Source of the DNA: Microbulbifer aggregans
GTDB lineage: Bacteria > Pseudomonadota > Gammaproteobacteria > Pseudomonadales > Cellvibrionaceae
NCBI RefSeq assembly: GCF_001750105.1
Contig: NZ_CP014143.1
Coordinates: 2,945,501-3,009,500 of the forward strand
Length of the DNA stretch: 64,000 bases
Direction of reading: 5' to 3'
Shown here: piece after piece, positions 1 through 64,000 of the stretch
How positions within the stretch are numbered: position 1 is the stretch's first letter
Layout of the letters: every line of letters begins with the position of its first letter
Translations under genes and position numbers: made by a program
The notes under the pieces: generated by a model
What the model was told of the DNA's origin: nothing
Database searches by the model: none
Seen by the model: the letters and a program-made list of their open reading frames with translations, nothing else

Positions 1-126
1 AAAGGCGACAAGGGCTACCACGCAGCCAATATCAGTGTCGGCACGTCCGAAACTGCTGATGCCGGCGCTTCCGATGCCGAGCAGGCGGAATCGCGGCGGG
101 TGCGCGAAGCCGAGGCCCTGGACTGA
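1..126 (+). CDS. Cold-shock domain protein, C-terminal end (partial)
   Basis: The first base is already inside a reading frame that ends at TGA 124-126. The visible 41 residues begin KGDKGYHAANISV, which matches the last beta-strand of a CspA/CspD-type cold-shock domain (family consensus near GPKGxxAxNV). An acidic, Ala/Glu-rich tail follows and ends in ALD. The RNA-binding motifs RNP1 and RNP2 would lie outside the window, so they cannot be checked. In Pseudomonas a cspD gene lies next to icd, which supports the call. The gene converges on icd and shares the terminator at 295-328 with it. Confidence 0.6.
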   Translation, partial: KGDKGYHAANISVGTSETADAGASDAEQAESRRVREAEALD

Positions 127-294
127 CGCCGACACCATACCCTGATCGGGCGCCACTGCCCCGCTCACCCGGCCCTCTTCTAGCCGCTCGGCCCAGGGCA
201 CAGCTGCCTGCAGGCGAGTTGTGCCTGGAGAATGGAGGCCAATACCAATCTGGTTGTTAATGCGCTGTAGCAAGCTCAGCCAGGCGCCAGACAT

Positions 295-328
295 AAAAAA
301 AGGCCCCGCAATTGCGGGGCCTTTTTTG
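295..328. terminator. Bidirectional intrinsic terminator between cold-shock gene and icd
   Basis: An 8-bp perfect GC stem (GGCCCCGC / GCGGGGCC) with loop AATT is flanked by seven A on the left and six T on the right. It can therefore stop transcription from both convergent genes. Confidence 0.9.
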
Positions 329-364
329 TTGCTTCGGAGGGGGCAACCCCTCCGCTGCTGGTCG

Positions 365-1615
<1,251 letters not shown>

Positions 1616-1711
1616 ATTGCTTAAACTCCCAAAACTCTGTGACTTTTTAGGTCGGGTGTTGCTTACCCTTTTCCCCTGACCCTACGGGGGCGGGATGGAA
1701 AAAACGGCGGG

Positions 1712-1740
1712 ATTATAACAGCATCCACCCGTTTTTGTAG
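1712..1740 (-). promoter_or_regulatory. Candidate sigma70 promoter of icd
   Basis: Read on the minus strand there is a perfect TATAAT at 1717-1712. A weak -35 (CTACAA, 1740-1735) lies 17 bp upstream. It lies about 100 bp before the icd ATG. This is sequence evidence only. Confidence 0.45.
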
Positions 1741-1832
1741 TTGAATTACAATGCCTTAGCACCGGACGCCGCGTTAAATGCCGCCCGACACAAGCAATTT
1801 ATGACGATTGATGTCACAACTTGGAGCAGTAT

Positions 1833-2429
1833 TTGAGCAAGCTCATCCTCCTCAACAAGCCCTATGGCGTGTTAAGTCAATTTACGGACAACAATGGGAG
1901 GCCTACCCTCGCGGACCTCGTCGACGTCCCCGGGGTTTATCCAGCGGGGAGGCTCGACTTTGACTCGGAGGGCCTGCTCCTTCTCACGGATGACGGGCGC
2001 CTCCAGCACCAGATTAGCCATCCCCACAAAAAGCTGCCGAAAAGCTACTGGGTGCAAGTGGAGGGGCGGGTCACGGAAGAGGCGCTTGGCAAGCTGCGTC
2101 AGGGTGTGGTGCTCAAGGATGGCCTGACCGCGCCAGCCAAGGCGAGCAGGCTTCCATCTCCGTCCGTCTGGCCACGCACGCCACCCGTTCGCGAGCGAAA
2201 GAATATCCCCACTTCCTGGCTTCAGCTAACCATCACGGAAGGCCGCAACCGGCAGGTGCGCCGCATGTCTGCAGCTGTGGGGTTCCCTACCCTGCGGCTG
2301 ATACGGGTGGCCATTGGCAGCTGGCGCCTGGGGGAACTGAGACCGGGTGAATTCTCAGTCACCGAGGTTCATGCAGCCCCAGAGGCTGGCAGGAGGAGCA
2401 ACGTGCGGCGACGAACTCGCCACCGCTAA
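1833..2429 (+). CDS. rluE: 23S rRNA pseudouridine synthase RluE
   Basis: This protein belongs to the RsuA/RluE family, which makes one pseudouridine in 23S rRNA (U2457 in E. coli). The catalytic motif GRLDFDSEGLLLLT is near residues 39-52, with Asp42 as the likely nucleophile. The late motif EGRNRQVRRM is also typical. There is no N-terminal S4 domain, as expected for RluE. I place the start at TTG 1833 because GGAG at 1823-1826 is 6 nt upstream; an upstream in-frame TTG at 1821 overlaps that site. The gene is divergent from icd and heads rluE-mnmA-hflD-purB. The nudJ gene found between rluE and mnmA in E. coli is missing. The basic tail (RRSNVRRRTRHR) is an extension. Confidence 0.92.
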   Translation: MSKLILLNKPYGVLSQFTDNNGRPTLADLVDVPGVYPAGRLDFDSEGLLLLTDDGRLQHQISHPHKKLPKSYWVQVEGRVTEEALGKLRQGVVLKDGLTAPAKASRLPSPSVWPRTPPVRERKNIPTSWLQLTITEGRNRQVRRMSAAVGFPTLRLIRVAIGSWRLGELRPGEFSVTEVHAAPEAGRRSNVRRRTRHR

Positions 2430-2520
2430 CTAGGCTGAAAACTGGAATTTACGCCCCATCATGGCTGGATAGTTGGTACCGGACGGAATTCGCAGGTAAA
2501 ATTGCGCCCCATTTTTATAG

Positions 2521-3678
<1,158 letters not shown>

Positions 3679-3718
3679 AAAGCAATACGTGATATTGCTG
3701 AAAAGTTAAGGAGTGAAC

Positions 3719-5744
<2,026 letters not shown>

Positions 5745-5752
5745 TGTCTCCG

Positions 5753-5776
5753 GGCGGCGCCATCACTGGCGCCGCC
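5753..5776 (+). terminator. GC-rich hairpin after purB
   Basis: A perfect 9-bp stem (GGCGGCGCC / GGCGCCGCC) with a 6-nt loop begins 8 nt after the purB stop. There is no clear T-tract, so termination may be weak or factor-dependent. Confidence 0.45.
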
Positions 5777-5861
5777 AATTCCCGCCCTTTCCTACCGATG
5801 TCGTTAGTGCTTTACTGCAGGCATCGTTGGTTCCCGTCGATTTCCAGATGCCCCGAGCGGC

Positions 5862-7064
5862 ATGACGGCGACTCGTATCAATCCAGGCATATTGGCAGTC
5901 ACAGCAACCATGGATACAGCACTCACCCATCTGGGAGAAATGCCGGTCGAGGTCTTCCTGAAAGACTACTGGCAGAAGAAACCCCTGCTCATTCGCAACG
6001 CTTTCCCTGGCTTTGTATCCCCACTCTCCGGAGAGGAGCTGGCGGGTATGGCGCTGGAGGAAGCCATAGAGTCCCGGCTTGTACTGGAGCATGGTGAAGA
6101 TGGGCCCTGGGAGCTACGCCAGGGGCCTTTTACGGAGGAGGATTTCCTCGCCCTGCCACGATCTCACTGGACCTTGCTGGTACAGGCGGTCGATCAATGG
6201 GTGTCGGAGATCGCGGATCTCAAACGCCGCTTCCGCTTTCTTCCGGAGTGGCGACTCGATGATGTGATGATCAGCTACGCAGCGGACGGCGGAAGCGTCG
6301 GCCCCCATTTCGATTACTACGACGTCTTCCTGCTGCAGGCCGAAGGCAAAAGACTCTGGCACCAGGGGCCGAAAGCTACCGATTCCAGTCCCAGGCTCGA
6401 AGGCACCCCACTGAACATCCTCAAGGAGTTCGAGCCCGAGAACAGCTGGCTCCTTGAGCCCGGCGATATGCTCTACCTGCCGCCACAGTACAGCCACTGG
6501 GGTATCGCCGAAGGCCCCTGCACAACGATCTCCGTCGGTTTCCGCGCACCTTCGGCAAAGCATATTCTTGAGGATCTCGCTGCAGAGGTAGCCCTGCATC
6601 TCCCCGATCACTTGCGCTATACCGACGCAGGGCTGGAAAGAGCAGACAACCCCGCTGAGATCGATCCCGCCGCGGTGCGGCGCCTGCAAGAGCAGCTGCG
6701 AACCTTGCTGGAACAACCGCTGCAGATCGCACAGTGGTTTGGTGCGGTGATGACGGAAGCAAAGTATCCGGACATTGTGGCAATGGATGCGGGTGATGCG
6801 GCAGACTGGCGGGAGCAGTTGCTGCAAGGGGCTACGCTGATGCTCAACCCAGCCTCCCGTTGCGCCTTTTCGCGGGAACCCGGTACCCTTTTTGTTGATG
6901 GCGAGGCCCTGCCGGTTGATGAAGGTTTCGCCGTGCAGTTCTGTGCGGCACGAACGATCAGCGCCCAGGATCTGGACGATTACCCGGAGATTGCCCGCGA
7001 AAGTGGTTTGATCGACACGCTGGTGGCCCAGGGAACCCTGATTTACCCCCCGGAGGATTTCTGA
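5862..7064 (+). CDS. roxA: RoxA/YcfD-type ribosomal protein uL16 arginine hydroxylase
   Basis: This is a JmjC/cupin-4 2-oxoglutarate- and Fe(II)-dependent oxygenase. E. coli YcfD hydroxylates an arginine of ribosomal protein L16. The iron triad is visible as His149 and Asp151 (GPHFDYYDVF) and His212 (QYSHWG). The block YWQKKPLLIRNAFPGF near 36-51 is typical of the family. The 400-aa length matches the dimeric bacterial form with a winged-helix C-terminus. ATG 5862 is used; ATG 5910 is an alternative that would drop a poorly conserved 16-residue leader. The gene ends 1 nt before the next start, so it forms an operon with the GNAT gene. Confidence 0.9.
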   Translation: MTATRINPGILAVTATMDTALTHLGEMPVEVFLKDYWQKKPLLIRNAFPGFVSPLSGEELAGMALEEAIESRLVLEHGEDGPWELRQGPFTEEDFLALPRSHWTLLVQAVDQWVSEIADLKRRFRFLPEWRLDDVMISYAADGGSVGPHFDYYDVFLLQAEGKRLWHQGPKATDSSPRLEGTPLNILKEFEPENSWLLEPGDMLYLPPQYSHWGIAEGPCTTISVGFRAPSAKHILEDLAAEVALHLPDHLRYTDAGLERADNPAEIDPAAVRRLQEQLRTLLEQPLQIAQWFGAVMTEAKYPDIVAMDAGDAADWREQLLQGATLMLNPASRCAFSREPGTLFVDGEALPVDEGFAVQFCAARTISAQDLDDYPEIARESGLIDTLVAQGTLIYPPEDF

Positions 7065-7065
7065 G

Positions 7066-7491
7066 ATGGCGGAGTTCGAAATTGCGGTGGCGGACTGGGA
7101 TCGGGACCTGGATGCCATTCGCATGGTTCGAGAGACCGTATTTATCCGCGAGCAGAAGGTCGACCCCGCGATCGAGTGGGATGATCAGGAGACGAGTGCA
7201 GCTCACTTTCTCGTGCGGCTCGAAGGTGAGCCGGTCGCCACTGGCCGTCTTACCAGCAAAGGAAAAATAGGCCGCATGGCTGTGCTACCCGCCTTTCGGG
7301 GTAGGGGTCTCGGGCTGCGCCTGCTGGAAGCAATTTGCAACTATGCGCGAAGCCGGGGGCTGCACCATGTGTTCCTCCACGCCCAGTGTCATGCACAGGA
7401 CTTCTACGCCAAATCCGGTTTTCAGCCCGTCGGCGGAGAGTTCGAGGAAGCAGACATTCCTCATATCAAAATGGAGCGAAGCTTTGATTGA
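7066..7491 (+). CDS. GNAT family N-acetyltransferase (ElaA/YjcF-like)
   Basis: This 141-aa protein has a single GNAT domain. The acetyl-CoA loop is GRMAVLPAFRGRGLGLRLL (Q/RxxGxG/A type), with the strand VFLHAQCHAQDFYAKSGFQPVG after it. The N-terminal VRETVFIREQKVDPAIEWDD is characteristic of the ElaA/YjcF subgroup, whose substrates are mostly unknown. CGGAGGA at 7051-7057 is an excellent ribosome site inside the end of roxA. Its stop overlaps the start of the next gene. Confidence 0.88.
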   Translation: MAEFEIAVADWDRDLDAIRMVRETVFIREQKVDPAIEWDDQETSAAHFLVRLEGEPVATGRLTSKGKIGRMAVLPAFRGRGLGLRLLEAICNYARSRGLHHVFLHAQCHAQDFYAKSGFQPVGGEFEEADIPHIKMERSFD

Positions 7492-8005
7492 GAGCGGGCA
7501 CGAGACTGGTTTTACCACAGCGGAAGATCCAGAGCGCATTGCGCTACAGGATGCCGAGGCGTTCGCACTGGCACTGATCGATCTATGCCGGAATTCCCGG
7601 CGCGAAGTCTGCCTGTTCTCGAATCATCTGGAGAGGGAGCTCTATCACCGGGAAGATGTTGTAGAGGCACTGTCCGCATTCGCCCGACGTAGCCCCTATG
7701 CCCGTGTGCGCATTCTCATCCGCGACAGCGACCCCATGTTGCAGCGCCATCACAGGCTGTTGGCACTGCTACAACGCCTGCCTTCGCGGATTGAGCTGAA
7801 GAAACTCCAGCCAACGGTGGATACGCCAGACACCGAGTTTGTTGTCGGCGATGATGCGAGATCCCTGTTGCGGGAAGATCGGGAGCAATGGCTTGGCGTT
7901 TACTGTCCTGCTGATCGGGTGCGCTGCCAGCGATTGCGGGAAGCATTCGAGCAAGACTGGCCCCTCGCAGTGCGAGACGCCAGCCTGCGTCAACTGGTTG
8001 TCTGA
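7484..8005 (+). CDS. Conserved protein of unknown function, PLD-like fold suspected
   Basis: I do not recognise a characterised family. The 173-aa frame has the pattern REVCLFSNHLERELYHREDVVEALSAFARRS followed by VRILIRDSDPMLQRHHRLLALLQRLPSRIEL. This resembles one half of a phospholipase D-like fold but lacks a full HxKxxxxD motif, so an enzyme activity is not supported. I start it at TTG 7484, 7 nt after GGAG (7473-7476), overlapping the GNAT stop by 8 nt. Such overlap suggests translational coupling with the acetyltransferase. It converges on glcB with only 3 nt between the two stop codons and no visible terminator. Confidence 0.7.
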   Translation: MIESGHETGFTTAEDPERIALQDAEAFALALIDLCRNSRREVCLFSNHLERELYHREDVVEALSAFARRSPYARVRILIRDSDPMLQRHHRLLALLQRLPSRIELKKLQPTVDTPDTEFVVGDDARSLLREDREQWLGVYCPADRVRCQRLREAFEQDWPLAVRDASLRQLVV

Positions 8006-8008
8006 GAC

Positions 8009-10186
8009 TCAACCTGCCTGCCTGGCCTTGAATTCCCGCCGGCGACGGTGGAGAACCGGTTCCGTATAGCCGTTGGGCTGTACTGTTCCCTCGAAGACCA
8101 ACTCACAAGCGGCCTGAAAAGCGATGCTGTCATCGAAATTGGCTGACATATCGCGGTATGACGAATCGCCGGCATTCTGACGATCTACCACTGCGGCCAT
8201 ACGTTGCATGGTTTCCATCACCTGTTCACGGGAGACGATGCCGTGCTGGAGCCAGTTGGCGATGTGCTGTGACGAAATCCGCAGTGTGGCTCTGTCCTCC
8301 ATCAAGCCGACATCGTTGATATCCGGCACTTTAGAGCAACCAACGCCCTGCTCCACCCAGCGCACTACGTAACCGAGGATTCCCTGAGCATTGTTGTCCA
8401 GTTCCCGCTGGATCTCTTCGGCCGTCCACTCGGGCTTATCGGCTACCGGGATCGTCAGGATGTCATCCAGTTGCGCCGGCTCACGCTTGGCCAATTCTTG
8501 CTGACGCTCGGACACATTCACCTGGTGATAATGCAGTGCGTGCAAGGTTGCGGCAGTCGGTGACGGCACCCAGGCCGTGTTGGCGCCGGACTGCGGGTGG
8601 CCGATCTTTGCCTCCATCATGTCGGCCATCCGGTCCGGCATAGGCCACATGCCCTTGCCGATCTGCGCCCGGCCCTGGAGGCCTGAGGCCAGGCCCACAT
8701 CCACGTTCCAGTCCTCATAGGCACTGATCCAGGCAGACTGTTTCATCTCGCCCTTGCGAATCATCGGTCCCGCCAGCATGGAAGTGTGGATCTCATCACC
8801 CGTGCGATCGAGGAATCCGGTATTGATGAATACAACCCGCTCTTTTGCCGCCGCTATACAGCCCTTGAGGTTTACCGTGGTGCGACGCTCCTCGTCCATG
8901 ATGCCCATCTTAAGGGTATTGCGGTCGATCCCCAGCGCATCCTCGATGCAATCGAACAGGGTGTTCGCAAATGCAACCTCCTCCGGGCCGTGCATCTTCG
9001 GTTTCACGATATAGACGCTGCCGCGACGGGAATTACTGGTCGGACCATTTCCACGTAAATCATGCAGGGCAATCAGGCTGGTGATCATGCCGTCAAGAAT
9101 GCCTTCTGGGACTTCGTTACCCTCGGCATCCAGGATCGCCTCATTGGTCATCAGGTGGCCAACATTGCGGACAAACATCAGGCTTCGCCCCGGAAGCGTC
9201 AGGGGTTCGCCGTCGCGATCGGTATAGGTCCGATCGGGATTCAGTTTGCGAACCTGGGTTTTACCCCCCTTCTCAATGGCCTCCTCAAGATCGCCCTTCA
9301 TCAGGCCAAGCCAGTTGCGGTAAACCAGGACCTTGTCCTCCGCATCCACCGCGGCTACGGAGTCTTCACAATCCATGATGGTGGTCAGGGCGGCCTCCAT
9401 CAGGATGTCCTTGATGCCGGCACTGTCGGTCTTGCCGATGGGACTTTCGCGGTCAATCTGGATCTCGAAGCGCAGACCATTACTCTGCAGCAGAATCGCT
9501 TCCGGATTGCAGTTATCACCACGGAAACCGAGGAACTGTCCACGGCTTTTCAGGGTGGCAATCTTGCCGTTAGATAATTGCACCTCCACCAGATGGCCAT
9601 TGACCCGGTATTCCACCGCATCAGCATGACTACCCTGAGTCAGGGGCGCCGCCTGATCGAGGAATTCGCGCCCAAAGGCAATCACCTTGACTCCACGGGC
9701 CGGGTTGTAGCCGGCACCCTTTTCAGCGCCGCCCTCTTCGCTAATCACATCGGTACCATAGAGGGCATCGTAAAGACTGCCCCAGCGGGCATTGGCCGCG
9801 TTCAGTGCATAGCGGGCATTCATGACCGGAACCACCAGCTGGGGACCAGCCATGGTGGCGACTTCCTCATCAACGTTTTCTGTGGTCACTTTGAAGTCAG
9901 CCGGTTCGTCGAGCAGATAGCCAATCTCTTGTAGAAAGGACTTATAGCGGTCAAGATCCCGGAAAACGCCCGGATTCTCCCGGTGCCACTGGTCGATATG
10001 GGCTTGAATCTGGTCCCGCTTTTCAAGCAGCTGGCGGTTGATGGGGGCCAGTTCAGTGATGATCTTCTCCAGTTCGGCCCAGAAATGCTCGGCGTTCACA
10101 CCGGTACCGGGGATGATCTCCTCGTTGACCAGTTCCTGCAGTACCTTCGCCACCTGCAGTTTTCCGATTTGGACTCGCTCCGTCAT
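8009..10186 (-). CDS. glcB: Malate synthase G
   Basis: GlcB condenses glyoxylate with acetyl-CoA to give malate, the second step of the glyoxylate shunt. The 725-aa length is typical of the monomeric G isoform (about 720), not the shorter A isoform. Visible motifs include [18 protein letters not shown] (magnesium-binding region), [26 protein letters not shown], and [28 protein letters not shown]. The best start is ATG 10186 with AAGAGG 7 nt upstream; an in-frame TTG two codons earlier sits on the ribosome site. It is separated from isocitrate lyase by a peptidase and a LysR gene rather than being in an aceBA operon. Confidence 0.97.
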
Positions 10187-10545
10187 ATCCAAGCCTCTTG
10201 CTGAATAGGTTATCGATATTTCATTCCCGGGATTTTAAACAGTCGCCAGAGCATAACACCAATTTATAGGCGCAATTCCCGCCATTCACTTGAGCAATAT
10301 TGACTTATTTCGACATGTAGGCGCGCAAAAAATTTGGCCGCTTCTCCCGCATTCCGCGCGATCTATCGAATTTGCATCACCGGCTAGCCACGCTCCAGCC
10401 GTATGCTAGCTTGGATGCCGGGCCCTGCTGAGGTACCGAAGTGGCGGTTATGGCAGAGGGGTTGCTGGGGCCTCGAGACGCGGTATTCCCGGTGTGCAAG
10501 GACGGGAATGAACCGCTTAATAATAAGCAATCAAAAGGCATCCCA
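10187..10545. other. Divergent intergenic region glcB / cyanophycinase-like gene
   Basis: This 359-bp non-coding stretch must hold promoters for both flanking genes. It is locally AT-rich near 10205-10330. I see no convincing operator or riboswitch. Two copies of GCTAGC, about 30 bp apart around 10382-10412, are the only small repeat noted. Confidence 0.5.
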
Positions 10546-11664
10546 ATGAAACTCACCAAGTCGCGTTTAATGACGGCCCTCACGGCCGCACTACTGGCAA
10601 CCCAGGTTACTGCCAAGCCGCCCGAGGGTGGCGGAGGCAATGGTAATGGTGGTGGCGGAGGCGGAAATGGCGGCGGCAGCAGCTACGAGTACTATCAGGC
10701 CTGCGGCACAGCCACCAATAGTGTCAGTACCGCTCAGGCTTCGCTCCTTATCGGTGGCGCCGAGGCCAACGCCAATGGTGAAGAAGCGGCTACCCAGTGG
10801 CTGGTGAGCCACGCCCCCGGGGGAGACTACCTGGTGCTGCGTACTGGCGGCACCGGTGGGCAGGCGGACTGGATGTGCAGCACCTTCGGATCGGAGCTGG
10901 GCTCGGCCGCAGAGCTCTCTGTTGATGGCACTAGCGCAGCCAGTGACCCTGTAGTTATCTCCTATATCCAAAATGCCGAAATCATTTTTATCGCCGGCGG
11001 TGACCAGAATGAGTACGAGGACTTCTGGAAAAACACCCCAGTGGAAGACGCACTCAACGATCACCTGAATGTAAAGCGAGCACCAATTGCCGGAACCAGC
11101 GCCGGACTCGCGATCCTCGGCCAATCCTACTATGCGCCGGCCAATCTCGGTGTGCTATCTCGTGAGATTCTCGACGATCCCTACCATTCAAATACTCAGG
11201 ATATTAACCATGGCGATTTTCTCCTCCATCCCCAGCTGGACGACGTGATCACAGACAGTCATCTGGATCGAGTCAGCGGTAAAGGCCGAAGTTCTGAGAC
11301 CCGTCATGGCCGCACCTTCGGCTTCCTCGCCCGAAGCGCTCAGGACCGCGGCACTCTAAACGCGCGGGCAATCGGCCTGGAAGAAGCCACATTGCTGGCC
11401 ATCGACGCCAGCGGTGTGGCGACCGTATACGGAGAAGGTGCAGCCTATTTCATGCGCCCAATCAGTTTCCCCGAGCAGATCACTGCCGGCGCACCCCTCA
11501 TCTGGGATAACGGTGGTCAAGCTGTATCCGTTTACAAGATTCAGGGCGACAATAACGGGAATGGAAACTTTGACCTCGGTGCCTGGAGCGGCTCCGGCGG
11601 GAGCAGCAGCAACTGGTATACAACTTCCGGGTACGACGGATTAAATTGCCAGACCGGTTGCTGA
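10546..11664 (+). CDS. Secreted cyanophycinase-like S51 peptidase
   Basis: This 372-aa protein starts with a basic, hydrophobic signal peptide (1-23, cleavage near VTA-KP). A Gly/Asn linker (28-45) follows, then an S51 peptidase domain. Visible motifs are FIAGGDQNEYEDF (148-160), the nucleophile elbow IAGTSAGLAIL with Ser185, and DSHLDRVSGKGRSSETRHGR (237-256), the counterpart of the DxHxxxRxRxxRL region of cyanophycinases. Family members cleave cyanophycin (multi-L-arginyl-poly-Asp) to beta-Asp-Arg; secreted forms (CphE type) let bacteria feed on it. The mature protein has several cysteines, including a C-terminal NCQTGC. The start has AAAGG about 8 nt upstream. Substrate is inferred from family only. 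Confidence 0.8.
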   Translation: MKLTKSRLMTALTAALLATQVTAKPPEGGGGNGNGGGGGGNGGGSSYEYYQACGTATNSVSTAQASLLIGGAEANANGEEAATQWLVSHAPGGDYLVLRTGGTGGQADWMCSTFGSELGSAAELSVDGTSAASDPVVISYIQNAEIIFIAGGDQNEYEDFWKNTPVEDALNDHLNVKRAPIAGTSAGLAILGQSYYAPANLGVLSREILDDPYHSNTQDINHGDFLLHPQLDDVITDSHLDRVSGKGRSSETRHGRTFGFLARSAQDRGTLNARAIGLEEATLLAIDASGVATVYGEGAAYFMRPISFPEQITAGAPLIWDNGGQAVSVYKIQGDNNGNGNFDLGAWSGSGGSSSNWYTTSGYDGLNCQTGC

Positions 11665-11705
11665 TCAGCCACATCGCGAGCGCGATTGCGTCCAACCGGA
11701 AACAG

Positions 11706-11733
11706 GCGGGGCCGTTTCATCTGGCCCCGCTTT
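11706..11733 (+). terminator. Intrinsic terminator after cyanophycinase-like gene
   Basis: An 8-bp perfect stem GCGGGGCC / GGCCCCGC with a 9-nt loop is followed by TTT. It lies 42 nt after the stop and ahead of the convergent LysR gene. Confidence 0.75.
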
Positions 11734-11786
11734 CGTGCCTCGGCAGTTCTGACCCTTAAGGGTCAACCTGAGCTGACCGCCCTCAA

Positions 11787-12722
11787 TCAAAGCTGGCGCC
11801 CGATATCCAGGATCAGCCGGCGCAACCAGCGGTGAGGCGCGCTCTGCTGGAGTAACGGGCTCCACGCCATCTTCAGTTCCAGCGGTGGAATTTCCAATGG
11901 TGGGTCGCGCCGTACGATGCGGGCATTGCCCTCGGCCAGCTGAGCCAGGCGTGTCGGCACAGTGACGATCAGGTCGCTCTGCTCTGCTAACAGCATGGCC
12001 ACCTGATAGTGACGGGTAAAAACCGAGATATCGCGCTTTTCGCCCAGCCTACCAATTGCTTCATCGACCCACCCCAGGCGCTGCACGTCCTCAGGATTTA
12101 CGCCCACGCCGACGCCCATGCCCGTTTTGCTGACCCAGATGTGCTGAGCACGCAAATAGCTGGTGAGACTGTAGTCATTGAGAATTGGGTTATCTGCGCG
12201 CATTACACAGGAAAAGCTGTCCCGCCACACGGTTGCCTGATGGAAGCTCTGCGGCATGCTGTCAAAGCGGTTGATCACCATATCCACTTTGCCCTGCTCC
12301 ACATCGACGAAGCTGACATCGCTGGGGGTCATAATGTCGAGACTAATCCCCGGTGCCTGCTCCCGCAGCTGTTTCAGCAGGGCCGGGATCAGGGTCGATT
12401 CCGCATAGTCACTGGCCATGATGCGGAAAGTGCGGCGGGTTTCTGCAGGCTTGAAGTCCCGGTTTGGCTGGATCACTCGATCGATCGAAGCCAGGGCCTC
12501 GCGCACCATCGGCTGCAGTTCCATAGCGCGCTCCGTGGGCATCATGCCCTCACGGGTGCGCACCAGCAGGGGGTCATCAAACAGCTCTCGGAGGCGCTTG
12601 AGCCCGTTGCTCATGGCGGGCTGGGATAACCCCAGATAGTTAGCGGCCCGGGTCACGTTGCGCTCACGGAGAAGCACATCCAGGTAGACAAGGAGGTTGA
12701 GGTCGGCTCTTTCCAGATTCAT
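11787..12722 (-). CDS. LysR-family regulator, divergent from isocitrate lyase
   Basis: The N-terminal winged helix (residues 1-65: NLLVYLDVLLRERNVTRAANYLGLSQPAMSNGLKRLRELF) and the substrate-binding domain from about 95 are typical of LysR-type regulators. The 311-aa length fits. The gene is transcribed away from aceA across a 109-bp gap containing TGGCA/TGCCA repeats, so a role in glyoxylate-shunt control is likely but inferred. The TTG/ATG ambiguity does not arise: ATG 12722 begins MNLERADLNLL, the common LTTR start. The effector is unknown. Confidence 0.88.
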   Translation of the reverse strand: MNLERADLNLLVYLDVLLRERNVTRAANYLGLSQPAMSNGLKRLRELFDDPLLVRTREGMMPTERAMELQPMVREALASIDRVIQPNRDFKPAETRRTFRIMASDYAESTLIPALLKQLREQAPGISLDIMTPSDVSFVDVEQGKVDMVINRFDSMPQSFHQATVWRDSFSCVMRADNPILNDYSLTSYLRAQHIWVSKTGMGVGVGVNPEDVQRLGWVDEAIGRLGEKRDISVFTRHYQVAMLLAEQSDLIVTVPTRLAQLAEGNARIVRRDPPLEIPPLELKMAWSPLLQQSAPHRWLRRLILDIGRQL

Positions 12723-12753
12723 GGCTTATTCGTCGAACTGATAGTGAAAATAA

Positions 12754-12786
12754 TGGCAATAAATTAGCCAAATTATGCCACTGGCA
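12754..12786. promoter_or_regulatory. Candidate operator between LysR gene and aceA
   Basis: The pentamer TGGCA occurs at 12754-12758 and 12782-12786, with its complement TGCCA at 12776-12780. This gives one wide dyad (12754-12780, AT-rich inside) and one tight palindrome TGCCA-C-TGGCA (12776-12786). The placement between two divergent genes is where a LysR protein usually binds. Confidence 0.45.
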
Positions 12787-12831
12787 CTAGGATACTCAAC
12801 ACATAAATGCAGTCACTTCGAGGAATAAGCC

Positions 12832-14430
12832 ATGTCCACTTACGCTCAAGAAATAAATAAAGCCGCCGAGCTCTGCAAAGCCAATGGCAGCTCCTGGGAT
12901 GCTATTAACCCGGAATCCGTGGCCCGCATGCGCCTCCAGAACAAATTCAAGAACGGCCTGGATATCGCCAAGTACACCGCCGATATCATGCGTAAAGACA
13001 TGGCAGCCTATGACGAGGACACCAGCAAGTACACCCAGTCATTGGGATGCTGGCACGGCTTTATTGGCCAGCAGAAGATGATCTCCATCAAGAAGCATTT
13101 TGAAGGCAAGACCGATCGTCGCTACCTGTACCTGTCCGGCTGGATGGTTGCAGCCCTGCGCAGTGAATTCGGTCCCCTGCCCGACCAGTCCATGCACGAG
13201 AAAACCGCGGTATCTGGCCTGATCGAGGAACTGTACACCTTCCTGCGCCAGGCAGACGCCCGTGAACTGGGCGGTCTGTTCCGTGAGCTGGATGCGGCTC
13301 GCGAAGCCGGTGACAAAGACGCCGAGAAGTCCATTATTGATAAGATCGATAATCACGTGACCCACATCGTGCCGATTATTGCTGACATCGATGCGGGCTT
13401 CGGCAACGCGGAAGCCACCTACCTGCTGGCCAAGAGAATGATCGAAGCCGGTGCCTGCTGTATCCAGATCGAAAACCAGGTCTCCGACGAGAAGCAGTGC
13501 GGCCACCAGGACGGGAAAGTGACCGTTCCTCATGAAGACTTCCTGGCCAAGATCCGTGCGGTGCGTTACGCCTTCCTCGAGCTGGGTGTGGACAACGGCG
13601 TGATCGTTGCCCGTACTGACTCTCTGGGCGCTGGCCTGACCAAGCAGATTGCAGTGACCAATGAGCCGGGTGATCTGGGCGATCAGTACAACGCCTTCCT
13701 GGATTGCGAAGAAGTGGCTCCGGGTGACCTGGCCAATGGCGATGTCATCATCAACCGTGAAGGCAAGCTGCTGCGTCCGAAGCGCCTGGCCTCCAATCTG
13801 TTCCAGTTCCGCAAGGGCACCGGTGAAGCGCGCTGCATCCTCGACAGCGTCACTTCCCTGCAGAATGGCGCCGACCTGATCTGGATCGAAACCGAGAAGC
13901 CGCACGTAGGTCAAATCGGCGCAATGATGGACGAGATCCGCAAACAGGTCCCGAATGCCAAGTTGGTTTACAACAACAGCCCGTCTTTCAACTGGACCCT
14001 GAACTTCCGCCAGCAGGTATTCGATGCCTGGAAGGAAGAAGGTAAGGACGTTTCCGCCTACGATCGCGACAATCTGATGAGCGCCGAATACGACGATTCC
14101 GAGCTGTCCAAGGCGGCTGATGAGAAGATCCGCACCTTCCAGCAGGATGCATCCCGTGAGGCCGGTATCTTCCACCACCTCATCACCCTGCCGACCTACC
14201 ACACCGCAGCCCTGTCCACCGACAACCTGGCCAAGGAGTACTTCGGCGCGAAGGGTATGTTGGGCTACGTGGAAGGCGTGCAGCGCAAGGAAATCCGCCA
14301 GGGTATTGCCTGCGTCAAGCATCAGAACATGGCCGGTTCCGATATGGGTGACGACCACAAGGAGTACTTCTCCGGTGAGGCAGCCCTGAAAGCAGCTGGT
14401 AAAGACAACACCATGAACCAGTTCGGCTAA
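12832..14430 (+). CDS. aceA: Isocitrate lyase
   Basis: AceA splits isocitrate into succinate and glyoxylate, the first step of the glyoxylate shunt. The 532-aa length is that of the longer Pseudomonas-type enzyme, not the 434-aa E. coli form. The active-site signature appears as EKQCGHQDGKVTVPHEDF, with the catalytic Cys in the KxCGH loop. DIDAGFGNAEATYLL and IVARTDSLGAGL are the metal- and substrate-binding strands. The ATG follows GAGGAAT. A strong terminator ends the transcript. The neighbouring LysR gene is its likely regulator. Confidence 0.97.
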   Translation: MSTYAQEINKAAELCKANGSSWDAINPESVARMRLQNKFKNGLDIAKYTADIMRKDMAAYDEDTSKYTQSLGCWHGFIGQQKMISIKKHFEGKTDRRYLYLSGWMVAALRSEFGPLPDQSMHEKTAVSGLIEELYTFLRQADARELGGLFRELDAAREAGDKDAEKSIIDKIDNHVTHIVPIIADIDAGFGNAEATYLLAKRMIEAGACCIQIENQVSDEKQCGHQDGKVTVPHEDFLAKIRAVRYAFLELGVDNGVIVARTDSLGAGLTKQIAVTNEPGDLGDQYNAFLDCEEVAPGDLANGDVIINREGKLLRPKRLASNLFQFRKGTGEARCILDSVTSLQNGADLIWIETEKPHVGQIGAMMDEIRKQVPNAKLVYNNSPSFNWTLNFRQQVFDAWKEEGKDVSAYDRDNLMSAEYDDSELSKAADEKIRTFQQDASREAGIFHHLITLPTYHTAALSTDNLAKEYFGAKGMLGYVEGVQRKEIRQGIACVKHQNMAGSDMGDDHKEYFSGEAALKAAGKDNTMNQFG

Positions 14431-14454
14431 GCGAGCAGGATCTTTCGGTTACCA

Positions 14455-14478
14455 GGGGCGGCGCAAGCCGCCCCTTTT
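14455..14478 (+). terminator. Intrinsic terminator of aceA
   Basis: Stem GGGGCGGC / GCCGCCCC (8 bp) with a GCAA tetraloop, followed by TTTT, 24 nt after the aceA stop. Confidence 0.88.
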
Positions 14479-14644
14479 CATTTTCCCGACGGAAAGGAAA
14501 GCGGTGGGCTATCGATGCCGATGTTCACGACTGACAGTTTCATAATGGGATAGCTCAACACATATTCATCGGACTCCTTCGTCGCCATTGATCGGGCAAC
14601 AATCTCAAGAGCTACCAGATGAGTTTTTGATTCACGCATTTATG

Positions 14645-14667
14645 GGCCGCATTGCGGCCTTTTTTTG
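14645..14667 (+). terminator. Second intrinsic terminator upstream of ackA
   Basis: Stem GGCCGC / GCGGCC with a 3-nt loop and eight T. It is oriented to stop plus-strand transcripts but no gene lies directly before it, so it may end a small RNA or back up the aceA terminator. Confidence 0.75.
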
Positions 14668-14754
14668 TCTGACCCAAAGAAACCTCCGCGGTGATGATAA
14701 GCACGCCAGCAGGGTCTAACCTTAGAGCATCGGTGTGTTAAAGCGATAGTCACC

Positions 14755-15966
14755 ATGGGTGCTACCAGCCAGGTTCTGATATTCAATACCGGCAGCTCGT
14801 CCCTCAAGTTCGCGGTTGTCGACCCCTCCACAGGACTGGACATTGTAAGTGGTATTGGAGAATCACTAGGCAGTGATGAGCCAGCGCTGGAGTGGGAATG
14901 CCGAGGGGTCGAGCAGGCTCGAAAACTGGCATCGGGTTCCGGACACCGGGAGGTCATTGAGCTCCTAGTAAGCGATGTACTGTCAGAACTACCGGATCTG
15001 CGTCAGCGGTTGGTCGCCGTCGGCCATCGAGTGGTCCATGGCGGCGAACACTTCGCAAACTCGGTGATTATCGACCAGGAAGTCATAACGACCATCGACC
15101 AATGTTCGGCTCTCGCTCCGCTGCACAACCCGGCCGCGCTCGCCGGCATCCGCGCCGCCCAGGCCGCGTTTCCGGAGTTGCCCCAGGTAGCGGTATTCGA
15201 TACTGCCTTCCACCAGACGCTGCCGGAACACGCTTTCCTCTACGCACTGCCCTTCTCCCTATATCGGGACCACAGAATTCGTCGTTACGGTATGCATGGA
15301 ACCAGCCACCGTTTTGTCAGTGAGCGAGCGGCGATGTTGCTGGGCAAGCCATTGGAAGAGACCAACACGATAACAGCCCACCTGGGTAACGGCGCCTCGA
15401 TCACAGCAGTCAAGGGCGGCGCCAGCGTTGATACCAGCATGGGCATGACACCGCTGGAGGGGCTGGTGATGGGCACCCGCTGCGGTGATATTGATCCCGG
15501 TTTATTGCTTCACTTGGTCGAGACCCTTGGAGTGACAGCGGCGGAGTTGAACCGACTGCTGAACCGGGAAAGTGGCCTGCTGGGCATTTCCGGGCTGAGC
15601 AATGATTGCCGTGAGCTTGAGCAGGCAGTAGTGGATGGACATCGCGGCGCGCTACTAGCCTTGGAAATATTTAGCTACCGGTTGGCAAAATACATCGCGG
15701 CTTACCGGGTTCCTTTGCGACGGGTGCATGCGCTGGTATTTACCGGAGGGATCGGCGAGAACTCCAGCTGGATTCGGGCGCGAACCATGCACTGGTTGGG
15801 CGCCCTTTCCTATGAGCTGGATAGCGAGCGCAACGACAAGATGCGTTTTGGGGCCGAAGGGGCAATCAGCCGCGAAGGAACACCGACAGTGCTGGTGATT
15901 CCAACCAACGAGGAGTGGGTGATTGCCCGGGATGCCGCAGCACTCGTACAAGGGGAGAACCGGTAG
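14755..15966 (+). CDS. ackA: Acetate kinase
   Basis: AckA interconverts acetate + ATP and acetyl phosphate. The 403-aa protein has the first ASKHA signature [13 protein letters not shown] (7-19), [10 protein letters not shown], the second signature [15 protein letters not shown], and the nucleotide loop [16 protein letters not shown]. The late motif [14 protein letters not shown] is also clear. The start codon has only a weak ribosome site. The TAG stop overlaps the GTG start of pta by 1 nt (TAGTG), a classic coupled pair for acetate activation and overflow. Confidence 0.96.
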
Positions 15967-18098
15967 TGCCACGTACAGTCATGCTGGTTCCTCTCAGTGT
16001 CAGGGTTGGCATCACTTCTGTCAGCCTGGGCATCATTCGCGCGCTTGAGCGTAACGGTGTCGGTGTTACCTTTTTCAAGCCGGTCACAGAGCCACCAGCA
16101 GCCGACGGCGGCATTGAACGATCAACGGAGATATTGCGCAAGGCATCAGATCTCGAAATTCTCGATTCCTTCAGCCCGCAGTACGCCGAGTCAAAAATAT
16201 CCAATGGGAAACTTCCAGACTTGCTGGAGGAGATCCTGGCGCGCTATCGCGAGGGGACGAAATCAGCCGATGTGGTGATCGTCGAAGGTGTGCTCCCCGA
16301 TACTGACAGCCAGTTTGCCAATCAGCTGAACTACGAGATCGCAAAAACCCTCGATGCAGAGGTGGTGATGGTGGTCTGCCCCTACCGCGACTCGACACAG
16401 CAGCTCCGTGAGCGACTCGAGTTTGCCAAAGCGATTTTCGGCGGAGACAGGTCTTCGCAAGTTGTGGGTTGCATCATCAACAAAGTGGGTGCCCCCACAG
16501 AAATGCCGGATGCACCGGGCGCAGATATTACCGGTGTCTTCACCCAGCCAACCCGGCCCCGCAGCCAACTGGACATCCTCTCCCTCTACGGCAAAAGTCC
16601 GCTACGGATTGTGGGCTGCATTCCCTGGAATGCAGACCTGCTGTCCCCACGGGCAGTGGACTTGGCCCGCCACTTCAACGCAGAGGTGATCAGTCGCGGA
16701 GAACTGGAAAACCGACGACTCCACAGCATCACCTTCTGTTCCCGCTCACTGAGCAACATGGTATACCGCTTCGAGCCCGGCGCCATGCTGGTGACTTCCG
16801 GTGACCGCACAGATGTCATCGTTGCGGCATGCCTGGCGGCCATGAACGGCGTCAAGATCGGCTGCCTGCTCCTCACCGGTGGCTACTACCCAGAGCCGAT
16901 GGTACGCAAGCTGTGTACCCCGGCACTGGAAACCGGTTTGCCGGTGATCCTGGTCCAGGACAACACCTGGCAGACCGCCATGCGCCTGCAGAACTTCAAT
17001 ACCCGCACGCCGACAGATGACCGGGATCGCATCGACCGGGTACAGGATTTTATCGCCGGACATCTGGACCACCACTGGGTCCAGTCCCTGAGTGTTGAAT
17101 CGGCGAGACCCAAGCGTCTTTCCCCACCGGCGTTCAGATATCACCTCACGGAGCTCGCGCGACAGGCCAACAAACGTATCGTACTGCCTGAGGGGGATGA
17201 GCCACGCACGATCCGCGCAGCCCTGATCTGTTCCGAGCGGGGCATTGCCCAGCCCGTATTACTTGGGGACCCCACAGACATCCACCGGGTCGCCGAACAA
17301 CAGGGTATCCACCTGGGAGACAAGATCCAGATCAGAGACCCCGAAGAGATACGTGAACGTTATGTAGAACCCATGGTGAAGCTTCGCAAGAAGAAGGGCC
17401 TGACTGAAGTGGTAGCCAGGGAGCAGCTCCAGGACAACGTGGTTCTGGGCACAATGATGTTGGCGGAAGGTGAAGTGGACGGGCTCGTTTCCGGTGCGGT
17501 GCATACGACCGCCAACACCATCCGCCCTGCCCTGCAACTCATTAAGACCGCTCCGGATACCCGTCTGGTTTCGTCGGTATTTTTTATGCTGCTCCCAGAG
17601 CAGGTGCTGGTCTACGGTGACTGTGCCATCAACCCGGACCCCGATGCGGAGGAGCTTGCGGCCATCGCCATCCAGTCCGCGGACTCGGCGCAGGCATTCG
17701 GTATTGAGCCGCGCGTGGCGATGATCAGCTACTCCACCGGGAGCTCTGGTACCGGCACCGATGTCGAAAAGGTTCGGCAAGCGACTCGTATCGCCAAAGA
17801 GCTCAGGCCGGACCTGGTGATCGACGGTCCGCTCCAGTACGATGCTGCAATCATGGAAAACGTAGCGGAGAAAAAGGCACCCGACAGTCCGGTTGCGGGC
17901 CGCGCGACCGTGTTTATCTTCCCCGATCTCAATACTGGCAATACCACCTACAAGGCCGTTCAGCGGAGTGCGGAGCTGGTGAGTATCGGGCCCATGCTGC
18001 AGGGGTTGCGCAAGCCTGTTAACGACTTGTCCCGTGGGGCCCTGGTCGATGACATCGTGTATACCATAGCGTTGACCGCAATCCAGGCCGGACTCTGA
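15966..18098 (+). CDS. pta: Phosphate acetyltransferase, long form
   Basis: Pta converts acetyl phosphate and CoA to acetyl-CoA. This is the 710-aa long form. It has an N-terminal P-loop-like (BioD-type) domain (1-220), a middle DRTGG domain (around 250-370, [17 protein letters not shown]) and a catalytic PTA_PTB domain from about 390 ([17 protein letters not shown]) to the end, with [17 protein letters not shown] and DGPLQYDAA motifs. The start is GTG 15966 after AAGGGGAG; longer upstream frames run through ackA. In long-form Pta the N-terminal part senses NADH or pyruvate in E. coli, so similar control is plausible. Confidence 0.96.
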
Positions 18099-18142
18099 CA
18101 GCCCAACACCGCACAGCAAGGGGACGGAGATCTTCCTGCAAT

Positions 18143-18170
18143 TTGTTAGGTCGGAGTCCCTGTATATACT
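18143..18170 (+). promoter_or_regulatory. Candidate sigma70 promoter of the ABM-domain gene
   Basis: TTGTTA (18143-18148), a 16-bp spacer and TATACT (18165-18170) give a good plus-strand match, 45 nt before the next start codon. Confidence 0.45.
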
Positions 18171-18214
18171 CCCGCAACCTGACATGAAAAAGGACGTTCA
18201 AGGGGGATCAGGGA

Positions 18215-18508
18215 GTGATGCTGGAAGCCGCTACGCTCGACGTTAAGCCTTCAGAGGAAGAGGCTTTCGAAAATGCCTTTACGCAGGCGCAACAGATCAT
18301 CAGCGGGATGGTTGGTTATATTTCCCATGAGCTGCATCGGTGCCTCGAGAAACCAAGCCGGTATCTCTTGTTGGTGCGCTGGGAAAGACTGGAAGATCAC
18401 ACCATGGGTTTCAGGGAATCACCTGAATATCAGCGCTGGAGAGAGCTCCTGCACCACTTTTACGAGCCATTCCCGACAGTGGAGCATTACTCCGGCATTT
18501 TTCCCTGA
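18215..18508 (+). CDS. Antibiotic biosynthesis monooxygenase (ABM) fold protein
   Basis: This 97-aa protein has the ABM/dimeric alpha-beta barrel pattern: LEAATLDVKPSEEEAFENAFTQAQ, a central YLLLVRWERLEDHTMGFRESPEYQRWRELL and a terminal FPTVEHYSGI. Family members range from quinol monooxygenases (YgiN) to heme-degrading or purely structural proteins, so the reaction is unknown. GTG 18215 is 8 nt after AGGGGG; ATG 18218 is an alternative. Its last 22 bases overlap the 3' end of the opposite CoA-transferase gene. Confidence 0.8.
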   Translation: MMLEAATLDVKPSEEEAFENAFTQAQQIISGMVGYISHELHRCLEKPSRYLLLVRWERLEDHTMGFRESPEYQRWRELLHHFYEPFPTVEHYSGIFP

Positions 18509-20715
18509 TTGCCCCGCAGTGGACGCCGCAGATCAACATAGTTCTTCAGCGCAGCCGCCACCGCGTAACCTTCCAGCCTGTGCTCGTAGGTGTCGGTCCC
18601 CTCGAAGCCCATGCGCTCCAGGCAACGATGGATATAGGCCGCATTTTCGGACCGGTCTCGATGGGCGGCGCGCCCGCTGATGATCAGGGGCAACATCTTC
18701 CACCACTTGCGGCTCTGCACTTTCAGTTGTTTCAAGGCGACTGCCAGCAGGGCTTCCTCGTCGGTGAAGTCGGTTCCGAGCGGATAATGCGGCAACAGTG
18801 CGAGCCGCTGCGGATCATTAAATGCGGCGCGGATGCGCTCCGGCGTGTTGGCAGTAAATTCCAGCGGAATATCGTAGTCTTTCTCTATCTTCCCAGCAGA
18901 CTTGGCTTTCTCCAGTAATGCGCCCTGGAAACGCGAGTCACAGATACCCAGCATTGCCACCATTACGTCCCGGTCCTTCTTGCCACGAAGGTCAGCTACG
19001 CCATACTCAGTAACAACGATGTCGCGAAGGTGACGGGGGATGGTAGTGTGGGGGAATTCCCAGACGATATTACTCTTGGTTTCGCCGTTGCTGAACCGCG
19101 TACTGGGCACTGCGATAATAGAGCGACCATCATCCAGCTCATGGGCCTGAGCGACAAAGTTGTACTGCCCTCCGACCCCACTCACCACCTGGCCATTGGC
19201 CAGACCGTCGGATATCACGGAACCGTTGAGAGTAACCATCATGGCCGAATTCACGAAGCGGGCCTCCCGGCGCTGCGCCACCTTGAGCGCCCGATGCTCC
19301 AGCAGGTCGTTGATGTAATCGATGGCGGTCATGTTGATACCTGCCAGTTCTTCGGCCGGCATCTCCCTCAGCTCCCGGTACATCGAAGCGGGGCCAAGAT
19401 AAAAGCCCCCGTGTAACCAGGTTCCCCCTTTGAGCTTCTGGTTTGCGCAGCTACCGAGCAAGCGCCGGCGTCCGCTCTCACTGTGCAGGTCGCACTCCTC
19501 CTCCTCTCCATCCGGGCTCAGCAAGCGATGTCCTCTCCAGCTGTAGCTGGGATCGATAACGCCAAGCCGCTGTAGAAATTCGGTGTCCTCTGGAGTCAGT
19601 GGACTGCTGATCCGGCCAGATCGTTGCAAAGCAAGGAGAATGTCCTCTGTCGCACTTGGAGTGATCACCCCATCGTCCAGAAGCCGTTGTAACACGGCGT
19701 CCGGATAGACTTCCCTTTTCAGGATGTCCATACGCCGAAGGTGTAAAAAGCCCGGCGGTACCATCTCGCTCGCACCGTATAGGCCCTGCTCGAACCGTTC
19801 CACTTGCAGAGGCAGACGATGTCGAAACTGCAGCGAATCGTCGCAGGTCAGATCCCTGAGTGTCTCCGTATAGGTAGCGTTGTAGACCTGCCGAAGTCCG
19901 AGCACATGACAGATGGCGTCCCCAAGAGCACCAATCCCCACCTGCAGGGTGCCGCCATCTTTGATCAGGCTTGAGATATGGAATGCGAGCGCGTATTCCG
20001 TAAAGCCCACCGGAGGCGAAGGAGCTGCAAATAACGGGGCATCGAATGGTTCCCCCTCCAACAGGAAGTCAAACGCCTCGCACTCCAATTCCGAGTCACC
20101 CGGCATATAGGGCAGCTGAGGGTTGCACTCGCCGACGAAAACAAGACGGTGATCACCACGCTGCTGAGCCATGCGCAACAGGGGTAATGTGAGATCTGGG
20201 TTGCTACTGAGGCTATAGCGATCTCCATTGGGGTCGGGCGACACCATTTGTGCAATCACATTGACACCGCGGTCCATCAGATCCCGCGGTACATGGGTAT
20301 AGTTGGAACTGACATAGTCCTGCTGTACCGCCGGATTGTTCAGGTAAGCGCCGGTCAGCAGGAAGAATTCACAGATTTCGATATTATCCGGCAGCATCCG
20401 CTTATGCCTGGCCGGTGTGTAGGCGAGATCGATATATTCGCTGTAAAGCCGATCCAGCAATGGCTGGATAAATCGCCGCTCGATCTCGCTATTTCCCTTG
20501 GGGCGCTCCAGGGTGAGGGCGGTGAAAATGGTAAGGGAAATAGAGGGGTCCTCCGCTGCCCGGGCGTAGAGGGCATTGGCAAAATGGTTGGCCTTTCCAA
20601 TCCCCAGAGGTAGGCCCAGGACAATCTTTTTGCCGATGGCCTCGATGACTGCATCTACACAGGCCTCAGCGCAGTCGAAGCGCTGAGGCTGCTGCGGATC
20701 CCTGCCCTTCTCCAT
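18487..20715 (-). CDS. Acetyl-CoA hydrolase/transferase family protein, long form
   Basis: The C-terminal half (about 440-640) carries the family II CoA-transferase signatures: ARFVNSAMMVTLNGSVISDGLANGQVVSGVGGQYNFV and the strand VVTEYGVADLRGKKDRDVMVAML. The N-terminal half has LGLPLGIGKANHFANAL and a GALGDAICHVLG loop. At 742 aa it is clearly longer than typical members (430-550 aa); extra sequence lies between about 330 and 430 and after 660. It probably acts on short acyl-CoAs, but hydrolase versus transferase cannot be told. It starts 32 nt after fadE on the same strand, suggesting an operon. Its end overlaps the ABM gene. Confidence 0.8.
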   Translation of the reverse strand: MEKGRDPQQPQRFDCAEACVDAVIEAIGKKIVLGLPLGIGKANHFANALYARAAEDPSISLTIFTALTLERPKGNSEIERRFIQPLLDRLYSEYIDLAYTPARHKRMLPDNIEICEFFLLTGAYLNNPAVQQDYVSSNYTHVPRDLMDRGVNVIAQMVSPDPNGDRYSLSSNPDLTLPLLRMAQQRGDHRLVFVGECNPQLPYMPGDSELECEAFDFLLEGEPFDAPLFAAPSPPVGFTEYALAFHISSLIKDGGTLQVGIGALGDAICHVLGLRQVYNATYTETLRDLTCDDSLQFRHRLPLQVERFEQGLYGASEMVPPGFLHLRRMDILKREVYPDAVLQRLLDDGVITPSATEDILLALQRSGRISSPLTPEDTEFLQRLGVIDPSYSWRGHRLLSPDGEEEECDLHSESGRRRLLGSCANQKLKGGTWLHGGFYLGPASMYRELREMPAEELAGINMTAIDYINDLLEHRALKVAQRREARFVNSAMMVTLNGSVISDGLANGQVVSGVGGQYNFVAQAHELDDGRSIIAVPSTRFSNGETKSNIVWEFPHTTIPRHLRDIVVTEYGVADLRGKKDRDVMVAMLGICDSRFQGALLEKAKSAGKIEKDYDIPLEFTANTPERIRAAFNDPQRLALLPHYPLGTDFTDEEALLAVALKQLKVQSRKWWKMLPLIISGRAAHRDRSENAAYIHRCLERMGFEGTDTYEHRLEGYAVAAALKNYVDLRRPLRGNQGKMPE

Positions 20716-20747
20716 GGATGAAACCTCGCGCGGATTACCGCCCCTCG

Positions 20748-22964
20748 CTACTTGCTCAGATCATCGAAGTGATCTACCTGAATGGCCATATAGACGGCAT
20801 CAGCGACCTCGCGCAGCTTATCCGCTTCCTCATCAGTGATCAGGTTTTTCTCTCGCGCTTCTTTGATGGTGTCCTGGTTGAGCATGCGGATACCTGCCTT
20901 CTTGAGCTTATCCCTGGCCTCTTCGTTGGCACAGACCAACTGGAAAGCCTGCTCAACGATATCGACACCATCACCCGGATTGCCCAGGAAAACCCCCTTG
21001 GTGAGGCGGTCGCGGGTCTCGGAGGGAGCCATCAGCAGCTCCGCACACACCTGGGCCTGGCGGTCCGATGCCGAATGGATGCTGTGCCCCCAGGGCATGG
21101 TGAGAAAGTGCATCAGGTGGCCGAGGAAACGGTGCGGGAAGTTCTGATAGACCTCGAGCAGGCTCTGCTCGATCTTGTGAAGCCCGGCGCGCATGGCAAA
21201 TTCCAGCAGGGGCCGGTCTTCCTTCGGTGAACCATCGTCCTTGAAGCGCTTCAGTGTACAACTCAACAGGTAAAGCTGGCTCAGGACATCACCCAGTCGC
21301 GCAGAAATCAATTCCTTGCGTTTCAGCTCGCCACCCAGGGACATAAGCGAAATCTCTGTCGCCAGGGTCAGAATAGCGGAGTAGCGATTTAACTGGCGAT
21401 AGTATTTGGCCGCATACCCTACCCCTTTCGGGCTGCTGGCGAAAATACCGACAGTCCAGCCATGAAAAATACCGCGGAGAAGGGTCTTGATCTGGAACCA
21501 CATATGCTTGGGCAGCAACTTGTCCAGCTCAGCCACGCCTGCCTCGGTATCCGGGTTTTCGGCCGCCATCATTTCATCCAGCAGATAGGGATGACAACGG
21601 ATCGCGCCCTGCCCGAAGATCATCAAGCTACGAGTGAGGATGTTGGCACCCTCCACCGTGATCGCAACAGGCACAGCACGGTAAACGTTGCCCAGGTAGT
21701 TCAGGGGGCCATCCATGATCGCTTTACCAGCATGGATATCCATGGCGTCGTTGATGGCGTCACGGAGGCCGTAGGTCGCGTGGGCTTTCATGATGGCGGA
21801 GACCACTGCCGGCTTGTGTCCATGATCCAGGGCGCAGGTCGTGGTTTTATGCGCACTGTCGAGTACATAGGCAATACTCGCGATTTCGGCCAATCGCCGC
21901 TGGACACCTTCGAATTTGCCGATAGGAATGCTGAATTGCTCCCTCACCCTGGCATAGGCACCGGTCATGCGGGCAGCCATCTTGGCGCCACCGGTGGAGA
22001 GGGATGGCAGGGAAATGCCCCGCCCCGCAGCGAGGGCGCTCATCAGCATGTGCCAGCCGCGGCCCACGTTTTCCTGGCCGCCGATAATCCAGTCCATGGG
22101 GATAAAGACGTCTTCCCCCCAGTTGGGACCGTTCTGGAACGCCTGCATGGCTGGAAGGTGGCGCTGGCCAATGGTGACACCTTCGGTGTCCGTGGGGACG
22201 AGGGCTACGGTAAATCCCAGCTCCTCTTTGTCCCCCACGAGATGATCCGGATCGTAGAGCTTGAAGGCGAGTCCAAGGATGGTCGCGACGGGACCCAGGG
22301 TGATGTAGCGCTTGTGCCAGTTCACCCGCATGCCGAGGGTCTTCTCCCCCTTATAGTCGCCATAACAGACGACTCCGGTATCGGTCATGGAAGCTGCATC
22401 AGAACCGGCCTCGACACCAGTCAGGCCAAAACAGGGGATCTCACGGCCATCTGCGAGTCTCGGCAGGTAATAGGACTTCTGTTCGTCAGTGCCGTGGGCC
22501 ATTAACAGCTCGCCCGGGCCCAGCGAGTTGGGCACCATCACGGTTACGCCGACACTGGTGCTGCGCGTGGAAATCTTGGTAACGATGTCGGCATGTGCGG
22601 TCGGAGAGAACCCCAGTCCGCCATACTCTTTGGGAATGATGATGCCGAAAAAGCGCTCCTTTTTGAGGAAGTCCCACACTTGCTCGGGAATACAGCGCTC
22701 TTCGAAGCTGATCTTCCAGTCATCGATCATCTGGCACAGTTTCTCGACCGGGCCGTCGATAAAGGCCTGCTCCTCCTCTGTCAGCTCTGGTGGCCCCATG
22801 TTGAGGAGCTGATCCCAGTCGGGCTTACCGGACAGTAATTGCGCATCCCACCAGACTTCACCAGCCTCCATGGCCTCCCTCTCGGTCTGGGAGATCGGCG
22901 GCAAAACCTTCTTGATCAATTTTAACAGGGGACGGGTCAACCACTTCTTACGCAGGTCGCTCAT
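20748..22964 (-). CDS. fadE: Acyl-CoA dehydrogenase FadE
   Basis: FadE introduces the first double bond in fatty-acid beta-oxidation. The 738-aa protein has the FadE layout: acyl-CoA dehydrogenase domain with FGIIIPKEYGGLGFSPTAHADIV (130s), CFGLTGVEAGSDAASM, and VEGANILTRSLMIFGQGAIR holding the catalytic Glu. A DUF1974 C-terminal domain from about 480 follows. The hydrophobic basic N-terminus (RKKWLTRPLLKLIKKVLP) suggests membrane association. ATG 22964 lies just after a modest ribosome site. It precedes the CoA hydrolase/transferase gene, so acyl-CoA oxidation and CoA release may be coexpressed. Confidence 0.94.
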   Translation of the reverse strand: MSDLRKKWLTRPLLKLIKKVLPPISQTEREAMEAGEVWWDAQLLSGKPDWDQLLNMGPPELTEEEQAFIDGPVEKLCQMIDDWKISFEERCIPEQVWDFLKKERFFGIIIPKEYGGLGFSPTAHADIVTKISTRSTSVGVTVMVPNSLGPGELLMAHGTDEQKSYYLPRLADGREIPCFGLTGVEAGSDAASMTDTGVVCYGDYKGEKTLGMRVNWHKRYITLGPVATILGLAFKLYDPDHLVGDKEELGFTVALVPTDTEGVTIGQRHLPAMQAFQNGPNWGEDVFIPMDWIIGGQENVGRGWHMLMSALAAGRGISLPSLSTGGAKMAARMTGAYARVREQFSIPIGKFEGVQRRLAEIASIAYVLDSAHKTTTCALDHGHKPAVVSAIMKAHATYGLRDAINDAMDIHAGKAIMDGPLNYLGNVYRAVPVAITVEGANILTRSLMIFGQGAIRCHPYLLDEMMAAENPDTEAGVAELDKLLPKHMWFQIKTLLRGIFHGWTVGIFASSPKGVGYAAKYYRQLNRYSAILTLATEISLMSLGGELKRKELISARLGDVLSQLYLLSCTLKRFKDDGSPKEDRPLLEFAMRAGLHKIEQSLLEVYQNFPHRFLGHLMHFLTMPWGHSIHSASDRQAQVCAELLMAPSETRDRLTKGVFLGNPGDGVDIVEQAFQLVCANEEARDKLKKAGIRMLNQDTIKEAREKNLITDEEADKLREVADAVYMAIQVDHFDDLSK

Positions 22965-23224
22965 GTCAATAATTCCAGGTGTTGCGTGAATTTGATCCGG
23001 TGCAGGAATGGCTACGAACTGAACACAACTTCAGCTCACATGATAGGCGACCTCGATGGACAATGGTCGTCGTCCCGGTCACAGTCAGACCGGATTGGCG
23101 CCTAATTCCTCTCACGGGAAGAGCTTCCCGGGTATCAGACCTTGCAGGCGATTGGAGCGACGTGAATGCCCCTACTCATGTGACGGGAAGTCAGAGTAGA
23201 TTCGAGATCGAAATGGAGTCGGGG

Positions 23225-23701
23225 TTAGAGAAGCGGCTTGCCCGAGACGATGACTCCATTGTTGTCGGCGTAAATATAGTTGCCCGGGGTAAAAGTCACA
23301 CCACCGAAACGCACGGCAATGTCCCTCTCCCCAATTCCTTTTTTTTCCGTCTTCATTGGGTGAGATCCCAGCGCCTGAACCCCGATTGGCAACTGTCCAA
23401 TCTCGTCGACATCCCGGATGCAACCGTACATGACGATTCCTTCCCAGCCGTTCGCACAGGCCTTCTCGGCGAGCATGTCACCGAGACAGGCGCGCCTCAT
23501 CGAACCACCGGCATCCACGACCAGCACTCTGCCGTTACCTGGTTCTGCAACCGCATTTCTGACGAGCGAGTTATCCTCAAAACATTTGATGGTGGTGATT
23601 TGCCCTCCAAAGCGCTCACGGCCGCCGAAGTTAACCATCATGGGCTCGAGCACTTCTACTTGTTCGGGGTGGGCATCACAGAGATCCGGGGTGCTGATCA
23701 T
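23225..23701 (-). CDS. rraA: RraA-family protein (ribonuclease E activity regulator)
   Basis: RraA trimers bind the RNase E scaffold region and lower its activity; some homologues are HMG/CHA aldolases. The 158-aa protein carries [49 protein letters not shown] and [28 protein letters not shown], the RraA hallmark. I start it at ATG 23701, 5 nt after AAGGAG; the in-frame ATG 21 nt upstream has no ribosome site. The target enzyme gene, rne, is in the same window at 59400. It is separated from the L,D-transpeptidase by a terminator. Confidence 0.93.
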
Positions 23702-23814
23702 CGCTACTCCTTGCTTGTTCATTGCGGATGGGAAGGCGATTCATGCCTAGCGGTTAATGACCCGCTTTCGACGCATCATAAGCTCACCAAGTCTAAAGGT
23801 TGCCCGGGCTTGAG

Positions 23815-23854
23815 CAAAAAAATATCGGGCATTCATCACAATGATGATGCCCGA
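23815..23854 (-). terminator. Intrinsic terminator of the L,D-transpeptidase gene
   Basis: On the minus strand a stem TCGGGCATCATCA / TGATGAATGCCCGA (one bulge, loop TTG) is followed after ATA by a T-run (A-run at 23815-23822 on the plus strand). Confidence 0.8.
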
Positions 23855-23887
23855 GCAGATCACTGCGTATGTCTGATGAATAAAGTC

Positions 23888-24460
23888 TTACCAAGTCACT
23901 TTTACCGGAGTGCCAACACGAGCATAGCGATAGAATTTCTGTGCCATGTGTGGGGGCATACGCACGCAACCATGTGATGCGGGATAATTCGGCACATGAC
24001 CGGACGCATGCAGGCCTACCCCGCCATTGAAACGAATGTAGTAATTCATCTTGGCACCTCGGTAGTAGGTACCGGGAGGACGGCGGTCCTTACGGGTATT
24101 GACGTCTGCTTTGACGACCCGTCCAGTCCGTCTATCAACATAACTACCGTAAATGGTGGAGCGATGATTGGGGTGCTTCGAAAGTACCCGGAAGTGGCCC
24201 GGGCTCGTTTGATAGCCTGTCTTACCGGAAGAGACTTTTGAAACTCCAACAAGGCGCCCGCCTTTGTAGAAGTAAGCCCGCTGTTCGCTCAGGTCGATGT
24301 GAATCTGGGATGAGCCGGAGGAGTTGGCGGCAGCGTGCTCGTCGAACCAGTTGATGCCCCGTGTATTGGCAGCAGCATTCGGTGCCGCGAGCGCCACGAG
24401 AAGACAGAATGCCAAACCGGCCAGATAGAGTTGCTGGAAATTTAATCTGGATACTTGCAT
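23888..24460 (-). CDS. L,D-transpeptidase (YkuD domain), periplasmic
   Basis: This 190-aa protein has a signal peptide (1-32, LYLAGLAFCLLVALAAPNAAA-NT) and one YkuD catalytic domain starting at SSQIHIDLSEQRAYFYKGGRLVG. The active site HASGHVPNYPASHGCVRMPP is intact with Cys165 as nucleophile and His163 nearby. Such enzymes form 3-3 crosslinks in peptidoglycan or attach proteins to it. There is no LysM or peptidoglycan-binding domain, so this is a minimal form. The basic stretch YVDRRTGRVVKADVNTRKDRR is an acceptor-side loop. A terminator follows. Confidence 0.92.
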   Translation of the reverse strand: MQVSRLNFQQLYLAGLAFCLLVALAAPNAAANTRGINWFDEHAAANSSGSSQIHIDLSEQRAYFYKGGRLVGVSKVSSGKTGYQTSPGHFRVLSKHPNHRSTIYGSYVDRRTGRVVKADVNTRKDRRPPGTYYRGAKMNYYIRFNGGVGLHASGHVPNYPASHGCVRMPPHMAQKFYRYARVGTPVKVTW

Positions 24461-24794
24461 GGCTCACCTCGCACGACTCAATGAAGGTCACCCGCTATAG
24501 CTTCGAAGTCGGCGCCGCCATAAATGGCTGGTGAGCGCCGCGCTTCTGGATGCCTCGGGGCTCAGTGTCCACTGCAGCAGGATTTTCTAAATGAAGGATG
24601 TGCAGTAGAACTATTTCGATTCTATTGCCATAAATAAATGTGCTTAGATTGAATTGTTCTTTTCTGGGACCGGGTTAAACAGGACGAAGATTTCGATAAG
24701 GTAAGAGTGAGTCAGGGACAACTCGAAGGCTGGAAAAGCAATGCAGAATAACGTAAAAAAATGAAACTTTTTACTTACGCAAAAATTACCCAAT
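24461..24794. other. Intergenic region between L,D-transpeptidase and ppsA terminator
   Basis: This 334-bp stretch is increasingly AT-rich after 24590. It presumably carries the L,D-transpeptidase promoter. I see no credible open frame, RNA gene or repeat in it. Confidence 0.5.
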
Positions 24795-24824
24795 AAAAAA
24801 GCGACCCCGAGGGGTCGCTTTTTT
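24795..24824. terminator. Bidirectional intrinsic terminator after ppsA
   Basis: A7-type stem GCGACCCC / GGGGTCGC with a 2-nt GA centre, flanked by A6 and T6, 6 nt beyond the ppsA stop. Confidence 0.88.
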
Positions 24825-24829
24825 GAATG

Positions 24830-27193
24830 TCAGACTTCCTCGTTGGCGAGGAACAGCCAGGTATCGACAGCGGTATCCGGATTGAGAGAGACGCTATCGA
24901 TCCCCTCATCCATCAACCAGCGGGCGAAGTCCTTGTGGTCTGATGGGCCCTGACCGCAGATGCCCACGTACTTGCCAGCCTTGCGGCAGGCCTGAATAGC
25001 CCGCGATAGAAGCACCTTCACGGCAGGATTGCGCTCGTCAAACAGGTCGGCAACCAGACCGGAGTCGCGATCGAGGCCTAGCGTCAGCTGAGTCAGGTCA
25101 TTTGACCCGATCGAAAAGCCATCGAAATGCTGGAGAAACTCCTCGGCCAGCAGTGCATTCGAGGGCAATTCGCACATCATGATGACTTTGAGTCCGGCCT
25201 CACCACGCCTGAGACCATTCTCTGCCAGCAGGTCGATGACCTCTGCGGCTTCTTCCGGGGTGCGGACGAAGGGCACCATGATCTCAACGTTGGTCAGTCC
25301 CATTTCATCCCGAACTTTCTTCAATGCCTTGCACTCCAGCGCGAAGCACTGGCGGAAGTCTTTGGAACGGTAACGGGCAGCACCGCGGAAACCGAGCATC
25401 GGGTTCTCTTCGCTGGGTTCGTACAACTGGCCGCCCAGCAGGTGAGCGTACTCATTGGACTTGAAGTCGGAAAGCCGAACAATTACGCGGTTGGGCGCGA
25501 ATGCCGCGGCCAGTGTCGCAATGCCCTCCACCAGCTTCTCGACAATGAAATCGTCAGCGGAAGCGTAACCACCGATACGCTTGCGGATGCTCTTCTGCAG
25601 GTCGTCGGGCAGGCTATCCAGCTCCAGCAACGCTTTCGGATGGATGCCGATCATGCGGTTCAGAATAAACTCCAGCCGAGCCAGGCCGACACCCTGATTG
25701 GGCAAGTGGCTGAAAGCAAAGGCGCGATCCGGATTGCCGACATTGAGCATGATCTTGAACGGCAGCTCTGGCATATCGCTGACTTCGGTCTCCTCGCGCT
25801 CGAAGTTCAGTTCGCCCGCCATGACAAAGCCCGTATCGCCCTCTGCACAGGAGACTGTCACGGGGGTACCGCTCTCAAGCTTGTCCGTGGCATCACCACA
25901 GCCCACCACGGCGGGAATGCCCAGTTCGCGGGCAATGATGGCCGCGTGGCAGGTCCGGCCGCCACGGTTGGTGACAATGGCGCTGGCTTTTTTCAGTACC
26001 GGCTCCCAGTCCGGGTCGGTCATGTCGGTGACCAGTACCTCTCCGTCCTGCATCGCCGCCATATCTTCTACGGAATCCAGCACGCGGACCTTGCCGGCGC
26101 CGATCCGCTGGCCGATGGCACGCCCTTCACACAGCACTTCCCCACGCTCGCGAAGGTGAAAGCGCTCCAGGCTGGTACCCTGGTCGCGCGAGCGCACGGT
26201 CTCGGGGCGGGCCTGGACGATAAACAGCTCGCCGCTGTCACCGTCTTTTGCCCACTCGATGTCCATGGGGCGTCCGTAATGCGCTTCGATCTTGCAGGCC
26301 TGGTCGGCCAGGCTGGTGAGCTCGGCATCGGTGAGAGAGAAACGCTGACGATCTTCCTCGGGCACCGGCACGGTTTTGACAGAACGGCCGCAATCGCCGC
26401 TGCTGTCGTAGACCATTTTGATCGCCTTGCTACCGCGGTTGCGACGCAGAATAGCGGGTCGGCCCGCCTTCAGTGCCGGCTTGTACAGGTAAAATTCGTC
26501 TGGATTCACCGCACCCTGCACGACAGTTTCACCGAGGCCGTAAGACGATGTGATGAAGACTACGTCGCGGAAGCCACTTTCGGTGTCCAGGGTGAACATC
26601 ACACCGGCCGCACCTGTCTCACTGCGTACCATGTGTTGGATGCCGGCAGAGAGAGCCACGCCGGCATGTGCATAACCGGTATGAACGCGGTAGGCAATGG
26701 CGCGATCATTGTAGAGGGAAGCGAAGACCTCCTTTACCGCCTTGAGGACAGACTCGATTCCACGAATGTTCAGGAAGGTTTCCTGCTGACCGGCGAATGA
26801 GGCATCCGGCAGGTCCTCGGCGGTGGCGGAGGAGCGCACGGCCACCGCGGTCTGACCGCCACCCAGGGCCTCGTAGCCAGTACGGATCTCATCTTCCAGG
26901 GTGTCGGGGAACGGCGTGTCGAGAATCCACTGCCGGATCTCCTGCCCGGCGGCGGCCAATGCGGTAACATCCTCTACATCGAGTGTCTGCAGGCGGTCCG
27001 CAATCCGCTGCTCCAGGCCCTCATGGGTGAGGAAGGCGCGAAACGCCTCCGCGGTAGTGGCGAAGCCACCCGGAACATGGACGCCGGCACCGGCCAGTGA
27101 CGAAATCATCTCGCCCAGTGATGCGTTCTTGCCGCCGACCTTGTCGACATCACCCATGCCCAAGTGAGCGAATTCGATTGTGAAGTTCGTCAC
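24830..27193 (-). CDS. ppsA: Phosphoenolpyruvate synthase
   Basis: PpsA converts pyruvate and ATP to PEP, AMP and phosphate for gluconeogenesis. The 787-aa protein has the three expected domains: an ATP-grasp region ([10 protein letters not shown] near 20; [25 protein letters not shown]), the swivelling phosphohistidine domain with [25 protein letters not shown], and a TIM-barrel PEP-utilising domain ([40 protein letters not shown]). It is divergent from ppsR, as in Pseudomonas and many proteobacteria. With the glyoxylate shunt genes nearby, it supplies sugars during growth on acetate or fatty acids. Confidence 0.97.
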
Positions 27194-27276
27194 GCAGTTG
27201 CCCTCAGCTGCTGGAAATCTGGCGCTGATTATAAGGATGCATTTTGTAAAAAATACCCGGCAAATTACGGCAAAAA

Positions 27277-27291
27277 TGTAGTTTTTCTACA
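27277..27291. promoter_or_regulatory. Inverted repeat in the ppsA-ppsR divergent region
   Basis: TGTAG-TTTTT-CTACA lies between the two divergent start codons. A third related piece, ACTACA, occurs at 27299-27304. It may be an operator or a short hairpin; nothing else in this 160-bp gap stands out. Confidence 0.35.
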
Positions 27292-27353
27292 ACAGTTGAC
27301 TACAAGTTCAGCAACGTTAGCCTGCCGGGAAGCAATAGACGGAAAATCGGAAC

Positions 27354-28181
27354 ATGGCGAAAGACAAGCGGACAGCTTTTTTTATCTCGGATGGTACAGG
27401 CCTGACGGTGGAGGCCATTGGACACAGCCTGCTTGCCCAGTTCAGGGATCAGCAGGTGGAACAGGTGACCATCCCCTATGTGGACTCTCCTGAGAAGGTG
27501 GAGCTGGTCTTGAAACGCATCGAGCAGTCAGCCGCTGAATCCGGCCTGAAGCCGGTGATCATTACCAGTATCGTTTCAGACAAAATCCGCCAACAACTAC
27601 ACCAGAGCTCGGCGCTGATGCTGGATGTCTTTGAGAGCTACCTGACACCTCTGGCGAGCCTTTTCGGCCGTGACCCGGCCCAGAGTGTCAATGTTTCCCA
27701 CGGGATCGCCGACGATCGCCGCTACAGTGAGCGAATAGAGGCGGTACACTTCGCCATGGATAACGACGATGGTCGGCGGGTGCGCGAGTTTGATCGCGCT
27801 GACGTAATCCTCGTCGGCGTTTCACGGTCTGGCAAGACGCCGACGTGCCTTTACCTGGCACTGCAGTTCGGCTTGCGCGCCGCCAACTATCCCATCACCG
27901 AAGAGGATATGGACTCCACTACTCTACCCAAGATCCTGCGTCCCTATCGTCACAAGTTGTTCGGTCTCACCATCGACCCCGAGCGCCTGATGAGCATTCG
28001 ACAGGAGCGGCGGGCGAACAGCCGCTACGCTTCCCTTGAGCAATGCGAGTTCGAAGTTCGGCAAGTAGAGCAGATGCTGCGACGAGCACAGGTGCCCTAC
28101 CTCAATGCCACCCAGCTCTCAGTGGAGGAACTCGCGACCCGACTCATGTCGCAGGCTGGTATTGAGCGCCGTATCGGTTAA
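27354..28181 (+). CDS. ppsR: PEP synthetase regulatory protein
   Basis: This bifunctional Ser/Thr kinase-pyrophosphorylase inactivates PpsA by ADP-dependent phosphorylation and reactivates it with phosphate. The 275-aa DUF299 protein has RTAFFISDGTGLTVEAIGHSLLAQF (6-30) and the P-loop-like GVSRSGKTPTCLYLA starting at 155. LFGLTIDPERLMSIRQERR is a further family block. It is divergent from its target gene, 160 bp away. The ATG follows a GGAAAATCGGAAC stretch. Confidence 0.96.
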   Translation: MAKDKRTAFFISDGTGLTVEAIGHSLLAQFRDQQVEQVTIPYVDSPEKVELVLKRIEQSAAESGLKPVIITSIVSDKIRQQLHQSSALMLDVFESYLTPLASLFGRDPAQSVNVSHGIADDRRYSERIEAVHFAMDNDDGRRVREFDRADVILVGVSRSGKTPTCLYLALQFGLRAANYPITEEDMDSTTLPKILRPYRHKLFGLTIDPERLMSIRQERRANSRYASLEQCEFEVRQVEQMLRRAQVPYLNATQLSVEELATRLMSQAGIERRIG

Positions 28182-28256
28182 AGTAGCCGCCTTTTTATCC
28201 TCCACAGGAGCGCCGCCGGTGAACCGATGCCGGCGGCAGGCGTAAACGAAGCTGGA

Positions 28257-29597
28257 ATGAAATCGCTACAGATCGTATCCCTGCCCTATTCCCTGAATAC
28301 GCCGGCGGCTTTTCAGGCCATCGCCGACCTGCCGGCACCCGTATGGCTGGACAGCGGCCGGCCATTGGCGCGCGGGGGCCGCTACGACATCATCAGTGCC
28401 GACCCGATCAATACCCTTGAGCTTACCGCCGATTCCGAGGCGCCGTTTGCGGCACTGGATGACCTGTGGTGTGAATTGAGCCAAGCAGATAGCGATGCGC
28501 AACTACCTTTCTGCGGTGGGGTGATCGGATACGCAGGGTATGAACTGGGGATGGAGGGTAACTTTCTTCCGCCTGACCTGCGTGAAACACCCCTGCCTGC
28601 GGGGTTCTTCGGCCTCTACACCTGGGCCCTGATCGTGGATCACCAGCTACAGGCAAGCCACTTGGTATTTCACCCAGCCTCGTCACCGGTTCAAGTAGCG
28701 GATCTGGTGGCACGCTTCACGGCCGTGCGCTGGCAAACCGAGCCCAGAGCCGGACGCTTCCGCCTGCTGGAACCCTTTACGCACGAATTATCTGGCGCTG
28801 CGTATCAACGCCGCGTAGCCCGGGTGCTGGAATACATCCAGGCCGGTGACATCTATCAGGCAAACTTTACCCAGCGCTTCCGTGCCGGCTACGAGGGGGA
28901 CCTGTTCCAGGCGTACCTGGCGCTGCGCAGCCGGGTTGCTGGCCCATTCTCCGCCTATCTGGAGATTCCCGATCGTGGCAGTATCCTGAGCCTCTCACCC
29001 GAGCGATTCATCTCTGCGGACGGCGCCCATGTACAGACACAGCCGATCAAGGGCACTGCGCGTCGCCAAACCGATCCCGAAAAGGATGCGCAGGTTGCCG
29101 CGGCACTTCAGCGCAGCGAGAAAGATCGGGCGGAAAACCTGATGATTGTGGATCTGCTGCGCAATGATCTGGGTAAATGTTGTCAGCGCGGTACCGTTCG
29201 CGTCCCCAACCTGTTTGAACTGGCCACTTTTGCCAATGTTCACCACCTGGTCAGCACGATTACCGGCGAGTTGCCGGAGTCGTGTACCTTTGCCGACCTG
29301 TTGCAGGCAAGTTTTCCGGGCGGCTCCATCACTGGTGCCCCCAAGCGCCGGGCGATGGAAATCATCCGCGAACTCGAATCCAGTCCGCGCGGCGTCTATT
29401 GCGGCAGTATTGGTTACCTGAGCAGCTGCGGGCGTGCCGATACCAATATTGCCATTCGCACTTTTTCGGCTGATGCCCGAAGACTTACTTGTGCCGCCGG
29501 TGGCGGCATCGTTGCGGACTCAGTGCCCGCTGCCGAGCATCGGGAATGCCTCGACAAGGTCGGCCTGCTCCTCTCCACGCTGGAGTCTCTCCAATAG
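28257..29597 (+). CDS. pabB: Aminodeoxychorismate synthase component I
   Basis: PabB makes 4-amino-4-deoxychorismate from chorismate and ammonia for folate synthesis. The chorismate-binding domain fills the C-terminal half: AGDIYQANFTQRF, LSLSPERFI, the PabB-type lysine motif QPIKGTARR, SEKDRAENLMIVDLLRNDLGK, and FPGGSITGAPKRRAMEII. I prefer ATG 28257 (MKSLQIVSLPYS) because PabB proteins usually begin this way; ATG 28227 is 10 codons earlier. Its partner for the next step, PabC, is encoded at 49822-50592. Glutaminase PabA is not seen here. Confidence 0.95.
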   Translation: MKSLQIVSLPYSLNTPAAFQAIADLPAPVWLDSGRPLARGGRYDIISADPINTLELTADSEAPFAALDDLWCELSQADSDAQLPFCGGVIGYAGYELGMEGNFLPPDLRETPLPAGFFGLYTWALIVDHQLQASHLVFHPASSPVQVADLVARFTAVRWQTEPRAGRFRLLEPFTHELSGAAYQRRVARVLEYIQAGDIYQANFTQRFRAGYEGDLFQAYLALRSRVAGPFSAYLEIPDRGSILSLSPERFISADGAHVQTQPIKGTARRQTDPEKDAQVAAALQRSEKDRAENLMIVDLLRNDLGKCCQRGTVRVPNLFELATFANVHHLVSTITGELPESCTFADLLQASFPGGSITGAPKRRAMEIIRELESSPRGVYCGSIGYLSSCGRADTNIAIRTFSADARRLTCAAGGGIVADSVPAAEHRECLDKVGLLLSTLESLQ

Positions 29598-29760
29598 CGC
29601 TTCCGGTCTCGCACTGCGACCGCTGGCGGTTTTTTGGTTATAAAACTATCCCGCATTGATATTTCACCAGGCCTTGCTCGCTTGGTACCTTGCGCGCAAG
29701 GATGGTGGTAATGGTGCCTAACGCCTGTCCACCCTGGCAGTTTGGGAAAGGAAACAATCA

Positions 29761-30042
29761 ATGCGGATTACCTTTGTAAAGAAAGTACTTGTGGATGGTA
29801 ATCCCTGTGCGAAATGCCGGGATGTCGAGGAAAAGCTGCGTGAAAATAACCAGCTGGAGCTGATGGATCAGATTGTCATCGCAGACGAGCGCGATGCCGA
29901 TAGCGCGGGCATGCAGCTGGCCCGGAAGCACGAGGTTTCACGTGCACCGTTCTTCCTGGTAGAGGAGCCCGGTCAGGTGCCGCGCGTCTACACCGTGTAC
30001 TTCAAGTTCGTGAAAGAAGTGCTTCGCCCCCTCTCACCCTGA
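29761..30042 (+). CDS. Small thioredoxin-fold protein with CxxC
   Basis: This 93-aa protein has a glutaredoxin-like start, MRITFVKKVLVDGNPCAKCRDVEEKLRE, with the redox pair Cys16-Ala-Lys-Cys19. Later HEVSRAPFFLVEE contains a cis-proline position (RAPFF) typical of thioredoxin folds. The function is unknown. It sits between pabB and the convergent cysB gene. In Pseudomonas aeruginosa, as I recall, the pabB-cysB interval also holds thrH, cysH and a small unknown gene; here only this gene remains. An AAAGGA ribosome site precedes the ATG. Confidence 0.75.
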   Translation: MRITFVKKVLVDGNPCAKCRDVEEKLRENNQLELMDQIVIADERDADSAGMQLARKHEVSRAPFFLVEEPGQVPRVYTVYFKFVKEVLRPLSP

Positions 30043-30090
30043 CCTCAGCTGGTAGCAACAGTGCTGGCGTGCAGGTCCAGCACCCGCGGC

Positions 30091-31083
<993 letters not shown>

Positions 31084-31221
31084 TCACGCATTCCCGCGTG
31101 CCGGACACCAAGTTATAAAAACGCTATGAGGTTATTCGAGAAGAGAATAGCAGCCGAGCCTTCTACCAGCCAAGTCCCCTCAGGCTAGCAAACGCGAATT
31201 TTCGCGCCCCAAGAGACCGCC

Positions 31222-32124
31222 TCAGCTGGGCTCCTCGTTGGCGATCCCGTGGGGCACGTGGCCGGTCGCGACATGCTCTGCCGCAGAGGCACAGTGGTTG
31301 GGCTGATCATCGAAGAAGACGTCGGCCCCGAAAGCTCGCAGGAACTCGCCCTTTGGTAGCCCTCCCAGGAACACAGACTCATCCAGACGGATGTTCCAGG
31401 CCCTGAGAGTTCGGATCACTCGCTCATGAGCCGGTGCGGATCGTGCCGTAACCAGTGCCGTGCGAATCGGGCAGTTATCGGCATCGAACTCCGCCTGAAG
31501 CCGCTGCAGTGCCTCGAGGAACCCCTTGAACGGACCGCCGCCCAGGGGCTGCTGTGCTGAGGCACGCTCGGAAGCGGTGAAGGCTTCGAGACCCTGGCGC
31601 TTGAAAATCTGCTCAGCCTCGTCGGAGAACAACACTGCGTCACCATCGAAGGCAAAACGGAGCGTGTCATCTTCGCGCTGGCGAGAACCTCCGGCCACCA
31701 ACGTTGCCGCGGCAACCCCCTGCTCCAGTGCATGACGTACATCGCGGCCATCGCTGGAAAGGAACAGGTCACAGCCGAAGGGGGCAATGTAACGATAGGG
31801 ACTTTCCCCATTGCAGAAGGCTGCACGGGTGATATTGAGCCCGTAATGCTCGATGGAATTGAATACTCGCAGCCCGGTATCGGCACTGTTGCGGGAGAGA
31901 AGGATCACCTCTACCCTTGGCTCGCCTTCCAACCGTTTGTTGATCTGCAGGAATTTCTTGACCAGCGGAAAGGCATCTCCCTTCGGCAGCACTTCATTTT
32001 CCCGCTCCACCTGGTGGGAAGAAAACGCCTCAAGACCCTGCTCTTCAAATACCTGATGGCTCTCGCGCAGATCAAATAATGCACGAGAAGAAATCGCGAT
32101 CACCAGCTTGTTGGCGAGCTGCAT
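31222..32124 (-). CDS. Cytosolic 5'-nucleotidase I family protein
   Basis: The 300-aa protein matches the 5_nucleotid family related to eukaryotic NT5C1. Visible blocks are KLVIAISSRALFDLRESHQVFEEQG, VEVILLSRNSADTGLRVFNSIEHYGLNITRAAF, DLFLSSDGRDVRHAL and RTALVTARSAPAHERVIRTLRAWNIRLDESVFLGGLPKGEFLRAFGADVFFDDQ. The last resembles a HAD motif III/IV arrangement. It probably dephosphorylates nucleoside monophosphates. It begins 1 nt after the TetR gene ends and so lies in the same operon. Confidence 0.85.
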   Translation of the reverse strand: MQLANKLVIAISSRALFDLRESHQVFEEQGLEAFSSHQVERENEVLPKGDAFPLVKKFLQINKRLEGEPRVEVILLSRNSADTGLRVFNSIEHYGLNITRAAFCNGESPYRYIAPFGCDLFLSSDGRDVRHALEQGVAAATLVAGGSRQREDDTLRFAFDGDAVLFSDEAEQIFKRQGLEAFTASERASAQQPLGGGPFKGFLEALQRLQAEFDADNCPIRTALVTARSAPAHERVIRTLRAWNIRLDESVFLGGLPKGEFLRAFGADVFFDDQPNHCASAAEHVATGHVPHGIANEEPS

Positions 32125-32125
32125 G

Positions 32126-32809
32126 TCAGGGCGCCTCCACGTCGTCCAGACCGCCGGGGCGGGCCTCGTCGCGATTCCGAACCAGGATTGTCAGCAACAT
32201 CTGCTGAAGATCATCTTTGGTGCGCTGGGACCGCACTCCCTCCTGGTTGACGATCACCAGGAATACCGCGTGGAAGGTTTCCAGCGTGAGCCTGGCAACA
32301 CGGTTCATTTCGTTGGGCGGGCAGCTAAACCCGAGCCGCAGGAACATTTTGGTGAGATGGCGGATCACCAGTTCATCATGGCGGGCATCCAGTTCGTGCA
32401 ACTCGGGAATGCCCCACATGGCCTGAACCAGCGGCAGCAGACCGCGCTGCTCGCGATAGACAGCCAGAAGACGCTCCAGAAGTTCTCCGGTAAATGTCTC
32501 CAGGGACATTTCTTCGAGTTCCCCCTGGCCAAGCTCCTCGAGTGCCGCTGTCATACCGGCCAGCCATTGCTCTCCCATGGCATAGAGAATGGCATGTTTA
32601 TTGGGGAAATAATGATACAGGGAACCGACGGAAACGCCGATTTCCTTCGCAATCAGAATGGTGGTCAGGTCGTCCAGCCCAACCTCTTCCAGCAATCGGC
32701 CGGTCGCATCAAGAATCTGCCGAGTGCGCTCGCGGGCTCTCGCCTGAACCGGCTCGCGTCGCGGGGTCAGTTGGCTCTTGCGCTTTTTCTGGTCTGTACC
32801 TGTCAACAC
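32126..32809 (-). CDS. TetR-family transcriptional regulator
   Basis: This 227-aa protein has a TetR N-terminal domain: RARERTRQILDATGRLLEEVGLDDLTTILIAKEIGVSVGSLYHYFPNKHAILYAMGEQW (about 24-82). The C-terminal ligand domain is not assigned. It uses a GTG start at 32809 with a GGGGGAAG ribosome site directly before. The gene is cotranscribed with the 5'-nucleotidase, and lies next to the terminator of the TonB receptor gene, so it could control either. Confidence 0.88.
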   Translation of the reverse strand: MLTGTDQKKRKSQLTPRREPVQARARERTRQILDATGRLLEEVGLDDLTTILIAKEIGVSVGSLYHYFPNKHAILYAMGEQWLAGMTAALEELGQGELEEMSLETFTGELLERLLAVYREQRGLLPLVQAMWGIPELHELDARHDELVIRHLTKMFLRLGFSCPPNEMNRVARLTLETFHAVFLVIVNQEGVRSQRTKDDLQQMLLTILVRNRDEARPGGLDDVEAP

Positions 32810-32887
32810 CTTCCCCCCATCTCTGTTTGGGCCAGTTTATCACCTTTTTCCGCGGTTGCAGGCACCCGGCAACCGCGACCAAGGGTC

Positions 32888-32918
32888 AAAAAAAACCGGT
32901 GCAGAGCACCGGTTTTTT
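32888..32918. terminator. Bidirectional-looking terminator after TonB receptor gene
   Basis: Stem ACCGGTGC / GCACCGGT with loop AGA, flanked by A8 and T5. On the minus strand it lies 18 nt past the receptor stop. Confidence 0.88.
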
Positions 32919-32935
32919 CGGGAGAACCGCATTCC

Positions 32936-35296
32936 TTAGAAGCGGTAATCCAGATTAACACCAACCACGCGACCGCGGGATGGGTCAGTCTTGGTTGCGG
33001 GCAGGTTGTACAGTGCCTCGGCGTAGCCCCAGTGGTAGTACTCCTCACCAGTGAGGTTCTCGGCATAAATGCCTGCAGTCCAGCTGTCACTCGGCGCGGT
33101 CAGTGCGACGCGCATGTTGAACACATTGCGTGCATCCAGCCTCACGTCGTCAGTGTTTTCCAGGTCGGACCACTGTTCGCCGGTGTAGGTGTACTCACCG
33201 GAAACAGAGAGCTCACCCAGGCCGGTGGTGCGACTGTAGGTCAGTACCGCAGCAGAGGAGAACTCCGGGGAGAACGCCATCTGGTTGCCATCACAGGAAT
33301 CGCAGAACTCAGCCGGCGCACCGGTGAACTCGGTATCAAGCCACGCCATACCCAGGTACAAGTCGAGGTTATCCGTCAGCAGCCAGCGGGCATCCAGTTC
33401 CAGGCCCTGGCCCTGGGATTCACCAACATTCCGGGTGATTGCCGCAGCGCCCACGAAGAACGCCTGCTGCAGATCCTCATAGGTGTACTGGAAAGCGGCC
33501 GCGTTCAACGCCAGGCGGTTGTCCAGCAGACGAGCCTTCAGGCCCAGCTCGTAAGAGAGTACGTTCTCTTCATCAAACTTGCTCGGCTCGGCGTTGCTGC
33601 TATCCACCTCATAGCCCTGCTCGTCCAGCCACTCGTACTGGCTGTCTTCGGTAGTACCATAGGCAGGATCGGTGATGTTGTAGGACAGGTAATCGAAACC
33701 GCCGGACTTGTAGCCGGTCGCCACACTGGCATAGGCCGTCAGTTCGTCGCTCAGCACCTGTGTCAGGGTTACACGACCGGAGACATTGTCCCAGGTGTTG
33801 TCGGCCACGATCGGTCCGTTGGTATACATCGCCTGGTAGTTCCAGCCGCCGGTCCAGGTATCAGGCCACGGCGAGTCAACGCTGTAGGACTTCTCGTCCT
33901 CAGTGTAACGAACACCCAGACCCAGAGTGGTGGAGTCGGTCAGGTCATAGGTGGTGTTGGCAAAAACGCCCCAGCCGGAGTATTCACCCACGGTGTCGGC
34001 TTCTTCGATGGAAAGATTGCCGGGCGCGTACTCCCAGGGATCACCCTCGAAACCAAAGGCTTCGTCGAGAACGTCCTGAGGCAGAGCATCACAGGTCACG
34101 AAGCTGTCGAGGCCCTCTTCCCACTCGTCGGCATAGATGCCGTCACAGATGAAGTCCTCGTTATCGATACCGGCAAAATACGCATTGACCTCTTCCTCGT
34201 AATAGGAGGCACCCAGCACGTAATTGAACGGCCCGGAGTTATTGGAGGTCAGACGGAATTCCTGGCTGAAGAAATCGCCATTCTGGTCGCGCACATAGGT
34301 ATCGATATGCTCGGCAGTGCCGTCGAAGTCCTCAACATAGGTGTAGTTGTGGGTCTTGTAACCGGTAATGGAGGACAGGGTTGAACCGCTGGCCAACTCG
34401 TGCTCGACAGTCAGGATGACGTCGGCGATCTCGGCCTCATCCTTACCAATCTGGTCGTTGTAGACCTGATCGTAATCGCCTTCCAGAATCGGGTAGTTGT
34501 AACCAGCATCGTTGTCGAAGGCGCGATAGATGGTGCCGTCGCTGATACGGTCCTCGTACTGCGCCAGCAGGGTGACTGTGGTGCTGTCAAAACCGTCGTA
34601 AACGGTAGTGATGCGCATGGCGTTCAGTTCGCTGGCACCCAGGTCACGGCCACCGGCCAGGTTCTCTACGTGACCGTCTTCCTGGAAGTGCTTACCGGCA
34701 AAGCGTACGGAAAGGTCATCACCCAGCGGCATGTCGAGGCCACCCTCGATCTCAGTGCGGCCGTACTGGCCAGCACCTACGGAAACCTCACCAGCCATTG
34801 TGTCACCAGGCTTGCGGGACACCATGGAGATGGCTCCGGAAGCGGTGTTACGGCCAAACAGGGTGCCCTGCGGACCTTTGACAACTTCGACGCGCTCCAG
34901 GTCGTACATGCTCGGCGTCGCACCGGTGCGGCTCTGGTAAACGCCGTCCAGGAAGATACCCAGTGCCGGATCGCTGCCGCTACCAAAGCTGTTGTTGTTG
35001 ACACCGCGAACTGATACGGAATCGAAGTAGGAGTCGGTGGTCTCACCAGAAACCCCCGGGGTCAGCGCGAACAGGTCTTTGAAGTCGCTCAGGTTGCTGT
35101 TCTTGACCGTGTCGCCGGTAAAGGCGCTAACCGCCATCGGCACATCCTTGAGGGACTCTGCACGCATCTGCGCGGTAACAGTTACCTCTTCAATCTGTGC
35201 CGCGGTAGCACCCGTGCTGACAGCAATGACTACGGCACCCACGGCCGAAGCCAGGGTGTTCTTGGTCGTGAACAATTGTTTCTCGTTAACAGGCAT
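32936..35296 (-). CDS. TonB-dependent outer-membrane receptor
   Basis: This 786-aa protein has a signal peptide (1-33, ending GATA-AQ), a TonB-box-like EEVTVTAQ (36-43), a plug domain (about 50-165, SVSVRGVNNNSFGSGSDPALGIFLDGVYQSR and VEVVKGPQGTLFGRNTASGAISMVSRKP) and a 22-strand type barrel ending in F (GVNLDYRF). No N-terminal signalling extension is present, so it is not a FecA-type transducer. Two Cys pairs are in extracellular-type acidic loops (near CDGIYADEW...VTCDALP and FCDSCDG). The substrate is unknown. The upstream element at 35390-35412 is shared with the puuB/puuA promoter region, which hints at an amine- or peptide-type ligand. Confidence 0.93.
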   Translation of the reverse strand: MPVNEKQLFTTKNTLASAVGAVVIAVSTGATAAQIEEVTVTAQMRAESLKDVPMAVSAFTGDTVKNSNLSDFKDLFALTPGVSGETTDSYFDSVSVRGVNNNSFGSGSDPALGIFLDGVYQSRTGATPSMYDLERVEVVKGPQGTLFGRNTASGAISMVSRKPGDTMAGEVSVGAGQYGRTEIEGGLDMPLGDDLSVRFAGKHFQEDGHVENLAGGRDLGASELNAMRITTVYDGFDSTTVTLLAQYEDRISDGTIYRAFDNDAGYNYPILEGDYDQVYNDQIGKDEAEIADVILTVEHELASGSTLSSITGYKTHNYTYVEDFDGTAEHIDTYVRDQNGDFFSQEFRLTSNNSGPFNYVLGASYYEEEVNAYFAGIDNEDFICDGIYADEWEEGLDSFVTCDALPQDVLDEAFGFEGDPWEYAPGNLSIEEADTVGEYSGWGVFANTTYDLTDSTTLGLGVRYTEDEKSYSVDSPWPDTWTGGWNYQAMYTNGPIVADNTWDNVSGRVTLTQVLSDELTAYASVATGYKSGGFDYLSYNITDPAYGTTEDSQYEWLDEQGYEVDSSNAEPSKFDEENVLSYELGLKARLLDNRLALNAAAFQYTYEDLQQAFFVGAAAITRNVGESQGQGLELDARWLLTDNLDLYLGMAWLDTEFTGAPAEFCDSCDGNQMAFSPEFSSAAVLTYSRTTGLGELSVSGEYTYTGEQWSDLENTDDVRLDARNVFNMRVALTAPSDSWTAGIYAENLTGEEYYHWGYAEALYNLPATKTDPSRGRVVGVNLDYRF

Positions 35297-35389
35297 GGTC
35301 GTCCCCGTGTTGTTTTTATGCAGGGCTGCTCATCCGATACCGCTGATGACAGTACCCAAGTGATAAAACTTGAAGCTTCGTTATCCCAC

Positions 35390-35412
35390 AAACCGAATGA
35401 TTATTCAAATTT
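35390..35412. promoter_or_regulatory. Putative operator half-site upstream of TonB receptor gene
   Basis: AAACCGAAT-G-ATTATTCAA (35390-35408) matches the half-site of the large dyad at 36811-36855 at 18 of 18 positions, with one variable base between the blocks. It lies about 95-115 bp upstream of the receptor start codon. The second arm here is degenerate (TTCTGGATTACGG region). Confidence 0.6.
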
Positions 35413-35462
35413 ACATTCTGGATTACGGATTCATTGTTTTCTGGCACTGATTTGGTGCAGTT

Positions 35463-36770
35463 TCAGCTGCCCAACTTGTCCTTCAGGCTGTAGTAGAGCA
35501 TCCCCGCCACCAGTCCCGGCCACCGGAGCAGCGTGCCGCCAGGGAAGGTCGGTGTCGGAATTTGCGCCAGTATATCAAAACGTTCCTCGGTGCCAGCTAT
35601 TACTTCTGCAAGCAACTTGCCAGCGAACGTGGCGGTCGGCACACCGTGGCCGGAGTACCCCTGGCTGTAGTAGATATTTGGCTCCAGCCGGCCCAGATGC
35701 GGCATCCTGTTCAGGGTAATGGCCAGGGTCCCGCCCCAGCCGTACTCGATGCGGGTATCGGCGAGCTGGGGGTACACCCGCAACATGTACTTGCGCACAA
35801 AGCTGCGGATATCCTGCGGGAAGCGGGAGGTATAGTTCTCACCACCGCCGAAAATCAGCCGGTTGTCACCGGATAGCTTCCAGTAGTCAATGACAAACAG
35901 GGTGTCCTGGAGGGCGTGATCGTTGGCGATCAGCTCCTGGGCCAGGCTATCCGAGAGGGGCTCGGTGGCCAGAACGAAGTTATTGATCGGCATGATCTTC
36001 CCCGCCATGCGGGGCTCAAGGTTACCCAGGTAACCGTTGCAGGCCAGCACCACGTTGCCAGCCCTCACCTGCCCTTTTGCCGTCTCCACCACGCAAGGTG
36101 AACCGCCACGGTAGCTGGAGACCCGGCTGTGCTCGAAGAACTGCACTCCAGCGGCCGCAGCGGCATCAGCCAGGCCAAGGGCATAATTCAGAGGGTGCAG
36201 GTGCAGGGAACCACTATCGATTTGCGCCCCATAATAACGCTCGGAGCCCACCAGGCTGCGGACCTCGTCTTCGCCGACATAACGCATCTGGTCATAGCCA
36301 TAGCGTTCCCGCAGCATTTCCACTTCCTGCTCAAGATCACTGTTGTGGCTGCGCTTTGCCGCCAGGTGCATGATGCCCCGCTTGAGATCGCACTGGATGT
36401 CGTGCTTTTTGATCAGGGACTCGACCAGCTGAACCGCTTCCACTCCCATATCCCAGAGTTCTTTGGCGGTATCGAAGCCCAGCATCTTCTCGAGGTCTTC
36501 CTGCCCTTTTCTCTGGCCAACACCCACATGGCCACCATTGCGCCCCGACGCCCCCCAGCCTATCCGCTCAGCTTCCAGCACCACCACCTTGTAGCCGCGC
36601 TCCGCCAGGTGCAGAGCTGAGGACAGGCCTGTGTAGCCTGCACCAATCACGCAGACATCCGCTTCCACGGTCCCCTCCAGCGCTGGATACACTGGTGCTG
36701 CGTTCGCGCTGGCGGCATAGTAGGAATCGGTATGCCCGACCAGTTTGCTGACCGTACCTGCGTTATTCAT
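35463..36770 (-). CDS. puuB: FAD-dependent gamma-glutamylputrescine oxidase-like protein
   Basis: PuuB-type enzymes oxidise gamma-glutamyl-putrescine (or related glutamyl-amines) to the aldehyde plus hydrogen peroxide. The 435-aa protein has the FAD dinucleotide fold DVCVIGAGYTGLSSALHLAERGYKVVVLEAERIGWGASGRNGG (38-81) and a DAO C-terminal part with EYGWGGTLAITLNRMPHLG and YYSQGYSGHGV. I start it at ATG 36770 because TTGGAGAAG lies 5 nt upstream; a longer frame reaches 36821. It is divergent from a PuuA-like synthetase and shares the dyad at 36811-36855. The exact amine substrate is inferred. Confidence 0.85.
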   Translation of the reverse strand: MNNAGTVSKLVGHTDSYYAASANAAPVYPALEGTVEADVCVIGAGYTGLSSALHLAERGYKVVVLEAERIGWGASGRNGGHVGVGQRKGQEDLEKMLGFDTAKELWDMGVEAVQLVESLIKKHDIQCDLKRGIMHLAAKRSHNSDLEQEVEMLRERYGYDQMRYVGEDEVRSLVGSERYYGAQIDSGSLHLHPLNYALGLADAAAAAGVQFFEHSRVSSYRGGSPCVVETAKGQVRAGNVVLACNGYLGNLEPRMAGKIMPINNFVLATEPLSDSLAQELIANDHALQDTLFVIDYWKLSGDNRLIFGGGENYTSRFPQDIRSFVRKYMLRVYPQLADTRIEYGWGGTLAITLNRMPHLGRLEPNIYYSQGYSGHGVPTATFAGKLLAEVIAGTEERFDILAQIPTPTFPGGTLLRWPGLVAGMLYYSLKDKLGS

Positions 36771-36810
36771 AGATTCTTCTCCAACTGCGTAGGGTCCCCG
36801 GGCACCCCAA

Positions 36811-36855
36811 AAACCGAACAATAATTCAATTTATAATTGAATAATAATTCGGTTT
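36811..36855. promoter_or_regulatory. 45-bp near-perfect dyad between puuB and puuA genes
   Basis: The sequence begins AAACCGAA and ends TTCGGTTT, with inner arms ATTCAATT and AATTGAAT. Comparing it with its own reverse complement, only a few central and flanking positions differ. It lies 41-85 bp before the puuB ATG and about 175 bp before the puuA ATG. The size and symmetry fit an operator bound by a dimer pair or tetramer. The same half-site recurs at 35390-35412. Confidence 0.65.
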
Positions 36856-37030
36856 CTTGTCATAATCAAAGCCTGCAATCTGGTTTATTGACCTAATTGC
36901 CTCCCGCATCGGCCACCAGGCACCCTTGCCTGTGGACTGTTCGGCCCCATAAAGGCAGCGCCGATACCCCCCGATCCGGGCGTATACTAAAACAATCCCT
37001 CCAGGGGGAATCCTTCGACCAAGGTGTAAC

Positions 37031-38365
37031 ATGGACAAAATTACAAAGTGGCTGGCAGAGCACAACATCTCTGAGGTGGAGTGTCTGGTGCCCGACATGT
37101 CCGGCAATGCCAGGGGCAAATTTACCCCCACGGACAAGTTCCTCACCGAAGACAGCCGGCTGCCGGAAAGCATCCTCGTACAAACCGTCACCGGAGACTA
37201 TGTCGATGAGCACAACGAGCTTGTCGACCCCGCCGACACCGACATGCTGCTGGTACCCGATCCGGATTCCGTGCGCCTGAATCCCTGGGCTAACGAGCCC
37301 ACGGCCCAGATCATCCACGACTGCTACACACGGGATGGCCAGCCGCATCCGATCAGCACCCGCAACATTCTCAAGTTCGTACTGGCCAAATATGAGGCCA
37401 TGGGCTGGAAGCCGGTGGTCGCGCCCGAGGTTGAGTTCTACCTGGTCAAGCGCAACCTGGATCCCGATGAAAAACTGTCCGCCCCGGTTGGCCGCTCAGG
37501 CCGCACCGAAAAGACACGCCAGTCCTACAGCATCGACGCGGCCAACGAGTACGAGCCGATCATCGAGGACATGTACGACTTTTCGGAGGCCCAGGGCCTG
37601 GACGTGGACACCCTGATCCACGAGTCCGGCACGGCACAGATGGAAATCAATTTCCTGCACGGTGATGCGCTTCGCCTGGCCGACCAGGTTTTCACTTTCA
37701 AACGAACCGTACGTGAGACCGCGCTTCGCCACGGTATCTATGCCACATTCATGGCCAAGCCGATGGAAGATGAGCCGGGCAGCGCCCTGCACATTCACCA
37801 GAGTGTTGTCGACATCGAGACCGGCAAGAACATCTTCGTGGACGAAGATGGCCGTGAAAACCAGCGCTTCATGCACTTTATTGGCGGCATGCAGAAGTAC
37901 ACCCCGGGCTTCATCAGCTTCTTCGCCCCTAACGTAAACTCGTATCGCCGTTTCACCCCGGAAATCGCGGCGCCCACCAGCCTGCACTGGGGGTATGACA
38001 ATCGCACGACCGGCCTGCGGGTACCTGACAGCTCACCACAGGCCAAGCGTCTGGAAAACCGTTTCCCTGGCGCGGACTGTAACCCCTACCTGGCAATTGC
38101 GACCTCCCTCGCATGCGGGTACCTGGGCATGGTCAATGAAATCGAGCCAACCCCACCCTATAAGGGGGACTGCTCTTCAGAGCCGATCAGTCTGCCCCGC
38201 ACACAGGAGCACGCGCTCAGCCTGCTGCTCGAATGTGAAGAAGCGGCAGAAATGTTCGGGGAGAAATTTGTACGCGCGTGGAGTGCGATCAAGCGGGATG
38301 AATACGAGGAATTCAACCGGGTGATCAGTTCCTGGGAGCGCGAGTACCTGCTGCTCAACGTGTAG
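37031..38365 (+). CDS. puuA: Glutamine synthetase-family gamma-glutamyl-amine ligase (PuuA-like)
   Basis: This 444-aa protein belongs to the GlnA-like group that joins glutamate to amines such as putrescine, using ATP. The GS catalytic core is intact: VVAPEVEFYLV (metal Glu), SGTAQMEINFLHGDALRLADQVFTFKRTVRETA, GSALHIHQSV, NSYRRFTPEIAAPTSLHWGYDNRTTGLRVP and ENRFPGADCNPYLAIA. The tyrosine adenylylation motif of true GlnA is not present. It is divergent from the PuuB-like oxidase. PuuC and PuuD are not seen, so only the first two steps of the pathway are encoded here. ATG 37031 has AAGGTG upstream. Confidence 0.85.
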   Translation: MDKITKWLAEHNISEVECLVPDMSGNARGKFTPTDKFLTEDSRLPESILVQTVTGDYVDEHNELVDPADTDMLLVPDPDSVRLNPWANEPTAQIIHDCYTRDGQPHPISTRNILKFVLAKYEAMGWKPVVAPEVEFYLVKRNLDPDEKLSAPVGRSGRTEKTRQSYSIDAANEYEPIIEDMYDFSEAQGLDVDTLIHESGTAQMEINFLHGDALRLADQVFTFKRTVRETALRHGIYATFMAKPMEDEPGSALHIHQSVVDIETGKNIFVDEDGRENQRFMHFIGGMQKYTPGFISFFAPNVNSYRRFTPEIAAPTSLHWGYDNRTTGLRVPDSSPQAKRLENRFPGADCNPYLAIATSLACGYLGMVNEIEPTPPYKGDCSSEPISLPRTQEHALSLLLECEEAAEMFGEKFVRAWSAIKRDEYEEFNRVISSWEREYLLLNV

Positions 38366-38380
38366 CCCACCTACCCCAAT

Positions 38381-38410
38381 AAAAAAGGCGGCCAGATGGC
38401 CGCCTTTTTT
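38381..38410. terminator. Bidirectional terminator between puuA and AGCS transporter genes
   Basis: Stem GGCGGCC / GGCCGCC with loop AGAT, flanked by A6 and T6, between two convergent genes. Confidence 0.9.
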
Positions 38411-38474
38411 GTGCGCAATCCTGATGGAAGAAACAGCCGGGATTTCCCTCCGGCTGCTCTATCTCCCCACCCGA

Positions 38475-40145
38475 TTACTTGTGGCTCGGATCCTTCCAGT
38501 ATTCCTTCACGGTATCTTTCATCTCACGTGCAAGGATGGTGATACCAAAGAGGTTTGGCAGGGTCATGATGACAATCGCCACTGCAGACAGATTCCAGAT
38601 GATGGTGGTGTCCTCGATGGCCGCCCAGAAAAACGCCAGCACGTAGACCAGCCGGTAAGGCATCACCGCCTTGGGGCCGAACAGGTAGATCATCGAGCGG
38701 TCACCATAGTATGACCAGGCGATAGCGGTTGAGAAGGCAAACAGGAGAATACCGAGTGTCACAATCAGACTGCCGTATTCGCCAAAGAAACCGCGCTGGA
38801 ATGCCACATTGGTCAACGCCACGGAATGCACCAGGGAGTTACCCCAGATTTCCACGTTCTCATTAACGAAGCGGCCATCCCGAACTGTCAACACGCCACT
38901 GAAGCTGTCATCGGCAACCCGGTACTCCACGTCCTCGGCAATCGAGCGCGCATTGATCAGGGTGAACTCACCTTCGTTCAGAGCGCGGCCATCGGCCACC
39001 ACGACAGAACCGTTGAACGGCTTCACTTTACTGTCGCCATTACTCAGGAAGTGGAACAACTCGCTGACATGCTCCTGATCTTCATCGGTGTAGCTGCCCG
39101 CAACCGCCACCATGTCTGCGCGCTCGAAGCGGTTCATATGCTTCTCGGTCCAGACCCCGGACGACAGGATCACCAGTCCAGTGAGCGTACAGATGATGAT
39201 GGTATCGATGAACGGTTCCAGCAGCGAGACCATGCCCTCTGAAACAGGCTCATCGGCACGGGCCGAGGCGTGCGCAATAGGCGCGGAACCCTGCCCCGCT
39301 TCATTGGAGAAGAGACCACGATTCACACCGCGGTTGAAGGCATAGGCGAAGCTCGCCCCGAGGAAGCCACCCGCAGCCGCAGAGCCGTTGAAGGCATCCC
39401 GGAACACGGCCAGGAAAGACGGCACGATGTTCTGGTAGTTGTAGATGATGACTGCCAGTGCACCGACGATATAGAGCACTGCCATGATGGGTACGATCGT
39501 AGAGGTCACCTTGGCGATGCGGGTGATACCGCCGATGATCACCATGCCGAGCAGAACTGCCAGCACCCCACCGGTAAGAGCCTTGTTGAGCCCGAAGGTG
39601 TCATACATCGCCTGGGCAATGTTATTGACCTGCGGCAGGCTGCCTGTGCCAAATGAGCTGATAACGGTAGCGATCGCAAACAGCACCGCCAGCCACTTCA
39701 TATTCAGACGCCGCTCCATGTAAAACATGGGGCCGCCTGCATAGTAGCCGTCCGCTGCCTTGATCCGGTATTTGTGCGAGAGAGTTACCTCGACGAATTT
39801 TGTCGTCATGCCCAGGAAGGCGGTGACCCACATCCAGAAGAGCGCGGCCGGCCCACCGAGAAAGATAGCCAGGCCAACACCACCGATATTGCCCGTGCCG
39901 ACAGTACCGGAAAGTGCGGTTGAGAGTGCCTGAAAGTGAGAGGTATCACCGGGATCACCGGGCTTATCGTACTTGCCCTGCACAATCTTGATCGCATGGC
40001 CGAAGTAACGAAGCTGCGGAAAGCCCAGAAACAGGGTAAAGAACAGACCTACACCCAGCAGCACCCAGGGAAACCATGGCGCTGAACCGAGCATCCCATC
40101 CATGGACAATAGGATATTGTTAAAGGATTCCAAGCTGACCCCCAC
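38475..40145 (-). CDS. Alanine/glycine:cation symporter family protein with soluble insert
   Basis: AGCS proteins import alanine, glycine or related amino acids with Na+ or H+. Core signatures are [42 protein letters not shown] (67-107), the substrate-site region and [25 protein letters not shown] (271-295). The protein is 556 aa against about 450-480 for most members. The extra length is a hydrophilic, beta-rich stretch at about 335-440 between the helix ending LSSGVW and the one starting [13 protein letters not shown] 40145 opens the longest frame, but TTG 40133 with GGGGG 6 nt upstream is also possible. Its partner genes are not obvious; it could import amines or amino acids for the Puu-like enzymes. 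Confidence 0.88.
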
Positions 40146-40244
40146 TACTCTTATTCGTTTTGCTTGTTTTATAAACAGAAAATTCTGTCAATTTTGCCGG
40201 GCAGATTAGCAGTTTACTGTTGTTTATAACAGTAAGGCATAGGC

Positions 40245-41255
40245 TTACTGCAGGAATCCAAAATGCTCCCGGTGCGGGAAGAGCCCAAAATGCCCTCCTG
40301 TATGCACGAAAACCAGATTCTCGCAGTGCCGGTATTGGCCGCGATGCAGCTCTTGCAGCAAACCGTGGAATGCTTTGCCGGTATAAACCGGATCCAATAG
40401 CACCCCTTCCAGGTTTGCCACTTCGGCAATGGTCCGGTAGACCGGCTCTTCAGCGATGGCGTAGCCCGGACCGATATAATCCGCATTGACCGAGATATCC
40501 AGTGCTGCCGGATCAAAGCCACCGCTGTAGCTGGACGCCCAATCGGCCACATCCTCCCGCACCTTGTCGTAGAAGTACTCGGCACTATCACAGACGGCAA
40601 ACCCGGTGACCCGAGTCTCTGCCCCCACAAGATGGCAACCGAGCGTGAGCCCCGCCTGGGTGCCCCCACTACCGGTTGCACAGATAATCTGCTCCGGTTC
40701 GAAACCCGCCGCCTTGCAGTCACTCAGCAATTCCTCGGTTCCGGAGATATAGCCCCAGATACCGAGCCCATCACTGGCCCCCGTCGGGATACAGAGCGCA
40801 CGATGGCCGCGCTGCTCATAAAAGTCCCGCCAGTAGTCAAAGAGCTCCGCCTGGCGAGAGAAGTATTCCCGCGGCGGATAGAAAGCACAGGAGGCACCGG
40901 CCAGCTGATCCACAAGCAGGTTTCCATCAGCTGCGCCACTGTGTTCGCCGCGGAGAATCAGCTGTACACGCAGCCCAAGCTTGGCTCCCACCAAAGCCGT
41001 GGTGCGACAGTGGTTGGACTGAATGCCTCCGCAGGTGATCAGGGTGTCACATCCGCGCTCCCGAGCGGCACCCGCAATAAACTCAAGTTTACGCAGCTTG
41101 TTTCCCGACATACCGGATTCGGTCAGGTCATCCCTTTTCACCCACAACCGGGGGCCGCCATGAGGGGTGGAGTGCTTCTCAGTGAGCCGATCAAGAGGCT
41201 GAAGCGGAGTCGGCAGTCTCGCAAGACTAATTTTTGAAGGATATTCGAGTGGCAT
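40245..41255 (-). CDS. D-cysteine desulfhydrase / ACC deaminase family PLP enzyme
   Basis: This is a fold-type II PLP enzyme of 336 aa. The cofactor lysine is Lys53 in MSGNKLRKLEF; GGIQSNHCRTTAL binds the substrate carboxylate; ATGSGGTQAGLTLGC holds the PLP phosphate. Homologues include DcyD (D-cysteine to pyruvate, H2S and ammonia) and ACC deaminase; the sequence does not settle which. It lies upstream of the AGCS gene on the same strand, 99 bp apart, so cotranscription is possible. A desulfhydrase role would fit the nearby cysB, but that is context only. Confidence 0.85.
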   Translation of the reverse strand: MPLEYPSKISLARLPTPLQPLDRLTEKHSTPHGGPRLWVKRDDLTESGMSGNKLRKLEFIAGAARERGCDTLITCGGIQSNHCRTTALVGAKLGLRVQLILRGEHSGAADGNLLVDQLAGASCAFYPPREYFSRQAELFDYWRDFYEQRGHRALCIPTGASDGLGIWGYISGTEELLSDCKAAGFEPEQIICATGSGGTQAGLTLGCHLVGAETRVTGFAVCDSAEYFYDKVREDVADWASSYSGGFDPAALDISVNADYIGPGYAIAEEPVYRTIAEVANLEGVLLDPVYTGKAFHGLLQELHRGQYRHCENLVFVHTGGHFGLFPHREHFGFLQ

Positions 41256-41302
41256 TGTTCTTCCCTAAGCTCGCACGGTTATTGTGCATTTCCTGCCCAA
41301 AC

Positions 41303-41329
41303 AAAAAACCCGGCTTTCGCCGGGTTTTT
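41303..41329. terminator. Bidirectional terminator after yajC
   Basis: Stem CCCGGC / GCCGGG with TTTC loop, A6 on one side and T5 on the other, 34 nt past the yajC stop. Confidence 0.85.
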
Positions 41330-41363
41330 CAGCTGCCGGCCTGGCCGGGAGCGCCGATCTGAA

Positions 41364-41696
41364 TCAGATCTTTTTGATGGTTCCCTTGGGAAGGATTGCG
41401 TGCACAGCAACCTTCTGGAAACGCAGCTGGGTATTGTCGGCTACTTCCAGCACGATGTAATCATCATCCACCTTTTCGATGCGCCCCAGCATGCCGCTGG
41501 TCATGACCACTTCATCGCCCTTCTTCAGGGCACCGACCAGCTCCTGGTGCTCTTTCTGGCGCTTGCGCTGCGGACGAATAATGAAAAACCACATGAAAGC
41601 GAAAAGACCGGCGAACATGATCAGTGTAACCATCGGGTTACCCTGCGGGGCCGGCGCTGCTTCCTGTGCTACTGCGGCGGGAATGAAAAAGCTCAT
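41364..41696 (-). CDS. yajC: Preprotein translocase-associated YajC
   Basis: YajC is the small membrane subunit of the SecDF-YajC complex. The 110-aa protein has an N-terminal segment MSFFIPAAVAQEAAPAPQG, one transmembrane helix (about 22-42, VTLIMFAGLFAFMWFFIIRP), the RPQRKRQKEHQELV junction and a small beta domain (GDEVVMTSGMLGRIEKVDDDYIVLEV). I start it at ATG 41696, preceded by TGAGGT. Normally yajC is flanked by tgt and secD-secF. Here it is alone between a PLP enzyme and an AraC gene and has its own terminator, which is unusual. Confidence 0.92.
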   Translation of the reverse strand: MSFFIPAAVAQEAAPAPQGNPMVTLIMFAGLFAFMWFFIIRPQRKRQKEHQELVGALKKGDEVVMTSGMLGRIEKVDDDYIVLEVADNTQLRFQKVAVHAILPKGTIKKI

Positions 41697-41804
41697 GCAA
41701 AACCTCAAAGAGTCAGCCAATAAATTGCAGCCAACTCTAACGGGTTTGCCGGGCGTAGGCAATCAGAGGGGACTGGCGAACAGCAAGACCAGCCCCCTTT
41801 CAGC

Positions 41805-42251
41805 TTAGAAGCGCTGTCGTACCTGCCGGCGATAGCCGGTTGGTGACATTCCAGTCCAGCGCTTGAAGGCACTGGTGAAGCTGGTCCGATCTGAGAAGTC
41901 CAGGATGCGCGAGATACCATCAACACTCAGTGCGGTATCCTTGAGGAAATGCACTGCATGACGGAAGCGAACATGGTCGCGGAGAGCCGCGAAACTCAGG
42001 TTGTGCTCCTGAAGCCGGCGCTGCAAAGTGCGCGTCGACATACTGAGGTCTGATGCCACCGGTCGAATCGCAAGGGATGCCTTACCGATCCGCTGCTCGA
42101 GGACATCGATCACCCTCGCGGCAATTCCAAAGCTGGTGGCCTCCGGCGGGGCCAGCAATTGATCGAGGATGTTGGGATCCCCCGACAACCGCGCCTGCTG
42201 GAGAGGCTTATCTTCCGAGAGGGAATCCTGGTCTGGCTGAATCTGGTTCAT
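41805..42251 (-). CDS. Short AraC-family DNA-binding protein
   Basis: This 148-aa protein is mostly an AraC HTH domain: IDVLEQRIGKASLAIRPVASDLSMSTRTLQRRLQEHNLSFAALRDHVRFRHAVHFLKDTALSVDGISRILDFSDRTSFTSAFKRWTGMSPTGYRRQV (about 47-145). The N-terminal 45 residues are too short for the usual ligand-binding domain, so it may be a stand-alone activator like SoxS/MarA, or a truncated member of the Arac_N/HTH_18 group. Its start at ATG 42251 is followed by an acidic stretch. No obvious target is adjacent. Confidence 0.8.
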   Translation of the reverse strand: MNQIQPDQDSLSEDKPLQQARLSGDPNILDQLLAPPEATSFGIAARVIDVLEQRIGKASLAIRPVASDLSMSTRTLQRRLQEHNLSFAALRDHVRFRHAVHFLKDTALSVDGISRILDFSDRTSFTSAFKRWTGMSPTGYRRQVRQRF

Positions 42252-42646
42252 GAGCTGCTCCTTTTATGTTCCGTGAGCCGCAGTTGTTATTCTGTGTCCG
42301 CTTCCTGCGAACCCCTTTTCCTCAACCTGCCCCGTTTACTTCTTGTTAGAGCGGGCTACTACCCGGGTGCCGGGATGCACCTGATACCGACAAAGAATTA
42401 TTGCTACAGAGCTGTACAGTTTTTAAGCAAACCGCGCCGACCACGTCCCGAGGGATACAACTCTGCATCGGCGCACCTTTCCTTCACACCACCGAGTATA
42501 GACCAAGATTTGATAATGCAAGGGGCGACAGCAAAATTTTTTGGTTAATGTCAGGAAAGGGAGATTTGCGCCAAAAGACCAGAAGCGGGGATATTGCGGT
42601 GGCCAGATTGGGCCACCGGCGGACAGAAGGCTGAAAACAAGGCGTC
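42252..42646. other. Intergenic region between AraC gene and bcp
   Basis: This 395-bp region should contain the araC-type promoter. I see no credible gene in either strand. A hairpin CGGTGGCC / GGCCACCG with a 6-nt loop at 42597-42618 lies 29 nt past the bcp stop and may act as a weak terminator on the minus strand; it lacks a T-run. Confidence 0.45.
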
Positions 42647-43123
42647 TCAGGAGAGGTTTTCACGGATCCAGTTCAAGACCTCATCGTGATGGGTCTTTGT
42701 CTTCACCTTGTCGATGATGTGCTGCAGCCGCCCTTCCCTATCGATGATGAAAGTGGTGCGCAGCAAGCCCATGTATTCCTTGCCCATAAACTTCTTGAGC
42801 CCCCAGCAACCGTACTTGTCGGCAACCTTGTGATCCTCGTCAGCAAGAAGGTCGAAGTTCAGCTCATGCTTGTCGATAAACTTCTGCAGCTTCGCCTCAG
42901 GGTCTGGGCTCAGGCCGAGTACGACTGTATCCAGATCGGCAAACTCTTTCTTGGCATCACGAATTCCGCAAGCTTGAGTCGTGCAACCCGGAGTCAGCGC
43001 CTTTGGATAGAAATAAAGCACAACATTCTTGCTGCCCCGGAAATCTTTCAAGGCAACCTTCTCTCCGGCCTGGTTTTTCAGTGTAAAGGCCGGCGCTAAG
43101 TTGCCGATTTTCGGAAATGCCAT
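42647..43123 (-). CDS. bcp: Thioredoxin-dependent thiol peroxidase BCP
   Basis: Bcp reduces hydrogen and lipid peroxides using thioredoxin. The 158-aa protein has the peroxiredoxin motif FYPKALTPGCTTQACGIRD, with peroxidatic Cys47 and resolving Cys52 five residues later, as in E. coli-type BCP. GLLRTTFIIDREGRLQHII is the conserved strand-turn. The start is a clear ATG. In many proteobacteria bcp is beside gcvR and dapA; here it is beside DUF2244 and unassigned DNA. Confidence 0.94.
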   Translation of the reverse strand: MAFPKIGNLAPAFTLKNQAGEKVALKDFRGSKNVVLYFYPKALTPGCTTQACGIRDAKKEFADLDTVVLGLSPDPEAKLQKFIDKHELNFDLLADEDHKVADKYGCWGLKKFMGKEYMGLLRTTFIIDREGRLQHIIDKVKTKTHHDEVLNWIRENLS

Positions 43124-43235
43124 GATTACCCCCTCAACAATAGTGACGAGACCCTGTGCCTAATCAGCAACAGGTCTCAGGTTTTGAAAAACGGCATATT
43201 ATAGGCGAGGCCTACTTCTGACAGCAGCGCACCAG

Positions 43236-43757
43236 TTAAAAGTCTTGCACGCTGTAACGGGATTCCTTGCGGGCAAAAATACCGCAGTCACTGAGTTTTT
43301 GCACCAGGGCCGCGCGCTCCCCATCAGTAAGAAACTCACCGATTTCCAGACAACCCTCGGGGCCGGCGAAACTGACTGAAGCCGGTTCCGCCGCATTACC
43401 ACCCATTCGAACGAGGACCAACAAGTTGTCCCGCGAGAATTCCCGATGGTAAAAGCTTTCCTGTCGATGACCCCGACAGCAGTCAAGCACTACGCGCTCA
43501 CCGCTAATACGGATCACCTCCCGCCGGGTACCCTCCATGTAAACGTAGGCAAACAAAACCCCTAGCAACAGCACTTCTAGACCCGCAAACGGCAGAATCA
43601 TCCATGCGCCTGCCAGGGCGAAGGCGAGGCTGATGCCCAATGAGACGGCCACCAGGGACACAAACACCCACAAATTACCGGAGAGGGACAGAGACTGGTT
43701 GGGGGCGAGGAGAATACAGGCGTTCTTGCGTGATACGCGGCCTACTTCAGTGACCAT
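43236..43757 (-). CDS. DUF2244-family membrane protein
   Basis: The 173-aa protein has two transmembrane helices (about 29-50 and 52-74) after a short cytoplasmic start ending LLAPNQSLSLSG, then a cytoplasmic beta-rich domain (REVIRISGERVVLDCCRGHRQESFYHREFSRDNLLVLVR...). This is the DUF2244 layout; members lie in inner membranes and have no assigned function. I start it at ATG 43757; an open frame continues upstream to a GTG at 43826 directly abutting a run of 12 C (12 G on its own strand). Confidence 0.75.
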   Translation of the reverse strand: MVTEVGRVSRKNACILLAPNQSLSLSGNLWVFVSLVAVSLGISLAFALAGAWMILPFAGLEVLLLGVLFAYVYMEGTRREVIRISGERVVLDCCRGHRQESFYHREFSRDNLLVLVRMGGNAAEPASVSFAGPEGCLEIGEFLTDGERAALVQKLSDCGIFARKESRYSVQDF

Positions 43758-43825
43758 AGCGACAGAACCCGTTGCATAAGTCCCTTTAGTGTAGACACGG
43801 GAATGCAGAGTTAAAAATCGCGCCA

Positions 43826-43837
43826 CCCCCCCCCCCC
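43826..43837. repeat. Homopolymer of 12 C
   Basis: A run of twelve C between 43826 and 43837. On the minus strand it is a G12 tract right upstream of the longest DUF2244 frame. Such tracts slip during replication in some bacteria and can switch genes, or can be a sequencing artefact. Confidence 0.9.
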
Positions 43838-43981
43838 TCGGCGCAGTCTGCTCACCTGGCGGGCGGGAGCAAAGATCAGGCGGGAGGCAACGATCCCGCG
43901 TCGGGCCGCTACCCGGAACTACGATGCTGCCTGGTCGCAGGAAGCTTATTATGAACGTCGTATCACACAGTGCCGGAAATG

Positions 43982-44008
43982 AAAAACCCGCGGAAGCCGC
44001 GGGTTTTT
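43982..44008. terminator. Intrinsic terminator of mdh
   Basis: Stem CCCGCGG / CCGCGGG with AAG loop, A5 and T5 on either side, 22 nt past the mdh stop on the minus strand. Confidence 0.85.
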
Positions 44009-44030
44009 CTAAACGGACAAGCAGAGGTGC

Positions 44031-45011
44031 TTACGGCAGCAGGTGAGCCACTGCGTCACGCTCTTCTGCCAGCTCTTTCTCGGTCGCAGCCATCTTCTCG
44101 CGAGAGAATTCGTTGATGTCTACGCCCTGCACGACGGTCCAGTCGCCATCTTTGCAGGTGCACGGGAAAGAGTAGATCAGGCCTTCCTGGATGCCATAAG
44201 AACCATCGCTGTAGACAGCCATGCTGGTCCAGTCCCCTTCGGCAGTGCCCAGGGCCCAGTCGCGCATGTGGTCAATGGCAGCATTGGCTGCAGAAGCGGC
44301 GGAAGACGCTCCACGAGCCTTGATGATCGCCGCACCACGCTGCTGCACGGTGGGGATAAAGTCGTTTTCGTACCAATCCTGCTCGACCTTGTCCATCGCC
44401 GCCTCACCACCGACCTTGACCTGATGCAGGTCCGGGTACTGGGTGGAGGAGTGGTTACCCCAGATGGTCATGTGAGTAATGTCATTGACCGAAGAGCTGG
44501 TCTTGCCCGCCAGCTGGGAAAGCGCGCGGTTGTGGTCCAGGCGGGTCATGGCAGTGAAGTTACGCGGATCGAGGTCCGGCGCATTGCGCTGCGCAATCAG
44601 TGCATTGGTATTGGCCGGGTTGCCGACAACCAGGACTTTGACATTGCGGGAAGCAACGTCATTGAGGGCCTTGCCCTGCGCGGAGAAAATGGCCGCATTG
44701 GCTTCCAGCAGGTCTTTGCGCTCCATGCCCGGGCCACGCGGACGCGCACCAACGAGCAGCGCATAGTCTGCATCTTTGAACGCCACGTTGGCATCGTCAC
44801 TCTGGACGATACCGGCGAGCAGCGGGAAGGCACAGTCTTCCAGCTCCATCGCAACGCCCTTCAGGGCTTCCAGGGCCGGAGTGATTTCCAGCAGCTGCAG
44901 GATAACCGGTTGATCCTTACCCAGCATCTCGCCGGATGCAATTCGAAACAGCAGAGAATAGCTGATCTGGCCGGCGGCGCCGGTAACAGCAACTCGTACA
45001 GGTGCTTTCAC
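44031..45011 (-). CDS. mdh: Malate dehydrogenase
   Basis: Mdh interconverts malate and oxaloacetate with NAD. The 326-aa protein has the type 2 fingerprint [25 protein letters not shown] near the N-terminus, the mobile loop [15 protein letters not shown], the cofactor stretch [13 protein letters not shown], the catalytic LDHNRA and H in [15 protein letters not shown] start it at GTG 45011 after AGGGAGAACTAAC; a longer ATG frame has no ribosome site. It completes the oxaloacetate side of the glyoxylate and TCA cycles encoded here. Confidence 0.95.
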
Positions 45012-45135
45012 GTTAGTTCTCCCTCGTTTGTGAGCGGCCCGCATTATAGAGACTTACGGCCAAATTTCACCTCGGCACACAACCTACTCGACCAAAGTCG
45101 TAGCTCGGGGACTGTATTCCGGGCTGATAAGTTGA

Positions 45136-45762
45136 TCAGGCGACTGCCACCGCCTGATAGCGAGACTGCAGAGCCCGATATAGCTGCTCGCTGTAATCGG
45201 GGGCAGCTGTGTCGAGCGCGCCGGAGAGTTCCGCCAGATGCTCGTTGTCTTCACGACCCTGCCAGGTCTTTACATAACTGCCATCTTTGTAGCCGTTGTC
45301 CTGGCGGAATCGATTGAGGACGTTCTTGCCAACATAGCGTTGGTAGAGTTCTGCGAACTCCAGCTCCACATCAGCCATTAGCTGGGCAAAACCGACCAGG
45401 TCGAAGCTCCGGCTCGCAAGGGTGTTCAGCGTGAAAGCCTCCAGGTGCTCGCGGAAATCCCCCGCTGTCGGCTTGGATGCTTGCAGCTCGGCGATCATGC
45501 GCTCAGCCACAATTTCCGGAGCGCCGTGCTGCAACTCAAGACTGAGCCCGAAGTGCCAGATATCCACCAGCTCCAGTTTGACCTGATCCATTTCCGGACT
45601 CTGCTTCTTCCACCACTTCCAGCCGTAGTGGTCCAACAGTTCGGCACTCTCTACCCAGATAGCGCGGTACCAGGGGAATTTCTGCCCCCGCCAGTCCGCA
45701 TTTACCACGGAATTGATCTCGTCTTGCAGGCGCAACATCACCTGCAGCTGTTCTTTCATCAT
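45136..45762 (-). CDS. All-alpha dUTPase family protein
   Basis: The 208-aa protein matches the dimeric dUTPase (dUTPase_2) family, related to MazG and phage T4 Dut. The metal motif ExxE...ExxD appears as WVESAELLDHYGWKWWKK (Glu38, Glu41) and ELVDIWHF (Glu64, Asp67). KNVLNRFRQDNGYKDGSYVKTW is the nucleotide-binding C-terminal block. It would hydrolyse dUTP to dUMP and keep uracil out of DNA, acting upstream of thymidylate kinase (tmk) which is in this window. Start ATG 45762 has AAGGGG upstream. Confidence 0.85.
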   Translation of the reverse strand: MMKEQLQVMLRLQDEINSVVNADWRGQKFPWYRAIWVESAELLDHYGWKWWKKQSPEMDQVKLELVDIWHFGLSLELQHGAPEIVAERMIAELQASKPTAGDFREHLEAFTLNTLASRSFDLVGFAQLMADVELEFAELYQRYVGKNVLNRFRQDNGYKDGSYVKTWQGREDNEHLAELSGALDTAAPDYSEQLYRALQSRYQAVAVA

Positions 45763-45780
45763 GGAAACCCCTTTTGCGGC

Positions 45781-46620
45781 TCAGGCGGCACGCGGGAAAA
45801 GTCGGTAGAAGTTTTCTGTTGTGATTTCGGCCAGTTGCGCATACGGGATGCCGCGCAACTCGGCAATAAATTCTGCCACCTCGCGAACGTAGGCAGGGAT
45901 ATTTGGCTTACCCCGATATGGGACCGGCGCGAGATAGGGAGAGTCTGTTTCCACCAGCAGGCGATCCAGTGGCAACCTGCGGGCCACGTCCCTCAGTTCC
46001 TCGGCGTTCCTGAAGGTCACGATCCCGGATAGGGATATGTAGTAGTTGAGGTCGAGTGCTGCCCTGGCCATTTCCCAGCTCTCGGTAAAGCAGTGCAGCA
46101 CCCCGGCGTGCTCCGGATTGCCATGCTCGCGAATCAGGTCAATGGTGTCCCCGCGCGCGTCTCGGGTATGGACGATGACCGGCAGTCCGGCCCTGCCAGC
46201 TGCCTGCAGATGCGAAGTGAAACTCTGCTGCTGGATCTCTCGGGTCTCGGTGCTGTAGTAATAATCGAGCCCCGTCTCTCCCAGAGCGACAACTCCGGGC
46301 TTTCCCGCCAGTTCGATCAACCTATTGACGTCCGCCAGGCCGGAATCCACGTCCAGCGGGTGTACCCCCACCGAACAGACGACATCGGGGTGGGCCCCGG
46401 CGATGGCAACCACATTCTCCACATTGTCGAGACTGATACCCACGCAAAGGAACTTGCTGACCCCGCGGCTTCTGGCGAGTTCGAGTACGGCATTCAGGTC
46501 ACCATCAAACTGATCGAGCTTTAGCCGATCAAGGTGACAGTGAGAATCCACCAGTAGCGGAGTCTCGCCGCTCGCTGTCGGGTTACCTTCAGCTTGCGAA
46601 TGGCCGGGTTCAGAAGACAC
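45781..46620 (-). CDS. TatD-family DNase/hydrolase
   Basis: This metal-dependent TIM-barrel hydrolase has SHCHLD (His27, His29), GETGLDYYY, VHTRDARGDTIDL, LHCFTESW and LLVETDSPYLAPVPYRGKPN, all expected for TatD/YcfH. E. coli YcfH follows holB in the same order. The first 20 residues are a hydrophilic extension with no obvious role. It begins 27 nt after pilZ. Confidence 0.93.
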   Translation of the reverse strand: MSSEPGHSQAEGNPTASGETPLLVDSHCHLDRLKLDQFDGDLNAVLELARSRGVSKFLCVGISLDNVENVVAIAGAHPDVVCSVGVHPLDVDSGLADVNRLIELAGKPGVVALGETGLDYYYSTETREIQQQSFTSHLQAAGRAGLPVIVHTRDARGDTIDLIREHGNPEHAGVLHCFTESWEMARAALDLNYYISLSGIVTFRNAEELRDVARRLPLDRLLVETDSPYLAPVPYRGKPNIPAYVREVAEFIAELRGIPYAQLAEITTENFYRLFPRAA

Positions 46621-46647
46621 TTGGTTACCTCAGTTGTCGGGGGAGCG

Positions 46648-47001
46648 TTACAGCGTATGGGTCGGACGGCTGGATTCGAGAGATCCGGCCAGATAGGTCT
46701 CAATTTTGCCCTGCGCGATATTGTCCTTATCGCTGAACTGTACACCGATACCGGGGGTACGGTTTCCCTGGGCTCCGGCGGGTGTGATCCACACGACTTT
46801 ACCTGCGACAGGGACCTTCTCGGGCTCGTCCATCAGGCTAAGCAGCAGGAATACCTCGTCACCGAGGTTATAGGACTTATCTGTGCTGATGAACAGGCCT
46901 CCATTCTTGACGAACGGCATGTAGGCCGCGTAGAGCACTGATTTGTCCTGAATCTTCAGCGATAGGATGCCGTTACGGGCACCGCCCCCCATGCCTTTCA
47001 T
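46648..47001 (-). CDS. pilZ: PilZ-domain type IV pilus assembly protein
   Basis: The 117-aa protein is a single PilZ domain beginning MKGMGGGARNGILSLKIQDKSVLYAAYMPFVKNGGLFI. The arginines of the c-di-GMP motif (RxxxR) and D/NxSxxG are not visible; NGGLFISTD stands at that place. This is typical of the original P. aeruginosa PilZ, which does not bind c-di-GMP but is needed for pilus extension with PilB. As in Pseudomonas it lies between holB and tatD. GAGGT precedes the ATG. Confidence 0.9.
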   Translation of the reverse strand: MKGMGGGARNGILSLKIQDKSVLYAAYMPFVKNGGLFISTDKSYNLGDEVFLLLSLMDEPEKVPVAGKVVWITPAGAQGNRTPGIGVQFSDKDNIAQGKIETYLAGSLESSRPTHTL

Positions 47002-47080
47002 GGCCAGACCTCATTGTTCGTTATTGCCGCTAACTTATCTGAGCCAGTCCGTCGTGTCCAGACAGGGGGTTCCGGTCCTG

Positions 47081-48106
47081 CTAACCGCCGTAGAGGCGCG
47101 TCCAGCGGATCAGGAGCTCCTCCATCAGCAATCGACGGTTGGGGTTGGCGCCACTGGCCAGCGCCTGCCGGGCCTGTAGTAGCTGGTCGTAGAATGAGAA
47201 TAGCGGTCGCAACGCTTCCTGACCTGAACCGGGCAGGCGCTGGAGGAACCTTCCCAACTGCTCATCCACGCCGCTATCACTGCTCCGGGCCCTCAGCATC
47301 TGCACCAACCACTGCTGCCAGAAAAGCAGCAGTTCAGTGAGCTCACACCCATCACCGGGAGTCTCCCAGCGCCCGGCCAGAGTGACCGGTGAAGCCGTCC
47401 CCTGCGACAGCCCCGACAGGTCGGCGAGAAACTGTTCGCGCAGTTCCAGTGACTCCGGCTCTGCCAGGGCGAGAGCACGCAACGGCGCCCCACCCGCGAC
47501 AGCAAGTGCGCTGCGTGCAGACGCCCCCTCCAGCCCCCCATCTCGCAGCCACTGCAGGGCTGACTCCTCGGCAGGAGCAGGGAAAGGAACTGTCTGGCAG
47601 CGGCTCCGAATAGTGGGCAGCAGCCCTGCAGGAGCGTCACTCACCAGCAGGAAAATCACCGAAGAGGCTGGCTCCTCCAGGTTTTTCAGCAGGGCGTTGG
47701 CGGCATTGATATTCATGGCTTCAGCCGGAGCCAACAGGACTACCCGCGCCCCTTCCCTGCCGCTGGTTTGGCCGACAAACCCACCCAATTGGCGGACCTG
47801 TTCAACTTTGATTGGACCGCCCTCTTTCTCCGGCTCAACGCGCAGGAAGTCAGGATGGGAACCCGCTCCCCAAAGCCTGCAGCCGCGACATTCGCCGCAG
47901 GCGAGTCCCTGCCGTGGTGAATCGCAGAGCACTAGTGCGGCAAATGCCTCGGCAAACCGTCTCTTGCCAAGCCCCGCTTGCCCGCTCAGGAGCAATGCGT
48001 GCGGGCAACGTCCGGCATGCCACTGGGAGCCAAGACGGGTCCAGGCATCCCTCTGCCAGGGCAGTGGCGAGGGTATGGGACTTTTCTGGATATCAGCTTG
48101 AGACAA
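47081..48106 (-). CDS. holB: DNA polymerase III delta-prime subunit
   Basis: HolB is a clamp-loader subunit. The 341-aa protein has the AAA+ fold with a Walker-A-like SGQAGLGKRR (41-50), a zinc-binding cysteine set (Cys61, Cys70, Cys73, Cys76), NINAANALLKNLEEP and TIRSRCQTVPF sensor. The start is TTG 48106, with AAGGAA about 10 nt before; no ATG fits. It follows tmk by 25 nt. Confidence 0.94.
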   Translation of the reverse strand: MSQADIQKSPIPSPLPWQRDAWTRLGSQWHAGRCPHALLLSGQAGLGKRRFAEAFAALVLCDSPRQGLACGECRGCRLWGAGSHPDFLRVEPEKEGGPIKVEQVRQLGGFVGQTSGREGARVVLLAPAEAMNINAANALLKNLEEPASSVIFLLVSDAPAGLLPTIRSRCQTVPFPAPAEESALQWLRDGGLEGASARSALAVAGGAPLRALALAEPESLELREQFLADLSGLSQGTASPVTLAGRWETPGDGCELTELLLFWQQWLVQMLRARSSDSGVDEQLGRFLQRLPGSGQEALRPLFSFYDQLLQARQALASGANPNRRLLMEELLIRWTRLYGG

Positions 48107-48131
48107 CGGTTTGAATTCCTTGTAACCCTTC

Positions 48132-49821
<1,690 letters not shown>

Positions 49822-49828
<7 letters not shown>

Positions 49829-50592
49829 AGCTCTTCAACCACCAAATTCTGTAAACGAGATGTTTGCTGCCCAACCGCCCATTTGTGCGACCCGTTGAGC
49901 GCCCGCACGGGAATCACACCGCGAACACTGTTGCAGATCGCAACCTCTTGCGCCGCCTCAAGGCTTTCCAGGTCGAGAGAGGTCTCGACAATGGCCACCC
50001 TTTCCCTGAGCCAATCCCGCATGACTCCACGGACACCACAGTGTGCAAGGTCGGGCGTGACCCAGCGACCATCCTGCCAGAGCAGCAGATTACAGCGCAG
50101 CGTCTCTACAAGTAGCCCCCGGTCATCCAGCAGCAATCCATCGTGGAGGAGATCATTAAAGGGCAACTCCTCCATGGCGCGATTATATCGCGACCGGGCC
50201 AGCTCTTTGCAGCCCGCATTGGCACTTTCGCCACAGGGGAGTCGTGTCTCACAAAGATACAGGGTCACGCCCTTACCTAGACCTGCGGGAGCCACTAAAG
50301 GTTCTGCCCGCAGGTCCCAGTAGGGGCAGCCATCAAAGAGGCCGACGCGCAGGCGCAACCTGAGCTCGTGGTGGCTCAGGGACCCGAGCGCTTTACCAAG
50401 AAAGCGTCCGATACGGTCTAGAACGGACACCGACACCCGGTTACTCCGCATGAGGCGCGCACGATGATAGGGCCACAGGGGCACACTGCCGCGTGCGCCA
50501 CGCATGGTTTCGAGAAGACCATGGGTAATCTGCGCATCATCGGGAAGGGAGCCAGAGGCCTGGCCATTGATGACTAGCAGGGGGAGATCCAT
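49822..50592 (-). CDS. pabC: Aminodeoxychorismate lyase
   Basis: PabC releases pyruvate from 4-amino-4-deoxychorismate to give p-aminobenzoate. It is a fold-type IV PLP enzyme of 256 aa. The cofactor lysine is likely Lys129 in AGCKELARSRYNRAMEEL, and the LVET segment (161-164) and NSVRGVIPVRAL match the phosphate-binding end. It pairs with pabB at 28257. It shows a lower identity to textbook PabC around the lysine, so confidence rests partly on its place between fabF and mltG. Confidence 0.9.
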
Positions 50593-50610
50593 CTGGAAAT
50601 GCCAAAGACA

Positions 50611-50636
50611 AGCGCCCGTCGCGAATGACGGGCGCT
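50611..50636 (-). terminator. Hairpin between fabF and pabC
   Basis: A 10-bp perfect stem AGCGCCCGTC / GACGGGCGCT with a 6-nt loop lies 7 nt past the fabF stop. Only scattered T follow, so it may attenuate rather than stop transcription. Confidence 0.5.
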
Positions 50637-50643
50637 CGGTGCG

Positions 50644-51885
50644 TTAAACGCGCTTGAAGATCAGAGAGCCGTTGGTGCCACCGAAGCCGAACGAGTTCGA
50701 CAATACAGCATCGATGGACAGCTTCTGGGCCTCACCCGGTACCAGGTTGATACCAGCGCACGCCGAATCCGGATTTTCCAGATTGATCGTGGGCGGCGCT
50801 ACCTGATCGCGGATCGCCAGAACGGAGAAAATTGCCTCAATGGCTCCCGCCGCACCCAGCAGATGACCGGTCATGGACTTGGTGGAGCTCACAGCAATGC
50901 CTTCGGCATTGTCGCCAAACACAGATCGCACTGCCTGGATCTCCGCCTTGTCTCCGAGCGGCGTTGAGGTGCCGTGGGCATTGATGTACTGAACTCCTTC
51001 AGGGCCCAGCTGAGCGTCGTTTAGCGCATTGCGCATAGACAGAGCTGCACCAGCCCCGTCCTCGGGGGGAGAGGTCATATGGTGAGCGTCGCCACTCATA
51101 CCAAAGCCTGCGAGCTCTGCCAGAATCGTCGCACCGCGGGCCTTCGCGTGTTCATACTCCTCCAACACGAGGACACCTGCGCCCTCACCGAGAACAAACC
51201 CATCTCGATCCTGATCCCACGGCCGGCTGGCAGTCTTGGGGTCGTCATTGCGGGTAGAGAGTGCGCGAGCGGCACAGAAACCGCCGAGTCCCACGGGGGT
51301 GGTTACCATCTCAGCGCCACCGCAGACCATAACGTCAGCATCGCCGTATTGAATTGCCCGCAAGCCGAGGCCAACGGCATGGGTGCCGGTGGTACAGGCC
51401 GTCGTCGTGGAAAGGTTCGGGCCTTTCATTCCATATTTAATGGAAATGTTGCCGGCAACCATATTGATAATGGCCCCAGGGACAAAGAAGGGAGACACCC
51501 TGCGTGGGCCCCTCTCTGCGATCAGCATCGCATTTTCCTCGATCGCCGCAATTCCGCCCATGCCGGAACCGATGCAGGCACCAACACGGGGCGCATTGTC
51601 CTCAGTCACTTCCAGGCCGCTGTCCTCTACCGCCTGAATGGCCGCGACCATTCCATACTGCAAGAACATATCCATCTTGCGGGCGTCTTTGGCCGCCATG
51701 TACGGCGTCGGATCAAAGTCTTTCACCATCGCCGCAAAGCGGGTGGAAAAGGCAGAGACATCAAACTTATCAATCGGTGCGGCACCGCTGGTGCCCGCGA
51801 GGATTCCGGACCAGGTTTCATCTACGGTGTTGCCCAGCGGGCTCACCATTCCCATTCCGGTAACGACTACTCTTCTACGCGACAC
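50644..51885 (-). CDS. fabF: 3-oxoacyl-ACP synthase II
   Basis: FabF elongates acyl-ACP with malonyl-ACP. The 413-aa thiolase-fold protein has the Cys-His-His triad: Cys in [14 protein letters not shown], His in [11 protein letters not shown] and His in [26 protein letters not shown] and [12 protein letters not shown] are typical. It is downstream of acpP with a hairpin between. Confidence 0.96.
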
Positions 51886-51987
51886 TCGTCTTCCCCCGAA
51901 TATCTACTGTGCGCTGCACCTTTGGCCCGGCACTGCCGGACCTTGCGCCGAAGTGCAGTCACTTTTCCTTGGCGCTAATAAAACGAA

Positions 51988-52014
51988 AGCCGTTCTATGC
52001 AACATAGGACGGCT
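51988..52014 (-). terminator. Terminator or attenuator after acpP
   Basis: Stem AGCCGTCCTATG / CATAGAACGGCT (12 bp, one G-T pair, loop TTG) is followed on the minus strand by TTTCGTTTTATT. It should partly uncouple abundant acpP mRNA from fabF. Confidence 0.65.
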
Positions 52015-52077
52015 CTCGCAGTACACATGGTTTCGGGCACAGTGCGTCGACCCGTAACCTAAACTTCCCAGCTGGGA

Positions 52078-52314
52078 TTAACCAAGGTTTTCCTTGATGT
52101 AATCGATAGCCAGCTGGACAGTTGTAATTTTTTCAGCTTCTTCGTCGGGAATTTCGGTTTCGAATTCCTCTTCGAGAGCCATTACCAACTCAACTGTGTC
52201 GAGGGAGTCAGCGCCCAGATCTTCAACAAAAGAGGCTTCAGGTTTTACGTCTTCTTCCTTAACGCCCAGCTGTTCAGCAACGATCTTTTTTACGCGCTCT
52301 TCAATGCTGCTCAT
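52078..52314 (-). CDS. acpP: Acyl carrier protein
   Basis: AcpP carries acyl chains on phosphopantetheine. The 78-aa acidic protein has the attachment serine in [28 protein letters not shown] lies upstream of the ATG (CTAGGAGTTAAATTGAATC). The 224-bp gap before fabG probably holds its own promoter. It is followed by a hairpin. Confidence 0.98.
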
Positions 52315-52538
52315 GATTCAATTTAACTCCTAGTGGATAAAAATCTGTTGTGGTCGCTACTGCTTTCTTACTGTTTTTAACAAAAAAGTAAACGACCGGC
52401 TCACACAGCTTCCGGATAATGCGAGGCGGCATTGTACCCTGATTTTTTCGGGATGTAATGCACCGCCTCACACGGCCATCTGCAATTCTATAAAATCTTT
52501 AATAATCAGTGACTTAGATCAGCTTTTTAGAGCTGTTC

Positions 52539-53294
52539 TCAGCCCATATACATCCCGCCATTCACATGAATGGTCTCACCGGTCACGTAACCGCCTGCCT
52601 CACTGGCCAAAAAAGCGACAACGGATGCGATCTCCTCGGGGGCTCCAAGGCGACCGAGAGGAATTTTGCCCATCAGGGCTTCTCGCTGGGCTTCCGGTAA
52701 AACCTTGGTCATATCGGTATCGATAAAGCCCGGGGCAACGGTATTGACGGTGATGCCCCGTGAGCCTACCTCTGCAGCCAGTGAGCGGCCAAAGCCTGCA
52801 ACACCCGCCTTGGTGGCAGCGTAGTTGCTCTGGCCCGGGTTGCCCATACTGCCAACCACGGAACTGATATTAATGATGCGACCCCAGCGCGCCTTGGTCA
52901 TGTCTCGCAGGCAGGCTTTGCTGACGCGGTACACAGCGGTCAGGTTAGTCTCCAGAACAGACGCCCACTCATCATCTTTCATGCGCATCAGCAGGTTATC
53001 TTTGGTGATGCCGGCGTTGTTGACGAGAATTGTCGGTGCACCAAACTCAGCTTTCACGCTTTCCAGCAGGCCGGCCACGCTATCTGCACTGGTGACATCC
53101 AGCACCTTACCGCTACCTGCAATGCCTTTTTCGGCAAAGCGCTGGCTGATCTTTTCCGCCCCACCTTCGCTGGTTGCAGTGCCAATTACGATGGCGCCCT
53201 GCTCTCCCAGCATATCGGCAATTGCAGCGCCGATACCACGGCTGGCGCCAGTGACCAGAGCTACCCGGTCTTTTAAAGAAGTATTTAGTGTCAT
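52539..53294 (-). CDS. fabG: 3-oxoacyl-ACP reductase
   Basis: FabG reduces 3-oxoacyl-ACP with NADPH. The 251-aa SDR has the cofactor motif VTGASRGIGAAIA, NNAGITKDNLLMRM, the catalytic Ser-Tyr-Lys (ISSVVGSMGNPGQSNYAATKAG) and PGFIDTDMT. It starts 27 nt after fabD. Confidence 0.97.
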   Translation of the reverse strand: MTLNTSLKDRVALVTGASRGIGAAIADMLGEQGAIVIGTATSEGGAEKISQRFAEKGIAGSGKVLDVTSADSVAGLLESVKAEFGAPTILVNNAGITKDNLLMRMKDDEWASVLETNLTAVYRVSKACLRDMTKARWGRIINISSVVGSMGNPGQSNYAATKAGVAGFGRSLAAEVGSRGITVNTVAPGFIDTDMTKVLPEAQREALMGKIPLGRLGAPEEIASVVAFLASEAGGYVTGETIHVNGGMYMG

Positions 53295-53321
53295 TCTGTC
53301 TCTCGCTCCCGTTTACTGGGA

Positions 53322-54266
53322 TTACTGTGCAATCGTCTGCAGGGCTTCCTGCAGCTGGGCCGGCGCCTCAATATTGTGGCTGCTGAGCTGACGATCAATT
53401 CGCTTGGCGAGGCCCGCCAGGACTTTGCCCGGCCCACACTCAACGAGGATCTCAATGCCGTCCGCCGCCATCGACTGGACACAGGAAGTCCAACGAACGG
53501 GGCTGTAAATCTGCTCAACCATCAACTGCTTGATTGCCGCCGGGTCGGATTCTGTTTTGGCATGCACATTGTGCACAACCGGTACTTCCGGTGTGCGGAA
53601 CTCTGTCGCATCAATCTGAGGTGCGAGCTTTTCTGCCGCCGGGCGCATCAACTCCGTATGGAAGGGGGCGCTGACCGGCAGCGGCATCGCTCTCTTGGCT
53701 CCTGCCGCCTTACAGGCTTCAATCGCCCGCTCAACTGCAGCACTGCTACCGGCAATCACGACCTGACCCGGAGAGTTATAGTTGACTGCCGCAACTACTT
53801 CACCCTGGGCAGACTCACGGCAGGCGGCCTCTACGGCTGCGTCATCCAGGCCGATGACCGCGGCCATCGCGCCCTCGCCCGCAGGCACCGCCTCCTGCAT
53901 CAAGCGCCCGCGTTCACGAACAAGGCGCACCGCATCGGAGAAGTCGAGCACCCCGGCACATACCAGCGCGGACCACTCTCCGAGACTGTGACCGGCCATT
54001 CGGGCGGGGACTGCCCCACCGCGGGCTACCCACACGCGATACAGCGCCACACTGGCGGTAAGAAGAAGGGGTTGGGTGCGCTCAGTAAGGTTGATGTCCG
54101 CCTGCTCGCCATTCTGGCTTAAATCCCAGAGGTCGTAGCCGAGAACATCTGAGGCTTCGGAAAAAGTCTGCTGGACTTCAGGAAACTCAGCGGCCGCGTC
54201 CGCAAGCATACCTATCTGCTGCGAACCCTGACCGGGGAAAACGAATGCGAGCCGTGCACTGGTCAT
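53322..54266 (-). CDS. fabD: Malonyl-CoA:ACP transacylase
   Basis: FabD loads malonyl groups onto AcpP. The 314-aa protein has FPGQGSQQIGML, the nucleophile motif GHSLGEWSAL, and the catalytic His in VSAPFHTELM. I start it at ATG 54266, preceded by AAAGGATG; a longer frame to 54362 overlaps plsX. It lies 44 nt after plsX with no fabH in between, as in Pseudomonas rather than E. coli. Confidence 0.96.
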   Translation of the reverse strand: MTSARLAFVFPGQGSQQIGMLADAAAEFPEVQQTFSEASDVLGYDLWDLSQNGEQADINLTERTQPLLLTASVALYRVWVARGGAVPARMAGHSLGEWSALVCAGVLDFSDAVRLVRERGRLMQEAVPAGEGAMAAVIGLDDAAVEAACRESAQGEVVAAVNYNSPGQVVIAGSSAAVERAIEACKAAGAKRAMPLPVSAPFHTELMRPAAEKLAPQIDATEFRTPEVPVVHNVHAKTESDPAAIKQLMVEQIYSPVRWTSCVQSMAADGIEILVECGPGKVLAGLAKRIDRQLSSHNIEAPAQLQEALQTIAQ

Positions 54267-54310
54267 GGAACATCCTTTAACCTGGTTGGCGAAACGGGGC
54301 CGTGGCCTAC

Positions 54311-55321
54311 TTACGGCGCCAGGGCCCGACTCAATCGGCCGGCGAGGTCCGCCTCGGCACACTCTTTGGCAGTAATCATGGCCCGGTAAAACGCCTCACT
54401 ACTGGCGCCCCCGTGGCTCTTGATTACGTTGCCTTTTACCCCCAAAAAGCTGGCGCCATTATAGCGGGCGGGTTCCACCTGTGTACGCCATTTTCGCAAC
54501 AGTTTTATGGCCAATTGGCCAAAAAAACGCTTGAATGGATTCTTGCGCTCAATCGTGAACGCTTTTTGACCCATGAGTCGGATCACGCCCTCTGCGGACT
54601 TCATGGCGACATTCCCCATCAGCCCATCACAGACGACGACATCGGCAACGCCGGTGAAAATATCGTGCCCCTCGACAAAGCCAAAGTAGTCAATGCTCGA
54701 CTCGGATTCAAAAAGCTCCGCAGCACGCCGGATCTCTTCGGTGCCCTTATGTGGCTCCGCACCAATATTGAGCAGCGCCACTTTCAACTGCCGCTTTCCG
54801 GTATGGACGCGCTGGGCCTCGACTCCCATTCGCGCGAACTGGACCAGGTCCTCGGCCGAACAGTCAATATTCGCACCCAGGTCCAACAGAAAACAGGAGC
54901 CAGCCTCAGCGGGCAGTGATTTGCCCAGCGCCGGGCGACGCACACCCTCAATGGTTCCAAGGATGCTGCGACTGAGCGCAAGTAGTGCACCGGTGTTGCC
55001 CGATGTAACCATCGCATCTGCTTCGCCATCGGCAACGGCTTTCAGCGCACAGGCCATGGAAGAGTCACGCTTTCTACGTAGCGCATGAACCGGGTTGCAC
55101 TCCTGGGTGACAACCTGCTCACAGGGAACGACCTCTAGACGGTCAGCGACAGAGGTGGAGTGGAATTCGCGGAGAAGATCCTGAAGCTGAGGTGCTGGTC
55201 CGTAGAGCTTCAGACTCGCCAGGGGGAATCGTTGAAGGAATCTTATGCAGGCCGGAACGACAGAGCGGGGACCTAAGTCCCCGCCCATCGCATCCACGGC
55301 CAATCGTAATTGGCTGGACAA
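54311..55321 (-). CDS. plsX: Phosphate acyltransferase PlsX
   Basis: PlsX makes acyl-phosphate from acyl-ACP for phospholipid synthesis. The 336-aa protein begins SSQLRLAVDAMGGDLGPRSVVPA, has VTSGNTGALLALSR, LLDLGANIDCSAEDLVQFARMG and FVEGHDIFTGVADVVVCDGLMGNVAMKS. The start is TTG 55321, three bases after the rpmF stop. It is cotranscribed with rpmF and yceD. Confidence 0.96.
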   Translation of the reverse strand: MSSQLRLAVDAMGGDLGPRSVVPACIRFLQRFPLASLKLYGPAPQLQDLLREFHSTSVADRLEVVPCEQVVTQECNPVHALRRKRDSSMACALKAVADGEADAMVTSGNTGALLALSRSILGTIEGVRRPALGKSLPAEAGSCFLLDLGANIDCSAEDLVQFARMGVEAQRVHTGKRQLKVALLNIGAEPHKGTEEIRRAAELFESESSIDYFGFVEGHDIFTGVADVVVCDGLMGNVAMKSAEGVIRLMGQKAFTIERKNPFKRFFGQLAIKLLRKWRTQVEPARYNGASFLGVKGNVIKSHGGASSEAFYRAMITAKECAEADLAGRLSRALAP

Positions 55322-55324
55322 ACT

Positions 55325-55516
55325 TTACTCTTCTTCAGAGCCGCCGACTTCGATCACCTTGCGACCACGGTAGAAACCGTCTTTGGTCACGTGGTGACGA
55401 CGATGCTTCTCGCCAGTAGTCGGATCGACGGACAGAGTCGCACCTGCGCCCAGGGCGTCGTGAGAACGACGCATGCCGCGACGGGAACGAGTCTTTTTGT
55501 TTTGCTGAACAGCCAT
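55325..55516 (-). CDS. rpmF: Ribosomal protein bL32
   Basis: The 63-aa basic protein starts [22 protein letters not shown], the bL32 hallmark, and ends in an acidic GGSEEE. No zinc-binding cysteines are present (C-minus form). It lies between yceD and plsX in the conserved order. Confidence 0.97.
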
Positions 55517-55589
55517 GGCTTGCTCCTAAAATAACCAAATTACACTGGAACCGGGGCGCCTACCGGCGAGCCCAACCCGTCGGCAACCA

Positions 55590-56252
55590 CTAGGATTTAT
55601 CCGACGAACCCTTCAACTGTTCCAGCACTTTAAAGGGGTTTTCCCGCTGCTCTCCCTGCTCTTCGGACTTGTCAGCGAACTGGAACTTGTCGCGCGCGAC
55701 ACATTCCTCGTCGTGATAAGCCACCATGGGCAGGTTGAGCAAAATCTCATCTTCCAGGACCTGGTACAGGTTGAGCTCATCGCCATCCTGTATCACAGGG
55801 TCCAGATCCTTGGGCAGTGATTTACCCTGCTCCTCAGACCATACAATTCCCCAGTGCACGCCAGCCTCAACCGACTCTGGCATGGGCTGCAGGCATCGCT
55901 GACAGAGCAACTGCACGTTGCAACTGACCTTGCCTTCAACTGCCATATGACGATTCAGGTCACGGCCGAAAGTCAGTTCCGCGCGCACATCGCCGTCAAC
56001 CGACTCAACTGCCGCAAGCAACCTGTCGAGGGCGCTTGCAGGCACAGTGCCGGAAAGCACCTGCTCCCGCTGTACCAACTTGCGGGCATCCACGATCTTT
56101 GGAATCGTATCCGCCTGCTGACTTGCACCTCCAGCCATTCTCAGAGCCTCCCTGAACACATCTGGCAAGGGCCCCTCTGAGCGGCCGGCGACGCCTCTGA
56201 GGGCACCGCGAACACTGGGGGTATCGACATAAGCGCGCAATTCTATGGACAA
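55590..56252 (-). CDS. yceD: YceD/DUF177 family protein
   Basis: YceD-type proteins accompany rpmF almost everywhere and are linked to 23S rRNA accumulation. The 220-aa protein has the DUF177 core with LLCQRCLQPMPESV and a later HDEEC, possible metal ligands, and a hydrophilic C-terminus ending KGSSDKS. The start is TTG 56252 with AAGGG 9 nt upstream; an ATG in another frame between them ends after four codons. It is divergent from maf. Confidence 0.92.
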   Translation of the reverse strand: MSIELRAYVDTPSVRGALRGVAGRSEGPLPDVFREALRMAGGASQQADTIPKIVDARKLVQREQVLSGTVPASALDRLLAAVESVDGDVRAELTFGRDLNRHMAVEGKVSCNVQLLCQRCLQPMPESVEAGVHWGIVWSEEQGKSLPKDLDPVIQDGDELNLYQVLEDEILLNLPMVAYHDEECVARDKFQFADKSEEQGEQRENPFKVLEQLKGSSDKS

Positions 56253-56338
56253 GCCATACCCTTGTCAAAACAATTCCACCGCCGCTACATTGGCCAGAAA
56301 TCGGGCCTATCCACGCTGCCAGCCTCAGGAGAATATCC

Positions 56339-56929
56339 ATGCCTCGCCAACTGATTCTAGCTTCCAGTTCTCCCTACCGCCGGCAACTGCTGCAACGACT
56401 CCAGCTACCGTTTGAATGCAGCTCACCCCATATAAATGAAGAAGCAACGGTCGGAGAGACTCCCGAAGCGCTGGCGGGACGCCTTGCCAGCGAAAAGGCG
56501 CAAGCACTGGCCGCCCGCTTTCCTGACGCGCTCATCATTGGCTCGGACCAGGTCGCGGACCTTCAGGGGCAGGCCCTGGGCAAACCGGGCAACCTGGAAA
56601 CAGCCCGCGAACAGCTACTGGCATGCAGCGGTGAACAGGTTGTATTTCATACAGGGCTAAGCCTGCTGGATACCGCCACCGGCCAACAGCGCACCGAAGT
56701 GGACCGGTTTACCGTTCACTTCCGCAAACTCTCAGAGCAGCAGATTCTGAACTACCTGAACCGGGAACAGCCCTTTGATTGTGCCGGATCGTTCAAAGTG
56801 GAAGGGTTGGGGATCGCACTCTTCGAGAAAATGGAAGGATCAGACCACAATTCACTGATCGGACTCCCATTAATTCGACTGGTTAGCCTACTGAGTGAGT
56901 TCGGCCTGCCCCCGCTGGAGCAACCCTGA
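56339..56929 (+). CDS. Maf-like nucleotide pyrophosphatase (YceF type)
   Basis: The 196-aa Maf protein starts PRQLILASSSPYRRQLLQRLQLPFECSSP and has the catalytic region IIGSDQVADLQG, LGKPGN and the DRFTVHFRKLSEQQILNYL and CAGSFKVEGLGIALFEKMEGSDHNSLIGLPL blocks. This subgroup (YceF) hydrolyses 7-methyl-GTP in E. coli; sister groups cut dTTP/UTP. It converges with the HAD gene 24 nt away, with no visible terminator. Confidence 0.92.
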   Translation: MPRQLILASSSPYRRQLLQRLQLPFECSSPHINEEATVGETPEALAGRLASEKAQALAARFPDALIIGSDQVADLQGQALGKPGNLETAREQLLACSGEQVVFHTGLSLLDTATGQQRTEVDRFTVHFRKLSEQQILNYLNREQPFDCAGSFKVEGLGIALFEKMEGSDHNSLIGLPLIRLVSLLSEFGLPPLEQP

Positions 56930-56953
56930 CAACCGACCGAGAGCAGCCCGGCG

Positions 56954-57598
56954 TCAGGACACCAGAGGTGGCCAGCTAAGCAGCTCCGGAAAGTGATCGA
57001 TGATTGCGCTGGGTCCACAGGCCTGCAGGCGCTCGGGATGGTGGACTCCGTAACTCACCCCTACGGCTGCCATATCCAGAGCCGCGGCCATCTGCAGGTC
57101 ATAGACCGTATCGCCCACCATCACCGCTTCTTCTACCGGGATCCCGGTCTCCAGCAATAGCTCTCGCAACATCCGCGGATGCGGTTTTGACGCCGTCTCG
57201 TCAGCACACCGACTGGCAACGAACAGAGCACCCAGCCCGTGGTCTTCGAACTCGCGATTGAGCCCACGTCGACTCTTCCCGGTCGCCACGGCCAACTGAT
57301 GGCCATCGCTCTGCAAGCGATCCAGAGTTTCGAGCACGCCATCGAAGAGCGGCAGGGGCTCAGAGCGCGCCGCCAGCCACTCATCCGCATAGAACTGGCG
57401 CATACTGTCCCGCTGCTCCATGGACGCCTCAGGAAAGAGGCTGCTCACCGCCTCTGGCAATCCGAGACCAATAATGTTGCCGATCGCCTCGGGGTGGAGC
57501 ACCGGCAGCCCTGCGCGATCCGCAGCCCGCTGCATACAGAAGACAATACGGGCCTCGGAATTACAGACAGTACCGTCCCAATCAAGAATCACCAGCAT
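56954..57598 (-). CDS. HAD-IA phosphatase (phosphoglycolate phosphatase-like)
   Basis: This 214-aa protein has HAD motif I DWDGTVCNSE (Asp nucleophile pair), motif II VATGKS, motif III lysine in ASKPHPRM and motif IV VGDTVYDLQMA. It belongs to the Gph/PgmB-like branch; the substrate is unknown. It follows rluC on the minus strand by 27 nt, as in Pseudomonas. Confidence 0.9.
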   Translation of the reverse strand: MLVILDWDGTVCNSEARIVFCMQRAADRAGLPVLHPEAIGNIIGLGLPEAVSSLFPEASMEQRDSMRQFYADEWLAARSEPLPLFDGVLETLDRLQSDGHQLAVATGKSRRGLNREFEDHGLGALFVASRCADETASKPHPRMLRELLLETGIPVEEAVMVGDTVYDLQMAAALDMAAVGVSYGVHHPERLQACGPSAIIDHFPELLSWPPLVS

Positions 57599-57625
57599 CT
57601 CAGTCCTACCTCTCCAAATGCCTCG

Positions 57626-58648
57626 CTAGGCCTGTGCCGGAAGCTCAGCCCCGGAGCGCAGGTTGGACAAGACAAGCTCCAGCTCCTCCGAGAGAGGCGC
57701 CTCCACCTTAACCTTCTGCCCATCGGGCAAGGTACACCCGACAAGGGCAGAATGAAGAAACAGCCGCTTCAGACCTACAGCCCGAAAGGCCTTATTGACA
57801 TCATCAGCGGTGTACTTGGCATCGCCCGCCAGCGGGCAGCCGACAAACTGTGCGTGAACCCGGATCTGATGAGTGCGCCCGGTCACCGGCTCAGCTGCGA
57901 GCAGGGTCGCACCCGAAAATCGCTCCAGCACCTGGAAACGCGTCTCGCTGGCCTTACCTTCCGGGTCAACAGAGACCATACGCTCTCCGCTCTTGAGCGT
58001 GTTTTTTCTCAGGGGCGCCTCTACCACCCGCCGCCCCCGGGGCCATTTACCGGCAGCCAGGGCCAGGTAGGATTTCTCCATGCGCCCGCCGCGCAACTCC
58101 GTCTGCACATGCTTTAGCACAGAGCGCTTGCGCGCCACCATGATCGCGCCACTGGTATCCCTGTCCAGCCGGTGCACCAGCTCCATGAACTGGCTTTCAG
58201 GAAACATCTGGCGAAGCACCTCAATCAGGCCCAACCGGACGCCGCTGCCACCATGCACTGCCAGGCCAGCCGGCTTATTGATGACCAGAAGCCCATTCGC
58301 ATCATAGAGTATGGATTCTTGCACCAGCTGACGCAGCTGGTCCCCGGCCACCGGCGCTGGAGCCTGCTCTGCGGTCCGCACGGGCGGCACTCGCACCACA
58401 TCTCCCGCCTGGAGCTTGTACTCCGCTTTCACTCGACCTTTATTGACGCGCACCTCACCCTTGCGGAGGATCCTGTAGATGCGCGAACGCGGCACACCTT
58501 TCAGGCGCGCCTGGAGAAAATTGTCGATCCGCTGGCCCGCCAGCTCACCCGGCACGGTGAGAAACTGGACACCGGGAGCACCGGATGTGGGAGTGGCTAC
58601 AGATTTGCCGGCCCCTGAGGCATCGGCGGAGGGGTGTTTACTTCGCAT
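57626..58648 (-). CDS. rluC: 23S rRNA pseudouridine synthase RluC
   Basis: RluC modifies U955, U2504 and U2580 of 23S rRNA in E. coli. The 340-aa protein has an N-terminal S4 domain (GQRIDNFLQARLKGVPRSRIYRILRKGEVRVNKGRV) and a catalytic domain with MELVHRLDRDTSGAIMVAR (nucleophile Asp) and VTGRTHQIRVHAQFVG. I start it at ATG 58648, consistent with a short Ser/Ala-rich leader; a frame open to 58816 would run into the rne leader. It is divergent from rne, as in E. coli. Confidence 0.94.
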   Translation of the reverse strand: MRSKHPSADASGAGKSVATPTSGAPGVQFLTVPGELAGQRIDNFLQARLKGVPRSRIYRILRKGEVRVNKGRVKAEYKLQAGDVVRVPPVRTAEQAPAPVAGDQLRQLVQESILYDANGLLVINKPAGLAVHGGSGVRLGLIEVLRQMFPESQFMELVHRLDRDTSGAIMVARKRSVLKHVQTELRGGRMEKSYLALAAGKWPRGRRVVEAPLRKNTLKSGERMVSVDPEGKASETRFQVLERFSGATLLAAEPVTGRTHQIRVHAQFVGCPLAGDAKYTADDVNKAFRAVGLKRLFLHSALVGCTLPDGQKVKVEAPLSEELELVLSNLRSGAELPAQA

Positions 58649-59399
58649 CGGCGAATGATAGCGGGCCCAGGCTACCAATTGAAGCGCCCCTGCCCCCGTG
58701 CTATATTCGGCCGGCCTGAATTGGGCTGGTTTTCGGCGGTGTGCGGCACTATGAGGTAGCCACAGGCACCGCTCCAGAGAAAATACCGCCAATCGGCCGG
58801 TGCGTGCGACCAGCACGTCATCAACAAAACTCTGCCGGCCAGGTCGCTCACCTAGAGAATATTACGGAGCACCTCGTCGGCCACAAGGTCCCGCCTAACA
58901 GCGGGTGTTTATGCGAAGGTAAGACGGGCTGAAGCCCGCAGCGCTTGAAGTTAAGACTCAATCAGTTACGTCCCGCTCTGTCGACATGTGCCAGCGACCG
59001 CACTGGCAACCCGGAAAGCATCGGTAACCCGGCTTCCGGAGACACAAAATAGATGACCAGAGGGCCCGGCCAAAAGCCAGCCGGAACAGAGCCTTGAAAA
59101 GACGTAAACCTCGCCGCCCGAGTTACCAAGAAATCGGGGCGGCGCCCGGGAGTACCGCCTCTGTGAGGCCGGAGCGAAACCGGGTAGTACTGAAACAGTG
59201 GTGCTAAAGGTGCCAACGGGTTTCGCGATGCTATGCGCGCCCGGAGTTTAAGCAGTGAGACTGCCCCTGATCTCCCCCGCAAACGCCGGGTGGAGATTCA
59301 GAGTCCGTCCCTGCCCGCCCCACGCCTGTGCGCGGGGCCACAAAGAGCCTGCGAACTTCAGTGTCCTGCCTTTGCGCAAAGCAAGGACTAACGACACGC
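58649..59399 (+). other. rluC-rne intergenic region and rne leader
   Basis: This 751-bp gap has no credible gene and is likely to include a long rne 5' untranslated region, as in E. coli where it mediates autoregulation. It contains several stems: CGGGCT-GA-AGCCCG near 58926-58939; CCGCCCGA pairing with TCGGGGCGG across 59116-59144; and other GC pairings. The ribosome site AAGGA is at 59384-59388 before ATG 59400. Confidence 0.55.
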
Positions 59400-62300
59400 A
59401 TGAAGAGAATGCTGATCAACGCAACTCAACCTGAAGAGTTGCGCGTTGCCCTGGTCGACGGCCAGTGGCTGTACGACCTCGATATCGAAAACCGCACCCG
59501 CCAGCAGAAAAAGGCGAACATCTACAAGGGCAAGATCACCCGCGTAGAACCCTCTCTCGAAGCTGCCTTCGTCGACTACGGCGAGGAGCGTCATGGCTTC
59601 CTCCCCCTCAAGGAAATTTCCCGCGAGTACTTCCTGAAGCAGCCCAAAGACATCGAGGGTCGCGTCAAGATCAAAGACGTGGTCAAGGAAGGAATGGAGG
59701 TCATTGTCCAGGTGGACAAAGAGGAGCGCGGCAACAAAGGCGCGGCCCTGACCACATTCATCAGCCTCGCCGGTCGCTACCTGGTGCTGATGCCGAACAA
59801 TCCCCGCGCCGGTGGCATCTCCCGCCGCATCGAAGGTGATGAGCGCTCGGATCTGCGCGATGCCCTCTCAGAGGTCGAAGTACCCTCGGGCATGGGTATC
59901 ATCGTGCGTACCGCCGGCGTAGGCCGCAGCGGTGAAGAGCTTCAGTGGGACCTCAATTACCTCCTGCAGCTCTGGGATGCCATCAAAACTGAAGCTGACA
60001 CCTCCAAGGCGCCGCATTTCCTGTTCCAGGAGAGCAACGTCATCATTCGCGCAATCCGCGATTACATGCGCGATGACATCGGTGAGGTCATCGTCGATGA
60101 CAAGGGTGCCTACCAGCTGGCGGCGGAATTTGCCCGCCAGGTGATGCCCCAGTACGCCAGCAAGGTGAAGTATTACGAAGACGCCATTCCGCTCTTCAAT
60201 CGCTACCAGATCGAAAGCCAGATCGAGACCGCCTTTGAGCGCGAAGTGAAGCTGCCGTCCGGCGGCTCCATCGTCATCGACGTGACCGAGGCCCTGGTAT
60301 CCATCGACATCAACTCCTCCCGCGCCACCAAAGGTGGGGATATCGAGGAGACCGCCCGCAATATCAACCTGGAGGCGGCAGACGAGATCGCTCGCCAGCT
60401 GCGCCTGCGTGATATGGGTGGCCTGGTGGTCATCGATTTCATCGATATGCAGAACAAGTCCAACCAGCGTGAAGTCGAAAAGCGCATGGAGAAGGCCCTG
60501 AGCATGGACCGCGCCCGCGTCCAGATCGGCCGCATCTCCCGCTTCGGCCTCCTGGAGATGTCGCGACAGCGCCTGCGCCCCTCCCTTGGCGAGACCACCT
60601 TCCGCGTCTGCCCCCGCTGTAGCGGCCAGGGCACCATTCGCGGTACCAAGTCGCTCGCACTCTCCATCCTGAGACTGGTGGAGGAAGAGGCCAAGAAAGA
60701 GCGCAGTGCTGAGATTCGCGCGATCTGCCCGGTGAACGTGGCGACCTACCTGCTCAATGAGAAGCGCGGTGCGATTTCCAATATCGAAGCTCGTAACAAG
60801 ACCCGTGTAGTCGTGGTGCCCAATGCGGAACTGGAAACGCCGCACTTCGAGGTTCAGCGTCTTCGTGATGACGACACCGCCACGCTGGAAACCTCTTACA
60901 AGATCGCCGGCACAATCGAAGACACCACCGCCAAGGCTGAAGAGGAGCCGCTGCGCCCGATCGCCCAGCCGGCTGTACAGCAGATCACACACACCGCTCC
61001 TGCTCCGACTCCGGTGGCCAAGCCGAAGAAGAAGGAAAAAGAAGAGGAAAAGGCCGAGCCCGGCCTGATCAAGCGCCTGATTGCCGCTATCGCCGCCCTG
61101 TTCTCTGGCGAAGAGGAGACCACTAAGAAGCACAAGAAGACCAAGGGTCGCGGCAAGAACTACCAGCAGCGCAACCGTGGCCAGCGCCGCGGTGGTCGTG
61201 GCAATCGTGGCCAGCGTCGCCGTGAGGAAGGTGACAAGCGCGAACAGGCCCGTGATGAAAAACGTGCGGACAAACGCGAGGAACGCAAGCAGGACAAGCG
61301 CGAAGAGCGTAAAGAGGACAAGCGCGAGGAGTCCAGGGACGAGACCAGTGCCGAGCGTCCCCAGCGCCGTCGTCGCCGTCGTCGCGGTGGAGAAGGACGC
61401 CGTCGTCGGGAAGAACAGCAGGCCACTGCCACCGAGCAGGAAAACCAGGTGGTAGAAGAAGCTACGGAGGAATCCGTTGCGTCTTCCACTGATGAACAGC
61501 GTCCTGCGCGTCGCCCCAGTAATGTACGCGGCCGCCCACAGCCCCGTCGCCGTGGACGCCGGGGCGGCAACGCCGCTGCAGCAGCCGTGGCCCAGAACCA
61601 GGAAGAGCTGAACCAGGAGGTTAACGAGGCGATCGACGAAGCCGAGGGTGAGGCCAAGGTTTCCGCTGACAAGCAACGCTCTCAGAAAGACAAGACCCAG
61701 GCCCCTGAAGCATCTGTGCCCGCAGAGACTGCGGAAACTGCAAAGCCGGCCGCTGCAGAGCCTCAGGCTGAGAAGAAGCGCAAGCCGACTCCCGCAGCAC
61801 AGCCGCAGGCTGAAGTAGTCGAGCCCCAGCAGAAAGAGCAGCCTGAAGAGCGCCCAGCCCCCGAGGCGACTGCTCCGGCCGAGGTTACTGAGACCGCACC
61901 TTCTGCCACTCCCGAGAAGGTCCAGGCCCCGGTAGCCGCTGAAAAAGCCGCACCGAAAGCTGAACCGGAAGCGGCGGAGCAGGCACCGGTAGCGGAGAGC
62001 GAGACGCTTGCGGAACAGGCGGTTGCTGAAGTTGCCGCTGAAGAGCCCGCACCTGTTAAAGGAGAGGACGCCGAAAAGGCAAAGGTGGACTACGCCACTT
62101 CCGAGGCCGAGGAATTTGCTCTGGATGTTGCCGCAGAGGAAGCGCCTTCTGTGACCACCGCAGCTGAGGCTCCGGCCGCCGAGCAAGCCCCGATGACTCG
62201 CGCCAGCAACGATCCGCGGGTAAATCCCCGGCCATTGCAGGAGCTTGCGATCGTGACCGAGCATCGCGATATCGGCGAACTCCGCCCGCTGGATACTGCG

Positions 62301-62417
62301 CAACCCGCTGGCATCCAGCACGCACCGCGCCAGCTGGAACGCCCCGCCAATGATCCGCGGGTCTCCCGCCGGGCGGAGCAGGCCAACGACAGCGGTAACG
62401 ACGCCGAGGTAGGCTGA
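59400..62417 (+). CDS. rne: Ribonuclease E
   Basis: RNase E is the main mRNA-decay endonuclease and the degradosome scaffold. The 1005-aa protein has the S1/RNase-H-like catalytic half (1-510) with [24 protein letters not shown], catalytic Asp303 (SIDINSSR) and Asp346 (VVIDFIDMQ), and the zinc-link CPRCSGQG (404-411), all at E. coli numbering. An amphipathic membrane-anchor-like helix [16 protein letters not shown] starts near 555. A charged RNA-binding stretch follows with KREER repeats at about 625-641, then an Ala/Glu/Pro-rich spacer and two NDPR motifs near 937 and 984. Start ATG 59400 matches [10 protein letters not shown] of E. coli. Length and motifs look like the Pseudomonas-type scaffold. 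Confidence 0.97.
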
Positions 62418-62422
62418 TGATC

Positions 62423-62461
62423 TGGCTTAGCCGCATTTTGTTCAAAAATGCGGCTAAGCCA
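62423..62461 (+). terminator. 17-bp perfect hairpin directly after rne
   Basis: TGGCTTAGCCGCATTTT pairs fully with AAAATGCGGCTAAGCCA around a 5-nt loop (GTTCA), starting 5 nt after the rne stop. The downstream sequence (TTGAACTAGCTAAAAAAATT) lacks a U-run, so it may be a terminator of another kind or an RNA-stabilising structure. Confidence 0.6.
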
Positions 62462-62491
62462 TTGAACTAGCTAAAAAAATTGTCCGCGCCC

Positions 62492-62519
62492 TTGTACCCG
62501 TAAATCGTCCCGGTATAAT
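62492..62519 (+). promoter_or_regulatory. Promoter of tRNA-Ser
   Basis: TTGTAC (62492-62497), 16-bp spacer, perfect TATAAT (62514-62519), followed by GC-rich GCGCC before the tRNA, as in stringently controlled stable-RNA promoters. Confidence 0.75.
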
Positions 62520-62533
62520 GCGCCAGACAAATT

Positions 62534-62621
62534 GGTGGGGTGGCTGAGTGGTCGAAAGCGGCGGTCTTGAAAACCGTTGACTGTAACAGGTCCCAGGGTT
62601 CGAATCCCTGCCCCACCGCCA
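62534..62621 (+). tRNA. tRNA-Ser (anticodon UGA)
   Basis: The 88-nt gene has acceptor GGTGGGG / CCCCACC, discriminator G and encoded CCA (62619-62621). The D-arm is GGCTGAGTGGTCGAAAGC, the anticodon arm CGGTCTTGAAAACCG with TGA, a long variable arm (class II) and the T-arm CAGGGTTCGAATCCCTG. It stands alone after rne with its own promoter and terminator. Confidence 0.97.
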
Positions 62622-62628
62622 TATAAAG

Positions 62629-62654
62629 AAACCCGGCTCATGCCGGGTTTTTTT
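62629..62654 (+). terminator. Intrinsic terminator of tRNA-Ser
   Basis: Stem AAACCCGGC / GCCGGGTTT with TCAT loop and seven T in total at the 3' side. Confidence 0.9.
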
Positions 62655-62737
62655 ATATGTGGTTGGGTAGATTTGGATGAGAACCCCGTTCGAGTCGGAG
62701 CGGGCACAGCCCGCGAAGACCAGCGAGCGCAGCGAAG
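62655..62737 (+). repeat. Imperfect direct repeat, copy 1, downstream of tRNA-Ser
   Basis: About 83 bp, from the T-tract of the tRNA terminator through GTAGATTTGGATGAGAACC and a perfect hairpin GCGGGC-ACA-GCCCGC to GAAGACCAGCGAGCGCAGCGAA. It recurs at 62793-62875 with a handful of substitutions. ATG 62677 opens a 33-codon frame starting MRTPFESERAQPAKTSER and ending at TAA 62776-62778. Whether it is translated is unknown. Confidence 0.8.
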
Positions 62738-62756
62738 CTAATCCCGTCGACGAATC

Positions 62757-62793
62757 GCCCGGGTACAAGCCAGCTTAAGCCGGGCCTCTTTTT
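62757..62793 (+). terminator. Weak terminator-like stem before repeat copy 2
   Basis: GCCCGG (62757-62762) can pair with CCGGGC (62780-62785), followed by CTCTTTTT. It mirrors the tRNA terminator that precedes copy 1. Confidence 0.45.
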
Positions 62794-62875
62794 GTGTGGT
62801 CGGAGGTAGATTTAGATGAGAACCCCGCTCGAGCCGGAGCGGGCACAGCCCGCGAAGACCAGCGAGGGCCGCGAA
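62793..62875 (+). repeat. Imperfect direct repeat, copy 2
   Basis: Second copy of the element at 62655-62737, 138 bp further on. The same hairpin GCGGGC-ACA-GCCCGC is kept. ATG 62816 opens MRTPLEPERAQPAKTSEG, similar to copy 1, in a longer 89-codon frame that I do not trust as a gene. From 62876 to 63172 I see nothing else except what must be the promoter of the next gene. Confidence 0.8.
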
Positions 62876-63172
62876 ACCAACCCCTGCCCCTTGATCCCAA
62901 TCCCTCTCCCCTCTCTCAGGCCCAATCAGACTAGCGCTAAAGCGGCAAAGCTAACCCCATCCCGAATCCTTCTTAATTATCTGCCGCAATTAAAACCCAT
63001 CGACTCACATCCAATCACCATAGCGTCTCTAAAGCTTTTCAGCGCCCCGCGGCCGATCCTCGATGAGGAACATCTGAAACGGTGACTCGCACTCCTGCAC
63101 TGCTGAGCGGCTGGAAGTAAGGCATTTCCCGCTGGTCTATGCTGATGGCACAAGTTTATATATGTGACCGCC

Positions 63173-64000
63173 ATGCATAGTCCAAAACCCTCAGCTGAGT
63201 CATCCGCTGCAACTTCTGAAGAAGCGCAAATTAAGAAATTGGTGTTCTATGGTTCGGTGATTGGCATCGTGCTGTTCTCCCTCTGGGCGATGATTTTCAC
63301 CGAACAAGCCACCAATGTGATCTACGCGGTTTTGGCGTGGATCTCAGGGAGCTTTGGCTGGCTCTACTTTCTTGCCATCGTCTCTTATCTTGCTTTCGTT
63401 ATCTTCATCGCCTTTTCCGACTATGGAGACATCAAACTTGGACCGGATCATGCCGAGCCTGAATTCAACATTGTCACCTGGGCGGCCATGCTGTTTGCTG
63501 CGGGTATCGGCATTGATCTGATTTTCTACTGTATCGTCGAGCCGGTGACCCAATTCATGGCGCCGCCGGTTGGTGACGGGGGCACGGAAGCGGCGGCGCG
63601 GCAGGCAATGGCGATCACGTTCCTACACTGGGGCCTATCGGGATGGGGCGTCTATACGCTCGTCGGTATGGCGCTCGCCTTCTTCAGTTATCGCCATGGG
63701 TTACCCCTTACGATTCGCTCCGCCTTATACCCGTTGTTCGGCAAAAGGATTTACGGACCGATCGGCAACGCTGTGGATATTGCGGCAGTGCTGGGCACCG
63801 TCTTTGGCGTGGCAACAAGCCTCGGCATTGGCATTATCCAGCTCAATTTCGGCCTCAAATACATGTTCGGGGTGCCGGAGGGGACGTTTACCCAGTCTGT
63901 GCTGGCCCTGCTGATTGTGGTGTTTGCGGCTATTTCAGCGGCAACAGGTGTGGAACGGGGTATCCGTCGGCTATCCGAATTCAACATGCTGCTGGCCATT
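63173..64000 (+). CDS. betT: BetT-like choline/betaine transporter, N-terminal part (partial)
   Basis: Translation from ATG 63173 (MHSPKPSAESSAATSEEAQIKK...) stays open to the window end (276 codons). It shows BCCT-family helices and the block NIVTWAAMLFAAGIGIDLIFYCIVEPVTQFMAPP (split here by description), then TFLHWGLSGWGVYTLVGMALAFFSYRHGLPLTIRSALYPLFGKRIYGPIGNAVDIAAVLGTVFGVATSLGIG. The GIGID variant of the family's glycine-rich helix is that of H+-coupled E. coli BetT rather than Na+-coupled BetP. It would import choline for osmoprotection. The rest lies outside the window. Confidence 0.88.
   Translation, partial: MHSPKPSAESSAATSEEAQIKKLVFYGSVIGIVLFSLWAMIFTEQATNVIYAVLAWISGSFGWLYFLAIVSYLAFVIFIAFSDYGDIKLGPDHAEPEFNIVTWAAMLFAAGIGIDLIFYCIVEPVTQFMAPPVGDGGTEAAARQAMAITFLHWGLSGWGVYTLVGMALAFFSYRHGLPLTIRSALYPLFGKRIYGPIGNAVDIAAVLGTVFGVATSLGIGIIQLNFGLKYMFGVPEGTFTQSVLALLIVVFAAISAATGVERGIRRLSEFNMLLAI

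Follow-up and report, generated by a model that had tools for sequence, protein, structure and literature searches.

Shared palindromic operators suggest that a TetR-family regulator links TonB-dependent receptor genes to puu-type genes in Microbulbifer and other marine gammaproteobacteria

The window, that is, the whole 64-kb stretch of Microbulbifer aggregans DNA that was analysed, contains a TonB-dependent receptor gene next to a divergent pair of puuB-like and puuA-like genes. The genes and the operators predicted beside them are as follows.

31222..32124, minus strand: 5'-nucleotidase gene, directly after tetR (domain search)
32126..32809, minus strand: TetR-family regulator gene, proposed repressor (TetR_N and TetR_C_15 domains)
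32936..35296, minus strand: TonB-dependent receptor gene (Plug and beta-barrel domains)
35390..35411, minus strand: predicted operator of the TonB-receptor gene, with a 16-bp core at 35393-35408
35463..36770, minus strand: puuB-like FAD-dependent oxidoreductase gene (DAO domain)
36811..36832, no strand: predicted operator 1, puuB-proximal, between puuB and puuA (motif and palindrome searches)
36834..36855, no strand: predicted operator 2, puuA-proximal, between puuB and puuA (motif and palindrome searches)
37031..38365, plus strand: puuA-like glutamine-synthetase-family gene (family and domain searches)

An earlier note on this DNA had seen no adjacent regulator gene of the usual PuuR type and called the regulator unknown, but tetR immediately follows the TonB receptor gene. 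The TetR_N domain scored 51.6 bits against a Pfam cut-off of 24, and the protein had the all-helical TetR fold with a C-terminal ligand domain. A Pfam scan (E<=0.001) found TetR domains only, and no XRE-type or cupin domain of the PuuR/PauR type. DesT and EthR are TetR-family one-component repressors as well, but none of the curated NCBIfam regulator models covers the protein described here (36.8 bits at best, where the cut-off is 265). The TonB receptor was above the Pfam cut-offs for Plug (63.8 vs 23.9) and beta-barrel (98.2 vs 27), and under that for TonB-dependent siderophore receptors (TIGR01783, 159.2 vs 223.5). The 5'-nucleotidase gene, perhaps on the same transcript as tetR, was its neighbour at each of the 41 Microbulbifer tetR loci that were read, and 5 of the 55 loci from other genera had it as well.

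The 19-mer AAACCGAATNATTATTCAA was found without mismatch at 35390-35408 (plus strand), upstream of the TonB receptor gene, and at 36837-36855 (minus strand), between the puuB-like and puuA-like genes, where a further copy with two mismatches lay at 36811-36829 (plus strand). The earlier claim that the copies exceed chance agreed with 100 dinucleotide shuffles of the window, in which there was no match at up to three mismatches. Independently of this, the TonB-side site was found to pair with the puuA-side arm in inverted orientation over 28 bp (86%). Comparison of AAACCGAATNATTATTCAA with its own reverse complement showed the palindrome YYGAATNATNATTCRR with A-rich and T-rich flanks. Because the supposed half-site is itself palindromic, the 45-bp dyad at 36811-36855, which the earlier note had placed correctly but read as two half-sites, is by its sequence two adjacent predicted operators, each "half-site" being a complete palindromic operator and the TonB site a single one. 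The two operators were spaced 23 bp from centre to centre here and 22 bp in many relatives. The 18 defined bases said to be kept are all kept in the right arm of the dyad, but the left arm differs at two, and the repeat upstream of the TonB gene, though exact, ends at 35408 and not at 35412.

Across the 3.86-Mb genome, with up to three mismatches allowed, the 19-mer occurred at 7 places and the 22-bp palindrome at 9, and the reversed control at none in either search. The 9 palindrome places comprised three in the window, one before a membrane-protein gene, one before a puuC-like gene, two before speA, one before a second TonB gene and one within a reading frame.

To extend the search, a matrix was built from the puuA, puuB and TonB sites of 29 Microbulbifer puu loci (77 matches, 42 distinct), so the scores of these three sites in the 29 training loci are not independent, whereas those of all other targets are. 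A site was counted as present if it scored above 15; the best background scores did not exceed 6.3 in coding sequence (n=480) or 13.3 in upstream stretches shuffled by single letters (n=600). TetR was present in 41 of 48 Microbulbifer genomes; the seven in which it was not found include G007, an 80% complete genome. Among the 41, the genes ran cysB, nucleotidase, tetR, TonB, puuB, puuA in 36, and in 36/36 of these the puuB-puuA intergenic region had one or more sites. Upstream of the TonB gene, 35 of these 36 loci, most of which had also trained the matrix, had a site scoring above 15, and one had none within the 330 bp used for scan and alignment, a length that a farther site could escape. 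The remaining five TetR-containing genomes (G003, G009, G014, G036 and G062) had no TonB gene at the locus, and tetR followed puuB. In this group the puuA-puuB operator was weak in two (G062, 19.3; G009, 14) and was not found at up to three mismatches in the other three, where the region held GAAT-N4-ATTC, intact or decayed; the speA site was kept in all five. In a tree of speA genes from 30 genomes (G062 not included), the absence of TetR appeared as one change (support 90/72), and so did the absence of TonB among TetR-containing genomes, which means that each agreement counts about once.

Two observations concern other TetR-type regulators. A second TetR paralogue, 39-41% identical, was seen in three genomes (L246, i.e. 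G068:C78:302193; G024:C8:1286918; G035:C102:122857), about 32-34 kb from the membrane-protein gene in each. At L048:6403-6440 (G008), two operator-like copies formed a direct repeat with 22-bp spacing some 0.3 kb ahead of the gene for another TetR-like regulator, and cross-control is possible there.

Outside the puu locus, a site above 15 was found upstream of speA in 41/41 TetR-containing genomes, against 0/6 of the TetR-less genomes having speA, and upstream of the puuC-like gene in 34/41 against 0/7. The speA of G062 was matched from residue 211 only, and the stretch ahead of the match was scanned; G030, classed as TetR-less and site-less, scored 13.8 at speA. The omega-aminotransferase gene aptA, found with mmsA in 12 genomes, had a site above 15 in 10 of them, and the other two scored 10-12 and were counted as absent. 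The second TonB receptor gene had a site above 15 in all 14 genomes having it (14/48 of the genus), and two paralogues had none. The aldehyde dehydrogenase gene ahead of this receptor gene scored above 13.3 in 13/13, with one contig cut. In M. aggregans itself (L041, own genome 1068000-1081000), an aldehyde dehydrogenase, an APC permease, the second TonB receptor and an FAD oxidase were clustered, with operators before two of the genes.

The membrane protein of 280 residues is encoded outside the window, as follows.

L039:5849-6691, minus strand (own genome 7851-8690): membrane-protein gene
L360:282-1139, minus strand: membrane-protein gene of a relative

Its gene was present in 37 genomes, namely 36 with TonB and G007 (46% identity), and in none of the other 11, a distribution that may be a single event too. 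An upstream site above 15 was found in 33/33 TetR-containing genomes examined (G023, G059 and G065 lay outside the matrix scan), but the gene of the TetR-less G007 had none across its 12-kb stretch. Against a single event, the gene was also found no more than about 3 kb from puuA in 7/55 loci of other genera. No Pfam family matched the protein at E<=0.001; the model of a relative had six long helices, and many acidic residues were invariant among seven relatives. We regard this orphan protein as a candidate for amine uptake. In G007 (G007:C48, L314), in which TetR was not found, genes for its homologue, puuA-like and puuB-like proteins and an amidohydrolase stood together.

We then examined the motif in other genera. 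A scan of the genome collection with the TetR protein gave 525 related stretches, of which the best 80 (57 examined) comprised 25 Microbulbifer loci and 55 from other groups, including Cellvibrionaceae, Halieaceae, Oceanospirillaceae, Marinomonas and others. The order of puuA, puuB and tetR could be read in 45 of the 55, the other 10 being without the arrangement or cut. With the matrix trained on Microbulbifer only, the puuA-puuB operator was found in 45/45 readable regions of these other marine gammaproteobacteria, while 100 permuted palindromic matrices matched a mean of 0.4 and a maximum of 6 of the 45. Sites numbered 94 within the puuA-puuB regions, which span 19.4 kb, and 25 in the other 809 kb. 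As the 55 loci were collected via TetR, they test whether TetR implies the site, and not the converse. Together with the 36/36 Microbulbifer loci of TonB order, these regions bear out the conservation in related genomes that the earlier note had asked for. TonB receptor genes were present in 4 of the 55 loci, with an upstream site in L357 and L380. PotF-like proteins were encoded in 31 of the 55, PuuD-like in 7, and AguA and AguB in 2, both of Marinomonas and both close to the puu genes.

Thus, the TetR of 32126-32809 very probably acts at these sites and regulates the genes concerned, as judged from sequence comparison. The motif could instead belong to another regulator, the CysB-type LysR neighbour or a distant XRE-cupin protein of the PuuR type, with TetR a bystander: cysB is likewise conserved beside the locus, and motif copies at scattered genes are what a wider regulator would give. 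But cysB was also present in 6/7 TetR-less Microbulbifer puuB loci (none was seen in the G007 stretch) that had no site above 15, and it occurred in only 6/55 stretches of other genera against a site in 45/45 readable regions. In 21 genomes of other families, three of which had TetR, the motif at one mismatch was near background (15 places; reversed control, 8), and the sole place read beside puu genes there (G044) adjoined TetR. From these comparisons of cysB and TetR, we consider a different regulator very improbable and take TetR as the very probable owner of the sites.

The position of the sites was then compared with promoter-like sequences, which at the puu locus are as follows.

35380..35408, minus strand: putative TonB-gene promoter, TTGAAT-N17-GATAAC (conserved blocks in 35 aligned loci)
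36837..36866, plus strand: promoter-like site for puuA, TTGAAT-N18-CATAAT (consensus match only), with the -35 box in operator 2
36841..36869, minus strand: promoter-like site towards puuB, TTGATT-N17-TATTAT (consensus match only), with the -10 box in operator 2

The consensus scan gave 3 sites against 0.8 expected, including the puuA site and one towards puuB; the proposed TonB promoter, whose -35 box lies within the operator, was not among its matches. Alignment of the upstream regions of the membrane-protein gene gave TTGCAA-N17-GATATT with the operator within the spacer, and that of the puuC-like gene gave TTGATT-N17-TATAAA with the operator at the downstream edge. Part of the puuC promoter region (TGTGATCACATTTTCGATAT) persisted without the operator in the TetR-less genomes G030, G064 and G067, and also in three TetR-containing genomes of the TonB-less group. 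The element TGTGATCACA, which we take to resemble a CRP/FNR-type site, was conserved some 10-20 bp upstream of the puuC-like gene's operator (L142-L171) and was kept in some TetR-less genomes. A site on or against the promoter boxes is the usual position for a repressor, and since most operators overlap promoter-like boxes, repression is likely; the sign of the control and the ligand are less sure than the link between site and regulator.

The aligned upstream regions of speA showed no clear overlap of promoter and operator, and in most cases the site preceded the start by some 100-250 bp. It would also be odd for a catabolic repressor to act on the usually biosynthetic speA, unless arginine is degraded via putrescine. 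These features of a site found in every TetR-containing genome would suit an activator, or a polyamine-bound co-repressor that limits polyamine pools, better than an inducible catabolic repressor. Against this stand the sites on or against promoter-like boxes at the TonB, puuA, puuC and membrane-protein genes, and the AguA and AguB genes of the two Marinomonas loci, which fit a breakdown from arginine via agmatine to putrescine. An activator or co-repressor is in our judgement distinctly unlikely, and an inducible catabolic repressor is the reading we keep.

Family scores were compared with the curated cut-offs. SpeA exceeded the cut-off of its family, biosynthetic arginine decarboxylase (NF003763, 816.7 vs 369), and for the PuuC-like protein aldehyde dehydrogenase PuuC was the top-scoring family, though under the cut-off (NF007352, 670.5 vs 850). 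The PuuA-like protein had a clear glutamine synthetase catalytic domain (351.3 vs 24) and remained under the cut-off for gamma-glutamylputrescine synthetase (NF045547, 204.5 vs 650), and the PuuB-like protein was nearest to L-pipecolate oxidase AmaA, again under the cut-off (NF050086, 224.3 vs 600). The last two scores would be in line with another amine or amino acid, and not a common polyamine, being handled via gamma-glutamylation. This is unlikely given the company of SpeA, PuuC-like, PuuD-like, PotF-like and AguA/AguB proteins, and we infer the polyamine link from this gene content, i.e., SpeA and the PuuA/B/C-like proteins with PotF, PuuD and AguA/B as neighbours in relatives.

We propose that a TetR dimer binds each palindrome, with its core YYGAATNATNATTCRR and A-rich and T-rich flanks, and that bound TetR would cover the promoter boxes and repress the divergent puuB and puuA genes. 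It would also repress the transcript of TonB receptor and tetR, and by this its own expression. Its control would extend to speA, the puuC-like aldehyde dehydrogenase, the second TonB-receptor operon and the unnamed membrane protein. A polyamine or a gamma-glutamyl derivative would most likely bind the C-terminal domain and release TetR, by which uptake and degradation would increase together. That the ligand of the TonB receptor is a polyamine-type compound is a guess. The central proposal of the earlier note, one operator common to the TonB receptor gene and the puuA/puuB pair, is supported in that the sites were found, are conserved in relatives and have predicted targets that suggest polyamine metabolism.

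The Escherichia coli repressor of the gamma-glutamylation (puu) operons, PuuR, is induced by putrescine (PMC9397018; PMC7901475) and is a homologue of the XRE-cupin protein PauR (PMC7901475). Both PuuR and, by prediction, the TetR described here act on puu genes, but PuuR is an XRE-cupin protein, and speA and TonB receptors among the predicted targets are a further difference. PauR of Pseudomonas aeruginosa represses polyamine genes (29 genes) through a palindromic motif with sites in core promoters and one before its own gene, and in the part of the source available no TonB receptor is named (PMC7901475). The present system would be of a similar kind, a multi-target catabolic repressor, and would differ by its protein family and its predicted outer-membrane receptor targets. 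EpuRII (SCO5656) of Streptomyces coelicolor controls the gamma-glutamylpolyamine synthetase gene glnA3 (PMC9397018); both regulators act, or are predicted to act, on a gamma-glutamylation-type gene, but EpuRII is actinobacterial. Among the matches listed in the open-access literature, neither a TetR-type regulator of puu genes nor a TonB-dependent polyamine receptor was found.

The case for the link between operator and regulator and for the polyamine-like list of predicted targets is strong at the level of sequence. It is more tentative, and somewhat less likely than not, that marine gammaproteobacteria have an undescribed TetR-type polyamine regulator and that in Microbulbifer this regulator turns on the uptake of polyamines or their conjugates through two TonB receptors, with the acid-rich orphan protein perhaps carrying them across the inner membrane. 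Polyamines are considered an important constituent of plankton-derived dissolved organic matter (PMC8437039). By this analysis an unnamed TetR group (525 related stretches, with 57 of the best 80 examined) would gain a DNA motif and a target list, TonB receptors without assigned ligand would be tied to polyamine metabolism, and a membrane protein family without Pfam match (E<=0.001) would have its first functional handle.
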